Shown here piece by piece: positions 1 to 64,000 of a stretch of DNA of 64,000 nucleotides. How positions within the stretch are numbered: the first letter of the stretch is position 1; each line of letters opens with the position of its first letter. The position numbers were made by a program, and so were the translations under genes. Source of the stretch: Roseibium album. GTDB taxonomy: Bacteria; Pseudomonadota; Alphaproteobacteria; Rhizobiales; Stappiaceae. The notes beneath the pieces were generated by a model that did no database searches, was not told the origin of the DNA, and was given only the letters and a program-made list of their open reading frames with translations. The stretch spans positions 1 through 64,000 of the forward strand of contig NZ_CXWE01000004.1 of NCBI RefSeq assembly GCF_001404515.1, in the 5' to 3' direction.

Positions 1-1
1 T

Positions 2-1165
2 GGATCCTCCGTTTTCCTAAACATAACGGCGGACCACTTCAAAGGGGGAGGATCACTGGCAATGCAGCTGGCGCCCACGGCGACGACCGACCTCGCAATT
101 TCAACCTTGAAAATGGCGATGTCCGACAAGGATGATTTCGCCAAAGCTGCCGGTTGCGAAACACCTTGGGACATGGCAGGTCGCATCCAGACGGTAAGGG
201 TGGACAACGGACCGGCTTATACCGCCGGTGCATTTAGCACTGCCGCAATCGATGCCGGAATTGCCGTCGACTACACCGTCGCCGGTGCACCGTATCTGCG
301 TGGATCCATCGAGCGCGTGTTCAGCACCATCCATACCAAACTGATCTCAGGATTTGACGGACGCACGTTCAGCAACGTTGTCGAGAAAGGTGACTACGAC
401 GCAGGTGCGCGCGCATCTCTTACGATCGAAGAACTCGCCCAGGCGCTCGTCCGCTGGGTGGTTGATGTCTACCACAACACGCCGCACGAAGGTTTGGGTG
501 GACAAACGCCAAGAAATTGCTGGCTTTCTCTGCGGAAAAGGGTCGGGGTTCCGCTCGCTCCCAATGAAGATGCCTTGCGCGCATGCTTCGGGATTACCGT
601 TGAACGCCGCCTTCGGAGTGAAGGGATCCAGCTTTACTCCAACAAGTACCAGTCCACCGAGCTTCAGAGCATCCGTCGGGAATATCGAACCGGACAACTG
701 AGAGTACGCTTCGATCCGGACGATATCGGGCACATCTCCGTGGATACGCCTAAGGGTTGGCTCAAGGTTCCTTGCACGACGAAGGAGATGCACGGAACGT
801 CCCTCGAAGCGCATGTCGCCAGTCGGCAACGCCTGTTGGCACAGTATGGAGAAGAGGCTGCCCAGTCAGAAGCGCTCGTCAAGAAGGCACTCGCGGATCT
901 TCGCCGTCTCTCGGACGAGAGCCGCAAGAACCGGAGCATTGCCTCCCCAGTCTTCACGGCTGACAACCTCGCCAAACTTGACGCCCATTTTTCAGACGAC
1001 CGTCTGAGGGTCGATGAAGACTTTGAGGGCGACATTCTTGGGCTCGATGAACCCAATGAAACTGCCCAGACCAAACACGATCCAGACAGCCCAATTACCC
1101 ACATCCAAGACGCTCCGCCGTTCCTGGGCGACGACGATGACGATGACTACATTTTGGAGGACTAA
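2..1165 (+). CDS. tniA: TniA/TnsB-type DDE transposase, 5' end cut by window edge
   Basis: Strand-transfer transposase of the Tn7/Tn5053 group. The frame is open from base 2, so the N-terminal DNA-binding domains and the first catalytic Asp lie mostly outside the window. Visible is the rest of the RNase H-like core: the second Asp in VDNGPAY (codon near base 203) and the catalytic Glu in RGSIERVF (codon near base 311), with 35 residues between them as in DD35E enzymes. A Mu-type C-terminal region follows, ending in a very acidic tail with six consecutive Asp. The stop is one base before the tniB start codon, so the two are translationally coupled. Known role of the family: cutting and joining transposon ends with the TniB ATPase and TniQ targeting protein. 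Confident on family, not on which Tn7-like subgroup. Confidence 0.85.
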   Translation, partial: GSSVFLNITADHFKGGGSLAMQLAPTATTDLAISTLKMAMSDKDDFAKAAGCETPWDMAGRIQTVRVDNGPAYTAGAFSTAAIDAGIAVDYTVAGAPYLRGSIERVFSTIHTKLISGFDGRTFSNVVEKGDYDAGARASLTIEELAQALVRWVVDVYHNTPHEGLGGQTPRNCWLSLRKRVGVPLAPNEDALRACFGITVERRLRSEGIQLYSNKYQSTELQSIRREYRTGQLRVRFDPDDIGHISVDTPKGWLKVPCTTKEMHGTSLEAHVASRQRLLAQYGEEAAQSEALVKKALADLRRLSDESRKNRSIASPVFTADNLAKLDAHFSDDRLRVDEDFEGDILGLDEPNETAQTKHDPDSPITHIQDAPPFLGDDDDDDYILED

Positions 1166-1166
1166 C

Positions 1167-2258
1167 ATGACAACTTCGAATTACCATACCCCCGCCGCTG
1201 AAGCACAATCGCCTGGCCCGAATGCGCCTGGCCGACGGCAGAGATCGGCTGAGATCACGAAGCTTGAGGCAGAACTTCAGCACACCTATTTCCCTCAGAA
1301 AAGTGACGAAGACCTTCTCGACAGGCTGAACGACCTTCTCGACACCTTTGAAAATTACACCGACGCTGTCGAAACAATGGGATTGAGCCATGTGGGGAGA
1401 TTGAAAGAAGGCCGCACGCTCGCCATCGTAGGCGCATCCGGTGTCGGCAAATCAAGATCCCTTGAACGCGCCTTTGAATCTCTCGGAATGAATGATCGCA
1501 AAAGCCCGTTTCGGATTATTTCGATCAAAGCGCCATCCCCGTGCACCCTGAAGCAACTGGGTACCTCTGTCCTTCAAGCGCTAGGCTATCCGGTCCAACG
1601 TGATCTGCGGGAAAATGTTGTTTGGCGCAAGGTGCGAGACCAGCTCAAGCTCCACGGCATTCGCTTCCTGCATCTTGATGAGTTGCAACACCTCACCCAG
1701 CTTGAGAACCCCAACGATTCCATCAAAGTCTGTGACACCTTGAAGGGGCTCATGCAAGACGAAGATTGGCCGGTTTGGTTGGTTTTGTCCGGAATGCCCA
1801 ACCTGGCGGCCGTGATTGAAAGCAACTTTCAATTGCGCCGTCGCTGCACATTTGTCCGCCTTGATCTGATGACACCGTGCGCAAATGATCTCCAGACAGT
1901 CCAACGGATCATCAAAAACTATTGCAAGAAGGCGAAACTTGAACACCAGAATCTTCCGATGAACTAACTTTGCAGTCGCCTCATGCACGGCGCAGAGGGC
2001 AGAACCGGATATCTGATTGAAATCGTCCAGGACGCTCTTTGCAAGGCGTTGAAAGCTCGACGAAACATGCCCCTCATGGGCGACTTCGAGCTTACTTTTG
2101 AGGCCAGAACCGGCTGTCGCCCCGAACACAATGTTTTTGCCGAAGACGTCGAATGGCAGAATATTGACGTCCGAAACACTCTTTTCCCCGAAGACAAAGA
2201 AGAGGACGAAGTACCGCAGCCGAAAAAACGCCGTCTCAAGATCGTTCGGGGGGCCTGA
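1167..2258 (+). pseudogene. tniB: TniB/TnsC-type AAA+ transposition ATPase, interrupted by an in-frame stop codon
   Basis: ATP-dependent target-selection regulator of transposition. The start at 1167 has GGAGG six bases upstream (1156-1160). From that start, Walker A is GASGVGKS (residues 89-96) and Walker B is FLHLDE (D171 E172). The frame stops at TAA 1965-1967 (codon 267) and then continues in the same frame to TGA 2256-2258, encoding the expected C-terminal portion (RLMHGAEGR, an amphipathic helix, a basic end). Without the stop the product would be 363 residues, normal for TniB. One base change (GAA or CAA to TAA) explains it; no frameshift is needed. The 5' part alone (266 aa) keeps the ATPase core but loses the C-terminal region. 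Either the transposon is dying, the two parts work as separate chains, or the base is a sequencing error. Confidence 0.8.
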
Positions 2259-2260
2259 GC

Positions 2261-4129
2261 ATGGAACTGGACTCCGTCTACATTCCCTGTATCTATCCGG
2301 ACGAAACCGTCACCAGCTACGTTTCACGCGTAGCAAGTAAGGCCGGCTACACTGCCCGGGACTTTTGTCTCGACATGGAGATGAATTTCCAGGCTCTTTG
2401 CGATGGCAAACCGGAAGCGCTCGCCCGTTTCTCTGAGCTTGTTGGCGTCGAAGGCGACCGGTTCCCGGCAGCAATCTTCAAACGCACCGGCGACTGTTGG
2501 TTCGAATTTAAGCAAGAACCGTTTTCCAGAAATTCGCTTCGTCGAGCGACAGTGAGGGTCTGTCCTCATTGCATTCAGGAAGACCTCGAGCGAGACGTTG
2601 ACCATGAAAAGGTCAGGCCATACGGGCGTTGGTCTTGGAACATCGCCTCCATTCGGACCTGCTCGAAACACAAAACGCCCTTGGTCGTGGCTACGCACGA
2701 GGACCATCCGCAGAAGGTGCATGATTTTTCGCCGCTCCTCCAACCGTTCGTGGAGGACATCAACCGACACGTTCTAGCTGCACAGTTCCGTGAACCTTCA
2801 AGCCTCGAGATCTACCTGGAAAAACGGATCAGCGGAGATCAGCCCGAGAACTTGCTGTCATCCCTTCACCCTCACGCTTATGCCTCTGCCCGGGCCTGCG
2901 AAATCATCGGCGCGACAAAACTTTATGGCGCAAGAGTCGTCGCAGAGAGTTTGTCTGAAGACCAGTGGTACGCAGCAGGTCAGGTAGGCTTTGACATCGC
3001 CATTCAAGGGGTAGATGGAATTCGCGACTACCTCGATCATTTGCAACATAAGTTTGCAAGCAAAAACCAAAACTGGGGCCCAAGACAAATCTACGGCCGA
3101 TTGTACGAATGGCTTGCTCACGAAACTGAAGACACGGCTTATGACGATCTCAGGAAGACAATCACCGGGCATGCATTTAAGACGTTGCCCATGGGACCAA
3201 ACGACGAGATCTTCGGCCGGCGCCCGGCAAAACGTATTGTGCATTCCGTTCATTCCGCTCATCAGGAAACCGGTGCTCATCCAAAACGACTGAAAAAAAT
3301 TCTCCATGCGGTCGGGCTCATCGACCAAAGCCAACTCGGACAGACCGACGAACGCATTCTTTTCAATGCTGACGACGCAAAGTTCTATCTCGACCGTGTC
3401 GAACAGAGCATGTCGATGAACCAGGTCAGGGACTACATTAACGCGCCGCGGCCCGTCGACAGGTTGCTATTCGAAGCAGGCATTCTGAAGCCATGGCTTA
3501 CCGGCGGAACAGATATCTTCAAGCATCATGCTTTCGCGAAGTGCGACATGGATGAGTTCCTGTCGGATCTTACAACAGATACAAAACCAGTGACGAACGA
3601 CGAGACTAACTTGGTTCCAATTCTCAAGGCGCAAAAACTGGCCAACTGCTCAACCTTGGAAGTGGTGCAACTGATCCTGGAACATCGCCTTCGTACGCTC
3701 CGTACTGATCCCAACGAAACGGGCTTTCTCTCCATTCTTGTCGATCCTGAGGAAGTGAAGTCGCTCGTCCGGGGCAAAGACCATGGTGGGTATTCTCTGC
3801 GGGAGGTTGAAAAGAAACTGAAAACCTCAACCAAAGTGGTCAAAGCACTCGTCCAACGAGGTTGCCTGGAAGCCGAAACGGCCATCAATCCGGTCAACCG
3901 GTGTCCGCAAACCATCGTGAAGCGCGAAATCCTGGACGCTTTCATGAACAAGTTTGAGACCGCAAGTTCGCTGTCACGACGATTGGGTATACACCTCCAG
4001 ACGCTGATGAAGCATCTCCGGTGTTCGGGGGTCGAACCAGCGTTCGCCGTTGTGGACGTTCACGCGACAATCTACGATCGAGAAATCGCGTCAAAGAAAG
4101 CGCAGGAGCTTTCCAAACATGAGCAATAA
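2261..4129 (+). CDS. tniQ: TniQ/TnsD-type target-selection protein
   Basis: 622-residue member of the TniQ family, whose members bring the TniB-TniA complex to a DNA target. The N-terminal TniQ domain contains a zinc-finger pattern: CPHC (C101, C104) and CSKH (C134, H137), with WSWN between them. The remaining 480 residues are helical and contain several helix-turn-helix-like stretches (for example near residues 500-530 and 575-595), consistent with sequence-specific DNA binding as in TnsD-like proteins. It starts two bases after the tniB stop and overlaps the next small ORF by 11 bases, so it is the third gene of one transposition operon. At this length it is larger than the short TniQ of Tn5053 and closer to TnsD-like proteins; that comparison is from family knowledge. 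Confidence 0.8.
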   Translation: MELDSVYIPCIYPDETVTSYVSRVASKAGYTARDFCLDMEMNFQALCDGKPEALARFSELVGVEGDRFPAAIFKRTGDCWFEFKQEPFSRNSLRRATVRVCPHCIQEDLERDVDHEKVRPYGRWSWNIASIRTCSKHKTPLVVATHEDHPQKVHDFSPLLQPFVEDINRHVLAAQFREPSSLEIYLEKRISGDQPENLLSSLHPHAYASARACEIIGATKLYGARVVAESLSEDQWYAAGQVGFDIAIQGVDGIRDYLDHLQHKFASKNQNWGPRQIYGRLYEWLAHETEDTAYDDLRKTITGHAFKTLPMGPNDEIFGRRPAKRIVHSVHSAHQETGAHPKRLKKILHAVGLIDQSQLGQTDERILFNADDAKFYLDRVEQSMSMNQVRDYINAPRPVDRLLFEAGILKPWLTGGTDIFKHHAFAKCDMDEFLSDLTTDTKPVTNDETNLVPILKAQKLANCSTLEVVQLILEHRLRTLRTDPNETGFLSILVDPEEVKSLVRGKDHGGYSLREVEKKLKTSTKVVKALVQRGCLEAETAINPVNRCPQTIVKREILDAFMNKFETASSLSRRLGIHLQTLMKHLRCSGVEPAFAVVDVHATIYDREIASKKAQELSKHEQ

Positions 4130-4367
4130 GAAGAGACCTGACAAGCTCCAGAATGTCGACGTCAGTTCGACCCCAGCCCTTCGGAACAGGTCCTCTGCTG
4201 AGTCTTCCGGTGCCACGAACCTCTGGCTGGATGAATTCACTGAACGGATGACACATCCAGGGCCAGAAGAAGAAGAGTTCTTTGAGCGCCGCCGGCAGCT
4301 CAACTTGGGCGCAGGCATCGATGAGAACGGCAACTTAGTAACATCGAATTCAAAGCCCAAAGAATAA
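4119..4367 (+). CDS. Small hydrophilic protein overlapping tniQ
   Basis: 82-residue ORF starting at ATG 4119, inside the last codons of tniQ (11-base overlap in another frame), a layout typical of coupled translation. The N-terminus is basic (MSNKKRPDK). The centre has WLDEFTERMTHPGPEEEEFFERRR, a charged helix. There are no membrane segments and no Cys. I do not recognise a family. Its position as the last gene of the transposition unit suggests an accessory role or a remnant; nothing in its sequence defines a function. Confidence 0.5.
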   Translation: MSNKKRPDKLQNVDVSSTPALRNRSSAESSGATNLWLDEFTERMTHPGPEEEEFFERRRQLNLGAGIDENGNLVTSNSKPKE

Positions 4368-4514
4368 GCGGACCATACTGACGGAAACGCCCTACGGCAG
4401 CCGAAATTTGTATGCCTGGCAGGTTCGAACTTCAGTCGCCCTCAGCCTGATTTAGATACTCAGCGCTGCGGAAATTTCCGATCCTCATTCGCATCAACAT
4501 CTGGTTGGAATGCG

Positions 4515-4538
4515 CCTCCCTTTCGGGAGGTATTTTTT
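4515..4538 (+). terminator. Intrinsic terminator
   Basis: Perfect 6-bp stem CCTCCC/GGGAGG (4515-4520 and 4525-4530) with a TTTC loop, followed by TATTTTTTTG. It probably ends the tniABQ transcript or a short RNA upstream. Confidence 0.75.
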
Positions 4539-4679
4539 TGCCTGACCTCAGCTTTCCAGGCGTTTCGACCGAAATTGAGCAACACTTTGCTTTCATTTGA
4601 TTACTTCTTTGACAAAATTTCCGGATTGACTGAGCCAAATTGAGGAATAAACTTTTTTATTTTCAATGCCTTACATATT

Positions 4680-4800
4680 CCGTGCGCCATACTATGCTGG
4701 CAGGGACATGCGCCAAGGCCGGCAACCACCGGCCATAGCGCGGCTCCCGGCGCCCAGACAAGACCCGCCCATCGGAAACGATCGGGCGGGTTTTCGTTTT
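4680..4800 (+). ncRNA. Possible small structured RNA with its own terminator
   Basis: A hairpin GGCCGG-CAACCA-CCGGCC (4717-4734), flanked by further complementary bases (GCGC on both sides), is followed by a second strong hairpin and a T-rich run at 4763-4800. No ORF with a ribosome site lies in it. Boundaries are guessed; no convincing promoter was identified. It may instead be a leader or read-through end of a neighbouring transcript. Confidence 0.3.
4763..4800 (+). terminator. Intrinsic terminator
   Basis: Stem ACCCGCCC (4763-4770) with GGGCGGGT (4784-4791), extended by ATCG/CGAT around a GAAA tetraloop with one bulged C, followed by TTTTCGTTTT. It separates the structured segment from the aldo/keto reductase. 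Confidence 0.75.
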
Positions 4801-4989
4801 CAGATATGAACTGTAGAGTTTCGCCGAAAGCAGCTGCTTGAAGCCGATGTGACGAAGTTTGAATTGCCACTTGAGAGGCTCTGGCCGATGACGTGTCGCC
4901 ACCAGTGCTCCTCAATTCAGCATTTGTGCGCCTGAAATGGCATGCCAAGACAGAATTATTCAGGTTCCCCAACGGGTAGAGGGCAAAAA

Positions 4990-5988
4990 ATGGAAAAACG
5001 CAAATTAGGGAAAAACGGGCCGGAAATCGGGGCGATCGGTTACGGTGGAATGTCCTTTTCCGACATGTATGGTCCCACGAACGAGGCAGAGAGCCACGCA
5101 ATTCTCGATACCTGCCGTGATCAGGGTGTCACGCACCTGGATACAGCCAATGTCTATGGCATGGGAAAATCGGAAAACGCTATCGGAACCTATCTGAAGG
5201 CCAATCCGGGTGCGCGTGAAGAGTTTGTGATCGCAACAAAGGCCACCATAACCCGCGACCCGGACGGCAATCGCTTTTATGACAATTCAGCAGAGCATCT
5301 TGAGTCCGAACTGGACAAGTCGTTGCAACGGCTCGGTCTGGACTGTGTGGACCTGTTTTACGCGCATCGCCGTGACCCACGCTTTACACCGGAAGAAACG
5401 GCGGCAAATCTTGGTCGTCTGGTTGAAAAGGGCAAGGCTCGCGCGATCGGGCTGTCCGAAATTGCGCCCTCGACCTTGCGCCGGGCGATGAACGCCTTTC
5501 CAGTCGCCGCCGTTCAGTCGGAATATTCACTCGCCACGCGATTTCCCGATCTTGGACTGGTTCAAACCTGCGCGGAACTTGGCGTCGCCATGGTTGCTTT
5601 CTCGCCAGTCGGTCGCTCGCTGCTGACGGACAACCCGATCTCGCGCGACCGGATAAGGGACCTGCCGTTCCTCGCCGGCAACCCGCGCTTCACCGAGCCG
5701 AACCTGTCTGAAAACCTGCGCATTTCAGAAGGCTTCCGAAAACTCGCGGCAGAGATGGGAACTTCGGCGGCGGGACTGGCGAATGCCTGGTTGCTGTCGC
5801 GCGGACCTCATGTGATCCCGATTCCCGGCACCCGGTCTGTAGAACACTTGCACGAATGCATCGCGGGGGCAGCGCTGAACCTCACGAAAACGGATCTGGA
5901 CCGTATCGAGGCTGTGCTGCCCGTTGGCTGGGCCCACGGGGATCGTTATTCGGCAGAGCAATGGATCGGACCTGAACGATATTGTTGA
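4990..5988 (+). CDS. Aldo/keto reductase
   Basis: 332-residue NADPH-dependent oxidoreductase with the AKR (beta/alpha)8 fold. Numbering from the chosen start, the catalytic tetrad is visible: D51 and Y56 in HLDTANVYG, K84 in VIATK, H126 in FYAHR. A C-terminal cofactor-binding segment is present (IPIPGTRSVEHL). The ATG at 4990 (MEKRKLGKNG) is preferred because homologues begin there and GAGGG lies just upstream; an ATG at 4942 would add 16 atypical residues. The substrate cannot be read from sequence; the closest known group acts on aldehydes and ketones such as aryl or pyridoxal-type substrates. It stands alone downstream of a terminator. Confidence 0.85.
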   Translation: MEKRKLGKNGPEIGAIGYGGMSFSDMYGPTNEAESHAILDTCRDQGVTHLDTANVYGMGKSENAIGTYLKANPGAREEFVIATKATITRDPDGNRFYDNSAEHLESELDKSLQRLGLDCVDLFYAHRRDPRFTPEETAANLGRLVEKGKARAIGLSEIAPSTLRRAMNAFPVAAVQSEYSLATRFPDLGLVQTCAELGVAMVAFSPVGRSLLTDNPISRDRIRDLPFLAGNPRFTEPNLSENLRISEGFRKLAAEMGTSAAGLANAWLLSRGPHVIPIPGTRSVEHLHECIAGAALNLTKTDLDRIEAVLPVGWAHGDRYSAEQWIGPERYC

Positions 5989-6270
5989 TGGAAATTCGAC
6001 GACGAACAGTTGATCGCAAAATACCGCACACATGAATGACCGGCGCGAGATCGCAGCGTGCGATCGATCGCAGGTCGTTCAGATGTCAGCTCTGAATTTT
6101 CGGAAATCAAGTTTTCGGTGTCTCAAACACTTGTTATGCAGACAATCCAGTCCTGTTGTCCTGCAGAAAGTCGAGTTCGATGCGCCACCAGCCGAACCTG
6201 GCGATCAACACGAGGTCAGCTGGAGAGCATGCCTCGCTGCCAGCAGTACTGCCGTGTTCCGCCGGAACCT

Positions 6271-7158
6271 TTAGCGAAAAGCCGTTTGGCCTTTGTGATG
6301 GCCGTCCTTGAGCGCTACAACCAGTGTTGCCAGGACGATGCAGGCCGCAGCGGCATAAAACGCTGGCTTTGGCAGAATATCGAAAAACAGCACATCTGCG
6401 ATCACAGCAAAAACGAGAGACAGGTATTCAAAGGCGGCCAACTTGGAGACTTCGCTATACTGGTAGCTCAGCGTCATCAGGATGTGCGCAATACCACCGG
6501 CAATTCCCGTGCATACCAACAAGCCAAGCTGATTCCAGTCGGGCAGCGTCCAGCCGAACGGCAGTGTGGCAAGGCCAGCAACTGTGCACGTGAGTGCAAA
6601 GTACAACGCAATGGCACCGGCATTTTCCGTCAGCGCCAGACTTCGGATTTGAACCTTTGCACCTGCGGTCAGAATTGCCATTGCCAACGCCAGACCGACA
6701 CCAAGAAAATATGATGTGTCAACATTTGCCTCGGCGATCGTTGGAAGCACCAGAACGAGCACGCCGGCAAATCCGAAGAGGACGCCAAACCAGCGGGCGC
6801 CGTTGACGGTTTCGCCAAGCAGGATTGCCGCCAGAACAACAGCCAGAACCGGTGCCAGATAGCCGATGATGGAAGCATGAGACAACGGCAGGTACTTCAG
6901 GCTGGCAAAACTTGCAAACATGGCAAGGCAGCCCAGGACGCAACGGATCACATGACTTCCAGGCCGGTTCGTTTTGAGGCCGGAAGAAAAATCTCGTGTC
7001 CAAACCAGGAACAAAACCAGCGGAATCAGAGCAAAGGCGCTTCTGAAAAAGACTACTTGTCCAACAGGGACCGTGTCGGACAGCCATTTGATGAAAAGGA
7101 CCATCAGCGTAAAGAATGCCGTTGCGCCGATCCGTAGACCGATTCCCTTGAGATCCAT
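6271..7158 (-). CDS. EamA/DMT-family transporter, last gene of an ABC importer operon
   Basis: 295-residue inner-membrane protein with about ten hydrophobic helices in two repeated EamA halves, a family that mostly exports metabolites. The start MDLKGIGLRIG at 7158 lies five bases after the stop of the ABC permease upstream; the open frame extends further but only through permease sequence read in another frame. Being last in a six-gene unit with a nickel/peptide-type ABC importer is notable: in metallophore (Cnt-type) loci an EamA protein exports the metallophore and such an ABC importer brings back the metal complex. No metallophore biosynthesis genes are present here, so that link is inference. 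Alternatives are amino-acid or small-metabolite efflux. Confidence 0.8.
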   Translation of the reverse strand: MDLKGIGLRIGATAFFTLMVLFIKWLSDTVPVGQVVFFRSAFALIPLVLFLVWTRDFSSGLKTNRPGSHVIRCVLGCLAMFASFASLKYLPLSHASIIGYLAPVLAVVLAAILLGETVNGARWFGVLFGFAGVLVLVLPTIAEANVDTSYFLGVGLALAMAILTAGAKVQIRSLALTENAGAIALYFALTCTVAGLATLPFGWTLPDWNQLGLLVCTGIAGGIAHILMTLSYQYSEVSKLAAFEYLSLVFAVIADVLFFDILPKPAFYAAAACIVLATLVVALKDGHHKGQTAFR

Positions 7159-7163
7159 GATCG

Positions 7164-8045
7164 TTATTTGCCCGTCCCTACTGAATTTCCGCCCAGAAGG
7201 TCGCGCAACCGATCGCCCGCCAGATTGATGGCAAGAACGCACAAAAGAATGGCCGCGCCTGGGAAAATCATGAGATAAGGAGCCGTTTGCATATAGGCCT
7301 TGCCATCGAGCAGCATGGCACCCCATTCCGCATTCGGGGGCTGCACTCCGAACCCCAGAAAACTCAAGCCGGATATGGACAGAATGCTTCTGGACCAGGC
7401 GTTGGTCCATAGCACCAACAGGCTGGGTCCGATATTCGGTAGTATGTGACGCCACAGGATGAGCGTGGATGGCAAACCATTCAGGCGAGCCTGCACCACG
7501 AAATCACGATGCACCAGGTCAATGCTGAGGCTTCGAACAAGCCGCGCAAATTTCATCCAGCCGACCAGAATGAGGGCGAAGACCATATTGGCCGTGCTCG
7601 GACCCAAAACTCCTGCGATGGTCACCGCAGCGATCAATTCCGGAAAAGCAAAAAAGCTGTCCGTCATACGCATCAGCACAACGTCGGCCGCCCGTCCGAA
7701 ATGGCCCGCCACAAGGCCGATCATTGTCCCCATGACGGCGCCAACAAACGTAATCAAAAATGCCAGCCCGAGGGACCAAATGCCTCCGTAAAGCAATCTT
7801 GTCGCAATATCGCGGCCAAGCTGGTCGGTGCCAAGCCAATGCGCCTCCGAGGGCGGAGAAAGTCGATTTAGAAAATCGGGCGAATTTGGAGCATAGGGCG
7901 ATAACAGGAAGCCGGTGGTCGCGACTGCCAGCACGCAAAGAACCATCACCCCAAGCCGGAACAGGAACCGGTTCAGGTCCTTGCCGTGTTTGGTTTTTTG
8001 CAGATCGGTTTCTTCGGAAAACTCGGCCTGGATTTGGAATGTCAT
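7164..8045 (-). CDS. ABC transporter permease, DppC/NikC type
   Basis: 293-residue inner-membrane permease of the peptide/nickel importer family. One N-terminal helix precedes the usual core of five, and the family signature HWLGTDQLGRDIATRLLYGG lies near residues 69-88. The ATPase-contacting loop is around residues 186-200 (VVQARLNGLPSTLIL). Its start overlaps the preceding permease stop by four bases (ATGA), and the EamA gene follows five bases after its stop. It pairs with the DppB-type permease to form the membrane channel. Confidence 0.88.
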   Translation of the reverse strand: MTFQIQAEFSEETDLQKTKHGKDLNRFLFRLGVMVLCVLAVATTGFLLSPYAPNSPDFLNRLSPPSEAHWLGTDQLGRDIATRLLYGGIWSLGLAFLITFVGAVMGTMIGLVAGHFGRAADVVLMRMTDSFFAFPELIAAVTIAGVLGPSTANMVFALILVGWMKFARLVRSLSIDLVHRDFVVQARLNGLPSTLILWRHILPNIGPSLLVLWTNAWSRSILSISGLSFLGFGVQPPNAEWGAMLLDGKAYMQTAPYLMIFPGAAILLCVLAINLAGDRLRDLLGGNSVGTGK

Positions 8046-9049
8046 GACCGGGCCTCATATGATCGATCGTGTTTTGGTGGCTTGAGAAACGAAATCCTTG
8101 GATCCAGCGCATCCTGTAGCAGTTCAATCAGGGAATTGATGAAGACGTAGACAAGCGCAGAGAACATCACCAGAAAAAGGATCATGGGATAGTCCCGGGA
8201 GAGCACGGAGCCGGCCAAGAGCGAACCGATACCTCCACGTGCGAAAGTCAACTCGACGATGACGGTCCCTTCAAGAAGACTGGCAATGTCCAGACCAATC
8301 ATGGTGAGCGCGGGAATGGCCGCATGACGAAGGATATGGCGCCAGAAAATTTCACTTTCGCTCACACCGCGCAATCTCAATGTTTCCACAAAAGGCGCCG
8401 ACTTTGCTTCCAGAAAGAATGCACGCAAGAGCCTGGTCTGCGATGCGGTGATCCAGAACGCCAGTGTGATCGCAGGCAGCACCAGATGCTGGGGTGAACC
8501 CGTGCCATAGGCTGGAAGCCAGTTCAAATGAGCTGCGAACAAAAGGATCAGAAGCAGACCGAGCCAATAATTCGGCATGGCCGCACCAATTGACGCCAGG
8601 GCGACCGCGGCCCGGTCGAAATGGCTGCCCGGTCTCCAGACAGCAACTGAACTGAGTGCGAATGCGGCAAGCAGCCCAATAAGCAGCGCAGTCGTCGTGA
8701 GCGAGAGCGTCTCGGTGACATTGCCGACAAATATGTCCCAAACCGGCGTATTGGAGGCGAAGGAGTTGCCGAAGTCACCCTGGACGAAACGGAACAACCA
8801 ACGGAAGAACTGAACGAAAAACGGCTCGTTCAACGAGAATTCCTCCCGAATTCCTTCCAGAATTTCTGGCGGAAAAGCCTGCACATCCGGGTAGCGGGCA
8901 TGGGCAATTGCTTCGGCTTTGTCACCCGGTGCAAAGTAAGTCATTGCGAACGTAATGAGACTAACGCCGAACAGGACGCAGAAAAGGCTCAGAAGTCGGC
9001 GGAAGAGTGCAAAAAGGAAAGGTGCAACACGGAGGCTCGATGTCAACAT
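8042..9049 (-). CDS. ABC transporter permease, DppB/NikB type
   Basis: 335-residue inner-membrane permease with six predicted helices. FQGDFGNSF-like sequence near residue 87 and the C-terminal segment LLQDALDPR are typical of DppB/NikB. The start MLTSSLRV at 9049 has a GGGGAAG ribosome site upstream and overlaps the ATPase stop by seven bases. A longer frame exists but reads through the ATPase gene. It forms the heterodimeric channel with the neighbouring DppC-type permease. Confidence 0.88.
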   Translation of the reverse strand: MLTSSLRVAPFLFALFRRLLSLFCVLFGVSLITFAMTYFAPGDKAEAIAHARYPDVQAFPPEILEGIREEFSLNEPFFVQFFRWLFRFVQGDFGNSFASNTPVWDIFVGNVTETLSLTTTALLIGLLAAFALSSVAVWRPGSHFDRAAVALASIGAAMPNYWLGLLLILLFAAHLNWLPAYGTGSPQHLVLPAITLAFWITASQTRLLRAFFLEAKSAPFVETLRLRGVSESEIFWRHILRHAAIPALTMIGLDIASLLEGTVIVELTFARGGIGSLLAGSVLSRDYPMILFLVMFSALVYVFINSLIELLQDALDPRISFLKPPKHDRSYEARS

Positions 9050-9849
9050 GATCGAGCTTCCCCGGGTCCTTGTTTTGCTGGAACGACCTCTGGTAGTCCA
9101 CCCAGCTCCCTGGCAGCCAGAATCAATTCTTCGCAATATCGGCTTTCCGGGGACCTGAAGAAATTTCCGGCGCTTTGGTTGGCCTCTATCTTGCCATTTC
9201 GCAAGACAAGCACATGATCGGCATAAGTCGCCGCAAATCCGAGATCATGGGTCACGATGATAAATGTTGTTCCATAACGCATTTGAATACGCCGCATCGT
9301 GGCCGCCACCTGCTTTTGAACGATTGCATCGAGTGCACTGAGCGGCTCGTCGAAAAAAATGAGGTCTGGCCGGGCAACCAGCGCACGGGCAAGACAGGCA
9401 CGTTGCGCCTGCCCCATGGAGACTTCAGAAGGGCGACGGACTGCAAGCTCTGGAAGAAGTTCGACCTCGGAAAGTGCGTCTGAAACCGCATCATTCAGCT
9501 CTGTCGCAGAAAGATTCTTTGAAAAGACACTCTCTCCGATGGAAACTCCAAGCGGCAACTTCGGATTTAAAGCGGCAATCGGATCCTGCATGACCCACCG
9601 GCTACCTGGCAAACCGCGAACACCGCGCCATCGTCCTTCAAGTTCGGTCGGCTCGCTGGATTTGGGGTGAAATGCCAGGCTTCCAAATTCCGCCGGCAAA
9701 AGTCCGTTCAGAGCACGCAACAAGCTGCTTTTCCCCGAACCGCTCTCACCGGCGATGCAAAGAGTTTGTCCCTGTTGCACACAGAAGGAAATCGCGTCCA
9801 ATATTGTCTCGCCGTGAATGCGGACACCAAGATTTTCAACACGCAACAT
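9043..9849 (-). CDS. ABC transporter ATP-binding protein (peptide/nickel type)
   Basis: 268-residue cytoplasmic ATPase. Walker A is GESGSGKS (residues 34-41), the Q-loop is WVMQDP and Walker B is LIFFDEP (D167 E168); the H-loop is IIVTHD. The signature motif is VSMGQAQR, not LSGGQ, a relaxed version also seen in some NikE/CntF-like proteins. It is the second ATPase of the operon, nine bases after the first, consistent with a heterodimeric motor. The usual C-terminal Cys-rich oligopeptide extension is short, ending in Cys. Confidence 0.85.
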   Translation of the reverse strand: MLRVENLGVRIHGETILDAISFCVQQGQTLCIAGESGSGKSSLLRALNGLLPAEFGSLAFHPKSSEPTELEGRWRGVRGLPGSRWVMQDPIAALNPKLPLGVSIGESVFSKNLSATELNDAVSDALSEVELLPELAVRRPSEVSMGQAQRACLARALVARPDLIFFDEPLSALDAIVQKQVAATMRRIQMRYGTTFIIVTHDLGFAATYADHVLVLRNGKIEANQSAGNFFRSPESRYCEELILAARELGGLPEVVPAKQGPGEARSC

Positions 9850-9858
9850 GATATCAGG

Positions 9859-10662
9859 TCATTCCGCAGCCGCGGAAACGGTATCTCCATGACTCACGGC
9901 AACCTCCCAGTTGCGATGACTCACAAGCAATTTCCCATAAGCCGTGTTCGGCTCGTCCAGCAGTTTTGAAGTTTCGCCAAATTCCACGATTTGCCCGGCT
10001 GTCATAATCGCGGTTCGCGTCGCAAAGCGCGCTGCAAGAGCCAGGTCATGCGTTACGATCAGCAGTGCAATATCTTGCTCTTGAGCGTAAGTCATCACCG
10101 TGCGCAAGACCTGGGCTGCAATCAACGAGTCAAGCGCGGATGTGGGCTCATCAAGGATCAACAACCGCGGTTTACCAAGCAGTGCAATTCCCAACAACAG
10201 CCGTTGTTGCATGCCTCTGCTCCACTGGTGAGGAAAGCTGCTACCAAAGGAACGAAGGCCAAGGCTATCCATCAGGGCCTGTTGCGAAGCGTTGAACGCG
10301 GAACTTCCGGTGACGATTCGCGCAGCCTGGCGCCATTGCCAGTTCAGACGCTTGAGGGGATCAAATCCGTGGTCCGGATTTTGCGGGACAAAAGCAATAC
10401 CTTCTGGCCTGGCGTGCTGCTTTTTCGATGTAAAACAACGTTCCGTGCCGCCGAACCACAAGGAACCGCGATAGGGGCTCGCCGGGCGCGTCAGACCCAT
10501 CATGCATCTCAGGAGAGTTGATTTACCCGCTCCTGAACCACCAACAACCGCGACGCATTCACCCTGGTCGACTTCAAAACTCAGATTGTCGAGCACCACC
10601 TGCCGGTCGATACGCGCCGACAGGTTTTCTACTTTTAGCAGCGCTTTGTTGTCAGTCCGCAA
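9859..10662 (-). CDS. ABC transporter ATP-binding protein (peptide/nickel type)
   Basis: 267-residue cytoplasmic ATPase with Walker A GGSGAGKS (around residues 41-48), Walker B LLILDEP and H-loop LIVTHD. The signature reads QWSRGMQQR in place of LSGGQ, so both ATPases of this operon have diverged signature motifs. It overlaps the end of the binding-protein gene by 11 bases and is followed nine bases later by its partner ATPase. The operon order binding protein, ATPase, ATPase, permease, permease, EamA differs from the permease-first order usual for Dpp/Opp systems. Confidence 0.85.
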   Translation of the reverse strand: MRTDNKALLKVENLSARIDRQVVLDNLSFEVDQGECVAVVGGSGAGKSTLLRCMMGLTRPASPYRGSLWFGGTERCFTSKKQHARPEGIAFVPQNPDHGFDPLKRLNWQWRQAARIVTGSSAFNASQQALMDSLGLRSFGSSFPHQWSRGMQQRLLLGIALLGKPRLLILDEPTSALDSLIAAQVLRTVMTYAQEQDIALLIVTHDLALAARFATRTAIMTAGQIVEFGETSKLLDEPNTAYGKLLVSHRNWEVAVSHGDTVSAAAE

Positions 10663-12220
10663 GCGTCAGGTCCGGTGTTACAAGATAGGTTTCAGCCGGA
10701 TGGATCCGGTAGCCGTCCACTTTGCCATTTCCGACAGAAACCTGAGTTTTGTGAAAAACCGGAATCAGCGGCAGATCCGTGTTTATGATTTCCTGGATGC
10801 GATCATAGTAATCCTTGCGCACTTCATCGTCGAAACTTTCACGGCCCTTCACCAGAAGGTCGTCAAGTTCAGGATTTGAGTAACCGGAAAAATTATACCC
10901 GACGCCCGATTCAACAAGTGTGCTCGGGAAATAGTTTGGGTCACCGAGTGGTGCCGTGCCCCAAGCCTGAAGGTGCATCTGGATTTCGCCAGCTTTCAAC
11001 GCCTCGTTATTGGCATCATATTCGGCCATGGAAATCTCCGACCTGATACCGATCTGCTGCAACATCGCCTGGGTGATTTCCAGCGTGGGCCGCAGGGCCG
11101 CACGACCTTCGTATGAGCGAATCTTGAGTAAAACCTCGACACCTTCAAGCTCACGATTGCCATCGCCATTGGTATCCTTGATGCCGGCCTGATCCAAAAC
11201 CGCTTTGGCTTGTTCGGGATCGTACTTCAGGGACAGACCGGAATTTACCCAGGATTCCATTGAGGTCGGGAAAATGCCATTGGCGACTTCTCCACCCACC
11301 CCATTCAAGGAAGCGGCAACAATGGTATCCCGATCCAGACCAAGGGATATCGCCGTGCGCAACGATTCATTGGCAAGCGGCCCATCGGCGGTCCGGACCT
11401 GAAAAAAGAAAAGCCTCGTGGTTGGATTGGAAAACAGTTGTCCTTCGCCCTTGTTTTTCAATTCCGCAAAATCCGGCTCGGGATAGTTGGTAACCAGATC
11501 GACGTCTCCGGCTTGCAATGCGAGAGCTGCAACGGATGAGTCTGAAAGTGCGTCCATGACGATGGCGTCAAGCTTTGGATCCCCACCCCAATAGTCTGCA
11601 AACTTTCGTGTCCGATAGGTCTTGTCGGTTTCGGCAGTGACAAAAACAAATGGACCGGTGCCAATAAGCGGCAGGTCGTCAGTGCCCTCTCTCATGACTG
11701 CGGCCGATGGTTCGGTCAACGACCATAGAAATGCGGAATTTGGGGTTTTTGTCTTGAACACCAGCGTGTGAGGGTCCTCAACTGTGATAGCGTCCAGTCC
11801 AAGCAATTTCGACAGGCGCGGATTGTGTGCCGGATGGCCCTCTTGATCCAGCTTTTCGAACGAGGCCCTCACATCCTCAGCCGTCATTATCGAGCCGTCG
11901 TGAAATTTGACATTAGGTCGAAGTGTCAGCTTCCACTCGGTCGGAGACACATTTGAAAAGCTCTCGGCAAGCCGAGGCTGCAATGCCATGTCATAACCAA
12001 GGCTGATCAACGTTTCGGAGACGCCGGCACGGTTGCTGAGCCACCCATTTTGCCTTGCTCGGGGATCAGGTACACTTGACTTGGGTCCGAATGGTACAGC
12101 AATACGCATTGTTTTATCAGCGGCTTGCGCACGGTTAACGGGAATGACAAACGCCATCGCCGCCAGAGCAACAAGGCTCAACGAAACGGTGAAGACAGAT
12201 TTGATTTTCTTGTTTGGCAA
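10652..12220 (-). CDS. Extracellular solute-binding protein, family 5 (peptide/nickel/metallophore type)
   Basis: Periplasmic ligand-binding protein (about 522 aa) that delivers substrate to the ABC permeases encoded downstream. The signal peptide has a basic NKKIK start, a hydrophobic stretch and an AQA-A cleavage site. Family landmarks are KLTLRPNVKFHDGSIMTAEDV, then a long two-lobed body. I place the start at TTG 12220, six bases after GGAG; the alternatives ATG 12247 and TTG 12265 lack a ribosome site and would lengthen the signal peptide. First gene of the operon, divergent from the GntR-led operon. The ligand cannot be assigned: peptide, nickel or a metal-opine complex are all possible. 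Confidence 0.85.
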   Translation of the reverse strand: MPNKKIKSVFTVSLSLVALAAMAFVIPVNRAQAADKTMRIAVPFGPKSSVPDPRARQNGWLSNRAGVSETLISLGYDMALQPRLAESFSNVSPTEWKLTLRPNVKFHDGSIMTAEDVRASFEKLDQEGHPAHNPRLSKLLGLDAITVEDPHTLVFKTKTPNSAFLWSLTEPSAAVMREGTDDLPLIGTGPFVFVTAETDKTYRTRKFADYWGGDPKLDAIVMDALSDSSVAALALQAGDVDLVTNYPEPDFAELKNKGEGQLFSNPTTRLFFFQVRTADGPLANESLRTAISLGLDRDTIVAASLNGVGGEVANGIFPTSMESWVNSGLSLKYDPEQAKAVLDQAGIKDTNGDGNRELEGVEVLLKIRSYEGRAALRPTLEITQAMLQQIGIRSEISMAEYDANNEALKAGEIQMHLQAWGTAPLGDPNYFPSTLVESGVGYNFSGYSNPELDDLLVKGRESFDDEVRKDYYDRIQEIINTDLPLIPVFHKTQVSVGNGKVDGYRIHPAETYLVTPDLTLAD

Positions 12221-12679
12221 GGCGGTCTCCAGAACACTTGAAAACATGAATAACTGGCACAGCAATGCCTAGACGTAATTTTATAACATTTCAAACACAA
12301 TCTTCACCCGTCAACCAAATCCCTGGCCACCAACCGCCTCAAAATTCAAAAGAAAAGTCCGCCCCCCTGAGTAAATTCGTAAACCGACCGGTCGTTGGGT
12401 GACCATGCACGTTCTCAGGACAAATATTTGCCTGGTTTAGAGACCAATTTTCTCAATGCGAACCCTTGGAAGGTAAAGTGTCATATTTTTGAGCTGCGGC
12501 AAACCGGCTTGCAGGAACGTTTTTGATAATTAAAAATATATTATCTTACAGTAACTTAAGTTTACAAAATCGGAATTTTTCCGACGCCTCTCCACTTTTT
12601 GCATTCCAAGGAGTTGCAAAAATCTGAAAAGGAACAAATGATGTAACCAATTCAAATTGGTTCCATAAAAGATTCCGCC
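12221..12679. promoter_or_regulatory. Shared promoter region between two divergent ABC transporter operons
   Basis: AT-rich gap of roughly 400 bases between the minus-strand importer operon and the plus-strand GntR operon. It includes a very AT-rich stretch around 12520-12560 and a perfect palindrome next to the GntR start (separate entry). No ORF is supported. Confidence 0.5.
12645..12662. promoter_or_regulatory. Palindromic operator candidate for the GntR regulator
   Basis: AACCAATTCAAATTGGTT is an 8-bp perfect inverted repeat with a 2-base centre, ending 17 bases before the GntR start codon. Its place and symmetry suit a dimeric repressor that controls its own operon. Binding is inferred. 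Confidence 0.55.
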
Positions 12680-13382
12680 ATGACTGAAGATCGTCCAACG
12701 CAGCGCAACTCCAGCCTGGCACTGGAACGTCTGCGTATTCTCGTCGATCAACTGGCATTGGACGGCGTGCGCCAGTTGCCGACGGAGCGGGACCTTTCCG
12801 AGCAAATTGGTGTCGGACGCCGGGCCGTTCGACGGGCGCTGGAAGTGCTTGAAACCGAAGGGTTCATCTGGCGACGGCAGGGTGCCGGCACGTTTATCGG
12901 CTCCAAACCGAGCGAAGGTGACCATCAACTCAGCAAACTGCCGGAAATGAGCAATATGCTCGAAGTCATGGAAGTGCGCCTTCGCCTGGAACCAGCCCTG
13001 GCGCAACTGGCCGCTATCCGCGCAACCTCGCAGGACATTGTCCAGATGCGTCACATCGCGGACAAGGTCGGTGAAGCGCACGACATGGACGGCCGAGAAT
13101 TGTGGGACGGTGCCCTCCACCGGGCAATTGCAAAAGCCGCCGGCAACGCCCTGTTCCTGGCACTCTTCGACGTTGTCGACCGCATGCGGCAGAACGAAAG
13201 CTGGCGTCATGTGCGCGAAGCCTTGCGAACCCGCGAAACGGTCACGCAATACAAGGCACAGCATACCGATATTGTGGACGCCATCGAACGTCACGATCCG
13301 GTCTCTGCCGAACGCCTGATGCGTCAGCATCTCCTGACTCTCCAGGAACGGCTGCTTTTTCAGACATCGGAAACTGCCGACA

Positions 13383-13390
<8 letters not shown>
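12680..13390 (+). CDS. GntR-family transcriptional regulator (FCD/FadR subgroup)
   Basis: 236-residue DNA-binding protein. The winged helix-turn-helix occupies residues 10-75 (LPTERDLSEQIGVGRRAVRRAL, then the wing RRQGAGTFI), and an all-helical FCD ligand domain follows (about 85-225), including the His residues typical of its metal/ligand site (HRAIAKAAGN, QHTDIVDAI). It is the first gene of the operon and overlaps the next ATPase gene by eight bases, so it is co-transcribed with the genes it probably controls. The effector is likely a peptide- or amino-acid-derived carboxylate, inferred from context. Confidence 0.88.
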
Positions 13391-14404
<1,014 letters not shown>

Positions 14405-14408
<4 letters not shown>

Positions 14409-15544
14409 AGCACTTTGCTCAGGACACCATTTTGGAAGCGCGCGGGCTCGGACGCACGTTCACGCGAGGCGGCGGCCTGTTCCAGCAAAGAACATTTGTC
14501 AGAGCCGTCGATGGCGTAGACCTGGCTGTCAGACGCGGTGAAACGCTTGCAATCGTGGGTGAGAGCGGTTGCGGAAAATCCACGCTTGCCCGAACTCTTG
14601 TCCGTCTCCTTGAACCGACGAAAGGTCAGGTTCTATACGAAGGGAATGACATTGCGCATCTTCCAGCACGCGACATGCGCCGGCTGCGCAAGGATTTGCA
14701 ATTTGTCTTTCAGGATCCGTTTTCGTCGCTCAATCCGAGAATGACGGTCGGTGCAATCGTTGAAGAACCGCTGACTGTCCACACGCAGGACAACAAGACC
14801 ACACGGCGGCAGAAGGTTGCCGGCCTGCTGCAAAGGGTCGGCCTTCGTTCCAGCATGGCGGACCGATACCCGCACGAGTTTTCGGGCGGTCAGCGGCAGC
14901 GCATCGGCATCGCCCGCGCTCTGGCTAGCGATCCAAGTGTGATCGTTGCCGACGAGCCCGTCTCCGCACTCGATGTTTCCGTTCAGGCGCAGGTCATCAA
15001 CCTGCTTGAGGACCTGAAGTCCGAATTCAACCTGACGCTGATCCTGATTGCTCATGACCTTGCCGTCATCCGTCACATGAGTGACCGGGTTGCGGTCATG
15101 TATCTCGGCGAAGTCGTCGAAATCGGCGACACGGAGACCGTCTATGGTGCTCCCCGGCATCCTTACACCCAGGCCCTGATGCGCGCGATTCCCGTGCCCG
15201 CCCCCGGCATGCGTTCGATGCATGCCGACCTTCCGGGAGATATCCCCTCGCCGTTGAACCCTCCGTCAGGATGCCGCTTCCACACGCGATGCAGACAAGC
15301 TGACGAACGGTGCGGAATTGACGGCCCCACGCTGGAAACCACCGACGGAACGCGACAGGTGGCCTGCCATCACTGGCGGAAGGTCACCGAAGACCAGACC
15401 CGACAAAAACAAGAGCCGCCCCGAAGTGTGGCCACTGCGAAACGATTTTCCCTTTACCGGGAGTGGAGCCGGAAAAAAATGTCAAATGGCCCATCCTCCT
15501 CCCCCGTTGTCACCACCACCCAGAGGAAAGACAAAAATGCGTAA
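14405..15544 (+). CDS. Peptide ABC transporter ATP-binding protein, DppF/OppF type
   Basis: 379-residue partner ATPase: Walker [21 protein letters not shown], signature FSGGQRQR, Walker B VIVADEP, H-loop IAHD. The oligopeptide extension has CRFHTRC and RCGID. About 45 extra C-terminal residues (from about residue 330) are low-complexity and basic with Ser/Pro, longer than usual for DppF, and run eight bases into the following binding-protein gene. The end may therefore be a drifted stop codon without functional meaning. Confidence 0.9.
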
Positions 15545-17042
15545 ATCTCTCCTAGCAGCACTGCTCCTCAGTGCCTCGACGGTAATCGCTCCTGCTATGG
15601 CAGCTGACCTTCGCATCGGCCTGCAGGAAGATCCCGACGTTCTTGATCCGGATCAGTCGCGGACATTTGTTGGCCGTATCGTTTATGCGTCCTTGTGCGA
15701 CAAGTTGGTCGACATCACACCCGATCTCGAAATCGTTCCTCAACTGGCCACTGGCTGGTCATGGTCAGACGACGGCCTGACGCTGACGATGGATCTGCGC
15801 GAAGACGTCACGTTTCACGACGGCACGCCGTTTGATGCGGAAGCAGTCAAGGCCAATATCGACCGCTCCCAGAACCTGCCGGAAAGTCGGCGCAAGAGTG
15901 AAGTCAAAACCATCCAGTCCGTTGAAGTCACTGGTCCGCACCAGGTGCAGTTCAAGCTCAAAGGACCCGACGCGACCCTTCTGGCACAATTTGCCGACCG
16001 ATCCGGCATGATGCTGTCGCCAACAGCCGCCGCCGCGGCCGGTGTGGATTTCGGTGCAAATCCCATATGCTCCGGTCCATTCAAATTCGCGGAAAGGATC
16101 GCGCAAGACAGGATCGTGCTCGAGAAGTTTGGCGACTATTGGAATGCGGACGCCATCAATTTCGACAAGGTCACCTTCCTGCCGATTCCGGACACGACCG
16201 TCCGCCTCGCAAATCTGCGCTCCGGCGATCTTGATATGCTCGAGCGTCTCGCGGCAACGGATGCGACTTCAGTGAAAGGTGATGATTCTCTGCAATACGA
16301 AGAGGCAGTCAGCCTCGGCTATCAGGGCATTACGGTAAATGTCGGCAATGGTGACCGCGCCAACAATCCCGTCGGTCAGGACGCAAGAATTCGGGAAGCA
16401 TTCAGCCTCGCTCTTGACCGCGACGCAATCAACCAGGTCGTTTTTGAAGGTGCATTCGCACCTGGCAACCAGCCCTTCCCCCCGACAAGTCCGTGGTACG
16501 ACAAGGACCATCCGGTTCCGTCCAGAGATGTCGAGAAGGCAAAGGCTCTCTTGAAAGAAGCCGGTCATGACAGCCTTGATGTTGAAGTGCAGGTCGCAAA
16601 CAACCCGGTTCAAACACAGCTCATGCAGGTTGTTCAGGCGATGGCCGCGGAAGCCGGTTTCAATGTCAAACTGAAGTCGATGGAATTCGCCAGCCTTTTG
16701 TCGGACCAGTCTGCGGGCGATTACCAGGCAAGCCAGATCGGATGGTCGGGACGCGTAGACCCGGATGGCAACATCCATCAGTTCGTGACCTGCGAGGGCG
16801 GTATCAATGACAGCAAATATTGCAATCCGGAGATAGACGCCCTTCTGGACGCGGCCAGAACATCCACGGACCTGGAAATCCGCAAGGAGAAATATGACGC
16901 GGCGCGTGACATCCTGAATGCGGACATGCCGCTCATCTATCTCTACCACGTCACCTGGATCTGGGCGCTTTCGGACAAGCTGGAAGGCTTCACCCCCTAT
17001 CCGGATGGCATGATCCGTCTGGAGAACGTGAAGTTCAAGTAA
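15537..17042 (+). CDS. Peptide-binding protein of ABC transporter, family 5
   Basis: 501-residue periplasmic solute-binding protein. The start [14 protein letters not shown] at 15537 follows an AGAGGAAAG ribosome site and gives a clean signal peptide ending MAA. Landmarks are ADLRIGLQEDPDVLDPDQS at the mature N-terminus and LTMDLREDVTFHDGTPFDAEAV. The open frame extends upstream to 15318 but only through the preceding ATPase gene. Its placement between ATPases and permeases, next to a gamma-glutamyltransferase, suggests peptides or gamma-glutamyl compounds such as glutathione as ligand; the specificity is inferred. Confidence 0.9.
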   Translation: MRKSLLAALLLSASTVIAPAMAADLRIGLQEDPDVLDPDQSRTFVGRIVYASLCDKLVDITPDLEIVPQLATGWSWSDDGLTLTMDLREDVTFHDGTPFDAEAVKANIDRSQNLPESRRKSEVKTIQSVEVTGPHQVQFKLKGPDATLLAQFADRSGMMLSPTAAAAAGVDFGANPICSGPFKFAERIAQDRIVLEKFGDYWNADAINFDKVTFLPIPDTTVRLANLRSGDLDMLERLAATDATSVKGDDSLQYEEAVSLGYQGITVNVGNGDRANNPVGQDARIREAFSLALDRDAINQVVFEGAFAPGNQPFPPTSPWYDKDHPVPSRDVEKAKALLKEAGHDSLDVEVQVANNPVQTQLMQVVQAMAAEAGFNVKLKSMEFASLLSDQSAGDYQASQIGWSGRVDPDGNIHQFVTCEGGINDSKYCNPEIDALLDAARTSTDLEIRKEKYDAARDILNADMPLIYLYHVTWIWALSDKLEGFTPYPDGMIRLENVKFK

Positions 17043-17056
17043 GACCAGAAAATCAA

Positions 17057-17082
17057 GGGACCCGGCATTTTCGCCGGGTCCC
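17057..17082 (+). promoter_or_regulatory. Intercistronic hairpin between binding-protein and permease genes
   Basis: Perfect 10-bp stem GGGACCCGGC/GCCGGGTCCC with a 6-base loop and no T-run after it. In ABC operons such structures protect the upstream binding-protein mRNA or lower read-through into permease genes, giving excess binding protein. The role is inferred from position. Confidence 0.65.
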
Positions 17083-17103
17083 GGTCACCGGCGGAACTCC
17101 AAA

Positions 17104-18051
17104 ATGCTGTCTTTCATCGCAAGACGACTGGCAATAGCCATTCCGACCATTGTCCTGGTCTCGGTGTTCGTCTTTTTCCTGCAGAAACTTCTTCCGGGAG
17201 ATCCGGCACTGGTTCTGGCAGGAGAAGAGCGCGACCCGGAGACATTGGCGTTTATCCGGGAAAAGTATCATCTCAATGAGCCGATCCTGACGCAGTATTT
17301 TTATTGGATCAGCGCCATGTTGCAGGGAGACTTCGGAATTTCGCTGCGAACCAACCAACCTGTTCTGGAACTCATCGCAGACAAGTTGCCGGTGACAATC
17401 CAGTTGGCTGTAATGGCTATGTTCATCGCGATGATCATCGGCATACCCGCGGGCATTGTATCCGCAGTCAGGAAAGGTACCGCGGTCGACTATGCCGCGA
17501 ACATCATTGCGCTTTCCGGCCTTTCGATACCGAACTTCTGGCTGGGCATCATGCTGATCATGCTTGTTTCCGTCAATCTCGGCTGGCTTCCGGCATCCGG
17601 TTATGAATCTCCTTTCGTCGATCCGGTCCGATCCCTTGAGACCATGATCATGCCGGCCTTTGTCCTCGGCACTGCGCTGGCTGCAACACTGATGCGCCAC
17701 ACGCGTTCGGCGATGCTCGGAATCCTGCGCGCGGACTATGTCCGCACGGCCAGGGCAAAAGGACTGCGGGAACGCGTCGTTGTCCTGAAACATGCCTTCC
17801 GTAACGCGCTGCTTCCCATCGTGACCCTGAGCGCCCTTTTGTTTGGCGAACTGCTCGCGGGTGCAGTCCTTACCGAGCAGATTTTCACCATTCCCGGCTT
17901 CGGAAAACTCATCGTCGACGCCGTCTTCACGCGGGATTACGCGGTGGTCCAGGGTGTCGTCATGTGCACTGCCGTCGGCTTCATCCTCATGAATCTTATC
18001 GCCGACGTCCTGTATTTCCTCCTGAATCCACGCATGAGGACCGCATTGTGA
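17104..18051 (+). CDS. Peptide ABC transporter permease, DppB type
   Basis: 315-residue inner-membrane permease with six predicted helices. Landmarks are QKLLPGDPALVLAGEE near the N-terminus, EKYHLNEPILTQYFYW, the cytoplasmic loop DYVRTARAKGLRERVVVLKHA that contacts the ATPase, and FTIPGFGKLIVDAV. It follows the binding-protein gene across a strong hairpin and overlaps the next permease gene at GTGA. Confidence 0.92.
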   Translation: MLSFIARRLAIAIPTIVLVSVFVFFLQKLLPGDPALVLAGEERDPETLAFIREKYHLNEPILTQYFYWISAMLQGDFGISLRTNQPVLELIADKLPVTIQLAVMAMFIAMIIGIPAGIVSAVRKGTAVDYAANIIALSGLSIPNFWLGIMLIMLVSVNLGWLPASGYESPFVDPVRSLETMIMPAFVLGTALAATLMRHTRSAMLGILRADYVRTARAKGLRERVVVLKHAFRNALLPIVTLSALLFGELLAGAVLTEQIFTIPGFGKLIVDAVFTRDYAVVQGVVMCTAVGFILMNLIADVLYFLLNPRMRTAL

Positions 18052-18929
18052 GCGTCGCTGGTGATATCCCTGCTGCCGGTTCCAAAGAGCAGCCACGGTC
18101 TGGAAACCGGGCCTGGAACAAACTCAAGGCCAACAAGAGTGCCTTTGTCGGCTTTCTGCTCGTCGTGTTTTTCATCTCGATTGCCGCTCTCGCTCCCCTG
18201 TTGCCGATTGCCGACCCTACAGCGACCAGCTGGGGTGCCATTCGCAATGCGCCCTCCGCAGCACACTGGCTTGGCACCGACGAACTCGGCCGCGACATAC
18301 TCTCCAGGATGATCTGGGGCGCACAGGCGTCACTGCTTGCCGGTGTGGTTTCAGTTTTGATCGCCGTTTCGGTCGGTGTTCCGTTCGGATTGATATCAGG
18401 CTATTTCGGCGGCTGGATTGACCAGATCATATCGCGTGCGACAGATGCACTTCTGGCGACACCGTTCCTGATCCTGGCGATCGCGCTTGCCGCGTTCCTG
18501 GGTCCGAGCCTGACCAATGCGATGATTGCGATCGGTCTTTCGGCAATGCCGATTTTCATTCGACTGACCCGCGGCGAAGTTCTGGCAGTCAAGACAGAAG
18601 ACTATGTCGAGGGCGCACATGCGATCGGTCTTCCGACCCCGATCATACTGGTGCGCTACATTCTGCCGAATGTGTTTGCGCCAATTCTCGTTCAGGCGAC
18701 CCTGACAATCGCAACGGCAATTATTGCAGAAGCAAGTCTGTCGTTTCTCGGACTCGGCCAGCAACCTCCAGCACCCAGCTGGGGATCAATGCTGAATGTC
18801 GCCAAGAATTTCATGACCCAGGCTCCCTGGATGGCAATGTGGCCAGGCATTGCGATCTTTCTGGTGGTCCTCGGCTTCAACCTTCTGGGAGACGGGCTGC
18901 GCGACGCGCTCGATCCCCGAGAAACATAA
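18048..18929 (+). CDS. Peptide ABC transporter permease, DppC type
   Basis: 293-residue inner-membrane permease: N-terminal helix (about residues 30-52), then HWLGTDELGRDILSRMIWG near 69-87 and the five-helix core. The start is most likely GTG 18048, which overlaps the previous stop (GTGA); the longer ATG frame from 17964 would run inside the DppB gene. The EAA-like loop is YVEGAHAIGLPTPIILVRY. It forms the channel with the preceding DppB-type permease. Confidence 0.9.
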   Translation: MSVAGDIPAAGSKEQPRSGNRAWNKLKANKSAFVGFLLVVFFISIAALAPLLPIADPTATSWGAIRNAPSAAHWLGTDELGRDILSRMIWGAQASLLAGVVSVLIAVSVGVPFGLISGYFGGWIDQIISRATDALLATPFLILAIALAAFLGPSLTNAMIAIGLSAMPIFIRLTRGEVLAVKTEDYVEGAHAIGLPTPIILVRYILPNVFAPILVQATLTIATAIIAEASLSFLGLGQQPPAPSWGSMLNVAKNFMTQAPWMAMWPGIAIFLVVLGFNLLGDGLRDALDPRET

Positions 18930-18964
18930 AAACAATCAGGAAACGCTCAAACCCGGATTTCCAT

Positions 18965-20752
18965 ATGACAGCTTTTACCACCAGACCCGAGATCAAAGGC
19001 ACCTTCGGTGTCGTCACGTCGACACACTGGATTGCCACCGCAGTGGGAATGCGCATGCTGGAACTCGGCGGCAATGCGTTCGATGCCGCTGTTGCCACAG
19101 GCCTGGTTCTTCAGGTTGTAGAGCCACATCTGAATGGGCCTGGCGGCGATCTGCCCATCCTGCTGCACAATGCAAGCCAGAATGAAACCAAGGTCCTATG
19201 CGCACAGGGGCCTGCCCCGGCCACGGCGACGATTGGCCACTACAGGTCAGAGAATCTGGATCTTATTCCGGGCAATGGCCTGCTTGCGACTGTCATTCCT
19301 GGTGCTTTTGACGGCTGGATGCTGCTCCTGAGAGACCATGGAACTCTGCCATTGAGAACTGTGCTGGAACCGGCAATTCATTACGCAAACCAAGGACATC
19401 CTCTGCTACCGAGGGTCAGCGCGACAATCACGGGACTGAAGGACTTCTTCGAAACCGAGTGGCCAACGTCGTATCAGACCTGGGTGCCCGGTGGCGCTGT
19501 GCCGAAAGCGGATTCGATTTTCAAGAACCCCGTTCTCGCGGAGACCTGGTCAAGGCTTCTGCAGGAAGCTGAAACCCAGTCCGTGCGCGAACGACAAATC
19601 GATGCGGCTCGCGATTGCTTCTATCGTGGCTTCATTGCCGAGGAGATCGGCAACTACCTGAAGACTGCAGAAGTCATGGACGGTTCCGGAGCCCGCCACA
19701 AGGCCGTACTTTCAACGGATGATCTTTCCGGATATTCAGCGACCTACGAAGATCCGGTCAGCGCCAGTTACAAAGGCTGGACGGTTTTGAAAACGGGGCC
19801 GTGGGGCCAGGGACCGGTGCTGCTTCAGTCTCTTTCCCTCTTGCGCGGTTTCGACCTTGAATCCCTCGACCCGTCCGGACCGGAATTCGTTCATCTTGTG
19901 ACCGAAGCCATGAAACTTGCCTTTGCGGACCGGGAAGCCTACTACGGCGATCCCGATTTCTGTGATGTTCCGCTAAACGTTCTTTTGTCGGATGACTACA
20001 ACGCAGCACGGCGATCCCTGATCTCCGAAATTGCATCTGCCGATTTGCTTCCAGGCACGATTCCAGGCTTCGAGACCCAGGTCCAGCGCACACTGGAAGT
20101 CATCAATGGAGCCGGGATTTCCGAATCCGGAGTTTACGAACCGACGATGGCTCATCTGTCCGAGAAGCGGGGCGACACCGTCCATATTGACGTGATTGAC
20201 CGCTGGGGTAACATCGTGTCTGCAACACCGTCCGGTGGCTGGTTGCAGTCATCCCCGATCATTCCAGGTCTCGGTTTTGCACTGAACTCCCGCGCCCAGA
20301 TGTACTGGCTTCAGGATGGACTGCCAGGATCCCTCGCTCCTGGCAAGCGTCCACGCACGACGCTCACACCAAGCATTGCGTTTCACGAGGATGGTACCGC
20401 ACTTGCCTTCGGCACTCCGGGTGGCGATCAGCAGGATCAGTGGCAACTGGCCCTCTTCCTGCGGCTCGTGCATCACGAAGGGAACCTTCAGGCAGCCCTC
20501 GACATGCCTCTGTTTCACACCACCCACTTTCCAGCATCGTTCCATCCGCGTCAGCGACAACCGGGCCATATCATGGCGGAGGAGAGTTTTGGCGCAGACA
20601 CGCTTGCAAGCCTCAGGAAACAGGGTCATTCGGTGGAAGTTGCCGATGCCTGGACGATCGGTCGGCTGACTGTGGCGGCACGTGACCCTGGTGGCCTCCT
20701 GCGCGCAGGCGCAACCCCGCGCCTGATGCAGGCCTACGCAGCCGGGCGATAA
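18965..20752 (+). CDS. Gamma-glutamyltransferase family protein
   Basis: 595-residue N-terminal-nucleophile hydrolase that hydrolyses or transfers gamma-glutamyl groups (glutathione and related peptides). The precursor normally cuts itself before a Thr; here the candidate is T405 in KRGDTVHIDVID. Other landmarks: GGNAFDAAVATGLVL and EPHLNGPGGD near the N-terminus, and the PGKRPRTTLTPS and GTPGGD motifs late in the protein. No classical signal peptide is seen, so the product may be cytoplasmic, unlike E. coli Ggt. It lies 35 bases after the permease gene in the same operon, suggesting that imported peptides are processed by it. Confidence 0.88.
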   Translation: MTAFTTRPEIKGTFGVVTSTHWIATAVGMRMLELGGNAFDAAVATGLVLQVVEPHLNGPGGDLPILLHNASQNETKVLCAQGPAPATATIGHYRSENLDLIPGNGLLATVIPGAFDGWMLLLRDHGTLPLRTVLEPAIHYANQGHPLLPRVSATITGLKDFFETEWPTSYQTWVPGGAVPKADSIFKNPVLAETWSRLLQEAETQSVRERQIDAARDCFYRGFIAEEIGNYLKTAEVMDGSGARHKAVLSTDDLSGYSATYEDPVSASYKGWTVLKTGPWGQGPVLLQSLSLLRGFDLESLDPSGPEFVHLVTEAMKLAFADREAYYGDPDFCDVPLNVLLSDDYNAARRSLISEIASADLLPGTIPGFETQVQRTLEVINGAGISESGVYEPTMAHLSEKRGDTVHIDVIDRWGNIVSATPSGGWLQSSPIIPGLGFALNSRAQMYWLQDGLPGSLAPGKRPRTTLTPSIAFHEDGTALAFGTPGGDQQDQWQLALFLRLVHHEGNLQAALDMPLFHTTHFPASFHPRQRQPGHIMAEESFGADTLASLRKQGHSVEVADAWTIGRLTVAARDPGGLLRAGATPRLMQAYAAGR

Positions 20753-20768
20753 GAAAAAGGGACGCGAT

Positions 20769-21533
20769 ATGACATTTTCGATTGTCGCCCAAGACAACGG
20801 GACAGGACATTACGGGGTCGCTGTCGCCAGCCGGTTTTTTGCCGCAGGGGCCGTCGTTCCACACCTTGCTGGCCGTGTCGGGGCAATTGCCACACAGGCA
20901 CTCGTCAGCCCGATCTACGGAACGGAAGGGTTGATCATGCTTCGTTCTGGAAAGTCGGCGCAAGAGGTCATCGATACCGTCGTTGGTCGCGACCAGGGAG
21001 CTCATTCCCGCCAGATCCATCTGATTGACTCCAAAGGCCGCACGGCAGCTTTTACGGGCGAAAAATGTGTCAGCTGGTGCGGCCACCTTGTCGAGAAAGG
21101 TGTCACCGTGGCAGGAAACATGCTCGCCGGACCACAAGTGGTTGAGGCTGCGATGGAAACCTATCAGGCAAACATTACCTTGCCGCTCGAACAAAGATTA
21201 ATGACTGCCATGGAAGCAGCCGAGACTGCGGGGGGAGACAAACGCGGGCGGCAATCAGCAGCCCTGAAGATTGTTCATGATGATGACCATCCCTGGCTTG
21301 ATATACGTGCTGACGATCATGGAGACCCGCTGGCCGAGCTACGTCGATTGCACGCCGTCGCGCAGGAACGCTACCTGCACTTCGCCGAGTTGATGCCGAG
21401 CCGCAATAACATTCACGGCCTGCTTGATCGCACTGAAATCGATCGCAAGATTGCCCGGCTTGAGGCAGAACGAAACACGAAGGGGATAGCCAGCGCCTCT
21501 TTTGCGACAGCTGCTCCAGTCTCCGGAGGCTGA
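20769..21533 (+). CDS. DUF1028 family protein (putative Ntn-hydrolase)
   Basis: 254-residue protein with the DUF1028 N-terminal pattern: MTFSIVAQD, GVAVASRFFAAGAVVPHL, GAIATQA, and the conserved VAGNMLAG near 117-124. The family has an Ntn-hydrolase-like fold; the Thr at position 2 would be the N-terminal nucleophile if the Met is removed (inference). It follows the gamma-glutamyltransferase by 16 bases, and two amidohydrolase-type genes behind a peptide importer suggest a peptide or amide catabolic set. The C-terminal 40 residues are charged and helical. Confidence 0.85.
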   Translation: MTFSIVAQDNGTGHYGVAVASRFFAAGAVVPHLAGRVGAIATQALVSPIYGTEGLIMLRSGKSAQEVIDTVVGRDQGAHSRQIHLIDSKGRTAAFTGEKCVSWCGHLVEKGVTVAGNMLAGPQVVEAAMETYQANITLPLEQRLMTAMEAAETAGGDKRGRQSAALKIVHDDDHPWLDIRADDHGDPLAELRRLHAVAQERYLHFAELMPSRNNIHGLLDRTEIDRKIARLEAERNTKGIASASFATAAPVSGG

Positions 21534-21591
21534 GATCCAATCCGAAGGTGCGTGAGAGTCCTGAAGCGGAACACTTGAACGCAGACCTGCG

Positions 21592-21918
21592 CTACGACAC
21601 TGTCCGCTCTTCGAGCTCCGAAACATTCGTTGCGACACCATCTGTAGCACCGCGGTTGCTTGCCATGTTCGGACACATGGTGAACGCATTCTTGGTGGGA
21701 AGAAAATTTGTGATAGCTTTCCCTGGAATATCAAATGCAGTTCCGTGTGCCAGCGTCGTGACCCGAAGAGGCAATCCGGCCAGTACTGAAGCGCCCTGAT
21801 CAAAACCGAGCAGCTTGATCGCGACTTGCCCCTGATCATGATACATCGTGACGACCGGATCGTATTGTCCATCTCCGACCTTGAGCCACAGCGTGCCAGA
21901 ACCAACCAGGAACGTCAC
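21592..21918 (-). pseudogene. C-terminal remnant of a PdxA-like dehydrogenase
   Basis: 108 residues match only the end of PdxA/PdxA2 (4-hydroxythreonine-4-phosphate dehydrogenase family): YDPVVTMYHDQGQVAIKLLGFD, GLPLRVTTLAHGTAFDIPGK. A complete protein would have over 320 residues; the first two thirds, including most of the metal and substrate site, are missing. The upstream side is directly occupied by the end of the anti-sigma gene, so a deletion removed the 5' part. After GK the sequence drifts from the family consensus. No ribosome site is evident. Read as a decayed gene. Confidence 0.7.
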
Positions 21919-21930
21919 GACGCCTCGGCT

Positions 21931-22674
21931 TTACAAAAGCGCCTTGAGTTGCGCGGCGACTTGCCCGGTCATTGAAAGATCATTGCCGCCGACAAAAATA
22001 AACCGGTAAGACCCGTCCTGCCATGCGGTCGTCGCCAGTCCGTGAAGCATTTCGGAACTGGTTTTGTCGCCTTCAGCTGGTTGCTTTGCAGTGGTGACAC
22101 AAAGCGCAAAGGGAGTGCCGTTCCCATCCTGGTAGACAATTTGTATCAATGGAGCGTCATCAAGACCGAGAACCTGAACCCTCGCCAATCTGAGTGCTTC
22201 CGGGGCCTCCAACGACGATATTTCCAGCGGGCGTCCCAGGCGTTCACTGGCTGCATCGATTTGCCGTTTCAAAACGTCGGACGTGGCGGTCGTCAGCCGG
22301 ACTGTATCGGCGACATAAAGTGACTGATATTGCGCGACGCGCCCTCGCCAATCTTCGGAAGCGGGCCTCCCGATCCACATGGCGCTGCCACCCATAACAG
22401 CTCCAAGTACCAGGACAGCCGCCAGTTTCAGCCATTGCCGGCTTTTGCCGGCTGATACATCTGAAACGAATGCTGATTTTTCAAGGTCCTTTAGAATGTG
22501 CCTGCCTGGCAGAGCGATCATCGCCTCGCGAACCGGTGATGCAACCGGGTCAAGCGCCATGACCCGACTTTCCAGGTCCCGGTCCACACGCATCGTCTGT
22601 TCGATTTCGGCAGCGCGTTTGCCATCGAGGTCGCCGTTCAGAAAGGCCAGAAGTTCCTGATCCGAATAAGTCAC
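21931..22674 (-). CDS. Anti-sigma factor, membrane-anchored
   Basis: 247-residue protein. The N-terminal cytoplasmic part (residues 1-80) has the compact helical start seen in anti-sigma factors (YSDQELLAFLNGDLDGKRAAEIEQ). One transmembrane segment lies at about 83-102 (LKLAAVLVLGAVMGGSAMWI), and a periplasmic C-terminal domain of about 140 residues follows. The start overlaps the stop of the ECF sigma gene by four bases, the standard sigma/anti-sigma arrangement. No zinc-binding HxxxCxxC motif is visible, so it is not a ZAS-type redox sensor. Confidence 0.8.
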   Translation of the reverse strand: MTYSDQELLAFLNGDLDGKRAAEIEQTMRVDRDLESRVMALDPVASPVREAMIALPGRHILKDLEKSAFVSDVSAGKSRQWLKLAAVLVLGAVMGGSAMWIGRPASEDWRGRVAQYQSLYVADTVRLTTATSDVLKRQIDAASERLGRPLEISSLEAPEALRLARVQVLGLDDAPLIQIVYQDGNGTPFALCVTTAKQPAEGDKTSSEMLHGLATTAWQDGSYRFIFVGGNDLSMTGQVAAQLKALL

Positions 22675-23189
22675 TTCTGCTCCTTTCTCATTTCACGCTT
22701 CGTCACCCCGGCAAATTCCTTGAGCGCTTTTCGCGATGCGTGCAGCCGGCTCATAACGGTGCCGATTGGGATGTCGAGAATGACCGCGGCCTCCGAATAT
22801 GTGAATTGTTGGACGAAAACCAGCTCAACCACGCTTCGTTGCGCATCAGGCAACGTCATGACCCTGGAAATGATTTCCTTGGCATAAAGGTTGTGTTCTA
22901 TCCCGGGGGCCAGATCCGGGATCTGATCGACATCAAGGGTTGCGAATGCCTTGTCCTGCCGACTTGCCCGGTTACGCAATTCATTCAGCCAGATCGAGCG
23001 GCAAATCTGCAGGCACCAGCCCTCAAAACTTCCTGACGAGCGAAATTGATCAGCTTTCTCGACTGCGCGCAGGCAGGTCGATTGCACCAGATCGTTGGTC
23101 ATCTCAACATCACCCGTCAAGCTGAGCGCAAATCGCCATATGGAGGGCAAAGAACGCGGCAGCAAGTCCCTGACGGAGCGAGGTTTCAT
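22671..23189 (-). CDS. ECF-type RNA polymerase sigma factor
   Basis: 172-residue sigma-70 family member with only regions 2 and 4. Region 2 includes DLVQSTCLRAVEKADQF and SFEGWCLQICRSIWLNELR; region 4 contains the helix-turn-helix FTYSEAAVILDIPIGTVMSRLH. The ATG at 23189 is chosen over GTG 23204 because GGAAGA lies six bases upstream. It sits 51 bases after the DUF4399 gene and overlaps its anti-sigma gene, so the three probably form an operon. Its regulon is unknown; the secreted fasciclin and DUF4399 genes nearby are natural candidates. Confidence 0.9.
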   Translation of the reverse strand: MKPRSVRDLLPRSLPSIWRFALSLTGDVEMTNDLVQSTCLRAVEKADQFRSSGSFEGWCLQICRSIWLNELRNRASRQDKAFATLDVDQIPDLAPGIEHNLYAKEIISRVMTLPDAQRSVVELVFVQQFTYSEAAVILDIPIGTVMSRLHASRKALKEFAGVTKREMRKEQK

Positions 23190-23240
23190 GTGATCTTCCA
23201 GCACGCCGGCGGCAGAAACGCCGCCGGAAATCGCATGGGA

Positions 23241-23684
23241 TTACTCTACCGTGATTGTTATCACGTCAGAGTAGATGGGCGGATCATGTGGAACGTGATT
23301 GAGGTCCCCGAGTACCAGCTGCAGTGTATGGGTACCGGGAGCCAGTTCGAGCATCGTTTCGGTCTGGCCACCACCATAGTGGATGTGGTTCTCATCTGCC
23401 GGAAGATTGTAGATGAACTCATCCGCGCCGTCTTCTCCCTGACCGATCGGAGGGCGGTTCAGAAGTAGATGGTGATGGCCGGTATTGTCTTTTTCGGTCC
23501 CAGCCGGGGCAACTCCCATACCGTTCAGGCCGAAAACCACTTTCACCGGACCGCTGACTGAATCTCCGTCTTCAAGATTTACAAAATAGACTTTGGCTTC
23601 CGGGTTGGAAGGCGTTTCGCCCGCGTATGCCTGCGCCCCGATCATGCTCATCGCAGCGACAATTGGTGCAATAACAAATTTCAT
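23241..23684 (-). CDS. DUF4399 secreted protein, His-rich
   Basis: 147-residue protein with a signal peptide (AQAYA-GE cleavage near residue 22). The mature domain matches DUF4399: KVYFVNLEDGDSVSGPVKVVFGLNGMG, then TGHHHLLLN and ENHIHYGGGQTET. These His clusters could bind a metal such as copper (inference). It is the first gene of a probable operon with the ECF sigma and anti-sigma genes, with a GGGAG ribosome site upstream. A periplasmic role in envelope or metal stress is plausible but unproven. Confidence 0.8.
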   Translation of the reverse strand: MKFVIAPIVAAMSMIGAQAYAGETPSNPEAKVYFVNLEDGDSVSGPVKVVFGLNGMGVAPAGTEKDNTGHHHLLLNRPPIGQGEDGADEFIYNLPADENHIHYGGGQTETMLELAPGTHTLQLVLGDLNHVPHDPPIYSDVITITVE

Positions 23685-23826
23685 TTCATTCTCCCGCTTT
23701 AAACTCGATGCCCTGTAGACACCTGGAAATCGATATTATTCACTGGAACTCAAATTTATTTTCTGCCCGCCTCTTTCACGTTTCCAGTGGCACGATCACG
23801 TTATCGAACAAATCGGTTCATCAAGT

Positions 23827-24369
23827 TCAATATGATGCAACACCACGCGAACGGATAGACATGATCAGCGCGCGCTCGGGCCAGGTCTCGCGACCGCCAC
23901 GGTTGCGGATCTCCCGGAGTTGTTTGCCCGCCGCGTCAAGCTCACCCAATTCGGCAAGCCCCATTCCAAGATAAGCGCGCGCCAGCACATTGTCCGGATC
24001 GGCCGAAAGCGCCAACGCATAGTAAGTCTCGGCTTGGGGCCAGTCTCCGGATTTGCGCGCAATGAACCCGCGATAAGTCAGAACACGGGAGCTCGACTGA
24101 TCCGAGATCGCGTCCAAAGCGCGACCCGCTCCAGTCAGCCTGCCTGCATAGGCCAGTTCTCGTGCAGCAAGATAGCGATCCCTGTCGGTGAATATCCGGG
24201 CGTCGAGATCAATGCAGCGACCAGTGGCATCATCCCAGGCTTCGCCATCGGGACACTTCGTCGAGGTCGGTGTCGGTTCCGGAGGCGTTGATCCCTCATC
24301 TTCGGGATCCACTGCAAGAACCGAAACCGTCGTCAGCGCCAAAAACAGGGCTGCAAGTGCGAACCTCAT
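23827..24369 (-). CDS. Secreted TPR-repeat protein
   Basis: 180-residue protein with an N-terminal signal sequence (FALAALFLALTTVSVLA), a Pro/Glu/Thr-rich linker with a Cys pair (CPDGEAWDDATGRC), and about three tetratricopeptide repeats (residues 65-165; for example AETYYALALSADPDNVLARAYLGMGLAELGE). TPRs bind protein partners; no enzyme motif is present. It follows the thiolase gene by about 75 bases in the same orientation. I do not recognise a named family. Confidence 0.7.
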   Translation of the reverse strand: MRFALAALFLALTTVSVLAVDPEDEGSTPPEPTPTSTKCPDGEAWDDATGRCIDLDARIFTDRDRYLAARELAYAGRLTGAGRALDAISDQSSSRVLTYRGFIARKSGDWPQAETYYALALSADPDNVLARAYLGMGLAELGELDAAGKQLREIRNRGGRETWPERALIMSIRSRGVASY

Positions 24370-24443
24370 CGCTCACGTCTCCCGTTTCCAATTTGTATCT
24401 GGGCCGATGCGACGACAAGGCAGTGACAGCGGCCCGAGACAAC

Positions 24444-25628
24444 TCAGCCGGCGACATTCTCGACGATGACGGCGATGCCCTGCCCGCCGCCGATACACAT
24501 GGTTGCCGCACCCAGTTGTTTTTCTGTTCTGACGAGTTCATGCACAAGCTTCGTCATCAGGATTGCTCCCGTTGCACCGATTGGATGACCAAGCGCAACA
24601 GCGCCACCATTGGGGTTCACTTTCGCATCCGACAGGCCAAGCAGATCATTGACCGCACAGGCCTGCGCGGCAAAGGCTTCGTTGCTCTCCACGACATCCA
24701 GGTCGTCGGCACCGATGCCGGCGCGTTTCATCGCGATCTGCATTGCCGGAACCGGACCAATCCCCATCACGGCCGGATCGACACCTGCCACCCCGTAGGA
24801 CCTAATCCGTGCGAGCGGCCTGACACCAAGCTCTTCCGCTTTTTCTGCGCTCAGCATAATGATGGCGGCAGCGCCGTCATTGAGACCCGAGGCATTCCCC
24901 GCTGTAACCATGCCGTCTTTCTTGAAAACCGCCCGCAATCCGGACATATCGGCAACCGTGGCTTCATGGCGGACATGTTCATCGGTATCAAAAACCTTTT
25001 CCTTGCCCCGCCGTCCGACGCTCAACGGCACGATCTGATCCTTGAAGCGCCCTTCACGAATGGCTTCGCTGGCACGACGATGGCTCTCAACGGCGAATTC
25101 GTCCTGCCGTTGACGGGATATCTCGTATCGGTCAGCCACATTCTCCGCTGTAACCCCCATGTGCCCGATCCCGAACGGATCGTGCAGGGCGCCGGTCATC
25201 ATGTCGACAACCTGTGCGTCGCCCATACGCTGTCCCCAACGGCCACCCGGCAGCTGGTAGCCTGCCCTGCTCATGTTTTCAGCGCCTCCCACCAAAGCCA
25301 CTTCACCATCTTCCATCGAAATGGCCTGGACAGCCGAAACGACAGCCTGCAAGCCGCTGCCGCACAGTCGATTCATCGTAAGGGCTGGTGCATGATCAGG
25401 TACTCCGGCCTGACGCGAGGCTACTCTGGAAAGATACATGTCACGCGGTTCGGTATGGATCACATTGCCGAAAAAGGCCTGATCGACCTGATCCGCCTGA
25501 ATGCCGGCCCGTTCGATGGCCGCCTTGGCAACTGTGGTTGCAAGTTCACAGGGCGGCGAATCCTTCAACGCCCCACCGAAACTACCGACAGCGGTACGCG
25601 CAGCACTTGCAATCACAATCTCTTTCAT
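24444..25628 (-). CDS. Acetyl-CoA C-acyltransferase (thiolase)
   Basis: 394-residue thiolase that condenses or cleaves acyl-CoA with acetyl-CoA. The acyl-accepting Cys is C89 in NRLCGSGLQA; the His in GGAVALGHPIGATG (about 348) and the second Cys in CIGGGQG (about 378) complete the active site. Length is normal. It resembles the biosynthetic PhaA/AtoB class but could act in beta-oxidation. A polyhydroxyalkanoate role is possible since a phasin is encoded elsewhere in the window, but no phaB or phaC is nearby. A long open frame on the opposite strand is a coding shadow. Confidence 0.9.
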   Translation of the reverse strand: MKEIVIASAARTAVGSFGGALKDSPPCELATTVAKAAIERAGIQADQVDQAFFGNVIHTEPRDMYLSRVASRQAGVPDHAPALTMNRLCGSGLQAVVSAVQAISMEDGEVALVGGAENMSRAGYQLPGGRWGQRMGDAQVVDMMTGALHDPFGIGHMGVTAENVADRYEISRQRQDEFAVESHRRASEAIREGRFKDQIVPLSVGRRGKEKVFDTDEHVRHEATVADMSGLRAVFKKDGMVTAGNASGLNDGAAAIIMLSAEKAEELGVRPLARIRSYGVAGVDPAVMGIGPVPAMQIAMKRAGIGADDLDVVESNEAFAAQACAVNDLLGLSDAKVNPNGGAVALGHPIGATGAILMTKLVHELVRTEKQLGAATMCIGGGQGIAVIVENVAG

Positions 25629-25764
25629 CGGTCTAATCCTTTGCGTCGCGGTCGGTTCAATTGAACTTGAGCCATTCCGGTTCGGGGAGTTTCTTCATTG
25701 TGCAGCATGCCGCGAACAGAACAACGAAACAATTCCGCCAAAAGGTCACTGACGGAACCTCTGG

Positions 25765-26757
25765 TCATGAGGTTTTGAGAATGACGGAACCCGACCTGTT
25801 CCCTGATGCAATGATCTCATGCGCCCTTGCGCAGTCTTCCAGCGGAAGAACGTGCGATATCTGGAAATCGAGCACCTTGCGGTCCAGTAGCTCCGTAAGG
25901 TTCCCGATAGCTGCCGCGCGCTCTGCCTCTGACAAAATATAGACAAGGACCAGATCGATGGTCACAGCCTTGAACATCAACGGATAGAACGGCAGCACGG
26001 GTGTCATGTCTTTCGCCGAACCGATTGCGGCAATGGTTCCTCTCTCGGCAATGATCTTTGTGTTCATCTCGATGTTTTTGCCGAATTCAACTTCAACGAT
26101 ACGGTCAATCGGGCGACCTTCGGTGACTTCCAGGATCTGGTCAGACAGGTTCTCGGCGGAATAATCGAAAACCGCGTCTGCACCGGCATCTCTTGCCGCC
26201 TGTATTCCCTTTTCGCCTCGCGCCGTTGAAAGTACCTGTGCTCCCGAAGCAACCGCAACCTGAATGGCAAGTCGCCCGACTGTCCCTGCTCCGCCACTCA
26301 CAAGTACCTTCCGACCGGCAACCGTCCCGCCTCCGAGAACCGCGTGGCAGGCTGTTATCCCCGGAATACCGAGGACGGCACCTTCTTCGAAGGAAACATG
26401 GTCTGGCAGCGCCACAGCCTGATCTGCCGGAAGCGCGATGTAGTCGGCAGCCGTGCCAAAGGCCCGCTGCCATTGACCATTCCAGATCCAGACCCGTTCC
26501 CCGATCCGGCTTTCGGGAACGCCGACACCAACGGCCTCGATCACGCCCGAGCCATCGCTATGGGGCGTGATCTTCGGGAAAGGCGGCTTGGTTACACCCG
26601 GGCGGCCGCCTGCGCGAGCACGAACATCGGACGGGTTGGCCCCCGACGCATGCAAGCGGACGAGCACTTCGCCATCAGCAGCCTCGGGAACCGGAAGCGC
26701 CTCCAGCTGCAATACCTCGGCGGCATTGCCGAAACGGTCATATGTAATGGCTCGCAT
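25765..26757 (-). CDS. NADPH:quinone oxidoreductase-like MDR protein
   Basis: 330-residue medium-chain dehydrogenase/reductase without the structural or catalytic zinc Cys set (quinone-oxidoreductase class). The N-terminal GroES-like domain starts MRAITYDRFGNAAEVL; the Rossmann motif VLVSGGAGTVGRLAIQVA is near residues 140-160. ATG 26757 is used since homologues begin at MRAI; an upstream ATG at 26853 adds 32 residues with no family match. The substrate is probably a quinone or enone. Confidence 0.85.
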   Translation of the reverse strand: MRAITYDRFGNAAEVLQLEALPVPEAADGEVLVRLHASGANPSDVRARAGGRPGVTKPPFPKITPHSDGSGVIEAVGVGVPESRIGERVWIWNGQWQRAFGTAADYIALPADQAVALPDHVSFEEGAVLGIPGITACHAVLGGGTVAGRKVLVSGGAGTVGRLAIQVAVASGAQVLSTARGEKGIQAARDAGADAVFDYSAENLSDQILEVTEGRPIDRIVEVEFGKNIEMNTKIIAERGTIAAIGSAKDMTPVLPFYPLMFKAVTIDLVLVYILSEAERAAAIGNLTELLDRKVLDFQISHVLPLEDCARAHEIIASGNRSGSVILKTS

Positions 26758-26860
26758 GTATTTGCTCCCGGTTTTTCCAGATTTGTCGGTCGATTCATGC
26801 AAACTGCCAAGTGCTGATTTGCGACAGCCTGTTCGATTGCGCAAAACTGGCAAATATGAA

Positions 26861-26885
26861 AACCCGCCGGAATGACCGACGGGTT
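26861..26885 (-). terminator. Intrinsic terminator downstream of the fasciclin gene
   Basis: Stem AACCCGCCGG/CCGACGGGTT (one mismatch) with a 5-base loop; on the minus strand it is followed by TTTTCATATTT. It lies 60 bases beyond the fasciclin stop. Confidence 0.7.
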
Positions 26886-26947
26886 GGAAGGAAACCTGTG
26901 ATGAAGCCGGCCGACAAACCGGGTCGCCCGCCGGTTCAGCAGCTATG

Positions 26948-27457
26948 TCAGTGACAATCCGGACGGTCGCCAGGGATCAGGACCTTGTCGATCACATGGA
27001 TCACGCCGTTGTCCGCCTGGATATCCGCGATGATGACGTTTGCGGTCGAGCCGGTTCCGTCGGCAATATCAACCGCCTTGCCTGATCGGGTGATGCACGT
27101 GCGTTCGTTTGTCAAAAGCGGCTTGAAATAGTTGGATCCAACCGGGATTTGGTTGGACGTCAACTTGCGATCATCAACGTGATAGAGAAGCACATTTGTG
27201 AGCTGGTCCTTGTTCTCCGGTTTCAGCAATGTTTCCACGGTGCCTTCAGGAAGCGCCGCGAAGGCATCATTTACCGGAGCAAACACAGTAAACGGACCTG
27301 GCCCCTGGAGAGCGTCCTGAAGCCCGGCTGCCTGAACGGCGGCAACAAGCGTGGTGAAACGCTCATCGCCCGCGGCGATTTCAACAATCGTATTCGCATT
27401 TGCTTGGCTGGCAAAAAGACACACTGCTCCAACAAGGGCCGAAAGGCTCTTTTTCAT
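26948..27457 (-). CDS. Secreted fasciclin (FAS1) domain protein
   Basis: 169-residue protein: a signal peptide (LSALVGAVCLFASQANA) followed by one FAS1 domain. Conserved FAS1 blocks are visible: GPFTVFAPVNDAFAALPEGT and the end motif NGVIHVIDKVLIP. FAS1 proteins mediate adhesion or cell-surface interactions. A GGAG ribosome site precedes the ATG. Single-FAS1 genes of this kind are often controlled by ECF sigma/anti-sigma pairs in proteobacteria (family knowledge), and such a pair lies 4 kb away. Confidence 0.9.
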   Translation of the reverse strand: MKKSLSALVGAVCLFASQANANTIVEIAAGDERFTTLVAAVQAAGLQDALQGPGPFTVFAPVNDAFAALPEGTVETLLKPENKDQLTNVLLYHVDDRKLTSNQIPVGSNYFKPLLTNERTCITRSGKAVDIADGTGSTANVIIADIQADNGVIHVIDKVLIPGDRPDCH

Positions 27458-27694
27458 GACATCTACTCCAAGTGTCGATTGATTACAGAAGCGTTACGCC
27501 ACAATGACGAAGTCAGATCTTACTTTTTTGGAAAAAATCGATATTTATTATTTCCCTTGTAAACATGGATGCAAGTCAACAGACAGCATCGGCTCATTCC
27601 AGCGCCTCATCCGGCTCCATTCGGCATCGTCCAGGGCTGTCCGCGATCAAGACCGTCTACGTATCCGCCATTCGTGATGTCGTGGAACCAATCG

Positions 27695-29731
27695 TCAAAT
27701 CTTCAACAGGCTTTCCCTGTCGGGATAGGCTGTTTCGAAAGGGAGCGTAGTGACACCATTCAGAATGCGGTCCAACAGCGCATCAAGCAATTCAGTGCGC
27801 AGATCGAAATCCCGGTGAGGTCCGAACAGCTTCTTGAGTTCTACGCCTGGCTCACCGGACAAATTTGTTGCGGGCGCACCAAGTGCGAGCAAACGAGCCT
27901 GTTCACGGTTTTCGCACCGGTAAGTCCCGCCGGTCTCGAGTCCCGAATACCCCCCGTTTGCGCGCCTTTCAGCCATCGCGAGCACGCGCCCCCAAAGCAA
28001 TGGCCAGTTGCCACCGTATCCTGGAAAAGGCCGATCTTCTCGCATCGCATCTTCACTCTGGAGATAGAGATCGACCTTTTCAATCCCGACATCTGAGCCA
28101 CGCGCTTTGCGGCTGACCGGCAGATCACGCGGGTGATACAGTCGCTCAACGAAGCTTTTGCGGAAAAGCTCTTCAGGTAGCATGGGTGAAAACAGGCTGA
28201 GTGAGGAAAAGATCGGCTGCCGGCTCCAATAATCCGTCTGTCTGAACAATTCGGCCAGCAACAACGAACCGAACCCGTGCGCGGACATATGGTATGAAAT
28301 CTCACCCTGGCGATACCGGGGCTCAAGCGCGCTGAACAGATCATTGAGGATTTGCAAGCCTTCGCCGAGCGTGTTCTTTTCGCTTTTATAGACGACAGAC
28401 ATCGAGCTACGCCGGATTTCCTCGACAATTCGAAGCGCGGCGCCAGACAACTGTCCCTCGATGTGACGATCTTTTTCAGGGCTCTCGCCCAGGCCGATGA
28501 GCTTGTTCGCGCGTCCCACTTCTGCTTCCACCATATCGTGTACCGCAACACACAAATCGTTTTCGACGGTGACAAAAAACGGATAAACCCCGTTCTTCTT
28601 GAACACGGGAACTGCATCACGGAGCGCCGACATCGTCGCGTTTTCGTGCCGCTGCAGCCCCATGAAATGAATCAGGATGTGTTTGTATTTGGAGCTTTCA
28701 GCGAGGATCCTGACTGTCTCTTTCAACGTTGCCATATCGATATGGTATGGACCGAAGCGATCAAGCTTTCCGCGTGAAGTCGACGCGATATGGCCGAGGA
28801 CGTCGAAGCGGGTGGGCGGTGAGACAGGGTCAATGGATGCATGGTCGAATGCGCCCTGCCCCAGCTGCGCTCCGCGTGATACGGCGGCCTGAGCGCTGCC
28901 AATAGCAGAGTGACTGGCGATCGGAACTGCGAGCCTGAGAACCCACATGTCGACGACACTGGACGCCCAGTCTTCGTAATTCCAGAGTGCCACCCCGTCT
29001 TCGCCCCAATTGGCGCCCCACGAATTCTGCACGAGAAATCCGCGTTCCGTATATCCTACAAGGATAAAGGCATGCCGACCCAACTTCTCGGACTTCGTTT
29101 TGGGAAGACCGATGTCAGCGGTTTTGGTTGACCATCCTTCGTGGATGTCGGCGGAAGCAAGGACCAGTCCTGCCTCGCAAAGGGCTGCATGTACATCCGG
29201 CAGTCTTGGTCGGACGCGATAGTAGGCACCCAGCTGAACCTTGCGCGCACTTTCCAGGATTTCCCTGGTCATGTGCCATTCGCGCCCCGATAGTCCCTTG
29301 GCGACCGTGTCCGCGCATGCGCCATTGAAATAGAATGCTTTCAAAGCCCCGCGGATCGACGATCCTTCATAATTCTCACCAGGAAATCTGTCGTGAAATC
29401 GCGCAATGTTGTACAGCATGTTTGCTGAAGCCCAGGGTTTTCTGTCTCCCTTGCCCAGCTTCGTTTTCGCGGATTTGTCGAGCATACGATCGCGCACACG
29501 TAGGTGATCGATAATGCCTGCCAGTGCGTGTGCGGTACAACTTCCCGCGTCACCCTGATCGCGGATGCGGCCACTGCTCCACCAGAGCGAGTTACCCGAG
29601 CGCGGATCGACCTGGCGCGCCAATCCGGACAACGCGGGCTGGTATACGTAGTCTCGTACGTCTCCGACGTCCGCGCTGGTGGTCAGCAAACGTTCTCCGC
29701 GAAACAGGAGACTTGACTTTGCGGCGCTCAA
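27695..29731 (-). CDS. Papain-like (C1) peptidase fused to an alpha/beta-hydrolase-like domain
   Basis: 678-residue protein without a signal peptide or membrane helix, so probably cytoplasmic. Residues about 20-270 form a papain-type peptidase: oxyanion Q59 and nucleophile C65 in RDQGDAGSCTAHAL, general base H220 in LGRHAFILVGY, and N236 in QNSWGANWGEDG. Residues about 305-640 look like an alpha/beta-hydrolase core: KHILIHFMGLQ as strand and oxyanion loop, and SAHGFGSLLLAELF (483-496) as nucleophile elbow, but the nucleophile position is not Ser in a GxSxG motif. The pseudo-hydrolase may bind rather than cut. It lies 24 bases after the protease-nuclease gene and is surely co-transcribed with it. 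No classical inhibitory prodomain is seen. Domain calls are by eye; the C-terminal assignment is less certain than the peptidase. Confidence 0.75.
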   Translation of the reverse strand: MSAAKSSLLFRGERLLTTSADVGDVRDYVYQPALSGLARQVDPRSGNSLWWSSGRIRDQGDAGSCTAHALAGIIDHLRVRDRMLDKSAKTKLGKGDRKPWASANMLYNIARFHDRFPGENYEGSSIRGALKAFYFNGACADTVAKGLSGREWHMTREILESARKVQLGAYYRVRPRLPDVHAALCEAGLVLASADIHEGWSTKTADIGLPKTKSEKLGRHAFILVGYTERGFLVQNSWGANWGEDGVALWNYEDWASSVVDMWVLRLAVPIASHSAIGSAQAAVSRGAQLGQGAFDHASIDPVSPPTRFDVLGHIASTSRGKLDRFGPYHIDMATLKETVRILAESSKYKHILIHFMGLQRHENATMSALRDAVPVFKKNGVYPFFVTVENDLCVAVHDMVEAEVGRANKLIGLGESPEKDRHIEGQLSGAALRIVEEIRRSSMSVVYKSEKNTLGEGLQILNDLFSALEPRYRQGEISYHMSAHGFGSLLLAELFRQTDYWSRQPIFSSLSLFSPMLPEELFRKSFVERLYHPRDLPVSRKARGSDVGIEKVDLYLQSEDAMREDRPFPGYGGNWPLLWGRVLAMAERRANGGYSGLETGGTYRCENREQARLLALGAPATNLSGEPGVELKKLFGPHRDFDLRTELLDALLDRILNGVTTLPFETAYPDRESLLKI

Positions 29732-29755
29732 GTTAGTTTCCCTCCGGAAAACCTG

Positions 29756-31726
29756 TCAGATCACGTCTTCGACGGAACCCAGCGGTTTGATGTGATCCGA
29801 GGTATCGGTGATGAGGCCGGTCGTCGTTTCCAGACGTTCCTTGTGCTCAACGCGCATTTCCTGGGTCACCGCGAATGTGTCGGCATCTCGCAAGGAACCG
29901 AAATCAAGTCCGGTTAACCGCTCAAGTTCTTCAATCGTGACCTGGTGTTCTTCGAACCCCTGTCCGAAGACGAGCTCCAGGTCTCCAGGTTTTACAAGAT
30001 GTCCCTGGAACAACAAAAATGCCTGGGCCTGCAGAACGCGCCGGCTGGATCGGCCCCTTTGTGAACGACCTATCGATGCGACAACTTTCCAGAAACCCAT
30101 GGGAACCTTGACGCCGCTCGGTTTTTGAACCGGGTCGCCATCGTCAAACAAACACCCGACGAAAACGGATATCTTCGCATCGACCTCATCCACCCGGTCA
30201 AGAATGTGTTCTTCCAAACGAAGCCAGATTTTCTGGTTAAGTTTCTTGTGTTGCGGAGCGATATTGGGAAAGAACATGGAGTCCCGGTTGGCCTCGTCGG
30301 CTTGGGATTTTGTTCCCCAACAGGGATCGAGCCTCCTTATGAGATGACCGCGGTCCAGGTCATTGTCGAAATAGAGATCTTCTCCCGCCTGTTTGCCTTC
30401 TGCAAGGCGAGGATCGAGCTTGAATGACTTGATGCGCCGCGGCCTGCGCAGTTCGTTTCCATCAATATTTGCAGCGGCATAGAACGCCAGTTGTCGCTCT
30501 CCATTCATGACGACTGAAAAATGCCTGTATTTCAGCTCGCTTTCACCTGCATCTGTACGCGCAAGTTTGCGCATTTGCATGCTGTTCAGCTCCGGCAGCG
30601 GTACACGCAATGAACCGCGTCCAAGAAAGTCCGGCTGATACCCCTCTCGGTCTCCAAAACGTCCGGCATCTTCCGAACTGGACCCACCGCCTTTGCCTGA
30701 ACCGGAATTTCCGCCGGAACCATCCATCTCGGAACAGGTCGTGAAGTAGACTGATCTGCGGCGCAGTACATCGGCAACCGTACCGATTTTCACTGCGTAG
30801 TTCTGCGTGAGCGCACTGCCTGCGAAGTGAAGACCGGCAGCACAGCCGGTCTCGACATCAATGATGACCGAACCGGAGTTTCCGCCGAGTGTGGTTGCGT
30901 TGTGGGTGAACACCGAAGACGAATGGTCTTCATCCATGATCCGCCCGGGTGCAAATCGCTTCACATTGTAAATGTCGCCAAAATAGCGATCCATCGCGTC
31001 CACGGGATTGTCGCGAACCGCTTTCGCGGGATACCCGATCACGCCGATGGTTTCGGGTCTTTGTCCATCCAGTTGCAAGGATATCGGGTCGGCCATGCCG
31101 CTCAACGCAGAACTTTTCACGCGCATGATCGCGACATCGGGAAGACCAGTCGGTTCAATGTGCAATATCGATGAAACCAGCAATTCCAATTGCTCGTCGG
31201 ACTGGTGTTCTTCCTTCAGGTCCATGTAGACCTTGATGCCCGGCGCCACGTCCCAACCACCCCGGATTCGGCGTGAAAAATACTCCGCAACATGCCTGTT
31301 GGTGACAAATGTGTCTTCATTCACCCGCCAGCCGGTGCCGATCCACTTGGCATTGGGATCATTCACCAGATCGACACGCCCGACATTGGCAATGGCGTTG
31401 TTGATCAGGTCACGTCTGGGTAGAAGTACCTTTTTCCAGTGATCGAGTTTCGGATCTTCAAAAGTGCCGTTCTGCACGAGCAACGACGGAAAGCCGGTGC
31501 GCATGACAATCGCTTCGGTATAGGTCGGGGCGCCAAGATCTGCTTTTCCCGTCCTGATACGATCGACCGCTTCTTCGAGCGAGGCCGAGCCGATTGTCTC
31601 CGGGCTGGCGCCTTCCAGCCCCTCGCTCGCCGTGAATGGCGTTTCCGCAACAATGTACTTCTCGTTGTCGAGAAGTTCCTCGACTGTCTGCAATTCTTCA
31701 AGCTGGGACTGGAACACCGATTTCAT
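29756..31726 (-). CDS. Trypsin-like protease fused to an EndoG-type (NUC1, DRGH) endonuclease
   Basis: 656-residue protein without a signal peptide. Residues 1-110 are an acidic helical N-terminal region of unknown function. Residues about 110-320 are a trypsin-like serine protease with full triad: H145 in VTNRHVA, D197 in LPDVAIM, S284 in LGGNSGS. A Gly/Ser-rich linker (about 335-355) leads to a DNA/RNA non-specific endonuclease at about 370-590: DRGH with H461, and the metal-ligand region FPNIAPQHKKLNQ (N488, N497). The last 60 residues are helical. It is the first gene of a two-gene unit with the papain-like protein. Protease plus EndoG-type nuclease in one chain suggests self-destruction or defence, in which cleavage could switch on the nuclease; that is inference. 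Similar fusions are annotated in other bacteria, mostly without known function. Confidence 0.8.
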   Translation of the reverse strand: MKSVFQSQLEELQTVEELLDNEKYIVAETPFTASEGLEGASPETIGSASLEEAVDRIRTGKADLGAPTYTEAIVMRTGFPSLLVQNGTFEDPKLDHWKKVLLPRRDLINNAIANVGRVDLVNDPNAKWIGTGWRVNEDTFVTNRHVAEYFSRRIRGGWDVAPGIKVYMDLKEEHQSDEQLELLVSSILHIEPTGLPDVAIMRVKSSALSGMADPISLQLDGQRPETIGVIGYPAKAVRDNPVDAMDRYFGDIYNVKRFAPGRIMDEDHSSSVFTHNATTLGGNSGSVIIDVETGCAAGLHFAGSALTQNYAVKIGTVADVLRRRSVYFTTCSEMDGSGGNSGSGKGGGSSSEDAGRFGDREGYQPDFLGRGSLRVPLPELNSMQMRKLARTDAGESELKYRHFSVVMNGERQLAFYAAANIDGNELRRPRRIKSFKLDPRLAEGKQAGEDLYFDNDLDRGHLIRRLDPCWGTKSQADEANRDSMFFPNIAPQHKKLNQKIWLRLEEHILDRVDEVDAKISVFVGCLFDDGDPVQKPSGVKVPMGFWKVVASIGRSQRGRSSRRVLQAQAFLLFQGHLVKPGDLELVFGQGFEEHQVTIEELERLTGLDFGSLRDADTFAVTQEMRVEHKERLETTTGLITDTSDHIKPLGSVEDVI

Positions 31727-32114
31727 GACTGGAATCCAAATCTTGAGTTATAAAAAAATCAGAAAATGCAACACCTAAAAATACCCTGGGTTGAGCACTT
31801 GAAATTATACAATATTTTGAGTGCCATTTAAAGTTAGGCGCAAGCAAGAATACAACCAAGTCGCGGGTTTTTTACAACTCAACTCCAAAAAATTCATGTT
31901 TTTCAGTAAATTAAAAGATTTCTGTCAGCATCATTCCTTTGCATCCAGGATTCACAAAGAAGGACGACGGTCACTGTCCCTGAATATGCCGAGGCGATAT
32001 ACAAACGATCGATGCAGACGTGATGTGCACACCGAGGGGGAAATTCGGACACAGCTCCTTATATTTTGCTAGGTAACGACTTGAGCACCTCAGGTGAACA
32101 CCAGGACAGAATTC
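31727..32114. promoter_or_regulatory. AT-rich divergent promoter region (protease-nuclease pair / selO)
   Basis: 388 bases, clearly AT-richer than the genes on both sides, with no supported ORF. A minus-strand TATAAT at 31809-31804 lies about 78 bases before the protease-nuclease start; its -35 partner is weak. The drop in GC may reflect acquisition of the two-gene unit by transfer. Confidence 0.4.
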
Positions 32115-33596
32115 ATGACCGTCAATGCACCACTCTTCCAGTTCGACAATTCCTACGCACGTGACCTTCCGGGTTTCTATGTTGCGTGGGAGGGTGCAAA
32201 GGTTCCAGCACCCAAGCTGGTGCTCTTCAACAGGAAGCTTGCAGAAGAACTCGGGCTGGACGGTGCGGCGCTTGAAACGCCGGATGGCGCGGCGATTTTT
32301 GCGGGATTGAAGTGTCCGGATGGCGCATCTCCCCTGGCACAGGTTTACGCGGGACATCAGTTCGGAGGCTTTTCGCCGCAGCTGGGCGATGGCCGTGCAC
32401 TCCTCGTCGGAGAAATCATCGACAGGGCTGGGAAGCGTCGCGACATCCAGTTGAAGGGATCGGGCCCGACACCCTTCAGCCGCGGCGGAGACGGTAAGGC
32501 AGTCATAGGGCCCGTCTTGCGGGAATACATCATGGGTGAAGCCATGCACGCCCTCGGCATCCCCACAACGCGTGCCCTTGCCGCTGTCACGACTGGTGAA
32601 ACGATCTACCGGGAAGGTCCCAAGCCTGGCGCTGTCCTGACACGGATTGCAAGCAGTCATCTTCGCGTTGGCACGTTTCAGTTTTTCGCTGCACGTGGCG
32701 AAACCTCCAAGGTTCGACAGCTCGCTGACTACGCAATTGCGCGCCATGACCCTGACCTCGAAAACGAAGACGACCGTTACCTGAAACTTTTCTCCCGGGT
32801 GATGGAACGGCAGGCCAGGCTGATCGCACACTGGGTGCTGGTTGGCTTCATCCATGGCGTCATGAATACTGACAATACAACGATATCCGGGGAGACGATC
32901 GATTACGGTCCATGCGCATTCCTCGACACCTATGATCCTGCGGCGGTCTTCAGTTCAATCGATCATGGCGGTCGCTATGCTTTCGGCCGGCAACCGGTAA
33001 TAGCTCAATGGAACCTGGCGCGCCTGGCTGAAGCCATTCTGACCCTGATCGATCCGGATGATATCGACAAGGCGGTGGAGCGCGTCAGCGAGGAACTCGG
33101 ACGTTTCCCGGATCTGTACAAGACGGCATGGCTTGCCGGCATGCGCAGGAAAATCGGCCTTGAGACAGTCCAAAGTGACGACCTGCCGCTGACCGAGGAC
33201 CTGCTGAGCCAGATGCAGGCACAAAAAGTGGATTACACGCAGTTGTTTCGAAACCTGGCAGATGCAGCGACCGGTGACGAGAAGGCACTTCGCAAGCAGT
33301 TTGAAGAGCAGGAAGGCATTAATGTTTGGCTGAAGCGCTGGAAGGACCGATTGCAAAGGGAAACGACAACGTCAGACAAGACACGCGACGCAATGAACAG
33401 GGTCAACCCGGTCTACATCGCCCGAAACCACAAGGTCGAAGAAGCCCTCGAGGCAGCCGAAACCGGAAACTATGAACCCGCACGGCAACTAATGGACGTA
33501 CTTGCCACACCTTTCACCGAACAACCTGGCATGGATGCATATTCCGGCCCGGCACCTGTTGAATTCGGTCCATACAAAACATTTTGCGGAACCTGA
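32115..33596 (+). CDS. selO: Protein adenylyltransferase SelO (YdiU/UPF0061)
   Basis: 493-residue pseudokinase that transfers AMP from ATP to Ser/Thr/Tyr of proteins. Family landmarks are plain: QVYAGHQFGGFSPQLGDGRA, LKGSGPTPFSRGGDGKAV, REYIMGEAMHALGIPTTRAL, and the metal/catalytic segment GVMNTDNTTISGETIDYGP. ATG 32115 (MTVNAPLFQFDN) has AGGA upstream; GTG 32094 in the same frame is possible. The C-terminal CGT resembles the conserved Cys near the end of SelO, where many eukaryotic versions have selenocysteine (family knowledge). Known bacterial SelO responds to oxidative stress via glutathionylation targets. Confidence 0.92.
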   Translation: MTVNAPLFQFDNSYARDLPGFYVAWEGAKVPAPKLVLFNRKLAEELGLDGAALETPDGAAIFAGLKCPDGASPLAQVYAGHQFGGFSPQLGDGRALLVGEIIDRAGKRRDIQLKGSGPTPFSRGGDGKAVIGPVLREYIMGEAMHALGIPTTRALAAVTTGETIYREGPKPGAVLTRIASSHLRVGTFQFFAARGETSKVRQLADYAIARHDPDLENEDDRYLKLFSRVMERQARLIAHWVLVGFIHGVMNTDNTTISGETIDYGPCAFLDTYDPAAVFSSIDHGGRYAFGRQPVIAQWNLARLAEAILTLIDPDDIDKAVERVSEELGRFPDLYKTAWLAGMRRKIGLETVQSDDLPLTEDLLSQMQAQKVDYTQLFRNLADAATGDEKALRKQFEEQEGINVWLKRWKDRLQRETTTSDKTRDAMNRVNPVYIARNHKVEEALEAAETGNYEPARQLMDVLATPFTEQPGMDAYSGPAPVEFGPYKTFCGT

Positions 33597-33627
33597 GAAA
33601 AGATCACTCCAGCCTGATTTGGGCTTG

Positions 33628-34218
33628 CTACTTCGCCGCCAGCCTCTCAACCAGGAACATCATTTCCCGATCCATCTCGTCGCCCGGCAGGCCGACGAAC
33701 CGTTCTTCAAGACTGATGGACACAAGCCCGTGGAGCGCTGAAAAACAGGTTCGGGTGCGTGCAGCCAGCAGGTCTTCAGTAAGGTCGGGATTGAGTTTCT
33801 TCAGCGGAACAGCCACAAAAGTCAGAAGATCGACCGTCCCCTGGATGTGGCTTTCAGGCACTGGGCGGCCATCGGGCAAATGATGCGTGAACAGCGTCAC
33901 CCACAAGTTTCGATGCCGGCGAGCGAATTCCAGATAAGTGCGCGCCAGCGTTTTCAGCTGGTTTATCGGATCCTCGATACCCTCGATCGCATTTGACATG
34001 TCGGTTTTGATACGCTCCAGCGTGACGGTATCAACAGCCGCGATCAGGGCATCCTGATCTTCGTAGTGCTTGTATACCGATCCGACCGAATATCCTGCTT
34101 CGGCGGCAATCCTGCGGATTTGCACGGCTTCCATTCCACCCGCCTCGACGGCCCTTATCGCAGCTTCAAGGACCCTTCGCTGGGTTTCCTCGCTTTTGGC
34201 TCTTTGAATTCCCGGCAT
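33628..34218 (-). CDS. TetR-family repressor, divergent from pspA-like gene
   Basis: 196-residue regulator with the TetR helix-turn-helix at about residues 25-60 (IRRIAAEAGYSVGSVYKHY) and a helical ligand-binding C-terminus. The gap to the divergent PspA-like gene contains two TGAAC-N3-GTTCA operators (separate entries), so it likely represses itself and the PspA-YiaAB (and perhaps acyltransferase) unit. The ligand is unknown; fatty-acid or membrane-active molecules would fit the targets. Confidence 0.88.
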   Translation of the reverse strand: MPGIQRAKSEETQRRVLEAAIRAVEAGGMEAVQIRRIAAEAGYSVGSVYKHYEDQDALIAAVDTVTLERIKTDMSNAIEGIEDPINQLKTLARTYLEFARRHRNLWVTLFTHHLPDGRPVPESHIQGTVDLLTFVAVPLKKLNPDLTEDLLAARTRTCFSALHGLVSISLEERFVGLPGDEMDREMMFLVERLAAK

Positions 34219-34241
34219 TAACCAATCCTCGTACTTAAAAG

Positions 34242-34254
34242 TGAACTCAGTTCA
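34242..34254. promoter_or_regulatory. TetR operator candidate 1
   Basis: TGAACTCAGTTCA, a perfect 5-bp inverted repeat with a 3-base centre, flanked by A-rich and T-rich sides. It starts 24 bases upstream of the TetR start codon on the minus strand. Confidence 0.6.
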
Positions 34255-34298
34255 TTTTTTTCTTGACCTAGCGCACTTGATGTGGCTTTGTCAAATAG

Positions 34299-34311
34299 TG
34301 AACATTGTTCA
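34299..34311. promoter_or_regulatory. TetR operator candidate 2
   Basis: TGAACATTGTTCA, the same half-sites as candidate 1, ending 17 bases before the PspA-like start at 34328. Two identical half-site pairs in one divergent gap strongly suggest one regulator controlling both directions. Confidence 0.6.
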
Positions 34312-34327
34312 TTTTTATGGAGGAAAG

Positions 34328-35026
34328 ATGTTCGAACCACTCATATCTCAACTGAAGGCATTGTTTGAAACAAGTGCCCAGACCGGCAGACAGCAATCAT
34401 CGATAACCTCGCTTGGCTGGAACGTGCGTGACGCTGCAACTTCCCTCAGGGCTGCACAGACTGCCTTGGCCAGAGCCAAGGCAGAACAGCACCAGGATCG
34501 CAACCGCCTCAGGCAGATTTCAGTATCCATCGAGGATCTGGAAAACCGGGCACGGAACGCACTTCTCAAGGGTGTCGAAACACTTGCACGCGAAGCTGCC
34601 GAAGCCATTGCGGTACTGGAAGATGAAAAGGCAGCCCTAGAGGCCGCCATCCTCAAATTCGACGAGGATCTCTTGACCCTGACGGACCAGTTGCACCGGG
34701 CTCAGGGCAGGCTGCGCGCGCTCAAGCGCGGCGAACGAACCGCAGAAGTCCGACAGCAGATCCAAAAGGCCCAGTCACTCGGCGCCGTTGCAGGCCAGTC
34801 CGCTCTTGTCAGGGCCGAGCACCAGCTGGACGACATTCTGCAAGAGCAGGAGCGCGACCAGTTGGCAGACCGGGCTTTCGCGGAGCTCTCGCCCGCAGAA
34901 AGACCCGAAGTGTTGATCGAGAAACTCGCCGATGCCGATTGCGGCGATCCGGTCCGCATCCGGGCAAACGATGTTCTTGGCCGGTTGAAAGCCGAACTCC
35001 CCCTCCTGATCGAAACTGACAAATGA
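34328..35026 (+). CDS. PspA/IM30-family protein
   Basis: 232-residue, almost entirely coiled-coil protein of the phage-shock-protein A family (ESCRT-III-like), which coats and protects the inner membrane. It begins MFEPLISQLKALFETSAQ; long Ala/Glu/Arg/Lys-rich helices cover about 45-175. The start at 34328 has GGAGG 7 bases upstream (34319-34323); the longer ATG 34241 lies inside the operators. There are no pspBC genes nearby; instead a small two-helix membrane protein follows, overlapping or separated by 14 bases. Control by TetR rather than PspF is atypical. Confidence 0.8.
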   Translation: MFEPLISQLKALFETSAQTGRQQSSITSLGWNVRDAATSLRAAQTALARAKAEQHQDRNRLRQISVSIEDLENRARNALLKGVETLAREAAEAIAVLEDEKAALEAAILKFDEDLLTLTDQLHRAQGRLRALKRGERTAEVRQQIQKAQSLGAVAGQSALVRAEHQLDDILQEQERDQLADRAFAELSPAERPEVLIEKLADADCGDPVRIRANDVLGRLKAELPLLIETDK

Positions 35027-35040
35027 GAAAGGACAATCCC

Positions 35041-35322
35041 ATGCAGGACGCACTCGCAAAACACTCCCAGAACTGGATCATCTTCACCTGGGTCAGCTTT
35101 GGCATAGCCGCGGTCATGATGGCCCTCGGGATTTACAATCTGGAAGCCAGTTTTTCGGCCAAGGGCTTTTACACCATGGCCGCGATCATGCTGGTGCACA
35201 CCTCGATCACGCTCACCAAGACGCTGCGCGACCGGGACGAGTCCGAGAAACTTCACCACCGCATTGAAGATGCCAAGACAGAAAAGCTGCTTTTGGACAT
35301 CAACAGTCCCGAGCAATCCTGA
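35041..35322 (+). CDS. YiaA/YiaB-family two-helix inner-membrane protein
   Basis: 93-residue protein with two transmembrane helices (about residues 11-33 and 42-58) and a charged cytoplasmic tail. It matches the YiaAB two-helix family. ATG 35041 has GAGAAAGGA upstream; ATG 35023 (overlapping the pspA-like stop) lacks a ribosome site. Close coupling to the PspA-like gene suggests a membrane partner or anchor for it (inference). Confidence 0.8.
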   Translation: MQDALAKHSQNWIIFTWVSFGIAAVMMALGIYNLEASFSAKGFYTMAAIMLVHTSITLTKTLRDRDESEKLHHRIEDAKTEKLLLDINSPEQS

Positions 35323-35340
35323 TTTCCAACTGTTTTCCGC

Positions 35341-35362
35341 GGGTGGTTGCCAGCAACCACCC
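35341..35362 (+). promoter_or_regulatory. Strong hairpin just before the acyltransferase/acyl-ACP synthetase ribosome site
   Basis: GGGTGGTTGC and GCAACCACCC pair perfectly around a tiny centre (CA), ending five bases before the GGAGG ribosome site. It could modulate translation or attenuate transcription from the PspA-YiaAB genes into the large gene. No T-run follows. Confidence 0.6.
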
Positions 35363-35376
35363 GGATGGAGGTGACC

Positions 35377-38300
35377 TTGAGCAAGCCATTGATGACTTCA
35401 AAGCGGTTCGCACCGCTGTTCTGGACCCAGTTCCTGTCCGCTTTCAACGACAACTTCCTGAAAAACACACTGGTATTTCTGGTGCTGTTTCAGGTCACGT
35501 CAACCGGTGCTCAAACAGGTAACACGGGCGCGCTGATTGCTCTCACCGGTGCGATTTTTATTGCGCCATTCCTTTTCCTGTCGGCAATTGGCGGTGAGCT
35601 TGCAGACAAGTTCGACAAGTCTCGAATAGCCAGGCTCTCAAAGGGTATTGAAATCGCCGGGGCACTCCTGGCAGCAGCTGGAATGCTGCTTTCATCCCTC
35701 CCGTTGCTTTTCGCCGCACTTTTTCTGTTCGGTGCGATGTCGGCGATATTCAGTCCCGTCAAGTACGGTCTGTTGCCGGAACACCTCGCAAACTCGGATT
35801 TGCCACGGGCAAATGCCTGGGTTGAAACCGGAACCTTTCTGGCGATCCTGGGAGGAACAATTTCGGCCGGCATGATCTTCAGCTCCGGTGCTCCCGCTGC
35901 TGCCTTTGCTCCGGTCATGCTTGTGCTGGCCTTAGCCTGCTATGCGACAAGCCGCAGGATTCCATCCGCCCCTGCCGCCGCTCCGGACCTGAAGATCGAC
36001 TGGAATATCGCGACGTCGACCTGGCGCATCCTTGCCAACCTCGCAACGGACAAACGCCTGTTCCGCGTAGCCCTGATGAATGCCTGGTTCTGGCTGATCG
36101 GTGCAACGGTACTCGCGTTGCTGCCGCTGATGGTCAAGGATGTCCTTGGCGGGAACGAAACAGCCGTTACCTTTTTCCTGACGGTCTTTGCCGTCTCCAT
36201 CGGCATAGGTTCCGCGCTGGCCGCCTGGCTGTCCGCGGGGCGCGTGGTGCTGCTGCCGGCCGCTTTTGGAACGGTTTTGCTTGCTGTCTTCTGTTTCGAC
36301 AGTGCCTGGACCCTTTCGACCCTCTCGGCAACCGGATCTCCGGCAAACCTGTCAGCATTCCTCAAGAGCGACGGTGTGTTTCGTCTGACGATCGATATGG
36401 CCGGGCTGGCAATCTCGGGCGCTCTGCTGGTCGTCCCGACCTTCACCGCCCTGCAGACCTGGGCCACGCCGGAGACACGAGCGCGCCGCATAGCAGGAAC
36501 GAACGCCCTTGGGGCAGCCTTGATGACCCTTGGTGGTCTTGCACTCGCCGGAGCACAAAAATTCGGCGTGTCCATACCGGCAATCATGGCATGTCTTGGC
36601 CTTCTGAACGCGATGGCAGCCATTATCATGATGAAAGTTCTGCCGACAAATCCGCTGCGAGACGCGGTTTCGATCCTCTACCGCGCAATATTCAGGGTCG
36701 AGATCAAAGGCATTGAGAACCTTGAAAAAGCCGGTGAAGCCCCAATTCTGGCGTTGAACCACGTGTCCCTCCTGGACGCCGGCCTTGCGCTGACATTGGC
36801 TGACAAGACCCCGACCTTTGCAGTCGATTACGAAATCGCCCAGCGCTGGTGGGTTCGTCCGTTCCTGAAACTGGCAAATGCCCTTCCGATCAACCCGGCA
36901 AAACCCATGGCAACACGGTCGCTGATCAAGGTGGTGAAGTCCGGTGAACCGATGGTGATCTTTCCAGAGGGCAGGCTTACAGTCACCGGATCGCTGATGA
37001 AGGTTTATGACGGCGCTGCCATGGTAGCCGACAAGACCGGGGCCATGATCGTTCCGATCCGCATCGACGGCCTCGAAAAAACACCCTTTTCCTATCTGAA
37101 CCCGAACCAGATCCGCAAACGACTGTTTCCGAAAGTGAGAGTTACCATCATGGAACCGAAACGCCTGGAGTTGCCGGAAGACCTGAAAGGCCGGAAGCGC
37201 CGCGCCGCGGCAGGAAGCGAACTCTACCAGATCATGTCCGACCTGATGTTCGAAACCAGCCGCGCCGACGACAAGACCATACTGGACGAGGTCTTCAAAA
37301 CCGCAAAGGAACGCGGATATTCTGAACTCGCTCTTGAAGATCCCCTGTCCGGCAAGTTGAGCTATGGCAAATTGTTGACAGGCATTTCCGTCCTTGGTCG
37401 CAAGATCCTGGCTTTGGCAGCCAATAAGGAAACCCTCGGGGTCATGTTGCCGAATGCCAATGGATCCGCGGTCACCGTTCTGGCTACGATGTCCGCGGGC
37501 AAGGTACCGGCGATGATCAATTTCACCGCCGGCCTGGAAAACGTGCTGTCCGCCTGCCGAACGGCAAAGGTCAAAATTATACTCTCCTCGCGCACGTTCA
37601 TTCGCCAGGCCAAGCTTGAGGCACTGGTCGAAGGCCTGGAGCCTCATGTCAGGTTCATCTGGCTTGACGAAGTACGCAAGGAAATCAGCCTTCTGGACAA
37701 ATTGAGGGGCTTGAGCATGCGCAAACGTCCCCTCGTCAGCCGGACCGGCAACGATACCGCCATTATCCTGTTCACCTCCGGTTCGGAGGGAACGCCGAAA
37801 GGCGTCGTGCTGACACACAGGAACATTCTGGCCAATGCCAATCAGGCAGCTGCACGGATTGATTTCTCTCCGTCTGACAAGGTCTTCAATGTCCTGCCGA
37901 TGTTTCACTCCTTCGGCCTGACGGCGGGAACAATTCTGCCCCTGATTTCAGGTGTACCGACCTTTCTCTATCCATCGCCTTTGCACTACCGGATCATTCC
38001 GGAGCTGATCTACAGTTCCAACGCAACGATCCTGTTTGGCACCGACACATTCCTGAATGGGTATGCCCGGGTCGCCCATGCCTACGATTTTCGGTCGCTT
38101 CGCTATTGTTTCGCCGGCGCTGAACCAGTCAAACCCTCGACACGACAGACCTACATGGAAAAGTTCGGTCTCCGCGTTCTGGAAGGCTATGGAGTCACGG
38201 AAACCGCACCGGTCATCGCGATCAACACCCCCATGTTCAACAAGCCGGGTACGGTCGGCAAACTGATGCCGGGTATGTCCGCACGCCTTGAACCCGTGCC

Positions 38301-38796
38301 GGGTGTGGAAACCGGTGGTCGGCTATTTGTGGCAGGGCCCAATATCATGGTCGGATATCTCAAGTCGGACAATCCGGGCGTCGTTGAACCGCTGGTCGAT
38401 GGCTGGCACGATACGGGAGACATCGTTGAAATAGATGAAGATGGCTACATCACGATCAAGGGCCGTGCAAAGCGCTTTGCCAAGATTGGCGGCGAGATGG
38501 TTTCGCTGGCAGCCGTCGAGGCAATCGCTGGGCAGGTCTGGCCCGACCATCTGTCAGCGGTCGCAGCAGTCAAGGACCCACGCAAGGGGGAGAAGCTCAT
38601 TTTGATCACCGAGTGCCCAACTGCAACGCGATCGGATTTTCTGCAAGCTGCAAAAAAACGCGGCGCGCAGGATCTGATGATCCCGGCAGAAGTCCAGGTG
38701 GTGCAGAATGTGCCCGTCCTCGGGTCAGGCAAAATCGACTTTTCAGGCGTCAACAAACTGGTATCTGAAAGACGTTCCGCCGAACAAGCCGCCTGA
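35377..38796 (+). CDS. Three-domain fusion: LplT-like MFS, PlsC acyltransferase, acyl-ACP synthetase
   Basis: About 1139 residues combining phospholipid-repair activities. Residues 1-420 are an MFS transporter (12 helices; starts KRFAPLFWTQFLSAFNDNF) like the lysophospholipid flippase LplT. Residues about 440-640 are a PlsC-type acyltransferase with the HX4D motif in NHVSLLDAG and FPEGRLT. Residues about 650-1130 are an AMP-binding acyl-ACP/CoA synthetase with LFTSGSEGTPKGV (around 797), GYGVTETAP and KGRAKRFAK. It would reimport lysophospholipid and reacylate it, as Aas plus LplT do in E. coli. The start is probably TTG 35377, five bases after GGAGG; ATG 35365 and ATG 35392 are alternatives. 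Same direction as the PspA-like genes, so membrane damage control and lipid repair may be co-regulated. Confidence 0.9.
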   Translation: MSKPLMTSKRFAPLFWTQFLSAFNDNFLKNTLVFLVLFQVTSTGAQTGNTGALIALTGAIFIAPFLFLSAIGGELADKFDKSRIARLSKGIEIAGALLAAAGMLLSSLPLLFAALFLFGAMSAIFSPVKYGLLPEHLANSDLPRANAWVETGTFLAILGGTISAGMIFSSGAPAAAFAPVMLVLALACYATSRRIPSAPAAAPDLKIDWNIATSTWRILANLATDKRLFRVALMNAWFWLIGATVLALLPLMVKDVLGGNETAVTFFLTVFAVSIGIGSALAAWLSAGRVVLLPAAFGTVLLAVFCFDSAWTLSTLSATGSPANLSAFLKSDGVFRLTIDMAGLAISGALLVVPTFTALQTWATPETRARRIAGTNALGAALMTLGGLALAGAQKFGVSIPAIMACLGLLNAMAAIIMMKVLPTNPLRDAVSILYRAIFRVEIKGIENLEKAGEAPILALNHVSLLDAGLALTLADKTPTFAVDYEIAQRWWVRPFLKLANALPINPAKPMATRSLIKVVKSGEPMVIFPEGRLTVTGSLMKVYDGAAMVADKTGAMIVPIRIDGLEKTPFSYLNPNQIRKRLFPKVRVTIMEPKRLELPEDLKGRKRRAAAGSELYQIMSDLMFETSRADDKTILDEVFKTAKERGYSELALEDPLSGKLSYGKLLTGISVLGRKILALAANKETLGVMLPNANGSAVTVLATMSAGKVPAMINFTAGLENVLSACRTAKVKIILSSRTFIRQAKLEALVEGLEPHVRFIWLDEVRKEISLLDKLRGLSMRKRPLVSRTGNDTAIILFTSGSEGTPKGVVLTHRNILANANQAAARIDFSPSDKVFNVLPMFHSFGLTAGTILPLISGVPTFLYPSPLHYRIIPELIYSSNATILFGTDTFLNGYARVAHAYDFRSLRYCFAGAEPVKPSTRQTYMEKFGLRVLEGYGVTETAPVIAINTPMFNKPGTVGKLMPGMSARLEPVPGVETGGRLFVAGPNIMVGYLKSDNPGVVEPLVDGWHDTGDIVEIDEDGYITIKGRAKRFAKIGGEMVSLAAVEAIAGQVWPDHLSAVAAVKDPRKGEKLILITECPTATRSDFLQAAKKRGAQDLMIPAEVQVVQNVPVLGSGKIDFSGVNKLVSERRSAEQAA

Positions 38797-38810
38797 TCTC
38801 GCCGTACTCC

Positions 38811-38835
38811 GCATCCCGCGCGAACCGCGGGATGC
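38811..38835. terminator. Bidirectional hairpin between convergent genes
   Basis: GCATCCCGCG/CGCGGGATGC, a perfect 10-bp stem with CGAAC loop, 15 bases after the acyltransferase stop. There is no T-run, so it is only a terminator-like structure, but its position between convergent genes fits that role. Confidence 0.5.
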
Positions 38836-38887
38836 ATCCCTGTAACGTCGTTTCCGTCGCGTACGGCCTTGAAGTCCGCGATCGTCC

Positions 38888-40252
38888 CTATGAAACCAGA
38901 ACCGCGTCCTTCGCGCTCGCGATTGCGGAAATCAGCCGGTCGACATCTTCATCGGCCGTGGTCCAGTTCGATACACTTATCCGAAAGCCCTTTTTCCCCT
39001 GCCAAACGGCAGGGCCGAACCAGGCTTCACCAGAATTCTGAACGTGGGTGGCAATATCGGAGCACGCGTCTTCATTTCCTGGAAGCGTTGCGAACACCTG
39101 ATTGAAATGAACGCTGTGCGGAACCTCAAAACCCAGTGTCTTAAGATCTTCAGAGATTCTGACCGCATGATCGTGAAACCGGGTCACCATTTCACACACA
39201 CCGCTGCGTCCAAGGGACAAAAGCGCGGCCCAGGTTTCCGCGCCGCGCGCAGACCTGCTGAATTCGGGTGCCCGGTCGGACGGGCCTGGATGCGTCGCCG
39301 GCAGATATCCTGCTCCTATTGCCATAGAGGCCTCCATCTCATGTGGATGCCTGCAAAGCGCAATTCCCGCGTCATAAGGTGTGTTCAGCGTCTTGTGTGC
39401 GTCGACAACCCAACTGTCGGCAAGCTCGAGACCGTCATACGTATGCCGCAAAGGCTCCAGAAGCCGTGCCCAGAGACCGAATGCACCATCAACGTGAAGC
39501 CAGGCGCCAGCTTCCTGGCATCTTGTACCCAGACCCTTGAGCGGATCGACGGAACCCGTGCAAACATTCCCTGCCTGGGCGAGCACAATCGTTGTGTCAT
39601 CAAGTTCCGGCAGGTCACATAGCTTCAGGCGGCCCTGGTCATCGACATCGACCCACTCGATCGTATCGGTGGCCATGCCTGCCATCCGAACCGATTTCAG
39701 GACGGTCGCATGGATCTCCGAGCTCGCAACAATCCTGAGAACAGGTGCGCCCAGAAGGCCCATGCCTCGATAGTGCCCCTGGCGGCTCAAGAGCGTATCC
39801 CGTGCCGTCACCAGAAGCGTTAGATTTGCCATCGTTGCTCCGGTGGTGAAGGCACCGGAAGTTTCAGCCGGCAACTGCAGGAGATCGGCGATCCAGGAAA
39901 GCGCAATGTTTTCCATCTCTAGAACCGACGGCCCCGTCAGTTGATCTGCCACCTGATCCCAGGCTGACAGCATGACGCGCGCGCCGGAAGCCGCCGGCAG
40001 GGTCCCGCCGATGACGTAACCGAAATATCGCCCGGCAGTCGACGCAACCGTCCCCTCACCGCCGATCGTTTCCATGAGGTCGAGGACCGCCATTTCGCCT
40101 AGTCCCGTTTCCGGCAAACCGGGGTCAAGGTCAGACAGTCTGGATGTATCCGCGTTGACCTGTCGCTTCCCGATTTGCCTGAGGTAAGACGCGCCTCGTT
40201 CGGCGCCGCTGGAAAAGGCTTCCGCAAGACGTTCAAGAGAGCTACTTTGCAT
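38888..40252 (-). CDS. PLP-dependent decarboxylase (group II family)
   Basis: 454-residue fold-type I PLP enzyme of the group II amino-acid decarboxylase family (glutamate, DOPA or tryptophan decarboxylase relatives). The cofactor Lys is K287 in VVDAHKTLNTPYDAG; D255 in WLHVDGAFG binds the pyridine nitrogen. Motif TTGATMANLT (136-145) is the phosphate-binding loop. The substrate cannot be told from sequence. It is divergent from an ArsR regulator with an inverted repeat in the gap, implying regulated expression. Confidence 0.87.
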   Translation of the reverse strand: MQSSSLERLAEAFSSGAERGASYLRQIGKRQVNADTSRLSDLDPGLPETGLGEMAVLDLMETIGGEGTVASTAGRYFGYVIGGTLPAASGARVMLSAWDQVADQLTGPSVLEMENIALSWIADLLQLPAETSGAFTTGATMANLTLLVTARDTLLSRQGHYRGMGLLGAPVLRIVASSEIHATVLKSVRMAGMATDTIEWVDVDDQGRLKLCDLPELDDTTIVLAQAGNVCTGSVDPLKGLGTRCQEAGAWLHVDGAFGLWARLLEPLRHTYDGLELADSWVVDAHKTLNTPYDAGIALCRHPHEMEASMAIGAGYLPATHPGPSDRAPEFSRSARGAETWAALLSLGRSGVCEMVTRFHDHAVRISEDLKTLGFEVPHSVHFNQVFATLPGNEDACSDIATHVQNSGEAWFGPAVWQGKKGFRISVSNWTTADEDVDRLISAIASAKDAVLVS

Positions 40253-40263
40253 GCTGGTTCATC

Positions 40264-40309
40264 CATCTATATCGAGGAGTTTCTATATAGATGAATATCA
40301 ATATAGATG
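40264..40309. promoter_or_regulatory. ArsR-type operator with three half-sites, overlapping the arsR start codon
   Basis: CATCTATAT (40264-40272) pairs with ATATAGATG (40285-40293), a perfect 9-bp inverted repeat with 12 bases between. A further direct copy of ATATAGATG lies at 40301-40309. The second half contains the regulator's ATG (40291), so bound protein would block its own translation-start region as well as the divergent decarboxylase promoter. Confidence 0.6.
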
Positions 40310-40644
40310 CGAAGTCAAGTTCCTCCCTGATGTCAGCTCTCGCAAGCCCGATCAGACTGCAGATCCTGCTTTGGCTTCTGGATCCACGCCCGCACTTTCC
40401 AGAGCAACGCGATGGCGATCTCGTCGAGGACGGTGTTTGCGTCGGGTTCATCACCGACAAGATCGGCTTGTCCCAGCCAACGGTCAGTTCACACATGAAA
40501 AAACTTGCCGATGCCGGGCTGGTCACCGGCAAGAAGTTCGGAAACTGGATGTTCTACAAACCCGACAGGGTGCGCCTTGCCGAACTTGGCAGTGCATTGA
40601 TTGCGGTATCACGGGCAACACCGCGGAGCCGTTCGCAATTGTGA
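40291..40644 (+). CDS. ArsR-family winged-helix regulator
   Basis: 117-residue repressor-type protein with helix-turn-helix around residues 52-75 (ITDKIGLSQPTVSSHMKKLADAGL) followed by a wing (KKFGNWMFYKP). Before the HTH is an inserted acidic loop (FPEQRDGDLVEDGVC) longer than in typical ArsR. There are no CxC metal-binding pairs, so a non-metal signal is likely. It is divergent from the PLP decarboxylase and its operator overlaps its own start. Confidence 0.85.
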   Translation: MNINIDAKSSSSLMSALASPIRLQILLWLLDPRPHFPEQRDGDLVEDGVCVGFITDKIGLSQPTVSSHMKKLADAGLVTGKKFGNWMFYKPDRVRLAELGSALIAVSRATPRSRSQL

Positions 40645-40764
40645 CCGGGCGTCAGGCGAACCGGGACGGTGATTTCCCTTGCTCAGTCCTGGCCTCTGCG
40701 ATTAGTCTCCGCGCAAGGAATCTGCACCACAGAGCCCGTCGAATTTCAACTGGAATTTCCATAA

Positions 40765-41199
40765 ATGTCCGCTGCTAAATATGACGACCAGAACGTTTTC
40801 GCCAAAATCCTGCGTGGTGAATTGCCGAGCCACAAAATCTATGAAGACGACAAGACCTTGGTGATCATGGACATCATGCCGCGCGGAGACGGGCACATTC
40901 TAGTGATCCCAAAGGCACCTTCCCGCAACATTCTGGACATCGAGACGGATGATCTGAACGCCGTTATGGCGACTGTCCAGAAAATGGCGCATACCGTTAT
41001 CAAGGCGTTCGGAGCCGACGGTACGACCATCCAGCAGTTTTCTGAACCAGCTGGTGGACAGGTCGTGTTTCACACCCACGTGCACGTCATTCCCAGGTTT
41101 GAAGGCATCTCGTTAAAGCCCCATACTGGTGAAATGGCAGACAACGACCTTCTGGCAGGCCATGCGGAAAAAATTCGCAAAGCGCTCGCCGCGCGGTAG
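40765..41199 (+). CDS. HIT-family protein (histidine triad hydrolase)
   Basis: 144-residue nucleotide-binding protein that hydrolyses nucleoside phosphoramidates or AMP-lysine type compounds. The histidine triad HTHVHV (H103, H105, H107) is intact. The N-terminal NVFAKILRGELPSHKIYED and IPKAPSRNIL are typical of bacterial HinT-like proteins. It is followed by an overlapping ORF of the DUF3841 type. Confidence 0.92.
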   Translation: MSAAKYDDQNVFAKILRGELPSHKIYEDDKTLVIMDIMPRGDGHILVIPKAPSRNILDIETDDLNAVMATVQKMAHTVIKAFGADGTTIQQFSEPAGGQVVFHTHVHVIPRFEGISLKPHTGEMADNDLLAGHAEKIRKALAAR

Positions 41200-41713
41200 T
41201 CCATACGTTGCATCCCGGACAAGGTGCGCAAGGCTCTTCACCTTTCAAAAATCCTGCGTCCTGGATCTGTTTGATTCTGAAGGGCGTTACGTTCCCACCT
41301 GGGAAGGCACCGGGATCCGGGGAAACCACCGCATCGCCTATGAATTCGTCGTCCGTCAACTGAGACAAATGGAGCTGACGCGGACGGACACCCCTCCGGT
41401 TTGGGCATATGAAGCTGAACCCAAGGAACTTGACCTTCTTGCCGAGGCCCTTTTGTCGGATCACGAATTGTCCAGGTCCGAATATGTCACCATCGAACTG
41501 ATGGTCCCGGAGAAATTCATTTTGCGAACAGCCTACGGTGCCTGGTGCAAACTCTATTTTTCGTGCCTTGAAACCGGTGAGATATCGGACGACGGGTCCT
41601 CGTTGGCAGTCGACCCGGAACAAGAGAACCATGAAACAGTCCAGGCGATCCTGCCTCATATTCTGAGGTCATGGGTGGTTACCGCCAAACCTCTTCGGCT
41701 GCAGCATACGTGA
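41162..41713 (+). CDS. DUF3841-like protein
   Basis: 183-residue cytoplasmic protein from ATG 41162; the domain proper appears to begin near LFTFQKSCVLDLFDSEGRYVP, so the true start may be a little further in, although no ATG lies there. WAYEAEP, LSRSEYVTIELMVPEKFILRTAYGAWC and the late NHETVQAILPHI fit DUF3841 as I recall it. The start overlaps the HIT gene by 38 bases. Function unknown; no catalytic motif is recognised. Confidence 0.6.
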   Translation: MRKKFAKRSPRGSPYVASRTRCARLFTFQKSCVLDLFDSEGRYVPTWEGTGIRGNHRIAYEFVVRQLRQMELTRTDTPPVWAYEAEPKELDLLAEALLSDHELSRSEYVTIELMVPEKFILRTAYGAWCKLYFSCLETGEISDDGSSLAVDPEQENHETVQAILPHILRSWVVTAKPLRLQHT

Positions 41714-41728
41714 AGTCAGTCTCCAGCC

Positions 41729-42379
41729 TCAGGTTATTCCCGCAGCTATGGCTGCTTCCTCCTGTTCCCTTGCCAGATTCTGGTCTTCCTGGAGAACCTT
41801 GACGACCGCCGGTCTTTCAAAGTACCGGGCCGTATATCTCTTGAATTCATCCAATTCAGGCACAATGCCGAACATGATGCCCCATCTGAGACCCATCGCC
41901 CAAAGAACATCGAGTGCCGTCAGCCTGTCACCAAGTACATAAGGGCCTTTTGCGATCTGCGCTCTCATATTCTCGATGACCGTGTCGAAACTTCCATAGG
42001 GTGACATTGGCCGTGGCGGTTCTTCCCGTTTCAACGCACGATCAACCAGCGCAGGCTCGAAGCACGACGCCATGTAGACGAACCACCGCAAATATGGTCC
42101 GCGGCGCGGATCATCGAGAGCCGGCGTGAGGCCCTTTTCGGGAAACAGGTCAGCGAGGTAAATGTAGATGGCAACCTGTTCGGTGATAACGGCCTCTCCA
42201 AACCTTACCGTCGGCACCTTGCCTGCCGGATTGACAGCCAGAAAGCCGGACTGCCGGTTCTCTCCAAGTTTGAAGTTCAACACGTTCAGCGTGTAGGGAG
42301 CACCCAGCTCTTCCAGCAGAACACGAACGCCGGTCGCTCGGGTTTGAGGAGCGTAAAAGAGTTCTACTTGATCCGCCAT
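41729..42379 (-). CDS. Glutathione S-transferase family protein
   Basis: 216-residue protein: an N-terminal thioredoxin-like domain (ELFYAPQTRATGVRVLLEELG, NPAGKVPTV, ITEQVAIYIYLAD) and a helical C-terminal domain (DRLTALDVLWAMG, the N-capping box). The start at 42379 has AGGTGA five bases upstream; ATG 42388 is also possible. The likely role is glutathione-dependent detoxification, substrate unknown. Confidence 0.88.
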   Translation of the reverse strand: MADQVELFYAPQTRATGVRVLLEELGAPYTLNVLNFKLGENRQSGFLAVNPAGKVPTVRFGEAVITEQVAIYIYLADLFPEKGLTPALDDPRRGPYLRWFVYMASCFEPALVDRALKREEPPRPMSPYGSFDTVIENMRAQIAKGPYVLGDRLTALDVLWAMGLRWGIMFGIVPELDEFKRYTARYFERPAVVKVLQEDQNLAREQEEAAIAAGIT

Positions 42380-42411
42380 TGCAATCACCTGATTTCGGGA
42401 GTGTCTGCTGG

Positions 42412-42777
42412 TTACCAGACTACCCTATCAAGCAGCCACCAGCCACCGATCAAAAAGGCTTCTGCGGCCAGAACGCCGACAACGACTTTTTGGCGGGAGA
42501 TTAAAAACGCAGAGAATCCGACACATGTCGCTGCAATACGCAGCCACATCGGCGTCTCGCTCAAAATGCCTTGCGGAAACAGGATCAACTTGGAGATGAG
42601 TCCGGCAACAAGCGCCGTTGCAACGCAGCGCACCCAGATCAACAGTTCACTGTCTTCCCGGAGTCTGCCGCTGGCGAAAACGCCGATCCAGCGCCAGACA
42701 TCGGTTGCCAGCCAGCCCGCGACCAGTATCATGACATAGGGCCACCACCAGGTCTCGCGTATCAGGCCTTCCGTCAT
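42412..42777 (-). CDS. azlD: AzlD-type branched-chain amino acid export subunit
   Basis: 121-residue membrane protein with four hydrophobic helices (WWPYVMILVAGWLATDVWRWIG at the N-terminus). It overlaps the AzlC gene stop by four bases; the pair forms the LIV-E type exporter, with AzlC as the large and AzlD as the small subunit. Start MTEGLIRE at 42777; the longer frame reads through azlC. Confidence 0.82.
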   Translation of the reverse strand: MTEGLIRETWWWPYVMILVAGWLATDVWRWIGVFASGRLREDSELLIWVRCVATALVAGLISKLILFPQGILSETPMWLRIAATCVGFSAFLISRQKVVVGVLAAEAFLIGGWWLLDRVVW

Positions 42778-43535
42778 GAACGCCCTCCACGCAGCACTCT
42801 CATGCCGAGGTAAGTTGCCGTGCCGCCTACCAAACCTGTCCATAACAGGTCCAGGCCAGGCAGGTAGAGGAAAAAGACCGGTCCGAGCGCCAGCCCGACA
42901 ACCATCGCGATCTTGTCGACGTTCAGTCGCGCCGCGCCCCACAGCGAGCACAGGAAGTAAACAGGTGTGAGCAGCACCAGTGCTCCTGCCACCACATCCG
43001 GCATTCGTTCCACTGCCATGTAGGCAATTCCTGTCATGCAGAACACGAACGACGTTACCGATGCACCGAAGCCGGTGAAATACGGCAAGCGCGCCTCACG
43101 TGGGAGGTCCGGCAGATTGCGCATGGCAAACACCCAGGCAGTCACCGCAACAAAATGCGAGGCGATGAGAAGATGCCAGGTTTTTGTCTTTCCCGGCACC
43201 TTCACCATCGGCATGAGCGCCATCGTCATCGGCATGAGACGCACCGACGCCAGCGCAACAGCTATGGAAGCGGGAATGAGGCCCATGCCCGAAGAGAGCG
43301 CGCCGGTAAGAACAACGATGGACGGCAATGCCCAGATGAGACCCGTCATCGCCAGGGTTTCAGGAAGTGTCAGCCCTGTTTCGCGCGCGAGCCCCGCATA
43401 GCCGACAAAAGCGGCCGTCAGGATCAATGCCGGTATCGAGATCGCCGCCCGTGCGCCCAGCAGAAACCATTGCCTGCCGGTTCTCGGCGGCTCGTCAGGC
43501 AAATTCGATTGCTCGGTTCCCTCAGGAACAGTCAT
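42774..43535 (-). CDS. azlC: AzlC-type branched-chain amino acid permease
   Basis: 253-residue inner-membrane protein with about seven helices. Family landmarks include the GLARETGLTLPETLAMTGLI region and LMPMTMALMPMVK. It works with AzlD to export branched-chain amino acids or analogues. First gene of a two-gene unit. Confidence 0.85.
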   Translation of the reverse strand: MTVPEGTEQSNLPDEPPRTGRQWFLLGARAAISIPALILTAAFVGYAGLARETGLTLPETLAMTGLIWALPSIVVLTGALSSGMGLIPASIAVALASVRLMPMTMALMPMVKVPGKTKTWHLLIASHFVAVTAWVFAMRNLPDLPREARLPYFTGFGASVTSFVFCMTGIAYMAVERMPDVVAGALVLLTPVYFLCSLWGAARLNVDKIAMVVGLALGPVFFLYLPGLDLLWTGLVGGTATYLGMRVLRGGRS

Positions 43536-43749
43536 TGGAAATGGACTCGAATATCAGAAAGTAAGGTAGCCTTATCTTTTTCAACGCAACGTGTCCAGAC
43601 CCGGCCAGTCGCAAGCAAGAATTCCGCACCGCCAGTGGACGTTTAGCCATTTACAACAATGGCATCATGGACACACAACCCCTGCCCGCATTTTGCCAAA
43701 ATCACCACACTAAATTGAAAGAACTGAGTGGTGTCCAGAGGGTTTCAAA

Positions 43750-45621
43750 GTGGCAAGAAATTTATTGTTTCAGGTCATGTATGTCGCGGCGTTTCTGGCA
43801 GCTGTGAGCGGTGCGAAGGCGAAGGAACCGGTGTTGGTTCCAAGTTGCGGAGGAACTTTCGATCTTTGTGGCTATATCGAACAGCAATCTGAAAAGCTAA
43901 GAATTCCCTACACGTATCAGGATGTCGGAGTGTTTCAAGACGGGCTTGCCGCCGTCAAGATTGACGGAAAATATGGATACATCGACCGCACCGGCAGAGT
44001 GGTGATTGCTCCGCGCTACGACCTTGCCGGCCGATTCGATGCCGGCCTTGCGGAAGTTTTCATCGGCAAACTGGCCGGGCTAATCGACCGTAACGGGAAA
44101 TTTGTAGTCGAACCCCGGTTCGGGCGCGTCTACCGCTTCACAAGCGACACTCTTCTCGCCACCGATACGCCCCGGATGCCCAATGTCGACATGGCCCACG
44201 AGATTGACTGGGGACCGACCCTACATCAGGAATACACCGACGGCTTCGGCCTCTACCATATTGAAAAAGGATGGATTTCAGACAAACGATACTATGTCGA
44301 GAAATTTGACGAATCCTCCAGGGGCCCAATCTGGGCTTCTGAAAACGAGCTCAAAGACGCCAAATTCGGATTGCTGCGTACCGATGGGACATGGCAGATC
44401 ACGCCGCGCTACCGTTCGGTTTCACAGCTATCGAACGGTCTTGCCGTCGTGCGGGGGTTCCCGGTCAGGGATGGCGAACCCGCCCTGTTTGGAGCCGTGG
44501 ACGAAACCGGAGAACTGGTTTTCCCGCTGAAATTCGGTGGTATTGCAGGTTGGAATGGTCAATATGCATCGGTACGCAAGCCAGGAGAGGAAAACAGGTA
44601 CGGCCTCGCTTCGCGTGACGGAAATCTTCTTGCCGGACGTTACTTCGACAGGGTTTCAATTCCTATGGACGGCCGGCTTCCGCGCGTCCTAGAGGGAAAC
44701 CGGTGGCACAGCGTCACCCCGGACGGCGAACTCGTGACCGACGAGCGACACGGATTTGTTCACCAGACCTGCCCGGGCGGATTGAAATTGTTCGAACAAC
44801 ACGGATTTCTTGCCATTTCGCACCCGAAAATCCCGAAGCCTTTGGTGACCGGACAGGCAACAAGCTATCTCCGACCATCAAACCACCGGGTTTGCGAGAA
44901 ACACTTGTCGCTCAGATTTGGCAAGGATCAGTACAAGGTCATTACCCAGGATGGCCAGGTTTTCCCACCCACGGGCTGGTTCGACAACGACGTCTACTTT
45001 GGTGAGGAGACAGCGTTGGTTTCGCTGAACGGCAAAAAGGGCGTCATCAACAAGGCGGGTGATTTCATAATTCTGCCAGTCTACGATTCCATCGCTGAGG
45101 AACGCGTTAAAAAGCCAGTCGCTGCCAAAGAAAACGACATTGGGCAGATCCCGCGGATATATCGGGTTAGGCAAGACAACCGCACATTCTGGATCGATGC
45201 CGGGAACAACGAAATCGACGTTTATGAAGAAGAGCCGACGCAGTCAGAGCGAGAGAAGATCCTCATTTGTGGGAAGGTGCTTCAAAGATTCGAGAAAAAC
45301 GGACGCTGGGGCATGAAAGGACCGGAAGGCGAAACACTGATCGAACCGAGATATCTTGCCCTGACATGTTTCAAGCGCGGTTTTGCATGGGGTGTTCCTT
45401 TCGACCAGAACAGATGGTGCCCGATAACCCCGGACGGGAAAGAAACCGAGCGTTCTCTCTGCCGAAACTACATCAAGGTCACAGACGGCATGAAAACCCG
45501 TCCTGACAGTCTTTCAAGAGATTCCTTTCTCAACAGTCTTCTGTGGCTGCGCGCCCAACTCGACTACGCCCAGGGCAAACGGCTTATCCCCCCACGCACG
45601 CTGAGTACCTCGCTATACTGA
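43750..45621 (+). CDS. Secreted WG-repeat protein
   Basis: 623-residue protein from GTG 43750 with a signal peptide (FQVMYVAAFLAAVSGAKA). The body contains WG (KWG) repeats of beta-hairpin type: KYGYIDRTGRVVIAPRYD, LAGLIDRNGKFVVEPRF, KFGLLRTDGTWQITPRY, KKGVINKAGDFIILPVYD, RWGMKGPEGETLIEPRY. Such repeats likely form a beta-propeller-like surface for binding; no enzyme motif. Cys pairs in the mature protein suggest disulfides in the periplasm or outside. Single gene, with a long hairpin after its stop. Confidence 0.85.
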   Translation: MARNLLFQVMYVAAFLAAVSGAKAKEPVLVPSCGGTFDLCGYIEQQSEKLRIPYTYQDVGVFQDGLAAVKIDGKYGYIDRTGRVVIAPRYDLAGRFDAGLAEVFIGKLAGLIDRNGKFVVEPRFGRVYRFTSDTLLATDTPRMPNVDMAHEIDWGPTLHQEYTDGFGLYHIEKGWISDKRYYVEKFDESSRGPIWASENELKDAKFGLLRTDGTWQITPRYRSVSQLSNGLAVVRGFPVRDGEPALFGAVDETGELVFPLKFGGIAGWNGQYASVRKPGEENRYGLASRDGNLLAGRYFDRVSIPMDGRLPRVLEGNRWHSVTPDGELVTDERHGFVHQTCPGGLKLFEQHGFLAISHPKIPKPLVTGQATSYLRPSNHRVCEKHLSLRFGKDQYKVITQDGQVFPPTGWFDNDVYFGEETALVSLNGKKGVINKAGDFIILPVYDSIAEERVKKPVAAKENDIGQIPRIYRVRQDNRTFWIDAGNNEIDVYEEEPTQSEREKILICGKVLQRFEKNGRWGMKGPEGETLIEPRYLALTCFKRGFAWGVPFDQNRWCPITPDGKETERSLCRNYIKVTDGMKTRPDSLSRDSFLNSLLWLRAQLDYAQGKRLIPPRTLSTSLY

Positions 45622-45656
45622 CGGCGGTCGGTCAGTATCAGACCGACCGCGTCAGT
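45618..45656. terminator. Long hairpin between convergent genes
   Basis: GCGGTCGGTC (45624-45633) pairs with GACCGACCGC (45641-45650), extended by ACTGAC/GTCAGT with one bulge. It contains the WG-gene stop codon and the last codons of the convergent SDR gene. No T-run; a terminator role is inferred. Confidence 0.5.
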
Positions 45657-46342
45657 CCTCCATCGATACGGATATTCTGACCCGTTATGTAGGCCGCCTC
45701 ATCGCTGGCCAGATAGGAAATCAAACCGGAGACTTCATCGGACCGGCCATAACGGCCCATCGGGATACGCTCGCGCCGGTCGTCCTTTTCCGGAAGACTG
45801 TCGATGAAACCGGGAAGGATGTTGTTCATCCGCACGTTCTGCGCCGCGAACTTGTCGGAAAAGAGTTTCGTGAAGCTGGCAAGTCCGGCACGGAACACAC
45901 CGGAAGTCGGAAACATCGGGTCGGGCTCGAAAGTGGCAAAGGTGGAGATGTTGAGTATCGTCCCGCCTCCCTGCTCCGCCATGATCGGGGCAACGATCCG
46001 GCTCGGACGTATGACATTCATCAGGTAGTAGTCCATTCCCCGATGCCAGTCCTCGTCGGAAATTTCCAGGATGTCACCCTTGGGACCATGACCCGCAGAA
46101 TTTACAAGAACATCAATTTGGCCAAAAGTTTCCAGGGATTTTTCAACAAACGACTTTAAGTTTCCCGGCTCAAGATTGGAGCCTGTGTATCCGAATCCGC
46201 CAAGCTCCTTGGCAAGCGCCTCGCCCTTTCCCGACGATGACAGGATTGCGACTTTCATGCCATCAGAGGCAAGGCGTCGCGCAGCGTCGGCACCCATTCC
46301 GGACCCGCCCGCTGTAATCAGGGCAACTTTTGTATCGGACAT
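45638..46342 (-). CDS. SDR-family protein with substituted catalytic residues
   Basis: 234-residue short-chain dehydrogenase/reductase fold. The NAD(P)-binding motif TAGGSGMG (10-17) and the NSAG structural motif are present, and the C-terminus LASDEAAYITGQNIRIDGG is typical. By alignment from NIST (131-134), the catalytic Ser is T134, the catalytic Tyr position is S147 and the Lys of YxxxK is R151 (PTSGVFRAGLASFTK). Classical reductase chemistry is therefore doubtful, although the cofactor site is kept. ATG 46342 is used; an upstream frame is non-homologous. Confidence 0.85.
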   Translation of the reverse strand: MSDTKVALITAGGSGMGADAARRLASDGMKVAILSSSGKGEALAKELGGFGYTGSNLEPGNLKSFVEKSLETFGQIDVLVNSAGHGPKGDILEISDEDWHRGMDYYLMNVIRPSRIVAPIMAEQGGGTILNISTFATFEPDPMFPTSGVFRAGLASFTKLFSDKFAAQNVRMNNILPGFIDSLPEKDDRRERIPMGRYGRSDEVSGLISYLASDEAAYITGQNIRIDGGLTRSV

Positions 46343-46454
46343 GTTCAACTCCTGTTCGGCTTTGTCCCAAGTTAGGAAATCCTGGAACAGTCGACCAACA
46401 AATTTGTCGAATGGAAGTGGTGAAAGAAGTGAAAGGACCGTTTGTGTCAAAACA

Positions 46455-46483
46455 AAAGACCCCGGATCACCTCCGGGGTCTTT
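46455..46483 (-). terminator. Terminator of clpA
   Basis: AAAGACCCCGG (46455-46465) pairs with CCGGGGTCTTT (46473-46483) around ATCACCT; on the minus strand the stem is followed by T-rich TTTTGTTTTG. It lies 23 bases beyond the clpA stop. Confidence 0.85.
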
Positions 46484-46505
46484 CGTTGCAATCGCGTTGC
46501 CTTGT

Positions 46506-48956
46506 TCAGTCTGCCAAAGGCACTTTTGGCACGAGGCTCTTTTTCGACGAGCCGCCCTTGTTTCCGCCGGAGGACTTTGTCTGTTTGGCCGCCGATGTCT
46601 TTGAAACCGGCTTCCGGCGCCGTTTCGGTTTTGGCTTGGTTTCCGTCTTGGCTTTCGGTTTGGGCGGATTTGCCCGCTCTTCAATGCTTTCCAGCAGCAG
46701 GCCCTTGCCATCCTCGGAAACCGACACCTTGACCATGCCGCCCTTTTTCAATTTGCCGAAGAGAACTTCGTCGGCAAGCGGCCGTTTTATGTGTTCCTGG
46801 ATAATCCGGCCGAGTGGGCGGGCCCCCATTCGGTCATCGTACCCTTTGGTCGCCAGCCATTTCACCGCATCGTCTGTCAGTTCGAACGTGACATTGCGGT
46901 CCGCAAGCTGCACTTCAAGCTGCATGACGAACTTCTCGACCACCTTGTAGACAACTTCCATCGGCAGGTTACCGAACGGAATGATCGCATCGAGACGGTT
47001 GCGGAATTCCGGCGTGAACAGTTTGTTGATCGCTTCCGTGTCGTCCCCTTCCCGCTTTACGCGGTTGAAGCCGACAGGCATCTTAGCCATGTCTGAAGCG
47101 CCCGCATTCGTGGTCATGATCAGGATCACATTGCGGAAATCGACCTGCTTTCCGTTGTGATCGGTCAGCTTGCCGTGATCCATCACCTGCAGCAGGATGT
47201 TGAAGAGGTCCGGATGGGCCTTTTCGATTTCGTCGAGCAACAGGACACAATGCGGATGCTGGTCGACCCCGTCGGTCAACAGGCCGCCCTGATCGAACCC
47301 GACATAGCCGGGAGGGGCTCCGATCAAACGTGAAACCGTGTGCCGTTCCATATATTCAGACATATCGAAACGGATCAGTTCCACGCCGAGCGACGACGCC
47401 AGTTGCCGCGCCACTTCCGTCTTGCCGACACCGGTCGGACCGGAGAACAGATAACTGCCGATCGGCTTGTCCGGCTCGCGCAATCCTGCGCGTGCGAGTT
47501 TGATTGCCGAGGCCAGCGTTTCGATCGCCGCGTCCTGACCATAGACAACCCTCTTGAGGTCCTTTCCAAGGTTTTCCAGAACCTCTGCATCGTCCTTTGA
47601 AACGGATTTCGGCGGAATGCGGGCCATCGTGGCAATGGTGTTCTCGATTTCCTTCACGCCGATTGTTTTCCGGCGTCGGGCTTCTGGAACGAGCATCTGC
47701 GACGCGCCGGTTTCGTCCAGGACATCGATCGCCTTGTCAGGCAGCTTCCTGTCTGAAATGTACTTTGCCGACAATTCCACTGCCGTCTTGATGGCATCGT
47801 TGGTGTACCGTACCTTGTGGAAGTCCTCGAAATAGGGCTTCAGCCCCTTTAGGATATCAATTGCATCGGGGATCGAAGGCTCGTTCACATCAATCTTCTG
47901 GAATCGGCGGACAAGCGCACGATCTTTTTCGAAGAACTGGCGGTATTCCTTATAGGTTGTGGAGCCGATACACCGGATCGCGCCAGAAGCAAGCGCAGGT
48001 TTGAGCAGGTTCGACGCGTCCATTGCGCCGCCCGACGTGGCACCGGCACCGATCACGGTATGGATCTCGTCGATGAACATCACCGCACCCGGATAGTCCT
48101 CGATTTCCTTGACCACCTGCTTCAGGCGTTCTTCAAAATCGCCCCGGTAGCGCGTACCGGCGAGAAGAGACCCCATGTCCAGCGAGAAGATGGTCGCGTC
48201 CATCAGGACGTCAGGCACATCCTCGTTGACGATACGGTGCGCCAACCCTTCAGCAATCGCGGTTTTACCAACGCCCGGATCACCGACAAAAAGCGGATTG
48301 TTCTTCGCCCGGCGGCAAAGAATCTGGATCGTACGTTGAATTTCGCTCTCACGGCCGATCAGGGGATCGATTTTTCCGTTGACGGCCTTTTCGTTGAGAT
48401 TGACGCAATATGCCTCAAGCGCATCTGTCTTCTGGCTGGGCTTCTTTTCCCCTTCAGAGCCTGGAAGAATGTCCTCTTCCTCCGCACCTTCGACAGGACG
48501 GGCGTCGGACATTCCGGGACGTTTGGCGATGCCATGAGAGATGTAGTTGACCGCGTCGTAGCGGGTCATGTCCTGATCCTGCAGGAAATAGGCAGCGTGG
48601 CTTTCGCGCTCGGCAAAAATTGCGACCAGCACGTTGGCGCCGGTGACCTCTTCCCTGCCGGAAGACTGGACATGGATGACCGCCCGCTGAATGACGCGCT
48701 GGAAACCAGCCGTCGGCTTTGAGTCCTCATCACTATCTGTCACCAGATTGTCGAGTTCGGTCTCGATATATTCAAGCAGATTGCGTCGGATCGTATCCAG
48801 ATCCACATTACAGGCCCGCATGACGGCAGCTGCGTCCTGATCGTCGAGCAACGCCAGCAGCAGATGCTCAAGCGTAGCGTATTCCTGTTGCCGTTCGTTG
48901 GCGAAAGCCAGCGCCTGGTGAAGGGCTTTTTCTAAACTGCGCGAGAAGGAAGGCAC
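46506..48956 (-). CDS. clpA: ATP-dependent Clp protease ATP-binding subunit ClpA
   Basis: 816-residue Hsp100 unfoldase that feeds proteins to ClpP. N-domain (1-145) starting [22 protein letters not shown]+ module 1 with GDPGVGKT and module 2 with GPTGVGKT; Walker B MFIDEIH and LLLDEIE. The ClpP-contacting loop reads VGF instead of E. coli IGL. An extra C-terminal tail of about 50 residues is rich in Lys, Arg, Ser and Pro ([10 protein letters not shown]), longer than E. coli ClpA (758 aa). clpS lies 12 bases upstream in the same direction, as usual. Confidence 0.96.
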
Positions 48957-48968
48957 GTGCGTTGGTCC

Positions 48969-49337
48969 TCACTTTTTTTCCATGACGCATTGCAGAGGGT
49001 GCTGATGCTTGCGTGCGAAATCCATCACCTGGGTTACCTTGGTCTCTGCGACTTCATAGGAAAAAATCCCACATTCGCCGACACCATGATGATGAACATG
49101 AAGCATGATACGGGTCGCTTCTTCCCTGTTCTTCTGGAAAAAGCTCTCCACTACATGGATGACAAACTCCATGGGAGTGTAGTCATCATTCAACAACAGC
49201 ACACGATAGAGGTTGGGCCGCTTGGTAACCGTTTTGGTTCGGGTAGCGACAACAGTTCCGGCGTCACCACCGTCATTGTCTTGATCTGAACCCGCCGACA
49301 TTGCCTTACCTATCGCTTCTCTCATTCCGGAAAACAC
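48969..49337 (-). CDS. clpS: ClpS N-end rule adaptor
   Basis: 122-residue adaptor that binds N-degron substrates and docks on the ClpA N-domain. The core matches Clp[41 protein letters not shown], and the end HPLQCVMEK. The N-terminal 35 residues are low-complexity and acidic. Directly upstream of clpA. Confidence 0.95.
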
Positions 49338-49706
49338 CGGTTTTCATTTCCCGGGCCGGAGCGCACATGCAAACCGGTCCGGCTTCTTCAATCCGCAGAT
49401 TTCAACTCCGCGAATATCTTTTTCTACACCGGTAATCCTGCCGCGCAAGCCGCGCTCGCGCAATGGTCGATTTCATCAAGATTCGGGTGAACCTCCTGTT
49501 TCCGACAGAAGCGTCACCGTTAATCGGGAATGTAGGTGTCTGAAAAACGATTAAAAGGTGGGAACGATATGCAAATCCACGTGAACGCGATTTCGTTCCG
49601 GCCCAATCGGCAAAATGTGGGTATATCTCGACAAACAAAAGAAAACCCGGCTCGATCGAGCCGGGTTTGAAACGTAATCCGCCAGGTGGCGAAAAAGCAG
49701 GGAGGC
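49338..49706. other. Gap between clpS and phasin genes
   Basis: No gene is supported; it contains the phasin terminator (49643-49668) and presumably the clpSA promoter. Short ORFs here lack ribosome sites and family resemblance. Confidence 0.5.
49643..49668 (-). terminator. Terminator of the phasin gene
   Basis: A 26-base perfect palindrome (arms AAACCCGGCTCG and mirror, ATCGAT-like centre) followed on the minus strand by TTTCTTTTG. It works for the minus-strand phasin, 38 bases after its stop. Confidence 0.85.
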
Positions 49707-50039
49707 TTACTTGCCCATTTTGCCAAGCACGCCTTCGTAAGGCTTGTAGGCATCTTTAGACATGTCGGTAACCATTTCACTGATCTTGGTCATTTCGCCG
49801 ACAAAACCTTCGTACGAGGTTTTGACATAGTCAGCCTGCGCTTCAAACGCCTTGTCCAGGGACTTGGACGCAACAAGCTTTTCAACGGCTGCGGTGCCTT
49901 CCTCGAAGGACTTCTTCTGGTAATCTGCTACTTCAGCTGCGATCGCCTGAAAGCCCTTGCTCATCGAACCAAAGGATGCCATGGCGATATCCATGTTGTC
50001 CTTGCTCAGCTTTTGCATTTCTTCAAAATTGTTCATCAT
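49707..50039 (-). CDS. Phasin family protein
   Basis: 110-residue amphipathic helical protein of the phasin family, which coats polyhydroxyalkanoate granules. Starts MMNNFEEMQKLSKDNMDIAM; ADYQKKSFEEGTAAVEKL and SLDKAFEAQADYVKTSYEGF are typical. The ATG at 50039 has AGAGG eight bases upstream; the longer frame to 50084 is not needed. Two TGCA-type palindromes 100-140 bases upstream resemble PhaR-binding sites. No PHA synthase is in the window. Confidence 0.88.
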   Translation of the reverse strand: MMNNFEEMQKLSKDNMDIAMASFGSMSKGFQAIAAEVADYQKKSFEEGTAAVEKLVASKSLDKAFEAQADYVKTSYEGFVGEMTKISEMVTDMSKDAYKPYEGVLGKMGK

Positions 50040-50649
50040 TTCACTGACCTCTTTCAGCGAACCGGCGCGCAAGGCCTGCATCAAAGGCCCTTGTTGGCAG
50101 TCGGCACGCGCATCACGTTACCTATGGGCATTCTCGTAATGCACTGCACAATAACTGTCAAGGCGATTTTGCACTGCAAAAACAACCATTACGAGAAATT
50201 AATCCGCACTATCTCAATCAGCGAATTTTACATCTGCTGTTGAGGTGACCTGCTGTCAGTGCACTTTCAATTGCGATCGGCGCTCAGGAAAAACATACAA
50301 GGAGTATTCGGAATACTATTTTTCGACAGGCTCAGAAGTCGAAAGTATATATCAGGATCTTAACAAAAATTTCAGATTTTTGTTTCTGATTTTTACAATT
50401 GTATTATCAAGCAAAAAATATAATACTTGTAAAAACGAATAGGCTTGAATTAACGATTGATTAACTCTAACAAAAAACTATTTTTCAAAGTGCTTTTTCG
50501 GCAATCCATTTACACATTTGTAACCGTGATTCCATCAAATGAACTGGACATCACGGAGCTGCGGCTTGAATCGCAGGGGGAAATGATCCAACCCGCCAGG
50601 CTTCAATCAGAAACGTGTGACCCGGATTGGGAAAGTAACTGTGTTTGGT
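50040..50649. promoter_or_regulatory. AT-rich divergent promoter region (phasin / D,D-carboxypeptidase)
   Basis: About 600 bases with no supported gene (short frames such as 50245-50442 are AT-rich noise). The phasin side holds the TGCA palindromes and an 11-bp inverted repeat; the middle (50340-50560) is very AT-rich. Promoters for both neighbours are expected here. Confidence 0.5.
50131..50197. promoter_or_regulatory. Phasin upstream region: two TGCA-C-TGCA sites inside an 11-bp inverted repeat
   Basis: TGCACTGCA at 50140-50148 and TTTTGCACTGCAAAA at 50167-50181 (a perfect 7-1-7 palindrome). Both lie between TTCTCGTAATG (50131-50141) and its exact reverse complement CATTACGAGAA (50187-50197). 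PhaR repressors of PHA metabolism bind TGC/GCA-type palindromes (family knowledge); regulation here is inferred. Confidence 0.55.
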
Positions 50650-52353
50650 ATGCGTTTTCTTCGCAATGCAATAGCGATAACCCAAGTGGGAAAAATTCTG
50701 GTACTCGGCGTGTTGCTGATCTTGCTTCCAGTCACGGCGATGGCCAATTCCAAATATGCCGGGATTGTTGTTGACGCCAAAACCGGCAAGACACTGTACG
50801 CATCATCTGCCGATGCCTACCGGTATCCTGCGTCGCTCACGAAGATCATGACCCTGTACGTGGTTTTCGAAGAGCTCTCGGCCGGACGCCTTACGCTCAA
50901 TTCCCGCCTGAAGGTGTCCAAGTATGCTGCGGGCCGGCCACCATCCAAATTGGGCCTGAAGCCGGGAAAATCCATCAAGGTCAAGGACGCAATCCTTGCG
51001 CTGGTGACCAAATCCGCAAATGATGTCGCAACAGTTGTTGCCGAGAACATTTCCGGGTCCGAGAAAAAGTTCGCCCAACGCATGACGAGCACGGCGCGGT
51101 CACTGGGCATGAAAAAGACGACCTTTAGGAACCCGCATGGTTTGCCGAATTCCGGCCAACGGACAACTGCTCGGGATATGGCGACCCTTGGACGAGCGAT
51201 TCAAGAACACTACCCGCAGTATTACGGCTATTTCAAAACGCGGTCCTACAAGTACAACGGCCGCACTTACGGCAACCACAACAAGCTTCTTGGCCGTGTG
51301 AAGGGTGTTGACGGCATCAAGACCGGCTATATCAGGGCATCCGGATTCAATCTCGTCACTTCGGTCAACCGGAACGGCCGACAGATTGTTGCCGTTGTGA
51401 TGGGCGGCAGGTCCGGTGCATCCAGAAACGCCCAGATGACCAAGCTGATCAGCCGCTACCTGTCCAAGGCAAGCCGTGGCAAGAAAACCGTTCCCATGAT
51501 AGCCAAGCGCAGCGGCGCACCGATCTTTGTTGCCTCGGCCCTGGCTCAACCGCCATTGCCAAGGGTAAAGCCGGGTAGCACTCAAAAGCCTGCGTCAGGA
51601 GCCCCGATGGTTCTTGCCTTCAATGCGGCTGAAAAACCGATCGCTGCTCCGGTGCCAACACCTTCCGTTGCCTCCGTCACCACAGCTTCAGTTAAGACCG
51701 AGCCCGTAACTGTACCGGGTTTTGGAGACGCGGTTCCAATACCTCCCAAGATTGTCAAACAGCGTTTTGACGAGACATTCGCAGTCGCAACCGCGCTGCC
51801 TCCGATCCGCCGTGAAAGTCCTGATCTGGATCTGACGACGAATTCAGTCTCGAAAAAAGCACTGCTCGACGCTGCAAGGGCAGATGTGACCAGACGCACC
51901 ACTTCCCAGCCAGATAGTGAAGGCCGACCGATCCCGGCGAAGACAATCACTGTGGAGACGGTCAAGATTGAAACGGTCCCGGCGCCCGAAGTTACTGCAT
52001 CGAACGTGAAAGTGGCGGCAGCATCGGCGACCGCGCTGCCGGTTGTCGAAAGCCAGTCGAAGGATGACACCATCACTGTTGCGACCAGCGATACGCCGGA
52101 TATCGAACCGGGCTGGCAGGTGCAGATTGCCGCTTCGGAGACCGAGAACCAGGCCGTTGCACTTCTGAAGAAAGCCAAGGCCAGAACGGGAGCGGCTCTT
52201 CGTGGACGTTCACCATACACAGAACCCGTTGAAGCCAACGGACAAACGCTCTACCGCGCGCGCTTTGTTGGCTTCAAAAACAAGACCGCAGCCCGCAAGG
52301 CCTGCAGTACACTGAAAAAGGCAAAATTCGCCTGCTTCGCCATCTATCAGTAA
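50650..52353 (+). CDS. D-alanyl-D-alanine carboxypeptidase (PBP5/6-type) with SPOR domain
   Basis: 567-residue periplasmic penicillin-binding protein that trims peptidoglycan pentapeptides. Signal/anchor helix at about 14-33. Catalytic motifs are SLTK (S62-K65), SAN (122-124) and KTG (224-226). After a long Pro/Thr/Val-rich linker (about 290-475) a SPOR domain ends the protein (GWQVQIAASETENQAVALL), which binds denuded glycan strands at division sites. No C-terminal amphipathic anchor is seen, the SPOR domain replacing it. The start is ATG 50650 or GTG 50617. Confidence 0.9.
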   Translation: MRFLRNAIAITQVGKILVLGVLLILLPVTAMANSKYAGIVVDAKTGKTLYASSADAYRYPASLTKIMTLYVVFEELSAGRLTLNSRLKVSKYAAGRPPSKLGLKPGKSIKVKDAILALVTKSANDVATVVAENISGSEKKFAQRMTSTARSLGMKKTTFRNPHGLPNSGQRTTARDMATLGRAIQEHYPQYYGYFKTRSYKYNGRTYGNHNKLLGRVKGVDGIKTGYIRASGFNLVTSVNRNGRQIVAVVMGGRSGASRNAQMTKLISRYLSKASRGKKTVPMIAKRSGAPIFVASALAQPPLPRVKPGSTQKPASGAPMVLAFNAAEKPIAAPVPTPSVASVTTASVKTEPVTVPGFGDAVPIPPKIVKQRFDETFAVATALPPIRRESPDLDLTTNSVSKKALLDAARADVTRRTTSQPDSEGRPIPAKTITVETVKIETVPAPEVTASNVKVAAASATALPVVESQSKDDTITVATSDTPDIEPGWQVQIAASETENQAVALLKKAKARTGAALRGRSPYTEPVEANGQTLYRARFVGFKNKTAARKACSTLKKAKFACFAIYQ

Positions 52354-52370
52354 CTGCGTAACGGATGTCG

Positions 52371-53078
52371 TCAATGTCTTCTGAGAAGCGTGTCTTTAGC
52401 CTCGTTGATTTTCGCCGCGAGGAAACCGGATCCTCCTTTGTCGGGATGAACCCGCATCATGAGCCTGCGATGCGCGGCTCGAATTTCCGCGTCCCCGGCA
52501 TCGGGAGAAAGCCCCAGGATCTCGTAGGCCTCCTCATCTGTCATGGGGCCAGAGCTCGCCGGGCTTCCCTGCCCCTCTGTTCCATCAGACTGGAAGTGTT
52601 CACGCCATCCGGCAAGCCTGCGGTCGAGATAAGCTTCGACTAGCTTGCAACTTTGTTCGTCCTGGCCACATTCCTGCCAGAACGAAAGCAGGTCCTGGTC
52701 GCTTAGTTCGTCCAGCCTGCGGCCTTGAAAACCTCCTGCCAGAATCAGACCGGTCATTTCACCGGTATCGTGATCCAGTTCCATTTCGACCATTGCAGTT
52801 CGCACCCTGGATCTTTGACCTGATGCCTTGTTCGGCTTGTAGCTTCCTGTCAGGCGACCGAGACCGGCAACCCCAAGAAGAGACAGACCAAACCCTATCA
52901 GCGGTATTGCGAACATGAACCGCCCGGTCAGCATGAAGACGGCACCCAGGGCAAGAAGAAGAATTCCGCCGTACTTGCGAAGCTGGCGGGCGAGATCGCC
53001 GGGATTGGCCTGAACAAAACTGCGCGCACCCAAGATGACGGCAGTGAGCAGGATCAGTCCGATAAGAAAATAGAACAT
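52371..53078 (-). CDS. Membrane-anchored J-domain protein (DnaJ-like)
   Basis: 235-residue protein: two to three N-terminal hydrophobic helices (1-18, 37-72), a middle region, and a C-terminal J domain (about 175-235) with the HPD motif in RVHPDKGG that stimulates DnaK ATPase. The C-terminal J domain following membrane helices resembles TIM14/DjlA-like topology. It overlaps the VWA gene stop by one base, so the two are coupled. Confidence 0.85.
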
Positions 53079-53812
53079 CAGTCAGATTTGATTTGCTGCA
53101 GAAGCAGACGGGCTCCCTGCCCGCCTTTGCGTTCAAGTGCCACAAGTGCGTTGTGTCCGCCACTTGCAAATACCGCAACCGCTTTCAAGAGCTCGGCAAG
53201 CTGCTGTGCAGACCCCGCATCAAAGGGACAATAGGCTCCTTTGGACAAGCGTGCCATCTCGCGAAACGCCTGTTCCGCAATGGCGTCTCGCCCTTCCTGA
53301 AACAAGAACACCGGTACGCCCATCAACCCGAGTTGTCCGGCTTTGTCGCAAAGAATATCCACATCTTCTTCCATACAATCGCCGACATAGACCACAGCGG
53401 CAATCTTGTCGTCCGCGGCTGACTGGAGAGCCGCGGAAAGCACTTTGCTGATCTGAGTACGTCCGCCCTGAACGGAGATCCGGCTCATGGCCTTTGCGAG
53501 ATCATCACTGCGCTCGAACCAGCGCGACGCTCTGCATTCTCCAAAGCCGCGAAAATAGACCAGCTTGATCTTCAAACCACCGATATGGTCTGCTTCCTGA
53601 AACATTTCAGACTGAATGTGACAGGCCCTGTCCCAGGTCGGCTGTCGGCTCATGGTTGCGTCGAGCGCAAAAATCAGTCGGCCATCGCTCCCTGCTTTTG
53701 GCTCGATTTCCTTCGCTTTCTCAAGAAAGGCAGAGATATCGGACGCGGCCGAAGGCAAATCGCCTTTTTTCCGGACAGGTTTCCCCGTCGCGTCCAGATC
53801 TGTTTTCGCCAT
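53078..53812 (-). CDS. VWA-domain protein
   Basis: 244-residue protein with a von Willebrand A fold. The metal site is D51-A-T53-M-S55 in [10 protein letters not shown] (Thr in place of the usual first Ser), with GGRTQIS and [10 protein letters not shown] providing further ligands. No signal peptide; cytoplasmic. Translationally coupled to a J-domain protein, suggesting chaperone-related assembly, which is an inference. Confidence 0.82.
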
Positions 53813-53915
53813 TCATATTCGTCCCTGCTGCGCTCGATACATTCAAATTGGGCCTGCCGGTCTGATTTGGCAAGCACAGCAGCTGTCTTCATCCCAAACT
53901 AGATGAGATTTCGAT

Positions 53916-54557
53916 TCACCTGGTTTGATTGGCCAACAGATAGCTTCGCCTGCCACGCATCAGCAGGTATGTCTCGACCAATATCGCATTTGGCATCCAA
54001 CACGCCCAACTGATGATCGGGTAGGCCACCTGAAATTCGGCGCCCAGTGCCATCGATGACCCCAGATAAACACGCAATGTTACCGCCGCAAAGGTCAAGG
54101 CAGCGGAACGGAGCATCCAGTCGCGATGCCTGGCAAACTGCCTTGTGAGCGCAAAATACAGCGCACCGAGTGTTGTCCAGAGCCAGACAACGGCCAACGA
54201 AGCAAATCCGGCACTCGCGAAAACACCGGCCGTTGAATGAAACGCCAGCTGAAAACCGGCAACACCGGAAATCACGACCGCCGCAACGTAGATCCGTCCA
54301 ACCCAACGGTGAAGCGAGGGGTGTTTGCGGCGCAATCCGGACATGAACTGAAACGGCATCAGAAAGAGAGCAACCGGTGCGACAGCGATATGCGCAAAGA
54401 GCGCCAGACTGTTTCCCGCCAAATTGTGTGAAACGAAATCCATGGCGATTTCCACACCGAGTGGAACAAACCTGTAGGAAACAAGCGCCACAAGAACCGA
54501 TGAAATGACGCTTGCCCAGAACGCAATACGGCCTGTTAGTTTCAAAACCTGTTCCAT
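53916..54557 (-). CDS. DUF2306 membrane protein
   Basis: 213-residue protein with about six to seven hydrophobic helices. HIAVAPVALFLMPFQF, HPSLHRWVGRIYV and FARHRDWMLRSAAL with conserved His match DUF2306, a family with cytochrome-like His positions and no assigned function. ATG 54557 has GGAGG in its leader; the promoter is flanked by two TetR operators and its -35 lies in one of them. Likely the regulated target of the divergent TetR. Confidence 0.83.
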   Translation of the reverse strand: MEQVLKLTGRIAFWASVISSVLVALVSYRFVPLGVEIAMDFVSHNLAGNSLALFAHIAVAPVALFLMPFQFMSGLRRKHPSLHRWVGRIYVAAVVISGVAGFQLAFHSTAGVFASAGFASLAVVWLWTTLGALYFALTRQFARHRDWMLRSAALTFAAVTLRVYLGSSMALGAEFQVAYPIISWACWMPNAILVETYLLMRGRRSYLLANQTR

Positions 54558-54570
54558 GCCTCTCCTCCAA

Positions 54571-54585
54571 CTTGACAGTGTCAAG
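54571..54585. promoter_or_regulatory. TetR operator, copy 1
   Basis: CTTGACAGTGTCAAG is a perfect 7-1-7 palindrome. It covers the expected transcription start of the DUF2306 gene (start codon 54557). Confidence 0.75.
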
Positions 54586-54611
54586 ATAAGATCAAACTTG
54601 ACACTGTCAAG
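54583..54611 (-). promoter_or_regulatory. Promoter of the DUF2306 gene
   Basis: Minus-strand TTGACA (54611 side, inside operator copy 2), 16-base spacer, then TATCTT at 54588-54583. A repressor on both operators would cover the -35 and the start point. Confidence 0.5.
54597..54611. promoter_or_regulatory. TetR operator, copy 2
   Basis: CTTGACACTGTCAAG, identical to copy 1 except for the central base, 26 bases away centre to centre. It ends 21 bases before the TetR start codon at 54633. Confidence 0.75.
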
Positions 54612-54632
54612 ACAATCGATGAAGACGGTCAC

Positions 54633-55244
54633 ATGGTGGATGAACAAACGACAAGGCGAAGAACGGATCGCGACCTGAAAACGGCACTGATTGACGCTGG
54701 TGTCGAGCTTCTGCGAATACGGGGGGCAGACGGCCTTTCGCTCCGAGAATGTGCTACGATGGCGGGAGTTTCACACGCCGCACCCGGCTATCATTTCAAG
54801 AACATAATGGGCCTTTCGACCGCGATCGCTGCGCGTGGCTTCCAGCTGTTTTGCGAGGCCATGACAAGACGGCTGGACGGGGCCGGTCCTTCCCCCCGGG
54901 ATCGCCTGTCTGCTATTTGCCACGGTTACATCGACTATGCGTCGGATCATCCAGCTTTGTTTCTGTTCATCTTTTCCGGACAGAAGTTCAATGAGGACGA
55001 CGAGTTTTTCTGCTCGCACTCCGAACGCGCATACGCCATCCTCCGGGAGGCTTGTGCACCTTTTGTCGCCTCCGGGACACCGAAAGAAGACATAGAGGTC
55101 CTGGTCTGGTCACTGGTCCACGGTTATTCCCAGCTTTCCATGACCCGCAAGAAGGAAAACCCCAAACTGGACCGGTCGTGGCCGGATTTTGACCAGCTCT
55201 TCAAGCATTTGGGTAAGGCGCTGACGCCGAACGACGAAACATGA
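54633..55244 (+). CDS. TetR-family regulator
   Basis: 203-residue regulator. HTH around residues 35-60 (LSLRECATMAGVSHAAPGYHF), and a C-terminal domain with SMTRKKENP near the end typical of TetR_C groups. Divergent from the DUF2306 gene with two perfect palindromes in the 75-base gap, so it should repress both. Ligand unknown. Confidence 0.9.
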   Translation: MVDEQTTRRRTDRDLKTALIDAGVELLRIRGADGLSLRECATMAGVSHAAPGYHFKNIMGLSTAIAARGFQLFCEAMTRRLDGAGPSPRDRLSAICHGYIDYASDHPALFLFIFSGQKFNEDDEFFCSHSERAYAILREACAPFVASGTPKEDIEVLVWSLVHGYSQLSMTRKKENPKLDRSWPDFDQLFKHLGKALTPNDET

Positions 55245-55270
55245 ACAGGCAGTTGGATGCCTTCATGCGA

Positions 55271-55705
55271 TCATAGCAGACAGAGTTCCGTCAGATCCTG
55301 GCGCATGGCGTCCGACATGGCTTTGGTCTCCGCGGCCAGCCGCATGTCCGCGGGTGCGTCATCCGCTTTCAGATACCGCCATCCCTGAAACGGGCGCCTC
55401 GGCTGGTATCTCGTGAGGATCAACCTTGGTTCGAGCACGAGGTCGCATCTCTTGATACCGGCATCGTCCGTGAAGGGACGAATATCGATCAGATGCTGGC
55501 GAACCTGGATCTTGCCCTTGATCACCCAATAGAGCGAACCGCCTTCCAGCAAATCGTCCTTGCGGGTCGGTACCATGCGCGTGGTGTGTGTCGTTACTTC
55601 CTCCAGCCCTGCCAACCGGGCCTGCTCGATCCGAAAATCGATCGAGGCCTGAAGAGATTCCGCGCTGTCGGCGCCGACACAGAGTTTCACCAGATGCAAC
55701 GTCAT
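55271..55705 (-). CDS. DUF1489 family protein
   Basis: 144-residue cytoplasmic protein conserved in alphaproteobacteria. Diagnostic sequences are MTLHLVKLCVGADS, THTTRMVPTRKDDLLEGGSLYWVIKG, and RRPFQGWRYLKADDAPAD. Function unknown. Single gene, convergent with the TetR gene. Confidence 0.88.
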   Translation of the reverse strand: MTLHLVKLCVGADSAESLQASIDFRIEQARLAGLEEVTTHTTRMVPTRKDDLLEGGSLYWVIKGKIQVRQHLIDIRPFTDDAGIKRCDLVLEPRLILTRYQPRRPFQGWRYLKADDAPADMRLAAETKAMSDAMRQDLTELCLL

Positions 55706-55826
55706 TCTTTTGACCTAGCAGGCCTGTCCGCGAGGTCAAGCTGGCATGAGTAAACGTCGGTGGATTGTGCACAGCTCCCCACATCAAAAACTTGCGTGCA
55801 ACTCGCGAACAGGGTTCTCTTTTAAG

Positions 55827-56711
55827 ATGGACGTGTTCGTAACCGGTGGCACCGGCCTGATCGGTGCAGCCGTTGTCAAAGAGTTGCTTTCCAAGGGGGC
55901 TCGTGTCATCGCTCTGGCGCGATCGGAGGCCGCCTCCGACAAGTTGCGCGCCTTCGGTGCCAGCGCTTTTCCCGGTGACCTGAAACACGCTGAAAGTTGG
56001 GTTGGCAGGGCAGCGTCCTGCGACGCAGTCATACACGCCGGTGCGACATTTGCAGCGGATATGGGCAGGATCGACCGACTTTCAATGCTGGCGCTCAAGC
56101 AGGCCACCAAGCACAGGAAACAACCCCTTAAGCTTATCTATACCGGAGGCATCTGGCTCTTTCCTTCCGTACAGGGCACACAGGCTATCACGGAAAAAAC
56201 CCCGTTTGCCCCCGTCCCTGCCTTCCGGTTCATGGCGGAAACCATCCGGACGCTGTCTCATGGCACGGATCTGAACCTTGTGGTGATCCACCCGGCTCTC
56301 GTCTGCAGCAGGTTATCAGGACCGATCGCCGAAATGACGGAAGCACTGAAGGCAGGCAGACCATTCAGGACGCGCGCGGCCTCCGAGACGCTTTGGCCGC
56401 TTGTCGAGGCAAACGATCTGGCAGCGCTCTACGTTCTGGCACTCCGGCAGGCCCGTTTCAGAATGACATTGATGGCAAGCAGCATATCCGGCATTTCGGT
56501 TCGTCATCTGGCTGCCCACATTTCGGCCCGGCACGGTCTGCCCCTGGAAATCGAGACGGTTCAGGCCGACAAGGCCGTTCCTCCGGAAACGGACTGGAGC
56601 GCCGGCTACGCGTTGTCCCAAAAAATCGATGTCACCCAGACAACTCGGGCAACCGGCTGGCAACCGGAGCATTCCACGATCGAGGACATGGTCGTTTCTC
56701 TGTCGAGATAG
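55827..56711 (+). CDS. NAD-dependent epimerase/dehydratase family protein
   Basis: 294-residue extended SDR. The Rossmann motif MDVFVTGGTGLIGAAVVKEL (1-20) defines the start at 55827; the upstream ATG 55746 adds non-family residues. The catalytic YxxxK is not obvious: LKLIYTGGIWLFPS and FRFMAETIR occupy the region, so it may belong to an atypical (NAD-binding only) subgroup. Substrate unknown. Confidence 0.8.
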   Translation: MDVFVTGGTGLIGAAVVKELLSKGARVIALARSEAASDKLRAFGASAFPGDLKHAESWVGRAASCDAVIHAGATFAADMGRIDRLSMLALKQATKHRKQPLKLIYTGGIWLFPSVQGTQAITEKTPFAPVPAFRFMAETIRTLSHGTDLNLVVIHPALVCSRLSGPIAEMTEALKAGRPFRTRAASETLWPLVEANDLAALYVLALRQARFRMTLMASSISGISVRHLAAHISARHGLPLEIETVQADKAVPPETDWSAGYALSQKIDVTQTTRATGWQPEHSTIEDMVVSLSR

Positions 56712-56811
56712 CGGTGCAGCAATCTAAAGTGCTGCCGGGCGGGTTTTCGGGCCAACACTTTCTAAATATGTCACACACTATCGTGCGCCGGACACCAATC
56801 TGGAGCCGTGC

Positions 56812-57366
56812 ATGGCAAGACATATCGCGACCATTCTGGCTTTCCTGTTTCTGGTGATCCCGACAAGTGCCCAGCCGGAATTGCCGGTGGGCCAATTCAG
56901 GATCATCAATACCGCTGCCTTCATGGAGCTCGATGGAACCCGAACGGCAATTGACACAGGCTTGCGTGGCGGCACGGTCGACATTGGTTTTCCGGCCGAC
57001 GGATCGCTGATCCTGACCCTCGGCGGCACGAGAATAGAGCTCTTTCCTCTTGAGGCGGGTCTTGCCGGCCTCGCCTGGGATGCTGACGGCACAAGTCTGT
57101 TGCGTTGGAGCGATATTGAAGCAATGAACCCGTCCTGGTCTCCGCGGGATATCCCGTCCTGGGGTGCGGAACTGGCCTGGCCAGACCTCGGACTGGCACG
57201 TTTGGTGATGATGCCATTTGGAAATTCGGGGTATTCCGGGCTCCTGATCAGTTATCCCGGCAATCGCACGGTGGTTCGCCAAGTGGAGTTTCGTCAGGTA
57301 TTCGGTCCACAGAACCGGCCGAACTCTTCACCGACAAACGCTGCAGGTGCTTCAAATCGTTATTGA
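56812..57366 (+). CDS. Hypothetical secreted protein
   Basis: 184 residues with a signal peptide (IATILAFLFLVIPTSA). The mature part is beta-rich with many Gly and Trp (GGTVDIGFPADGSLILTLGG, WSDIEAMNPSW). No Cys pair or catalytic motif. No family recognised. Starts 100 bases after the epimerase gene. Confidence 0.6.
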   Translation: MARHIATILAFLFLVIPTSAQPELPVGQFRIINTAAFMELDGTRTAIDTGLRGGTVDIGFPADGSLILTLGGTRIELFPLEAGLAGLAWDADGTSLLRWSDIEAMNPSWSPRDIPSWGAELAWPDLGLARLVMMPFGNSGYSGLLISYPGNRTVVRQVEFRQVFGPQNRPNSSPTNAAGASNRY

Positions 57367-57373
57367 AATGAAA

Positions 57374-57398
57374 AAGGCGCAGCCATCGGCTGCGCCTT
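57374..57398 (-). terminator. Terminator of the small membrane protein gene
   Basis: AAGGCGCAGCC/GGCTGCGCCTT, an 11-bp perfect stem with ATC loop; on the minus strand it continues TTTTTCATTTC. It may also stop the plus-strand gene ending at 57366. Confidence 0.8.
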
Positions 57399-57421
57399 CA
57401 ATTGAAAACGTCCCGCTGGCC

Positions 57422-57556
57422 CTACTTGGCAACGGCGACGGCTTGTTGCGCGCTTTCCACATCGTTGAAAAGGAGGATCATCGTCAAGGCGACACCTACC
57501 GCAGCGACAGTCCAAAGAGTGACGCTCCAACAAGACTTCTGCACGTTTTCGTCCAT
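57422..57556 (-). CDS. Small single-helix membrane protein (44 aa)
   Basis: MDENVQKSCWSVTLW then a hydrophobic helix (about residues 12-30, TLWTVAAVGVALTMILLF) and a short hydrophilic end. AGGGA lies 4-5 bases before the ATG, and a strong terminator with T-run follows 23 bases after the stop, so it has the layout of a real monocistronic gene. No known family; the helix and short tail suggest a membrane regulator or stress protein. Confidence 0.5.
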   Translation of the reverse strand: MDENVQKSCWSVTLWTVAAVGVALTMILLFNDVESAQQAVAVAK

Positions 57557-57763
57557 AAAATCCCTACACTTGTTCTCAGACGCCAGTCCCCTGCAAATTG
57601 AAATATGGCGCCATTGGGGCGAGGAGGTAAACGATCCCTTACCATTTCGCAAGCGCAAAAAAGGAGCAGCTGCCCCCTGAATTTTGCAGATCAGAAAACC
57701 TTTCATTTTTTCAGCCGCTTATGCTTTTTTAAAAATGCTCTGTTTCCAAAAGAAAGTCATTGC

Positions 57764-58486
57764 ATGCACGCACTTTCGTACCTGGACCTTGCCGCGGCCG
57801 CGTGGTTTCTTGTCGCCTGGTTCGGCTTCAGCCTGATTGTCGACATCAGTCCCCTGCGCACCAGAACCCTGTCGGCCGTGATGGACGAGTACCGCCGCAG
57901 CTGGATGATCGCCATGAGCAAGCGCGAGGTTCGCATCATGGACACTTCCATCATGACCGGACTGCAGCAGGGAACAGCCTTTTTCGCGTCTACAGCGCTC
58001 CTCGCGATTGGAGGCGGTTTTGCCCTTTTGGAAGCGACCGATCGCATCGTTCAGATTACAGGCGATTTATCGATACCGGTCGAAAGCAGCCGTGCGCTGT
58101 GGGAAATCAAGGTCCTGGGGCTGATGCTCATATTCGCCTACAGCTTCTTCAAATTCGGCTGGGCCTACCGGCTCTTCAACTATGCAAGCATTGTCATGGG
58201 CGCCGTTCCGGAGAAGGGTAACGCGGGTGAAAACGAAATTCGGCAAATGGCCGTTCAGGCCGGAGACCTGAATGTATTGGCCGGCCGTCATTTCAATCGC
58301 GGCCAAAGAGCCCTGTTCTTTGCAATCGGATTTCTTGGCTGGTTCGCGGGCCCGTTCGTCTTTGCCGTCACCACGCTGGCCGTGCTTCTGGTATTGCTTC
58401 GTCGTCAGTTCGTGTCCCGTGCCAGGGTTGCCGTGTTGTCAGGGCAGTATCCCAGCTTGTCCCCCCTGAGCAAATCAGGCGAGTAG
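57764..58486 (+). CDS. DUF599 membrane protein
   Basis: 240-residue protein with about four hydrophobic helices (residues 4-25, 66-90, 109-130, 185-210). Family sequences include RRSWMIAMSKREVRIMDTSIMTG and FKFGWAYRLFNYASIVMG. The ATG at 57764 is chosen; upstream frame is not family-like. Function unknown. Its 3' end overlaps the convergent cyclase gene by 82 bases. Confidence 0.85.
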   Translation: MHALSYLDLAAAAWFLVAWFGFSLIVDISPLRTRTLSAVMDEYRRSWMIAMSKREVRIMDTSIMTGLQQGTAFFASTALLAIGGGFALLEATDRIVQITGDLSIPVESSRALWEIKVLGLMLIFAYSFFKFGWAYRLFNYASIVMGAVPEKGNAGENEIRQMAVQAGDLNVLAGRHFNRGQRALFFAIGFLGWFAGPFVFAVTTLAVLLVLLRRQFVSRARVAVLSGQYPSLSPLSKSGE

Positions 58487-59652
58487 ACCGAAACCGGATC
58501 GTCAAAGCCCTTGACCTGATAGCGACCGAACAGGCCCGACCGGCAGCCCATGATGTCTGACAACGCGTCGGAGACGAGAACTTCACGATGAAGGTCCTTG
58601 GCAAGCTCCGCAATTCGGGCTGCCAGATTGACGACCGGACCGACCACCGTGAAATCGAGCCGTGTTTCACTGCCGACATTGCCATAAAAGACATCACCGG
58701 CATGCAGTGCAATTCCAACGCTCAAGTCTGGGGTCTGGGCACATTTGTTAGACCGGTTTATCTCGTCGATCCGGCCAAGCGTGTCACGCGCTGCAAGCAG
58801 AGCACGCCTGGCGGCATCACGAGCTTCCTCTTCGGTCTCGTAAGGAAAGATTGCCATGACTTCATCGCCGATGAACTTGAGCACTTCTCCACCATGCGCT
58901 TCGACAGCGGCAGTCATGGCACCAAAATACTTGTTCAGGAAATTCACGATCATGTCGGCAGGAAGCGTGTTGGACAATCGCGTGAAACCGCGAATATCGG
59001 CAAAGCTTACGACGGCCTTGATCCACTCTCCCTGTCCGCGTCGCGTTGTTCCGTCGAGAACCTTCGACCCCGCACGCGGACCGACATAGGTATCCAGAAC
59101 CGTTTCCGCGGTTCTTCGGAGCGTTTTCAGTTCACACACCAGTGCAAGTGGACGGATAAGGGATTCAAAAACGCTTATGTGCCCGGACCTGAAGCCGCCC
59201 GGCGCCTTGGTCGCAAAGCTTGCGACCTTGACTGATCCGTCCGAAAACGGCATCGGCAACGCGATATAGTCCGTGTACCCTTCATCGCGGAGGTCAATCG
59301 CGACCGGAAACTCTTCTGCTTCCTCGGGACGCTCCGAAATCCGGACCCTCACGGCCTGATTGGTTTGATGAACGCGTTGGATCGGACTGCTCTGATAGTC
59401 TTCGTCCGAGCTGTTGTCGGCAGTATAGAGCCGAAGCTCCTTGGTACCGTCACTGGCCCAGACCGAAGCCTCAGCCCTCACGTTGGGGTGCACCACCCAT
59501 ATTCCGGTGGTCGCCCTGTCGACCGGCACATTCCCGTCGCGCAGGCGCGCAGCCATTTCACTTACAATTTCCAGCGTATCATTGAGATACGACGCATCAC
59601 TATAGAGCCACTGTACGACGTCTGCCGCGACTATCGGCGCTTCAAGGACCAT
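58405..59652 (-). CDS. Class III adenylate/guanylate cyclase
   Basis: 415-residue cytoplasmic protein. Residues 1-190 are a sensor-like region (possibly GAF-like; APGGFRSGHISVFESLIRPLALVCE links to the catalytic part). The cyclase domain (about 205-390) has metal-binding Asp in SFADIRGFTRL and FIGDEVMAIFP, substrate-determining Lys in EVLKFIGDE, and VGPVVNLAAR with transition-state Asn/Arg, consistent with cAMP synthesis. A second cyclase lies 3 kb away. The ATG 59652 (MVLEAPIVAADV) is preferred to 59730. Confidence 0.85.
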   Translation of the reverse strand: MVLEAPIVAADVVQWLYSDASYLNDTLEIVSEMAARLRDGNVPVDRATTGIWVVHPNVRAEASVWASDGTKELRLYTADNSSDEDYQSSPIQRVHQTNQAVRVRISERPEEAEEFPVAIDLRDEGYTDYIALPMPFSDGSVKVASFATKAPGGFRSGHISVFESLIRPLALVCELKTLRRTAETVLDTYVGPRAGSKVLDGTTRRGQGEWIKAVVSFADIRGFTRLSNTLPADMIVNFLNKYFGAMTAAVEAHGGEVLKFIGDEVMAIFPYETEEEARDAARRALLAARDTLGRIDEINRSNKCAQTPDLSVGIALHAGDVFYGNVGSETRLDFTVVGPVVNLAARIAELAKDLHREVLVSDALSDIMGCRSGLFGRYQVKGFDDPVSVYSPDLLRGDKLGYCPDNTATLARDTN

Positions 59653-59755
59653 CTGCCCACGTCCTTTTTGTTCCCTGAGACACCCATCATATGGTGCATT
59701 GCGGCGGACAGTAAAAGAGGTGATTTTCAACCAGTGTTAACGGTCCGGGCAATCT

Positions 59756-60559
59756 TTAGGATTTTGGTTCTGGAAAAAGTGACGCACTGCGCCCCGTCAA
59801 CCGGTAGACAACAAGCCCAATCCACTCCCTGAATGCCAGATCAAACCGTCTCAACCCTTTCGAAACGCCTGAAAATCCAAGCATTCTGTCCGCTTCTCCA
59901 CGAGTTCTGTAGTCGACTGGATAGGCAGTCAGGCCAGTCCAGCCTGCTCTTTCGAATACACCCATTGCTCTTGGCATATGATAGGCGGACGTTACCAGAA
60001 GCCAGCTTTGTTCAGGTTGGGGATCGACAAGCACCTTTGTTAGTACGGCGTTTTCCCAGGTATTTCTGGACTCGTCCTCCAGTATGATTCTGTCCGCCGG
60101 AATACCAAAGTCCTCGAACAATCTGGCAGCCCCTTCTGCTTCGGTCGCCTGTGATGCGACGATGAAGCCCTGCCCCCCGGTATGAATCACGACGGCTTTC
60201 GGAATCTGGGAAGCCAACCGCGCAGTAATGGTGATTCTCTCGCCGGACGTCGTCAGGGCCGTATCCCCGCGTGCTCCGGTGACAATGGTATCGACGGCGC
60301 CACCCAACACTATGATTCCATCAAATCCCTCAACGCTCGCAGGCCGTGGAAACCGCTCTTCGAGCGGCAGGATGATCCAGTTGGCCACCGGGGAAATTCC
60401 GCACACAGCCAACGCTACAACACCGAACCACGCCAGGCGGATACCGGTTTTTCGTCGGATGCCAAGTGCGGCAACTGACAATCCGAGCAATGCAAGTACA
60501 ATGAAAAAGTTGGAAGGCTGGATAAAAAAGTAACCGACTTTTGCAAGATAAAAAAACAT
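59756..60559 (-). CDS. DUF218/YdcF-family membrane protein (ElyC-like)
   Basis: 267-residue protein with two N-terminal helices (about 13-36, 44-62) and a DUF218 domain: DGIIVLGGAVD, HTGGQGF, LEDESRNTWENAVLTK, VTSAYHMPRAMGVFE. E. coli ElyC of this family influences envelope biogenesis. Followed by about 100 bases to the cyclase gene in the same direction. Confidence 0.85.
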   Translation of the reverse strand: MFFYLAKVGYFFIQPSNFFIVLALLGLSVAALGIRRKTGIRLAWFGVVALAVCGISPVANWIILPLEERFPRPASVEGFDGIIVLGGAVDTIVTGARGDTALTTSGERITITARLASQIPKAVVIHTGGQGFIVASQATEAEGAARLFEDFGIPADRIILEDESRNTWENAVLTKVLVDPQPEQSWLLVTSAYHMPRAMGVFERAGWTGLTAYPVDYRTRGEADRMLGFSGVSKGLRRFDLAFREWIGLVVYRLTGRSASLFPEPKS

Positions 60560-61004
60560 GAAATTAGCTCACGGCGTTCATTTTTCAGCAAAAATATGAG
60601 TATCTTAAAGTAGACGATTTTATGGCCAAATTGTCCACGGAAACAGAACTTCCAAAAAAGTTTTCCAACAAAGAATTCAAGGAAATAATTTCCCCAAGTG
60701 CAAATTAACGCTTATCAATATTAAAAATAATACATAATTTTTCGCGATATGCTCACTTTTATTCGAGATTTCGACGACCACATTACCGAAACAAATCTGT
60801 AATTCGAACGTAACAATATGCGGCGATGCTACCGCCGTTTTCCCACAATCGGGTCAATCCGGCGGAGGAAAAACACTCATTTTTGCTGTGAGTTATAATT
60901 GTCGGTTTTCACAAAGGTGATAACCGTGATCAAGGTCACAGGGGCGTGAACGGAACTGCGGCATTCTGTGTTCATCGTTGAAAGGCACAGTCGAGGGTAT
61001 CCAA
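60560..61004. promoter_or_regulatory. AT-rich promoter region of the globin-like gene
   Basis: 445 bases without a supported ORF. A TATAAT lies at 60894-60899 without a clear -35. GTGA-TCAAGG-TCAC at 60926-60939 fits the CRP/FNR-type GTGA-N6-TCAC core. ACTCA-N9-TGAGT around 60873-60893 is a further inverted repeat. Confidence 0.45.
60926..60939. promoter_or_regulatory. CRP/FNR-type site candidate
   Basis: GTGATCAAGGTCAC, followed by A, matches nine of ten positions of TGTGA-N6-TCACA. It is 66 bases before the globin-like start and about 27 bases downstream of a TATAAT, where a bound protein would tend to repress. Two cyclase genes nearby make cAMP control conceivable (inference). Confidence 0.4.
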
Positions 61005-61409
61005 ATGACACTCTATATGAAACTCGGTGGACGCGAAGCGGTCGTCAGATCAATGCCACGCTTGCAGGCGCGGCTGGAGCAGGACCCCTGTTTCGATGTC
61101 ACAATGTTCCGTCAGGAGTTTGAGCACTCCGACGACCTGACCGAATTCCTGATCTTTCTTGCCGGTGGAGCCCCGTTCTACGATGGCAAGCCGGTTTGTG
61201 AACTCCTGTCACCCATCTGTACTTGCACGGATGTGTACGAGCGTTTTGTCGACCACCTGGTCGTCGTGTTTTTTGCCGGCAGCAGAAATGAAAATGATGA
61301 AGCCGAGTTCCGCAGTTTGATGGACGCCTTGCAGCCCCAGGTTCTGGATCCGAGGCCTGTCGACCCGATCATGGTCTATTCAGTTGAGCAGGAACTCATC
61401 AGCGCTTAA
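61005..61409 (+). CDS. Truncated-hemoglobin-like protein lacking the proximal histidine
   Basis: 134-residue protein with the outline of a truncated (2-on-2) globin: LYMKLGGREAVVRSM at helix A/B, FLAGGAPFYDGKP before helix F, and FVDHLVVVFF in helix G. In the F helix the aligned proximal-His position is Leu (L67/L68); the segment 65-74 reads CELLSPICTC, with three Cys and no His. Heme binding in the usual way is therefore unlikely. ATG 61005 with GAGGG upstream is used. The preceding gap has a CRP/FNR-like box. Confidence 0.65.
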   Translation: MTLYMKLGGREAVVRSMPRLQARLEQDPCFDVTMFRQEFEHSDDLTEFLIFLAGGAPFYDGKPVCELLSPICTCTDVYERFVDHLVVVFFAGSRNENDEAEFRSLMDALQPQVLDPRPVDPIMVYSVEQELISA

Positions 61410-61434
61410 CAGCGCGCGGTAGTATCTCGTAACA

Positions 61435-61464
61435 AAAACGCCGGCGATCCAGCGCCGGCGTTTT
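61435..61464. terminator. Bidirectional terminator between globin-like and clpP-type genes
   Basis: AAAACGCCGGCG (61435-61446) pairs with CGCCGGCGTTTT (61453-61464) around ATCCAG. Both strands have a T-run, so it ends both convergent transcripts. Confidence 0.85.
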
Positions 61465-61484
61465 GTTCTCGAAATGGACGATTG

Positions 61485-62099
61485 TCAGCCCAGTTCTTCG
61501 ACACTCGTAACGACTTTGCCCACAAGGCCGTATTCGATGCCTTCTTCCGGGCTCATCCAGTAGTCGCGGTCCGTATCTTTTTCAATTCGTTCAATCGGTT
61601 GACCGGTCGCATCGGCGAAAATCTTGTTGAGTCGATCCCGCATCTTGATGATTTCCTTGGCCTGGATCTCGATATCCGTTGCCATGCCGCCGGCTCCACC
61701 GGACGGTTGATGCAGGAGGAAGCGGGTATTGGGTGTGCAGAACCGCTTGTCCTTGGGAACTGACACGTAGATCAATGCACCGGCACTTGCCACCCATCCC
61801 ATGCCGAGAATGCGCACTTCGGGTGCGATGAACTTGATCGTGTCATGGATCATGTCACCTGATTCAACGTGCCCGCCCGGAGAAGAAACGATCACCGTGA
61901 TCGGATCATTGGAGACCTGTGCAAGGGCCAGAAGGCGCGCACAAACATCGCGCGCCATGTCCTGGCTCACTGGTCCGGTAATCAGAACAGTTCGCGCTTC
62001 AAACAGGTGCTTGTCGACCTGAATTGACGGCTGGCCCTTGGATTTGTCCTCATCGTCATCGTCGAGGCGTGCTGGCACCGGGGTCGAATAGTTTTTCAT
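61485..62099 (-). CDS. ClpP-type serine protease (paralogue)
   Basis: 204-residue ClpP-like peptidase with the triad S105 ([10 protein letters not shown]), H130 (FLLHQPSGG) and D179 (DTDRDYW). It differs from housekeeping ClpP around the Ser (VASAGA rather than AASMGA), and starts with an acidic stretch ([10 protein letters not shown]). There is no clpX or trigger factor gene next to it, so it is probably a second ClpP-family protein rather than the main one; whether it pairs with the nearby-coded ClpA is unknown. ATG 62099 is used. Confidence 0.85.
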
Positions 62100-62284
62100 G
62101 CGCAGGATTAAGCTCCCTTGGCTGTTGCACCGGCCGGGCCGGCTGATTGAAGGGCTGGCGAAAAGACAAACGCCATGCCTGTTTGGTCCATGTGTAAGCG
62201 AAGTGGCGGTTCCTCGCAAACCTTGAAAATCTGAATAGCGCGATAAGAGTTATCAAATCGGGAACAAGGGTCCATGCGCGCCGG

Positions 62285-63145
62285 TTATTCTTCGTGCCGG
62301 GGGGTGTCCGGAAAAGAAGCACCCTTGCGTCCGACAACGAAATGCCACACCAGCATCACGGCAAACGGAAGCGACGGCCACACGAACCAGAGGGTCGAAA
62401 GACCCGACGTCAGAAGGTTCAGGACGAAAAACAATCCGATCATGAAAACGCACGTTCTCACGCGTCGAGGCTGCGCACGCAACCACCGTCGCGCCTGTTC
62501 AAACCCATTCGCAACGGCGCGGGTGTCCTTGTCCCAGCTCGCCGGGCCGGCTGCGTCATGCCCAGCATCACCGCTCTCACCGCCAACGTCTTTTTCGCCA
62601 GGAGTTTCTGCCGGCGCGTTTCGGCCGCCGAGCCTGACGGAGTAGGTTTCAACGGGATCGCTGACATTTTTCACCTTCTGCGGACCAAGCGGATCAAAAC
62701 CGAGTGCAACCTTCGCTTTGACCTGATCATAGACAGATTGCGACAGCATGATCCCGCCACGCGGGGCGAGTTCCTGAAGTCGCGCGGCAACATTCACACC
62801 ATCACCATAAATGTCATCGCCTTCGACCATGATGTCGCCGAGATTGATTCCAATGCGAAAATCCATCCTGTTGAGGTCCGGAAGATCCGCGTTGCGAAGC
62901 GACAGTTCATTTTGAATATCGACCGCGCACTGAACCGCTTCAATCACCGAAACGAATTCGATGATGACGGCATCACCCCAGGTATTGACGATGCGGCCGT
63001 TGTGTCTGTCTGTTAGCGCGGACATGACATCCCGGTAAGCTTTCAGCCGGTCCAGTGTCCCGTCTTCGTCCCGCTCCATCAACTTGGAATACTGTGCAAC
63101 ATCCGCGCACATGATGGCCGACAGACGTCGCTTGACCCGTTGCAT
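62285..63145 (-). CDS. Class III cyclase with C-terminal two-helix membrane domain
   Basis: 286-residue protein: N-terminal cyclase catalytic domain (about 5-175) with metal Asp in MCADVAQYSKLM and TWGDAVIIEF, and YGDGVNVAARLQEL; a low-complexity acidic linker (175-215); then two transmembrane helices (about 235-275). The Lys before GDA is replaced by Asn/Thr (GRIVNTWGDA), so substrate use may differ from the other cyclase. The catalytic-first, membrane-last order is a known variant in rhizobia and relatives. ATG 63145. Confidence 0.85.
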   Translation of the reverse strand: MQRVKRRLSAIMCADVAQYSKLMERDEDGTLDRLKAYRDVMSALTDRHNGRIVNTWGDAVIIEFVSVIEAVQCAVDIQNELSLRNADLPDLNRMDFRIGINLGDIMVEGDDIYGDGVNVAARLQELAPRGGIMLSQSVYDQVKAKVALGFDPLGPQKVKNVSDPVETYSVRLGGRNAPAETPGEKDVGGESGDAGHDAAGPASWDKDTRAVANGFEQARRWLRAQPRRVRTCVFMIGLFFVLNLLTSGLSTLWFVWPSLPFAVMLVWHFVVGRKGASFPDTPRHEE

Positions 63146-63240
63146 GCTTAAAACCCCTGACTGCTCATGCTTAGGAATGGGAAGCCAGAGGACAAATTGC
63201 AAGAGAAAAACCGGAACTCGGGCCGATCGTGCGCAAAGAC

Positions 63241-63648
63241 CTATTTGTCCAGGTCTGCAATGTTTCGCAAGGCCTGAAGCGCCTCATCGGCCCTTTCCGC
63301 GGGCACGAAAACATGGTCGTGGAAAAATGCGGCGACCACGTTGGCTGAAATCCCTTCTTGCGCAAGCGCGCCGGCAACCGCAGCCGTCAGGCCGACCGCC
63401 TCCAGTGAAGAGTGCACGGTTAACGTGATCCGCCGAAACCATTCGGCATCCGCAAGTCCCAATTCGCGTGCCCTTTCAACGGGCAGGATCGCGGTCGTTC
63501 CTTCTGTCTCGGCAAAGAGGGCGACCGGTGCATATTCAGCCAGGTCTTCAAATGTCCTGTTGGCAAAGGTACAAAAAACATACGGCTCCGGATCAAGCAT
63601 CGGCCGCATGTGGGATATCAGGATTTTCAGATCTGTTTCGCCGGTCAT
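63241..63648 (-). CDS. ACT-domain protein
   Basis: 135-residue protein with two ACT-like halves; the second, TLTVHSSLEAVGLTAAVAGALAQEGISANVVAAFFHDHVFVP, matches the CASTOR/ACT-type domain of small amino-acid-binding proteins. It lies 27 bases from the ureohydrolase gene in the same direction, so it may sense an amino acid of that pathway (inference). Confidence 0.82.
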   Translation of the reverse strand: MTGETDLKILISHMRPMLDPEPYVFCTFANRTFEDLAEYAPVALFAETEGTTAILPVERARELGLADAEWFRRITLTVHSSLEAVGLTAAVAGALAQEGISANVVAAFFHDHVFVPAERADEALQALRNIADLDK

Positions 63649-63674
63649 GATTGGACTATCGCCTTGATGTTCTG

Positions 63675-64000
63675 TCAGTTTTCGCGTTTCGTCACAGCCA
63701 GGGCCATGTTGCAGAGCATCTCGAACATGATGGAGACCCCAAGAAACGCGGTGCCACCACTTTGATCGAATGGCGGTGAAACTTCGACCAGATCCGCTCC
63801 CACGATATTCACGCCATCCAGCATGCGAGCGACCTGAATTGACTGATAGGAATTCGGTCCACCCACTTCGGGTGTGCCGGTTCCGGGCGCAAAGGCCGGA
63901 TCGACAAAATCAATGTCATAGGAAACATATGTCTCGCCGTCTCCCGCGATTTCCCTGGCTTCAGCCATGACATCCTCCGCACCGCGCTCATGAAATTCCT
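63675..64000 (-). CDS. Agmatinase/arginase-family ureohydrolase, N-terminus cut by window edge
   Basis: C-terminal 107 residues of a ureohydrolase, open to the right edge (the frame reads EFHERGAEDVMAEAREIAG). Metal site: SYDIDFVDPAFAPG (Asp ligands) and TPEVGGPNSY; EVSPPFDQSGG near the end. Members hydrolyse agmatine, arginine or guanidino acids to urea. The gene is minus-strand so its 5' part lies outside the window. Confidence 0.85.
   Translation of the reverse strand, partial: EFHERGAEDVMAEAREIAGDGETYVSYDIDFVDPAFAPGTGTPEVGGPNSYQSIQVARMLDGVNIVGADLVEVSPPFDQSGGTAFLGVSIMFEMLCNMALAVTKREN

Follow-up and report, generated by a model that had tools for sequence, protein, structure and literature searches.

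The window, i.e., the 64,000-nucleotide stretch of the Roseibium album contig NZ_CXWE01000004.1 analysed here, carries on its minus strand two large genes 24 bp apart, as the initial annotation had described. Gene A (29756..31726, 656 aa) encodes a V8/trypsin-like serine protease joined to a nuclease of the NucA/EndoG type (Endonuclease_NS) in a LypC-like architecture. It is followed downstream by gene B (27695..29731, 678 aa, TTG start), encoding a papain-like C1 peptidase linked to a pseudo-alpha/beta-hydrolase. The gap between them (29732..29755, minus strand) contains the motif GGAGG just 5' of the TTG codon, a likely ribosome-binding site of B. Values of dN/dS of 0.065-0.12 for both genes (three comparisons each, A ranging from 0.07 to 0.09; dS saturated in the comparisons of the window with locus L043) indicate that A and B are real genes under purifying selection. 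A candidate promoter of the operon (TTTAAA-17-TATAAT) is located at 31804..31832 on the minus strand. Its -10-like box was aligned in six Roseibium members, reading TATAAT in four of them, TATGAT in L043, and TATATT in L047, and does not align in Primorskyibacter. Promoter-like sites numbered 3 vs 2.8 expected from shuffling, and the counts of the promoter and terminator scans were not above those of shuffles; the aligned -10-like box alone was kept from these scans.

The AT-rich border reported earlier was confirmed, the GC content amounting to 40% in the 5' flank and 47% in the 3' flank vs 55% in the window. The description of both proteins as signal-less likewise held, a hydropathy scan detecting no signal-peptide-like or TM-helix-like stretch in A or B (highest 19-residue Kyte-Doolittle mean 1.34). 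Genes for fasciclin and SelO adjoin the operon, and its seven neighbours with ORFs of at least 100 aa are metabolic, regulatory, or envelope genes. PADLOC matched none of ten flanking genes, and no recognisable defence island was found around the pair. The operon consists of A and B only and contains no NTPase, STAND, bDLD2, or EAD1 protein. The host genome yielded 44 AAA_16 matches, the best one in a 1071-aa frame, and an NTPase might act in trans; bDLD2 and EAD1 profile searches of this genome gave no match, with controls that were weak (above the cut-off in 0 of 14 control genomes).

Pfam assigned Trypsin_2 (PF13365, E 5.6e-10) and Endonuclease_NS (PF01223, E 2e-41) to the single polypeptide A. 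The serine protease domain, together with a conserved lead-in on its N-terminal side, covers residues 62-330 (30737..31543, minus strand) and holds the triad H145, D197, and S284, while the nuclease domain covers residues 360-620 (29867..30649, minus strand) with DRGH at 458-461 and N488. All catalytic residues listed in the initial annotation (H145/D197/S284 and DRGH in A, C65/H220/N236 in B) are present and invariant in the aligned homologues. In A, the trypsin H-D-S was found in 34/34 and the nuclease His and Asn in 28/28 homologues, counts which include near-identical rows, exclude matches of up to 150 residues (six proteins thereby being lost from the trypsin count), and do not extend to the A-like gene of L079. 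T279 and H300 of A occupy the alignment columns in which glutamyl endopeptidases of the V8 type have Thr and His; given the roles of V8 Thr190/His213, the protease is predicted to be V8-like and to cut after Glu or Asp (acidic P1). A trypsin-like (Arg) cleavage had been considered and was replaced after this alignment of the pocket. The two domains are connected by a variable Gly/Ser/acidic linker (residues 331-359; 30650..30736, minus strand), in which an alignment of six sequences showed two invariant columns, G344 and G347. Glu or Asp occurred in all seven linkers of close A proteins inspected, and no conserved cleavage motif was present in the linker alignment of close homologues. The PADLOC models nacht (6.2e-16), RT-Protease_XI, and PDC-M35A partly match the protease region of A, and no PADLOC model matches B. 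AlphaFold2 models reached a mean pLDDT of 31 for A (7 rows) and 41 for B (8-row alignment) and were too poor for use.

The C1 domain of B (Peptidase_C1, E 3.4e-6) covers residues 20-272 (28916..29674, minus strand) with Q59/C65/H220/N236. This Q-C-H-N set is invariant in 28/28 homologues and in 36/36 of a wider set from which the broken B of L278 was excluded. The best PDB relative is the cysteine protease 3ois (profile E 4.7e-26, profile positions 21-267), which we take to be Xylella xylellain and whose solved chain of 291 residues is too short to accommodate the hydrolase domain of B. The hydrolase-like module recognised in the initial annotation is present at residues 310-660 (27752..28804, minus strand) with its catalytic motifs lost. 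AHGFG stands for GHSAG at 484-488, G486 occupying the position of the nucleophile, which is Ser in most relatives. AHGFG and HFMGL are found in the window's B and six close homologues, whereas most relatives have GHSAG/HGG. B thus lacks the GxSxG nucleophile and oxyanion motif of an active alpha/beta hydrolase, and because the nucleophile Ser and the HGG motif are lost, the domain is predicted to be catalytically dead.

Every Roseibium genome found to carry close relatives of A and B (six genomes) has the two genes side by side, as has Primorskyibacter. Three other Roseibium have a second kind of A/B pair in which the gene order is reversed, and AU tests reject one clade for both pair types (B p=2e-6, A p=8e-42). 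Rare neighbouring of homologues and catalytic residues lacking conservation had been set in advance as findings that would speak against the initial interpretation, and neither was observed. Within 87 genomes of the family, 9 of the 14 long C1-hydrolase genes and 9 of the 18 trypsin-nuclease fusion genes adjoin each other, where random placement would give ~0.004 A/B pairs (950 genes per Mb assumed). In a sample of the class (n = 385), the list for A comprised 13 and that for B 27 entries, having in common only the window's genome and G338, where a trypsin without nuclease lies beside B; beyond the genus, the pair is uncommon. No close relative of A or B was found in viral contigs (best identity 28-38% for B among the best 80 of 183 relatives, 31% for A in 2 loci) or in phage records (all identities under 60%). 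The plasmid records inspected were 4 of 100 matching A and 6 of 20 matching B.

In order to describe the partners of B's family, we used a 39-row tree including 4 of the 7 close and 1 of the 3 order-reversed B proteins (near-copies dropped; L142 and L278 (broken B) excluded). The pseudo-hydrolase B proteins form one clade (support 99/97). A protease partner, i.e., trypsin, caspase, or subtilisin, fused or clustered, accompanies 10/10 rows of this clade vs 4/29 outside. An independent-pairs (sign) test of hydrolase loss against protease partnering had 3 usable pairs, no significance, and no power; the association reduces to one clade, and the pattern is for this reason claimed at clade level only. 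Fisher values of 0.07 (early lineage count) and 1.6e-6 (tree rows) ignore relatedness and are not used as evidence. Further relatives show a related trypsin and a C1-hydrolase fused as one protein (L071, L072), cluster with haem peroxidase, or are fused to a lysozyme-like domain (L132/L133, the Pfam match in L133 being below the cut-off), and relatives elsewhere accompany STAND, bDLD2, and (weakly) EAD1 proteins. At 20 of 43 B loci no partner was recognised by the profiles used, and B's family thus has an independent existence. The PEROX, S8, GDSL, CASP, and LYSO profiles were built from the partner genes themselves and count recurrences rather than independent discoveries, and the GH19 profile derives from one sequence with a label assigned by eye. 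Matches of GDSL in L128 and L281, of trypsin in L279, and of EAD1 in L222 are likewise below the Pfam cut-off. An AMP-binding protein encoded close to solitary B genes at 7 loci was dismissed, belonging to a common family and varying in orientation. A hydrolase-trypsin-nuclease fusion in L051 does not establish a connection with B because B's hydrolase profile does not match there.

Comparison with described systems places A among proteins of a known kind. NucA (Endonuclease_NS) and a trypsin-like peptidase are also combined in one protein in System 3 (NucA-trypsin), for which activation by a proteolytic cascade was predicted (Kaur et al. 2020, PMC7159879), a cascade deploying the nuclease being a prediction in that work also. 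According to the covered part of that paper, System 3 is found mostly in alphaproteobacteria, has extra peptidases, and includes an EAD1 or bDLD2-STAND partner in a subset only. The A-B operon differs in having no STAND, bDLD2, or EAD1 protein, which does not exclude it from System 3 since only a subset has such partners. An Endonuclease_NS nuclease, a fused trypsin-like peptidase, and, in B, the papain C1 Q-C-H-N residues are all found at the locus. A C1-papain/pseudo-hydrolase partner is absent from the text of the System 3 section, which names papain only in connection with a peptidoglycan peptidase linked to EAD1.

In length and domain order, A resembles LypC of the CARD-NLR-like LypABC of Caulobacter crescentus, which has been studied genetically (PMC13236601). 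The LypC catalytic residues (S296/H471/N505) were compared via the LypC-like protein of Roseibium L048, in which S294/H464/N492 align with S284/H461/N488 of A. L048 encodes a 580 aa protein (trypsin E 1.1e-4, below the Pfam cut-off), a 1032 aa AAA_16/NACHT-like ATPase, and a 657 aa trypsin-nuclease, a set resembling the LypABC layout as given in the covered sections, and homologues of these genes occur in the same order in L049 and L050. In the A-B operon, B stands in place of LypA (CARD-trypsin-ATPase-like) and LypB (STAND). As the NLR-like STAND ATPase and the CARD-protease partner are missing from the operon, the locus does not qualify as CARD-NLR. The protease-activated pro-nuclease logic proposed for A-B would moreover be shared with the HamM/protease-HamA, AVAST, and canu pairs (PMC12799240), which differ in having an MBL-fold nuclease on a separate gene, a C1 peptidase being unmentioned in the text covered. 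Judged by sequence, A fits System 3 and resembles LypC, and its C1 partner B is the new part. The former statement that no described system has this pair accordingly holds for the C1 partner within the literature searched; the trypsin-NucA core had been published (PMC7159879), and the LypC type is known (PMC13236601).

Based on these data, we regard it as somewhat more probable than an even chance that A-B represents a two-gene form of the System 3/LypC type with an NTPase-less operon, in which a cytoplasmic proteolytic cascade would lead to regulated death or nucleic-acid destruction. The sequence data establish the architecture, the intact sites of the A protease, the A nuclease, and the B C1 peptidase, the loss of the hydrolase motifs in B, the co-inheritance, the purifying selection, and the recurrent pairing of B's family with trypsin, caspase, or subtilisin proteases. 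B would act as the switch, its dead hydrolase fold possibly serving as a sensing or docking platform, a parallel being the HamA domain of protease-HamA fusions, from which the nuclease motif has disappeared (PMC12799240). On a trigger, the C1 protease of B would engage A, whose V8-like protease may cut the Gly/Ser linker with its acidic residues, other targets, or both; a cut in the linker would free the EndoG-like nuclease. We thus infer a role in regulated death or defence. The regulated-death or anti-phage device with a proteolysis-controlled nuclease, as originally proposed, remains the best-supported reading, tempered by nuclease residues dispensable for lysis in LypABC and anticipated by System 3. 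Protease-nuclease fusions of the LypC type are known beside NLR-like ATPases. Here, an executor of this kind has a single papain-like protein as its partner in an operon lacking an ATPase; provided that it functions in the way envisaged, the pair would be a minimal system in which to study the gating of a nuclease by bacterial proteases.

The LypC genetics would also allow a different executioner. Lysis was abolished by the exchange S296A but not by H471A or N505A, the release of gene transfer agents (GTA) is under the control of LypABC, and the C. endophyticus LypC homologue has no nuclease domain (covered text of PMC13236601). With the protease needed and the nuclease residues dispensable for lysis, nuclease release is not the sole option, and the serine protease of A might itself execute lysis, e.g., in phage defence or GTA release, with the nuclease accessory or stabilising. 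We consider this unlikely for A, as the conservation of the nuclease His and Asn in every aligned homologue argues that the nuclease is under selection. Somewhat less likely still is the reverse order, in which the protease of A would activate B and the C1 peptidase would be the terminal effector. The invariant C1 residues and the effector company of B relatives (lysozyme-like fusions, haem peroxidase neighbours) are compatible with it; A, however, has its own nuclease effector, and B-like proteins are also found alone with no partner detected.

Endonuclease_NS and papain domains are frequent in toxins and secreted enzymes, which would suit a polymorphic toxin, a secreted one, or exo-enzymes with a catabolic role. 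The lack of signal-like or TM segments, the character of the seven scanned neighbours, and the STAND, bDLD2, and (weakly) EAD1 company of relatives make this reading highly improbable. Housekeeping functions in protein quality control or nucleic-acid turnover would agree with the ordinary flanking genes and with some relatives standing single among metabolic genes (L078, L079, L130). The distribution is patchy, however, the close pair being present in 6 of 45 same-genus genomes and the fasciclin-selO interval being short in two genomes without A-B there, and we deem such functions very improbable.

Beyond the cascade proposed for A-B, we tentatively suggest, with more doubt than confidence, that the papain/pseudo-hydrolase clade of B could be the constant core of unrecognised NTPase-free death systems. 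The protease (trypsin, caspase, or subtilisin) and the effector (EndoG-like nuclease, haem peroxidase, or M15/lysozyme-like peptidoglycan hydrolase) would then be interchangeable. If true, this would amount to a stripped-down apoptosis-like cascade with two or three proteases and no apoptosome. Caspase and trypsin are found in the same GDSL-fused slot beside relatives of B, and this trypsin/caspase swap beside papain-like/hydrolase relatives brings "apoptosis-like" components of bacteria into a single series open to comparison.

Genes A and B, both on the minus strand of the window, form an apparent operon. Gene A (29756-31726; 656 aa) encodes a V8/trypsin-like protease fused to a NucA/EndoG-type nuclease (Pfam Trypsin_2 and Endonuclease_NS), gene B (27695-29731; 678 aa, TTG start) a papain-like C1 peptidase (Pfam Peptidase_C1) carrying an alpha/beta-hydrolase-like domain, and the 24 bp between them contain a GGAGG. 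The region 5' of A has a GC content of 40%. Upstream of A, at a distance of about 75 nt, lies a TATAAT-like box that can be aligned across six Roseibium members, being exact in four of the six, and has no aligned counterpart in Primorskyibacter. The closest relatives of A-B are found in records named Labrenzia/Roseibium, the genome of the window itself comprising 6.9 Mb in 32 contigs. For A and B alike, dN/dS ranged from 0.065 to 0.12 (three comparisons per gene, with synonymous sites saturated in one comparison for each gene).

Every catalytic residue named in the initial annotation was found in the window sequence, and the corresponding sets are conserved among homologues: the trypsin triad H-D-S in 34/34 aligned domains, the nuclease His and Asn in 28/28 and the C1 set Q-C-H-N in 28/28 proteins, counts that include near-identical copies and omit matches of up to 150 residues, at the cost of six trypsin-bearing proteins. 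In a wider set, leaving aside the broken B of locus L278, the C1 residues are kept in 36/36. The nearest solved structures to the trypsin profile are V8-type glutamyl endopeptidases, with which T279 and H300 of A align at the corresponding Thr and His, the residues that set Glu specificity in V8. Glu or Asp is present in all seven close A linkers (7/7); no fixed motif was found across these seven. Regarding the hydrolase domain, most B relatives keep GHSAG and HGG, one of them matching DUF900 below cut-off. Window B and six close homologues carry AHGFG and HFMGL instead, from which the second domain of window B is predicted to be a pseudo-enzyme.

The A-B pair is genuine and recurs, although it is rare. 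A search of 87 family genomes (E<=0.001) gave A matches in 24 and B matches in 19, the full architectures amounting to 18 fusions of trypsin with nuclease and 14 long C1-hydrolase genes. Their association, as implied by the two-gene cassette of the initial annotation, holds: nine of the 18 fusions and nine of the 14 C1-hydrolase genes are mutually adjacent, compared with an expectation of ~0.004 adjacent pairs under random placement (assuming 950 genes per Mb). Six of these nine pairs show the window order, A then B, and three are reversed (genomes G043, G044, and G069); a seventh close pair occurs in Primorskyibacter (L046). By the AU test, a single clade uniting the close set with the reversed set is rejected for B (p=2e-6) as well as for A (p=8e-42), a rejection that is strong, not beyond doubt, given a long-branch warning for both trees. 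On these trees, the association of A-type with C1-hydrolase proteins appears to have arisen at least twice. A related trypsin and C1-hydrolase are fused in a single protein in Paracoccus (L071) and Roseivivax (L072), and in L051 an alpha/beta hydrolase with no match to B's hydrolase profile is fused to a trypsin-nuclease. Each of the L071 and L072 fusions lies beside a divergent hypothetical gene of ~2,300 aa; for that of L072, 2,222 aa were without Pfam match at E<=0.01. Within a class sample of 385 genomes, the B profile was detected in 13 and the A profile in 27 (many matches being nuclease-only), and only the window's genome and one other, G338, appear in both lists.

The start of A lies a short distance upstream of selO in each of the six Roseibium genomes that carry a close pair. 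A selO match was found in 37 of 45 genus genomes, and at the 30 selO loci examined the adjoining 1.5 kb hold A in six, fasciclin in two, and neither in 22 cases. The fasciclin-selO interval measures 795 bp in G067, 280 bp in G061, and about 4.6 kb in the window; beyond selO, all three share TetR and PspA genes, and the window compared with these two genomes represents an occupied versus an empty site. The remaining four close-pair carriers retain the selO linkage with different, more distant neighbors, and the upstream neighbor of the Primorskyibacter pair is an integrase/transposase-like gene. A defence-island setting was not borne out: the A-B locus is not a recognisable defence island, because PADLOC models matched none of the ten window genes that flank it.

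Among Roseibium relatives, the A-type fusion occurs in several other settings. Locus L048 (4359-11326) encodes three proteins, one of 580 aa whose trypsin match is below threshold, a 1032 aa AAA_16/NACHT-like ATPase, and a 657 aa A-like protein; L049 and L050 hold homologues of these genes. Such LypABC-like clusters (trypsin-like, STAND-like ATPase, trypsin-nuclease) are present in three Roseibium genomes, alike in gene order and sizes to Caulobacter LypABC (PMC13236601), in which lysis required the protease and not the nuclease residues of LypC. In L059, a trypsin-nuclease-subtilase accompanies an additional trypsin, a protein combining bDLD2 with trypsin, and a STAND-like ATPase, and L062 holds homologous genes in the same layout. 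Kaur et al. 2020 (PMC7159879) describe such settings for NucA-trypsin proteins as System 3 and predict a proteolytic cascade there. Considering these System 3 and LypABC-like settings, proteins of A's kind are already known, and the initial claim of no described system with this pair stands only for the C1 partner. A C1-papain/pseudo-hydrolase partner of NucA-trypsin was undescribed in titles and abstracts among the matches listed from the freely accessible journal literature; within that scope, this partner is the new part of A-B. Lacking both LypA and LypB, the A-B locus does not qualify as a CARD-NLR system. Profile searches of the window's genome for bDLD2 and EAD1 found none, with neither profile over cut-off in 14 control genomes. 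For AAA_16, 44 matches were obtained in the window's genome, so an NTPase may act in trans for A-B.

For the A-like fusions of L055, L058, and L063, likewise from Roseibium relatives, no partner was identified. On rhizobial plasmids, A-like fusions lie near MoxR and SAV_2336-type genes (L080) or near CHAT, S8, and TIR genes (L077), and in L078 and L079 they are solitary among metabolic genes, the latter (L079:7785-9713, Pseudomonas aeruginosa plasmid) standing alone between ilvA and a LysR-type regulator. Longer homologues (L055, L058, L060, L061, L063, L077, and L080) carry a segment of the form PLTVTVSLG between protease and nuclease, which window A does not have.

Near-full-length B matches were found in 11/385 class genomes (two further partial), 12/398 genomes across the phylum (E<=1e-60), and 5/198 genomes of G338's family, these samples overlapping in that the window's genome and G338 recur. 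Out of 43 B loci inspected, 23 have a partner recognised by profiles and 20 do not, a partner being fused or at most 4.5 kb away, near-copies included and the broken B of L278 among the 20. Partners comprise trypsin-nuclease (eight loci), fused trypsin (two loci), GDSL-trypsin with haem peroxidase (L127:5610-11677, L279:2915-9512), haem peroxidase with GDSL-caspase (L280:7415-13210), GDSL-caspase-M15 (L277, L281), GDSL-caspase with an opposite-strand trypsin (L074), S8 with haem peroxidase (L075:4194-9947), GDSL alone (L128, L129), a fused lysozyme-like domain (L132, L133), and an N-terminal domain GH19-like by eye (L273; partial match in L275); the Pfam matches behind GDSL in L128 and L281, trypsin in L279, and lysozyme in L133 are below cut-off. 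Across the haem peroxidase clusters (L127, L279, L280, L075), trypsin and caspase substitute for one another at the position fused to GDSL.

All ten pseudo-hydrolase rows of a 39-row tree, lacking the catalytic motifs of the hydrolase domain, form one clade (99/97), and a protease partner accompanies 10/10 of them versus 4/29 rows outside. Because an independent-pairs test is without power, this protease partnering counts as a pattern at the level of the clade and not as a correlation seen repeatedly. The elements constant throughout the clade are a C1 protease that looks active, a hydrolase fold that is dead, and an additional protease; the variable is the candidate effector, i.e., nuclease, haem peroxidase, or M15 peptidase. 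In protease-HamA fusions, the nuclease motif of HamA is lost (PMC12799240), an analogy which suggests that the dead fold of B is retained as scaffold or sensor. Based on these constants and the HamA analogy, we propose that B would be the switch and A the executor, and that cleavage would fall in or near the A linker.

The window's genome additionally harbors a solo B paralogue (G000:C2:825930-827936; L065:8930-10936), 37% identical and with an intact GHSAG hydrolase motif; relatives of this paralogue are present in five Roseibium genomes, where the neighborhood is conserved in part. Further solo C1-hydrolase genes lie beside apparent core genes, read by eye from sequence as aroA and cmk (L130:9295-11193) and as alr (L135:2685-4730). 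An IMG/VR contig classed as viral (L222:5534-10062) carries a trypsin related to that of A and a second trypsin that matches EAD1 weakly (E 7.5e-4, short of the Pfam cut-off). A further protein on this contig shares 45-47% identity with the lysozyme-like N-terminal domains of L132/L133.
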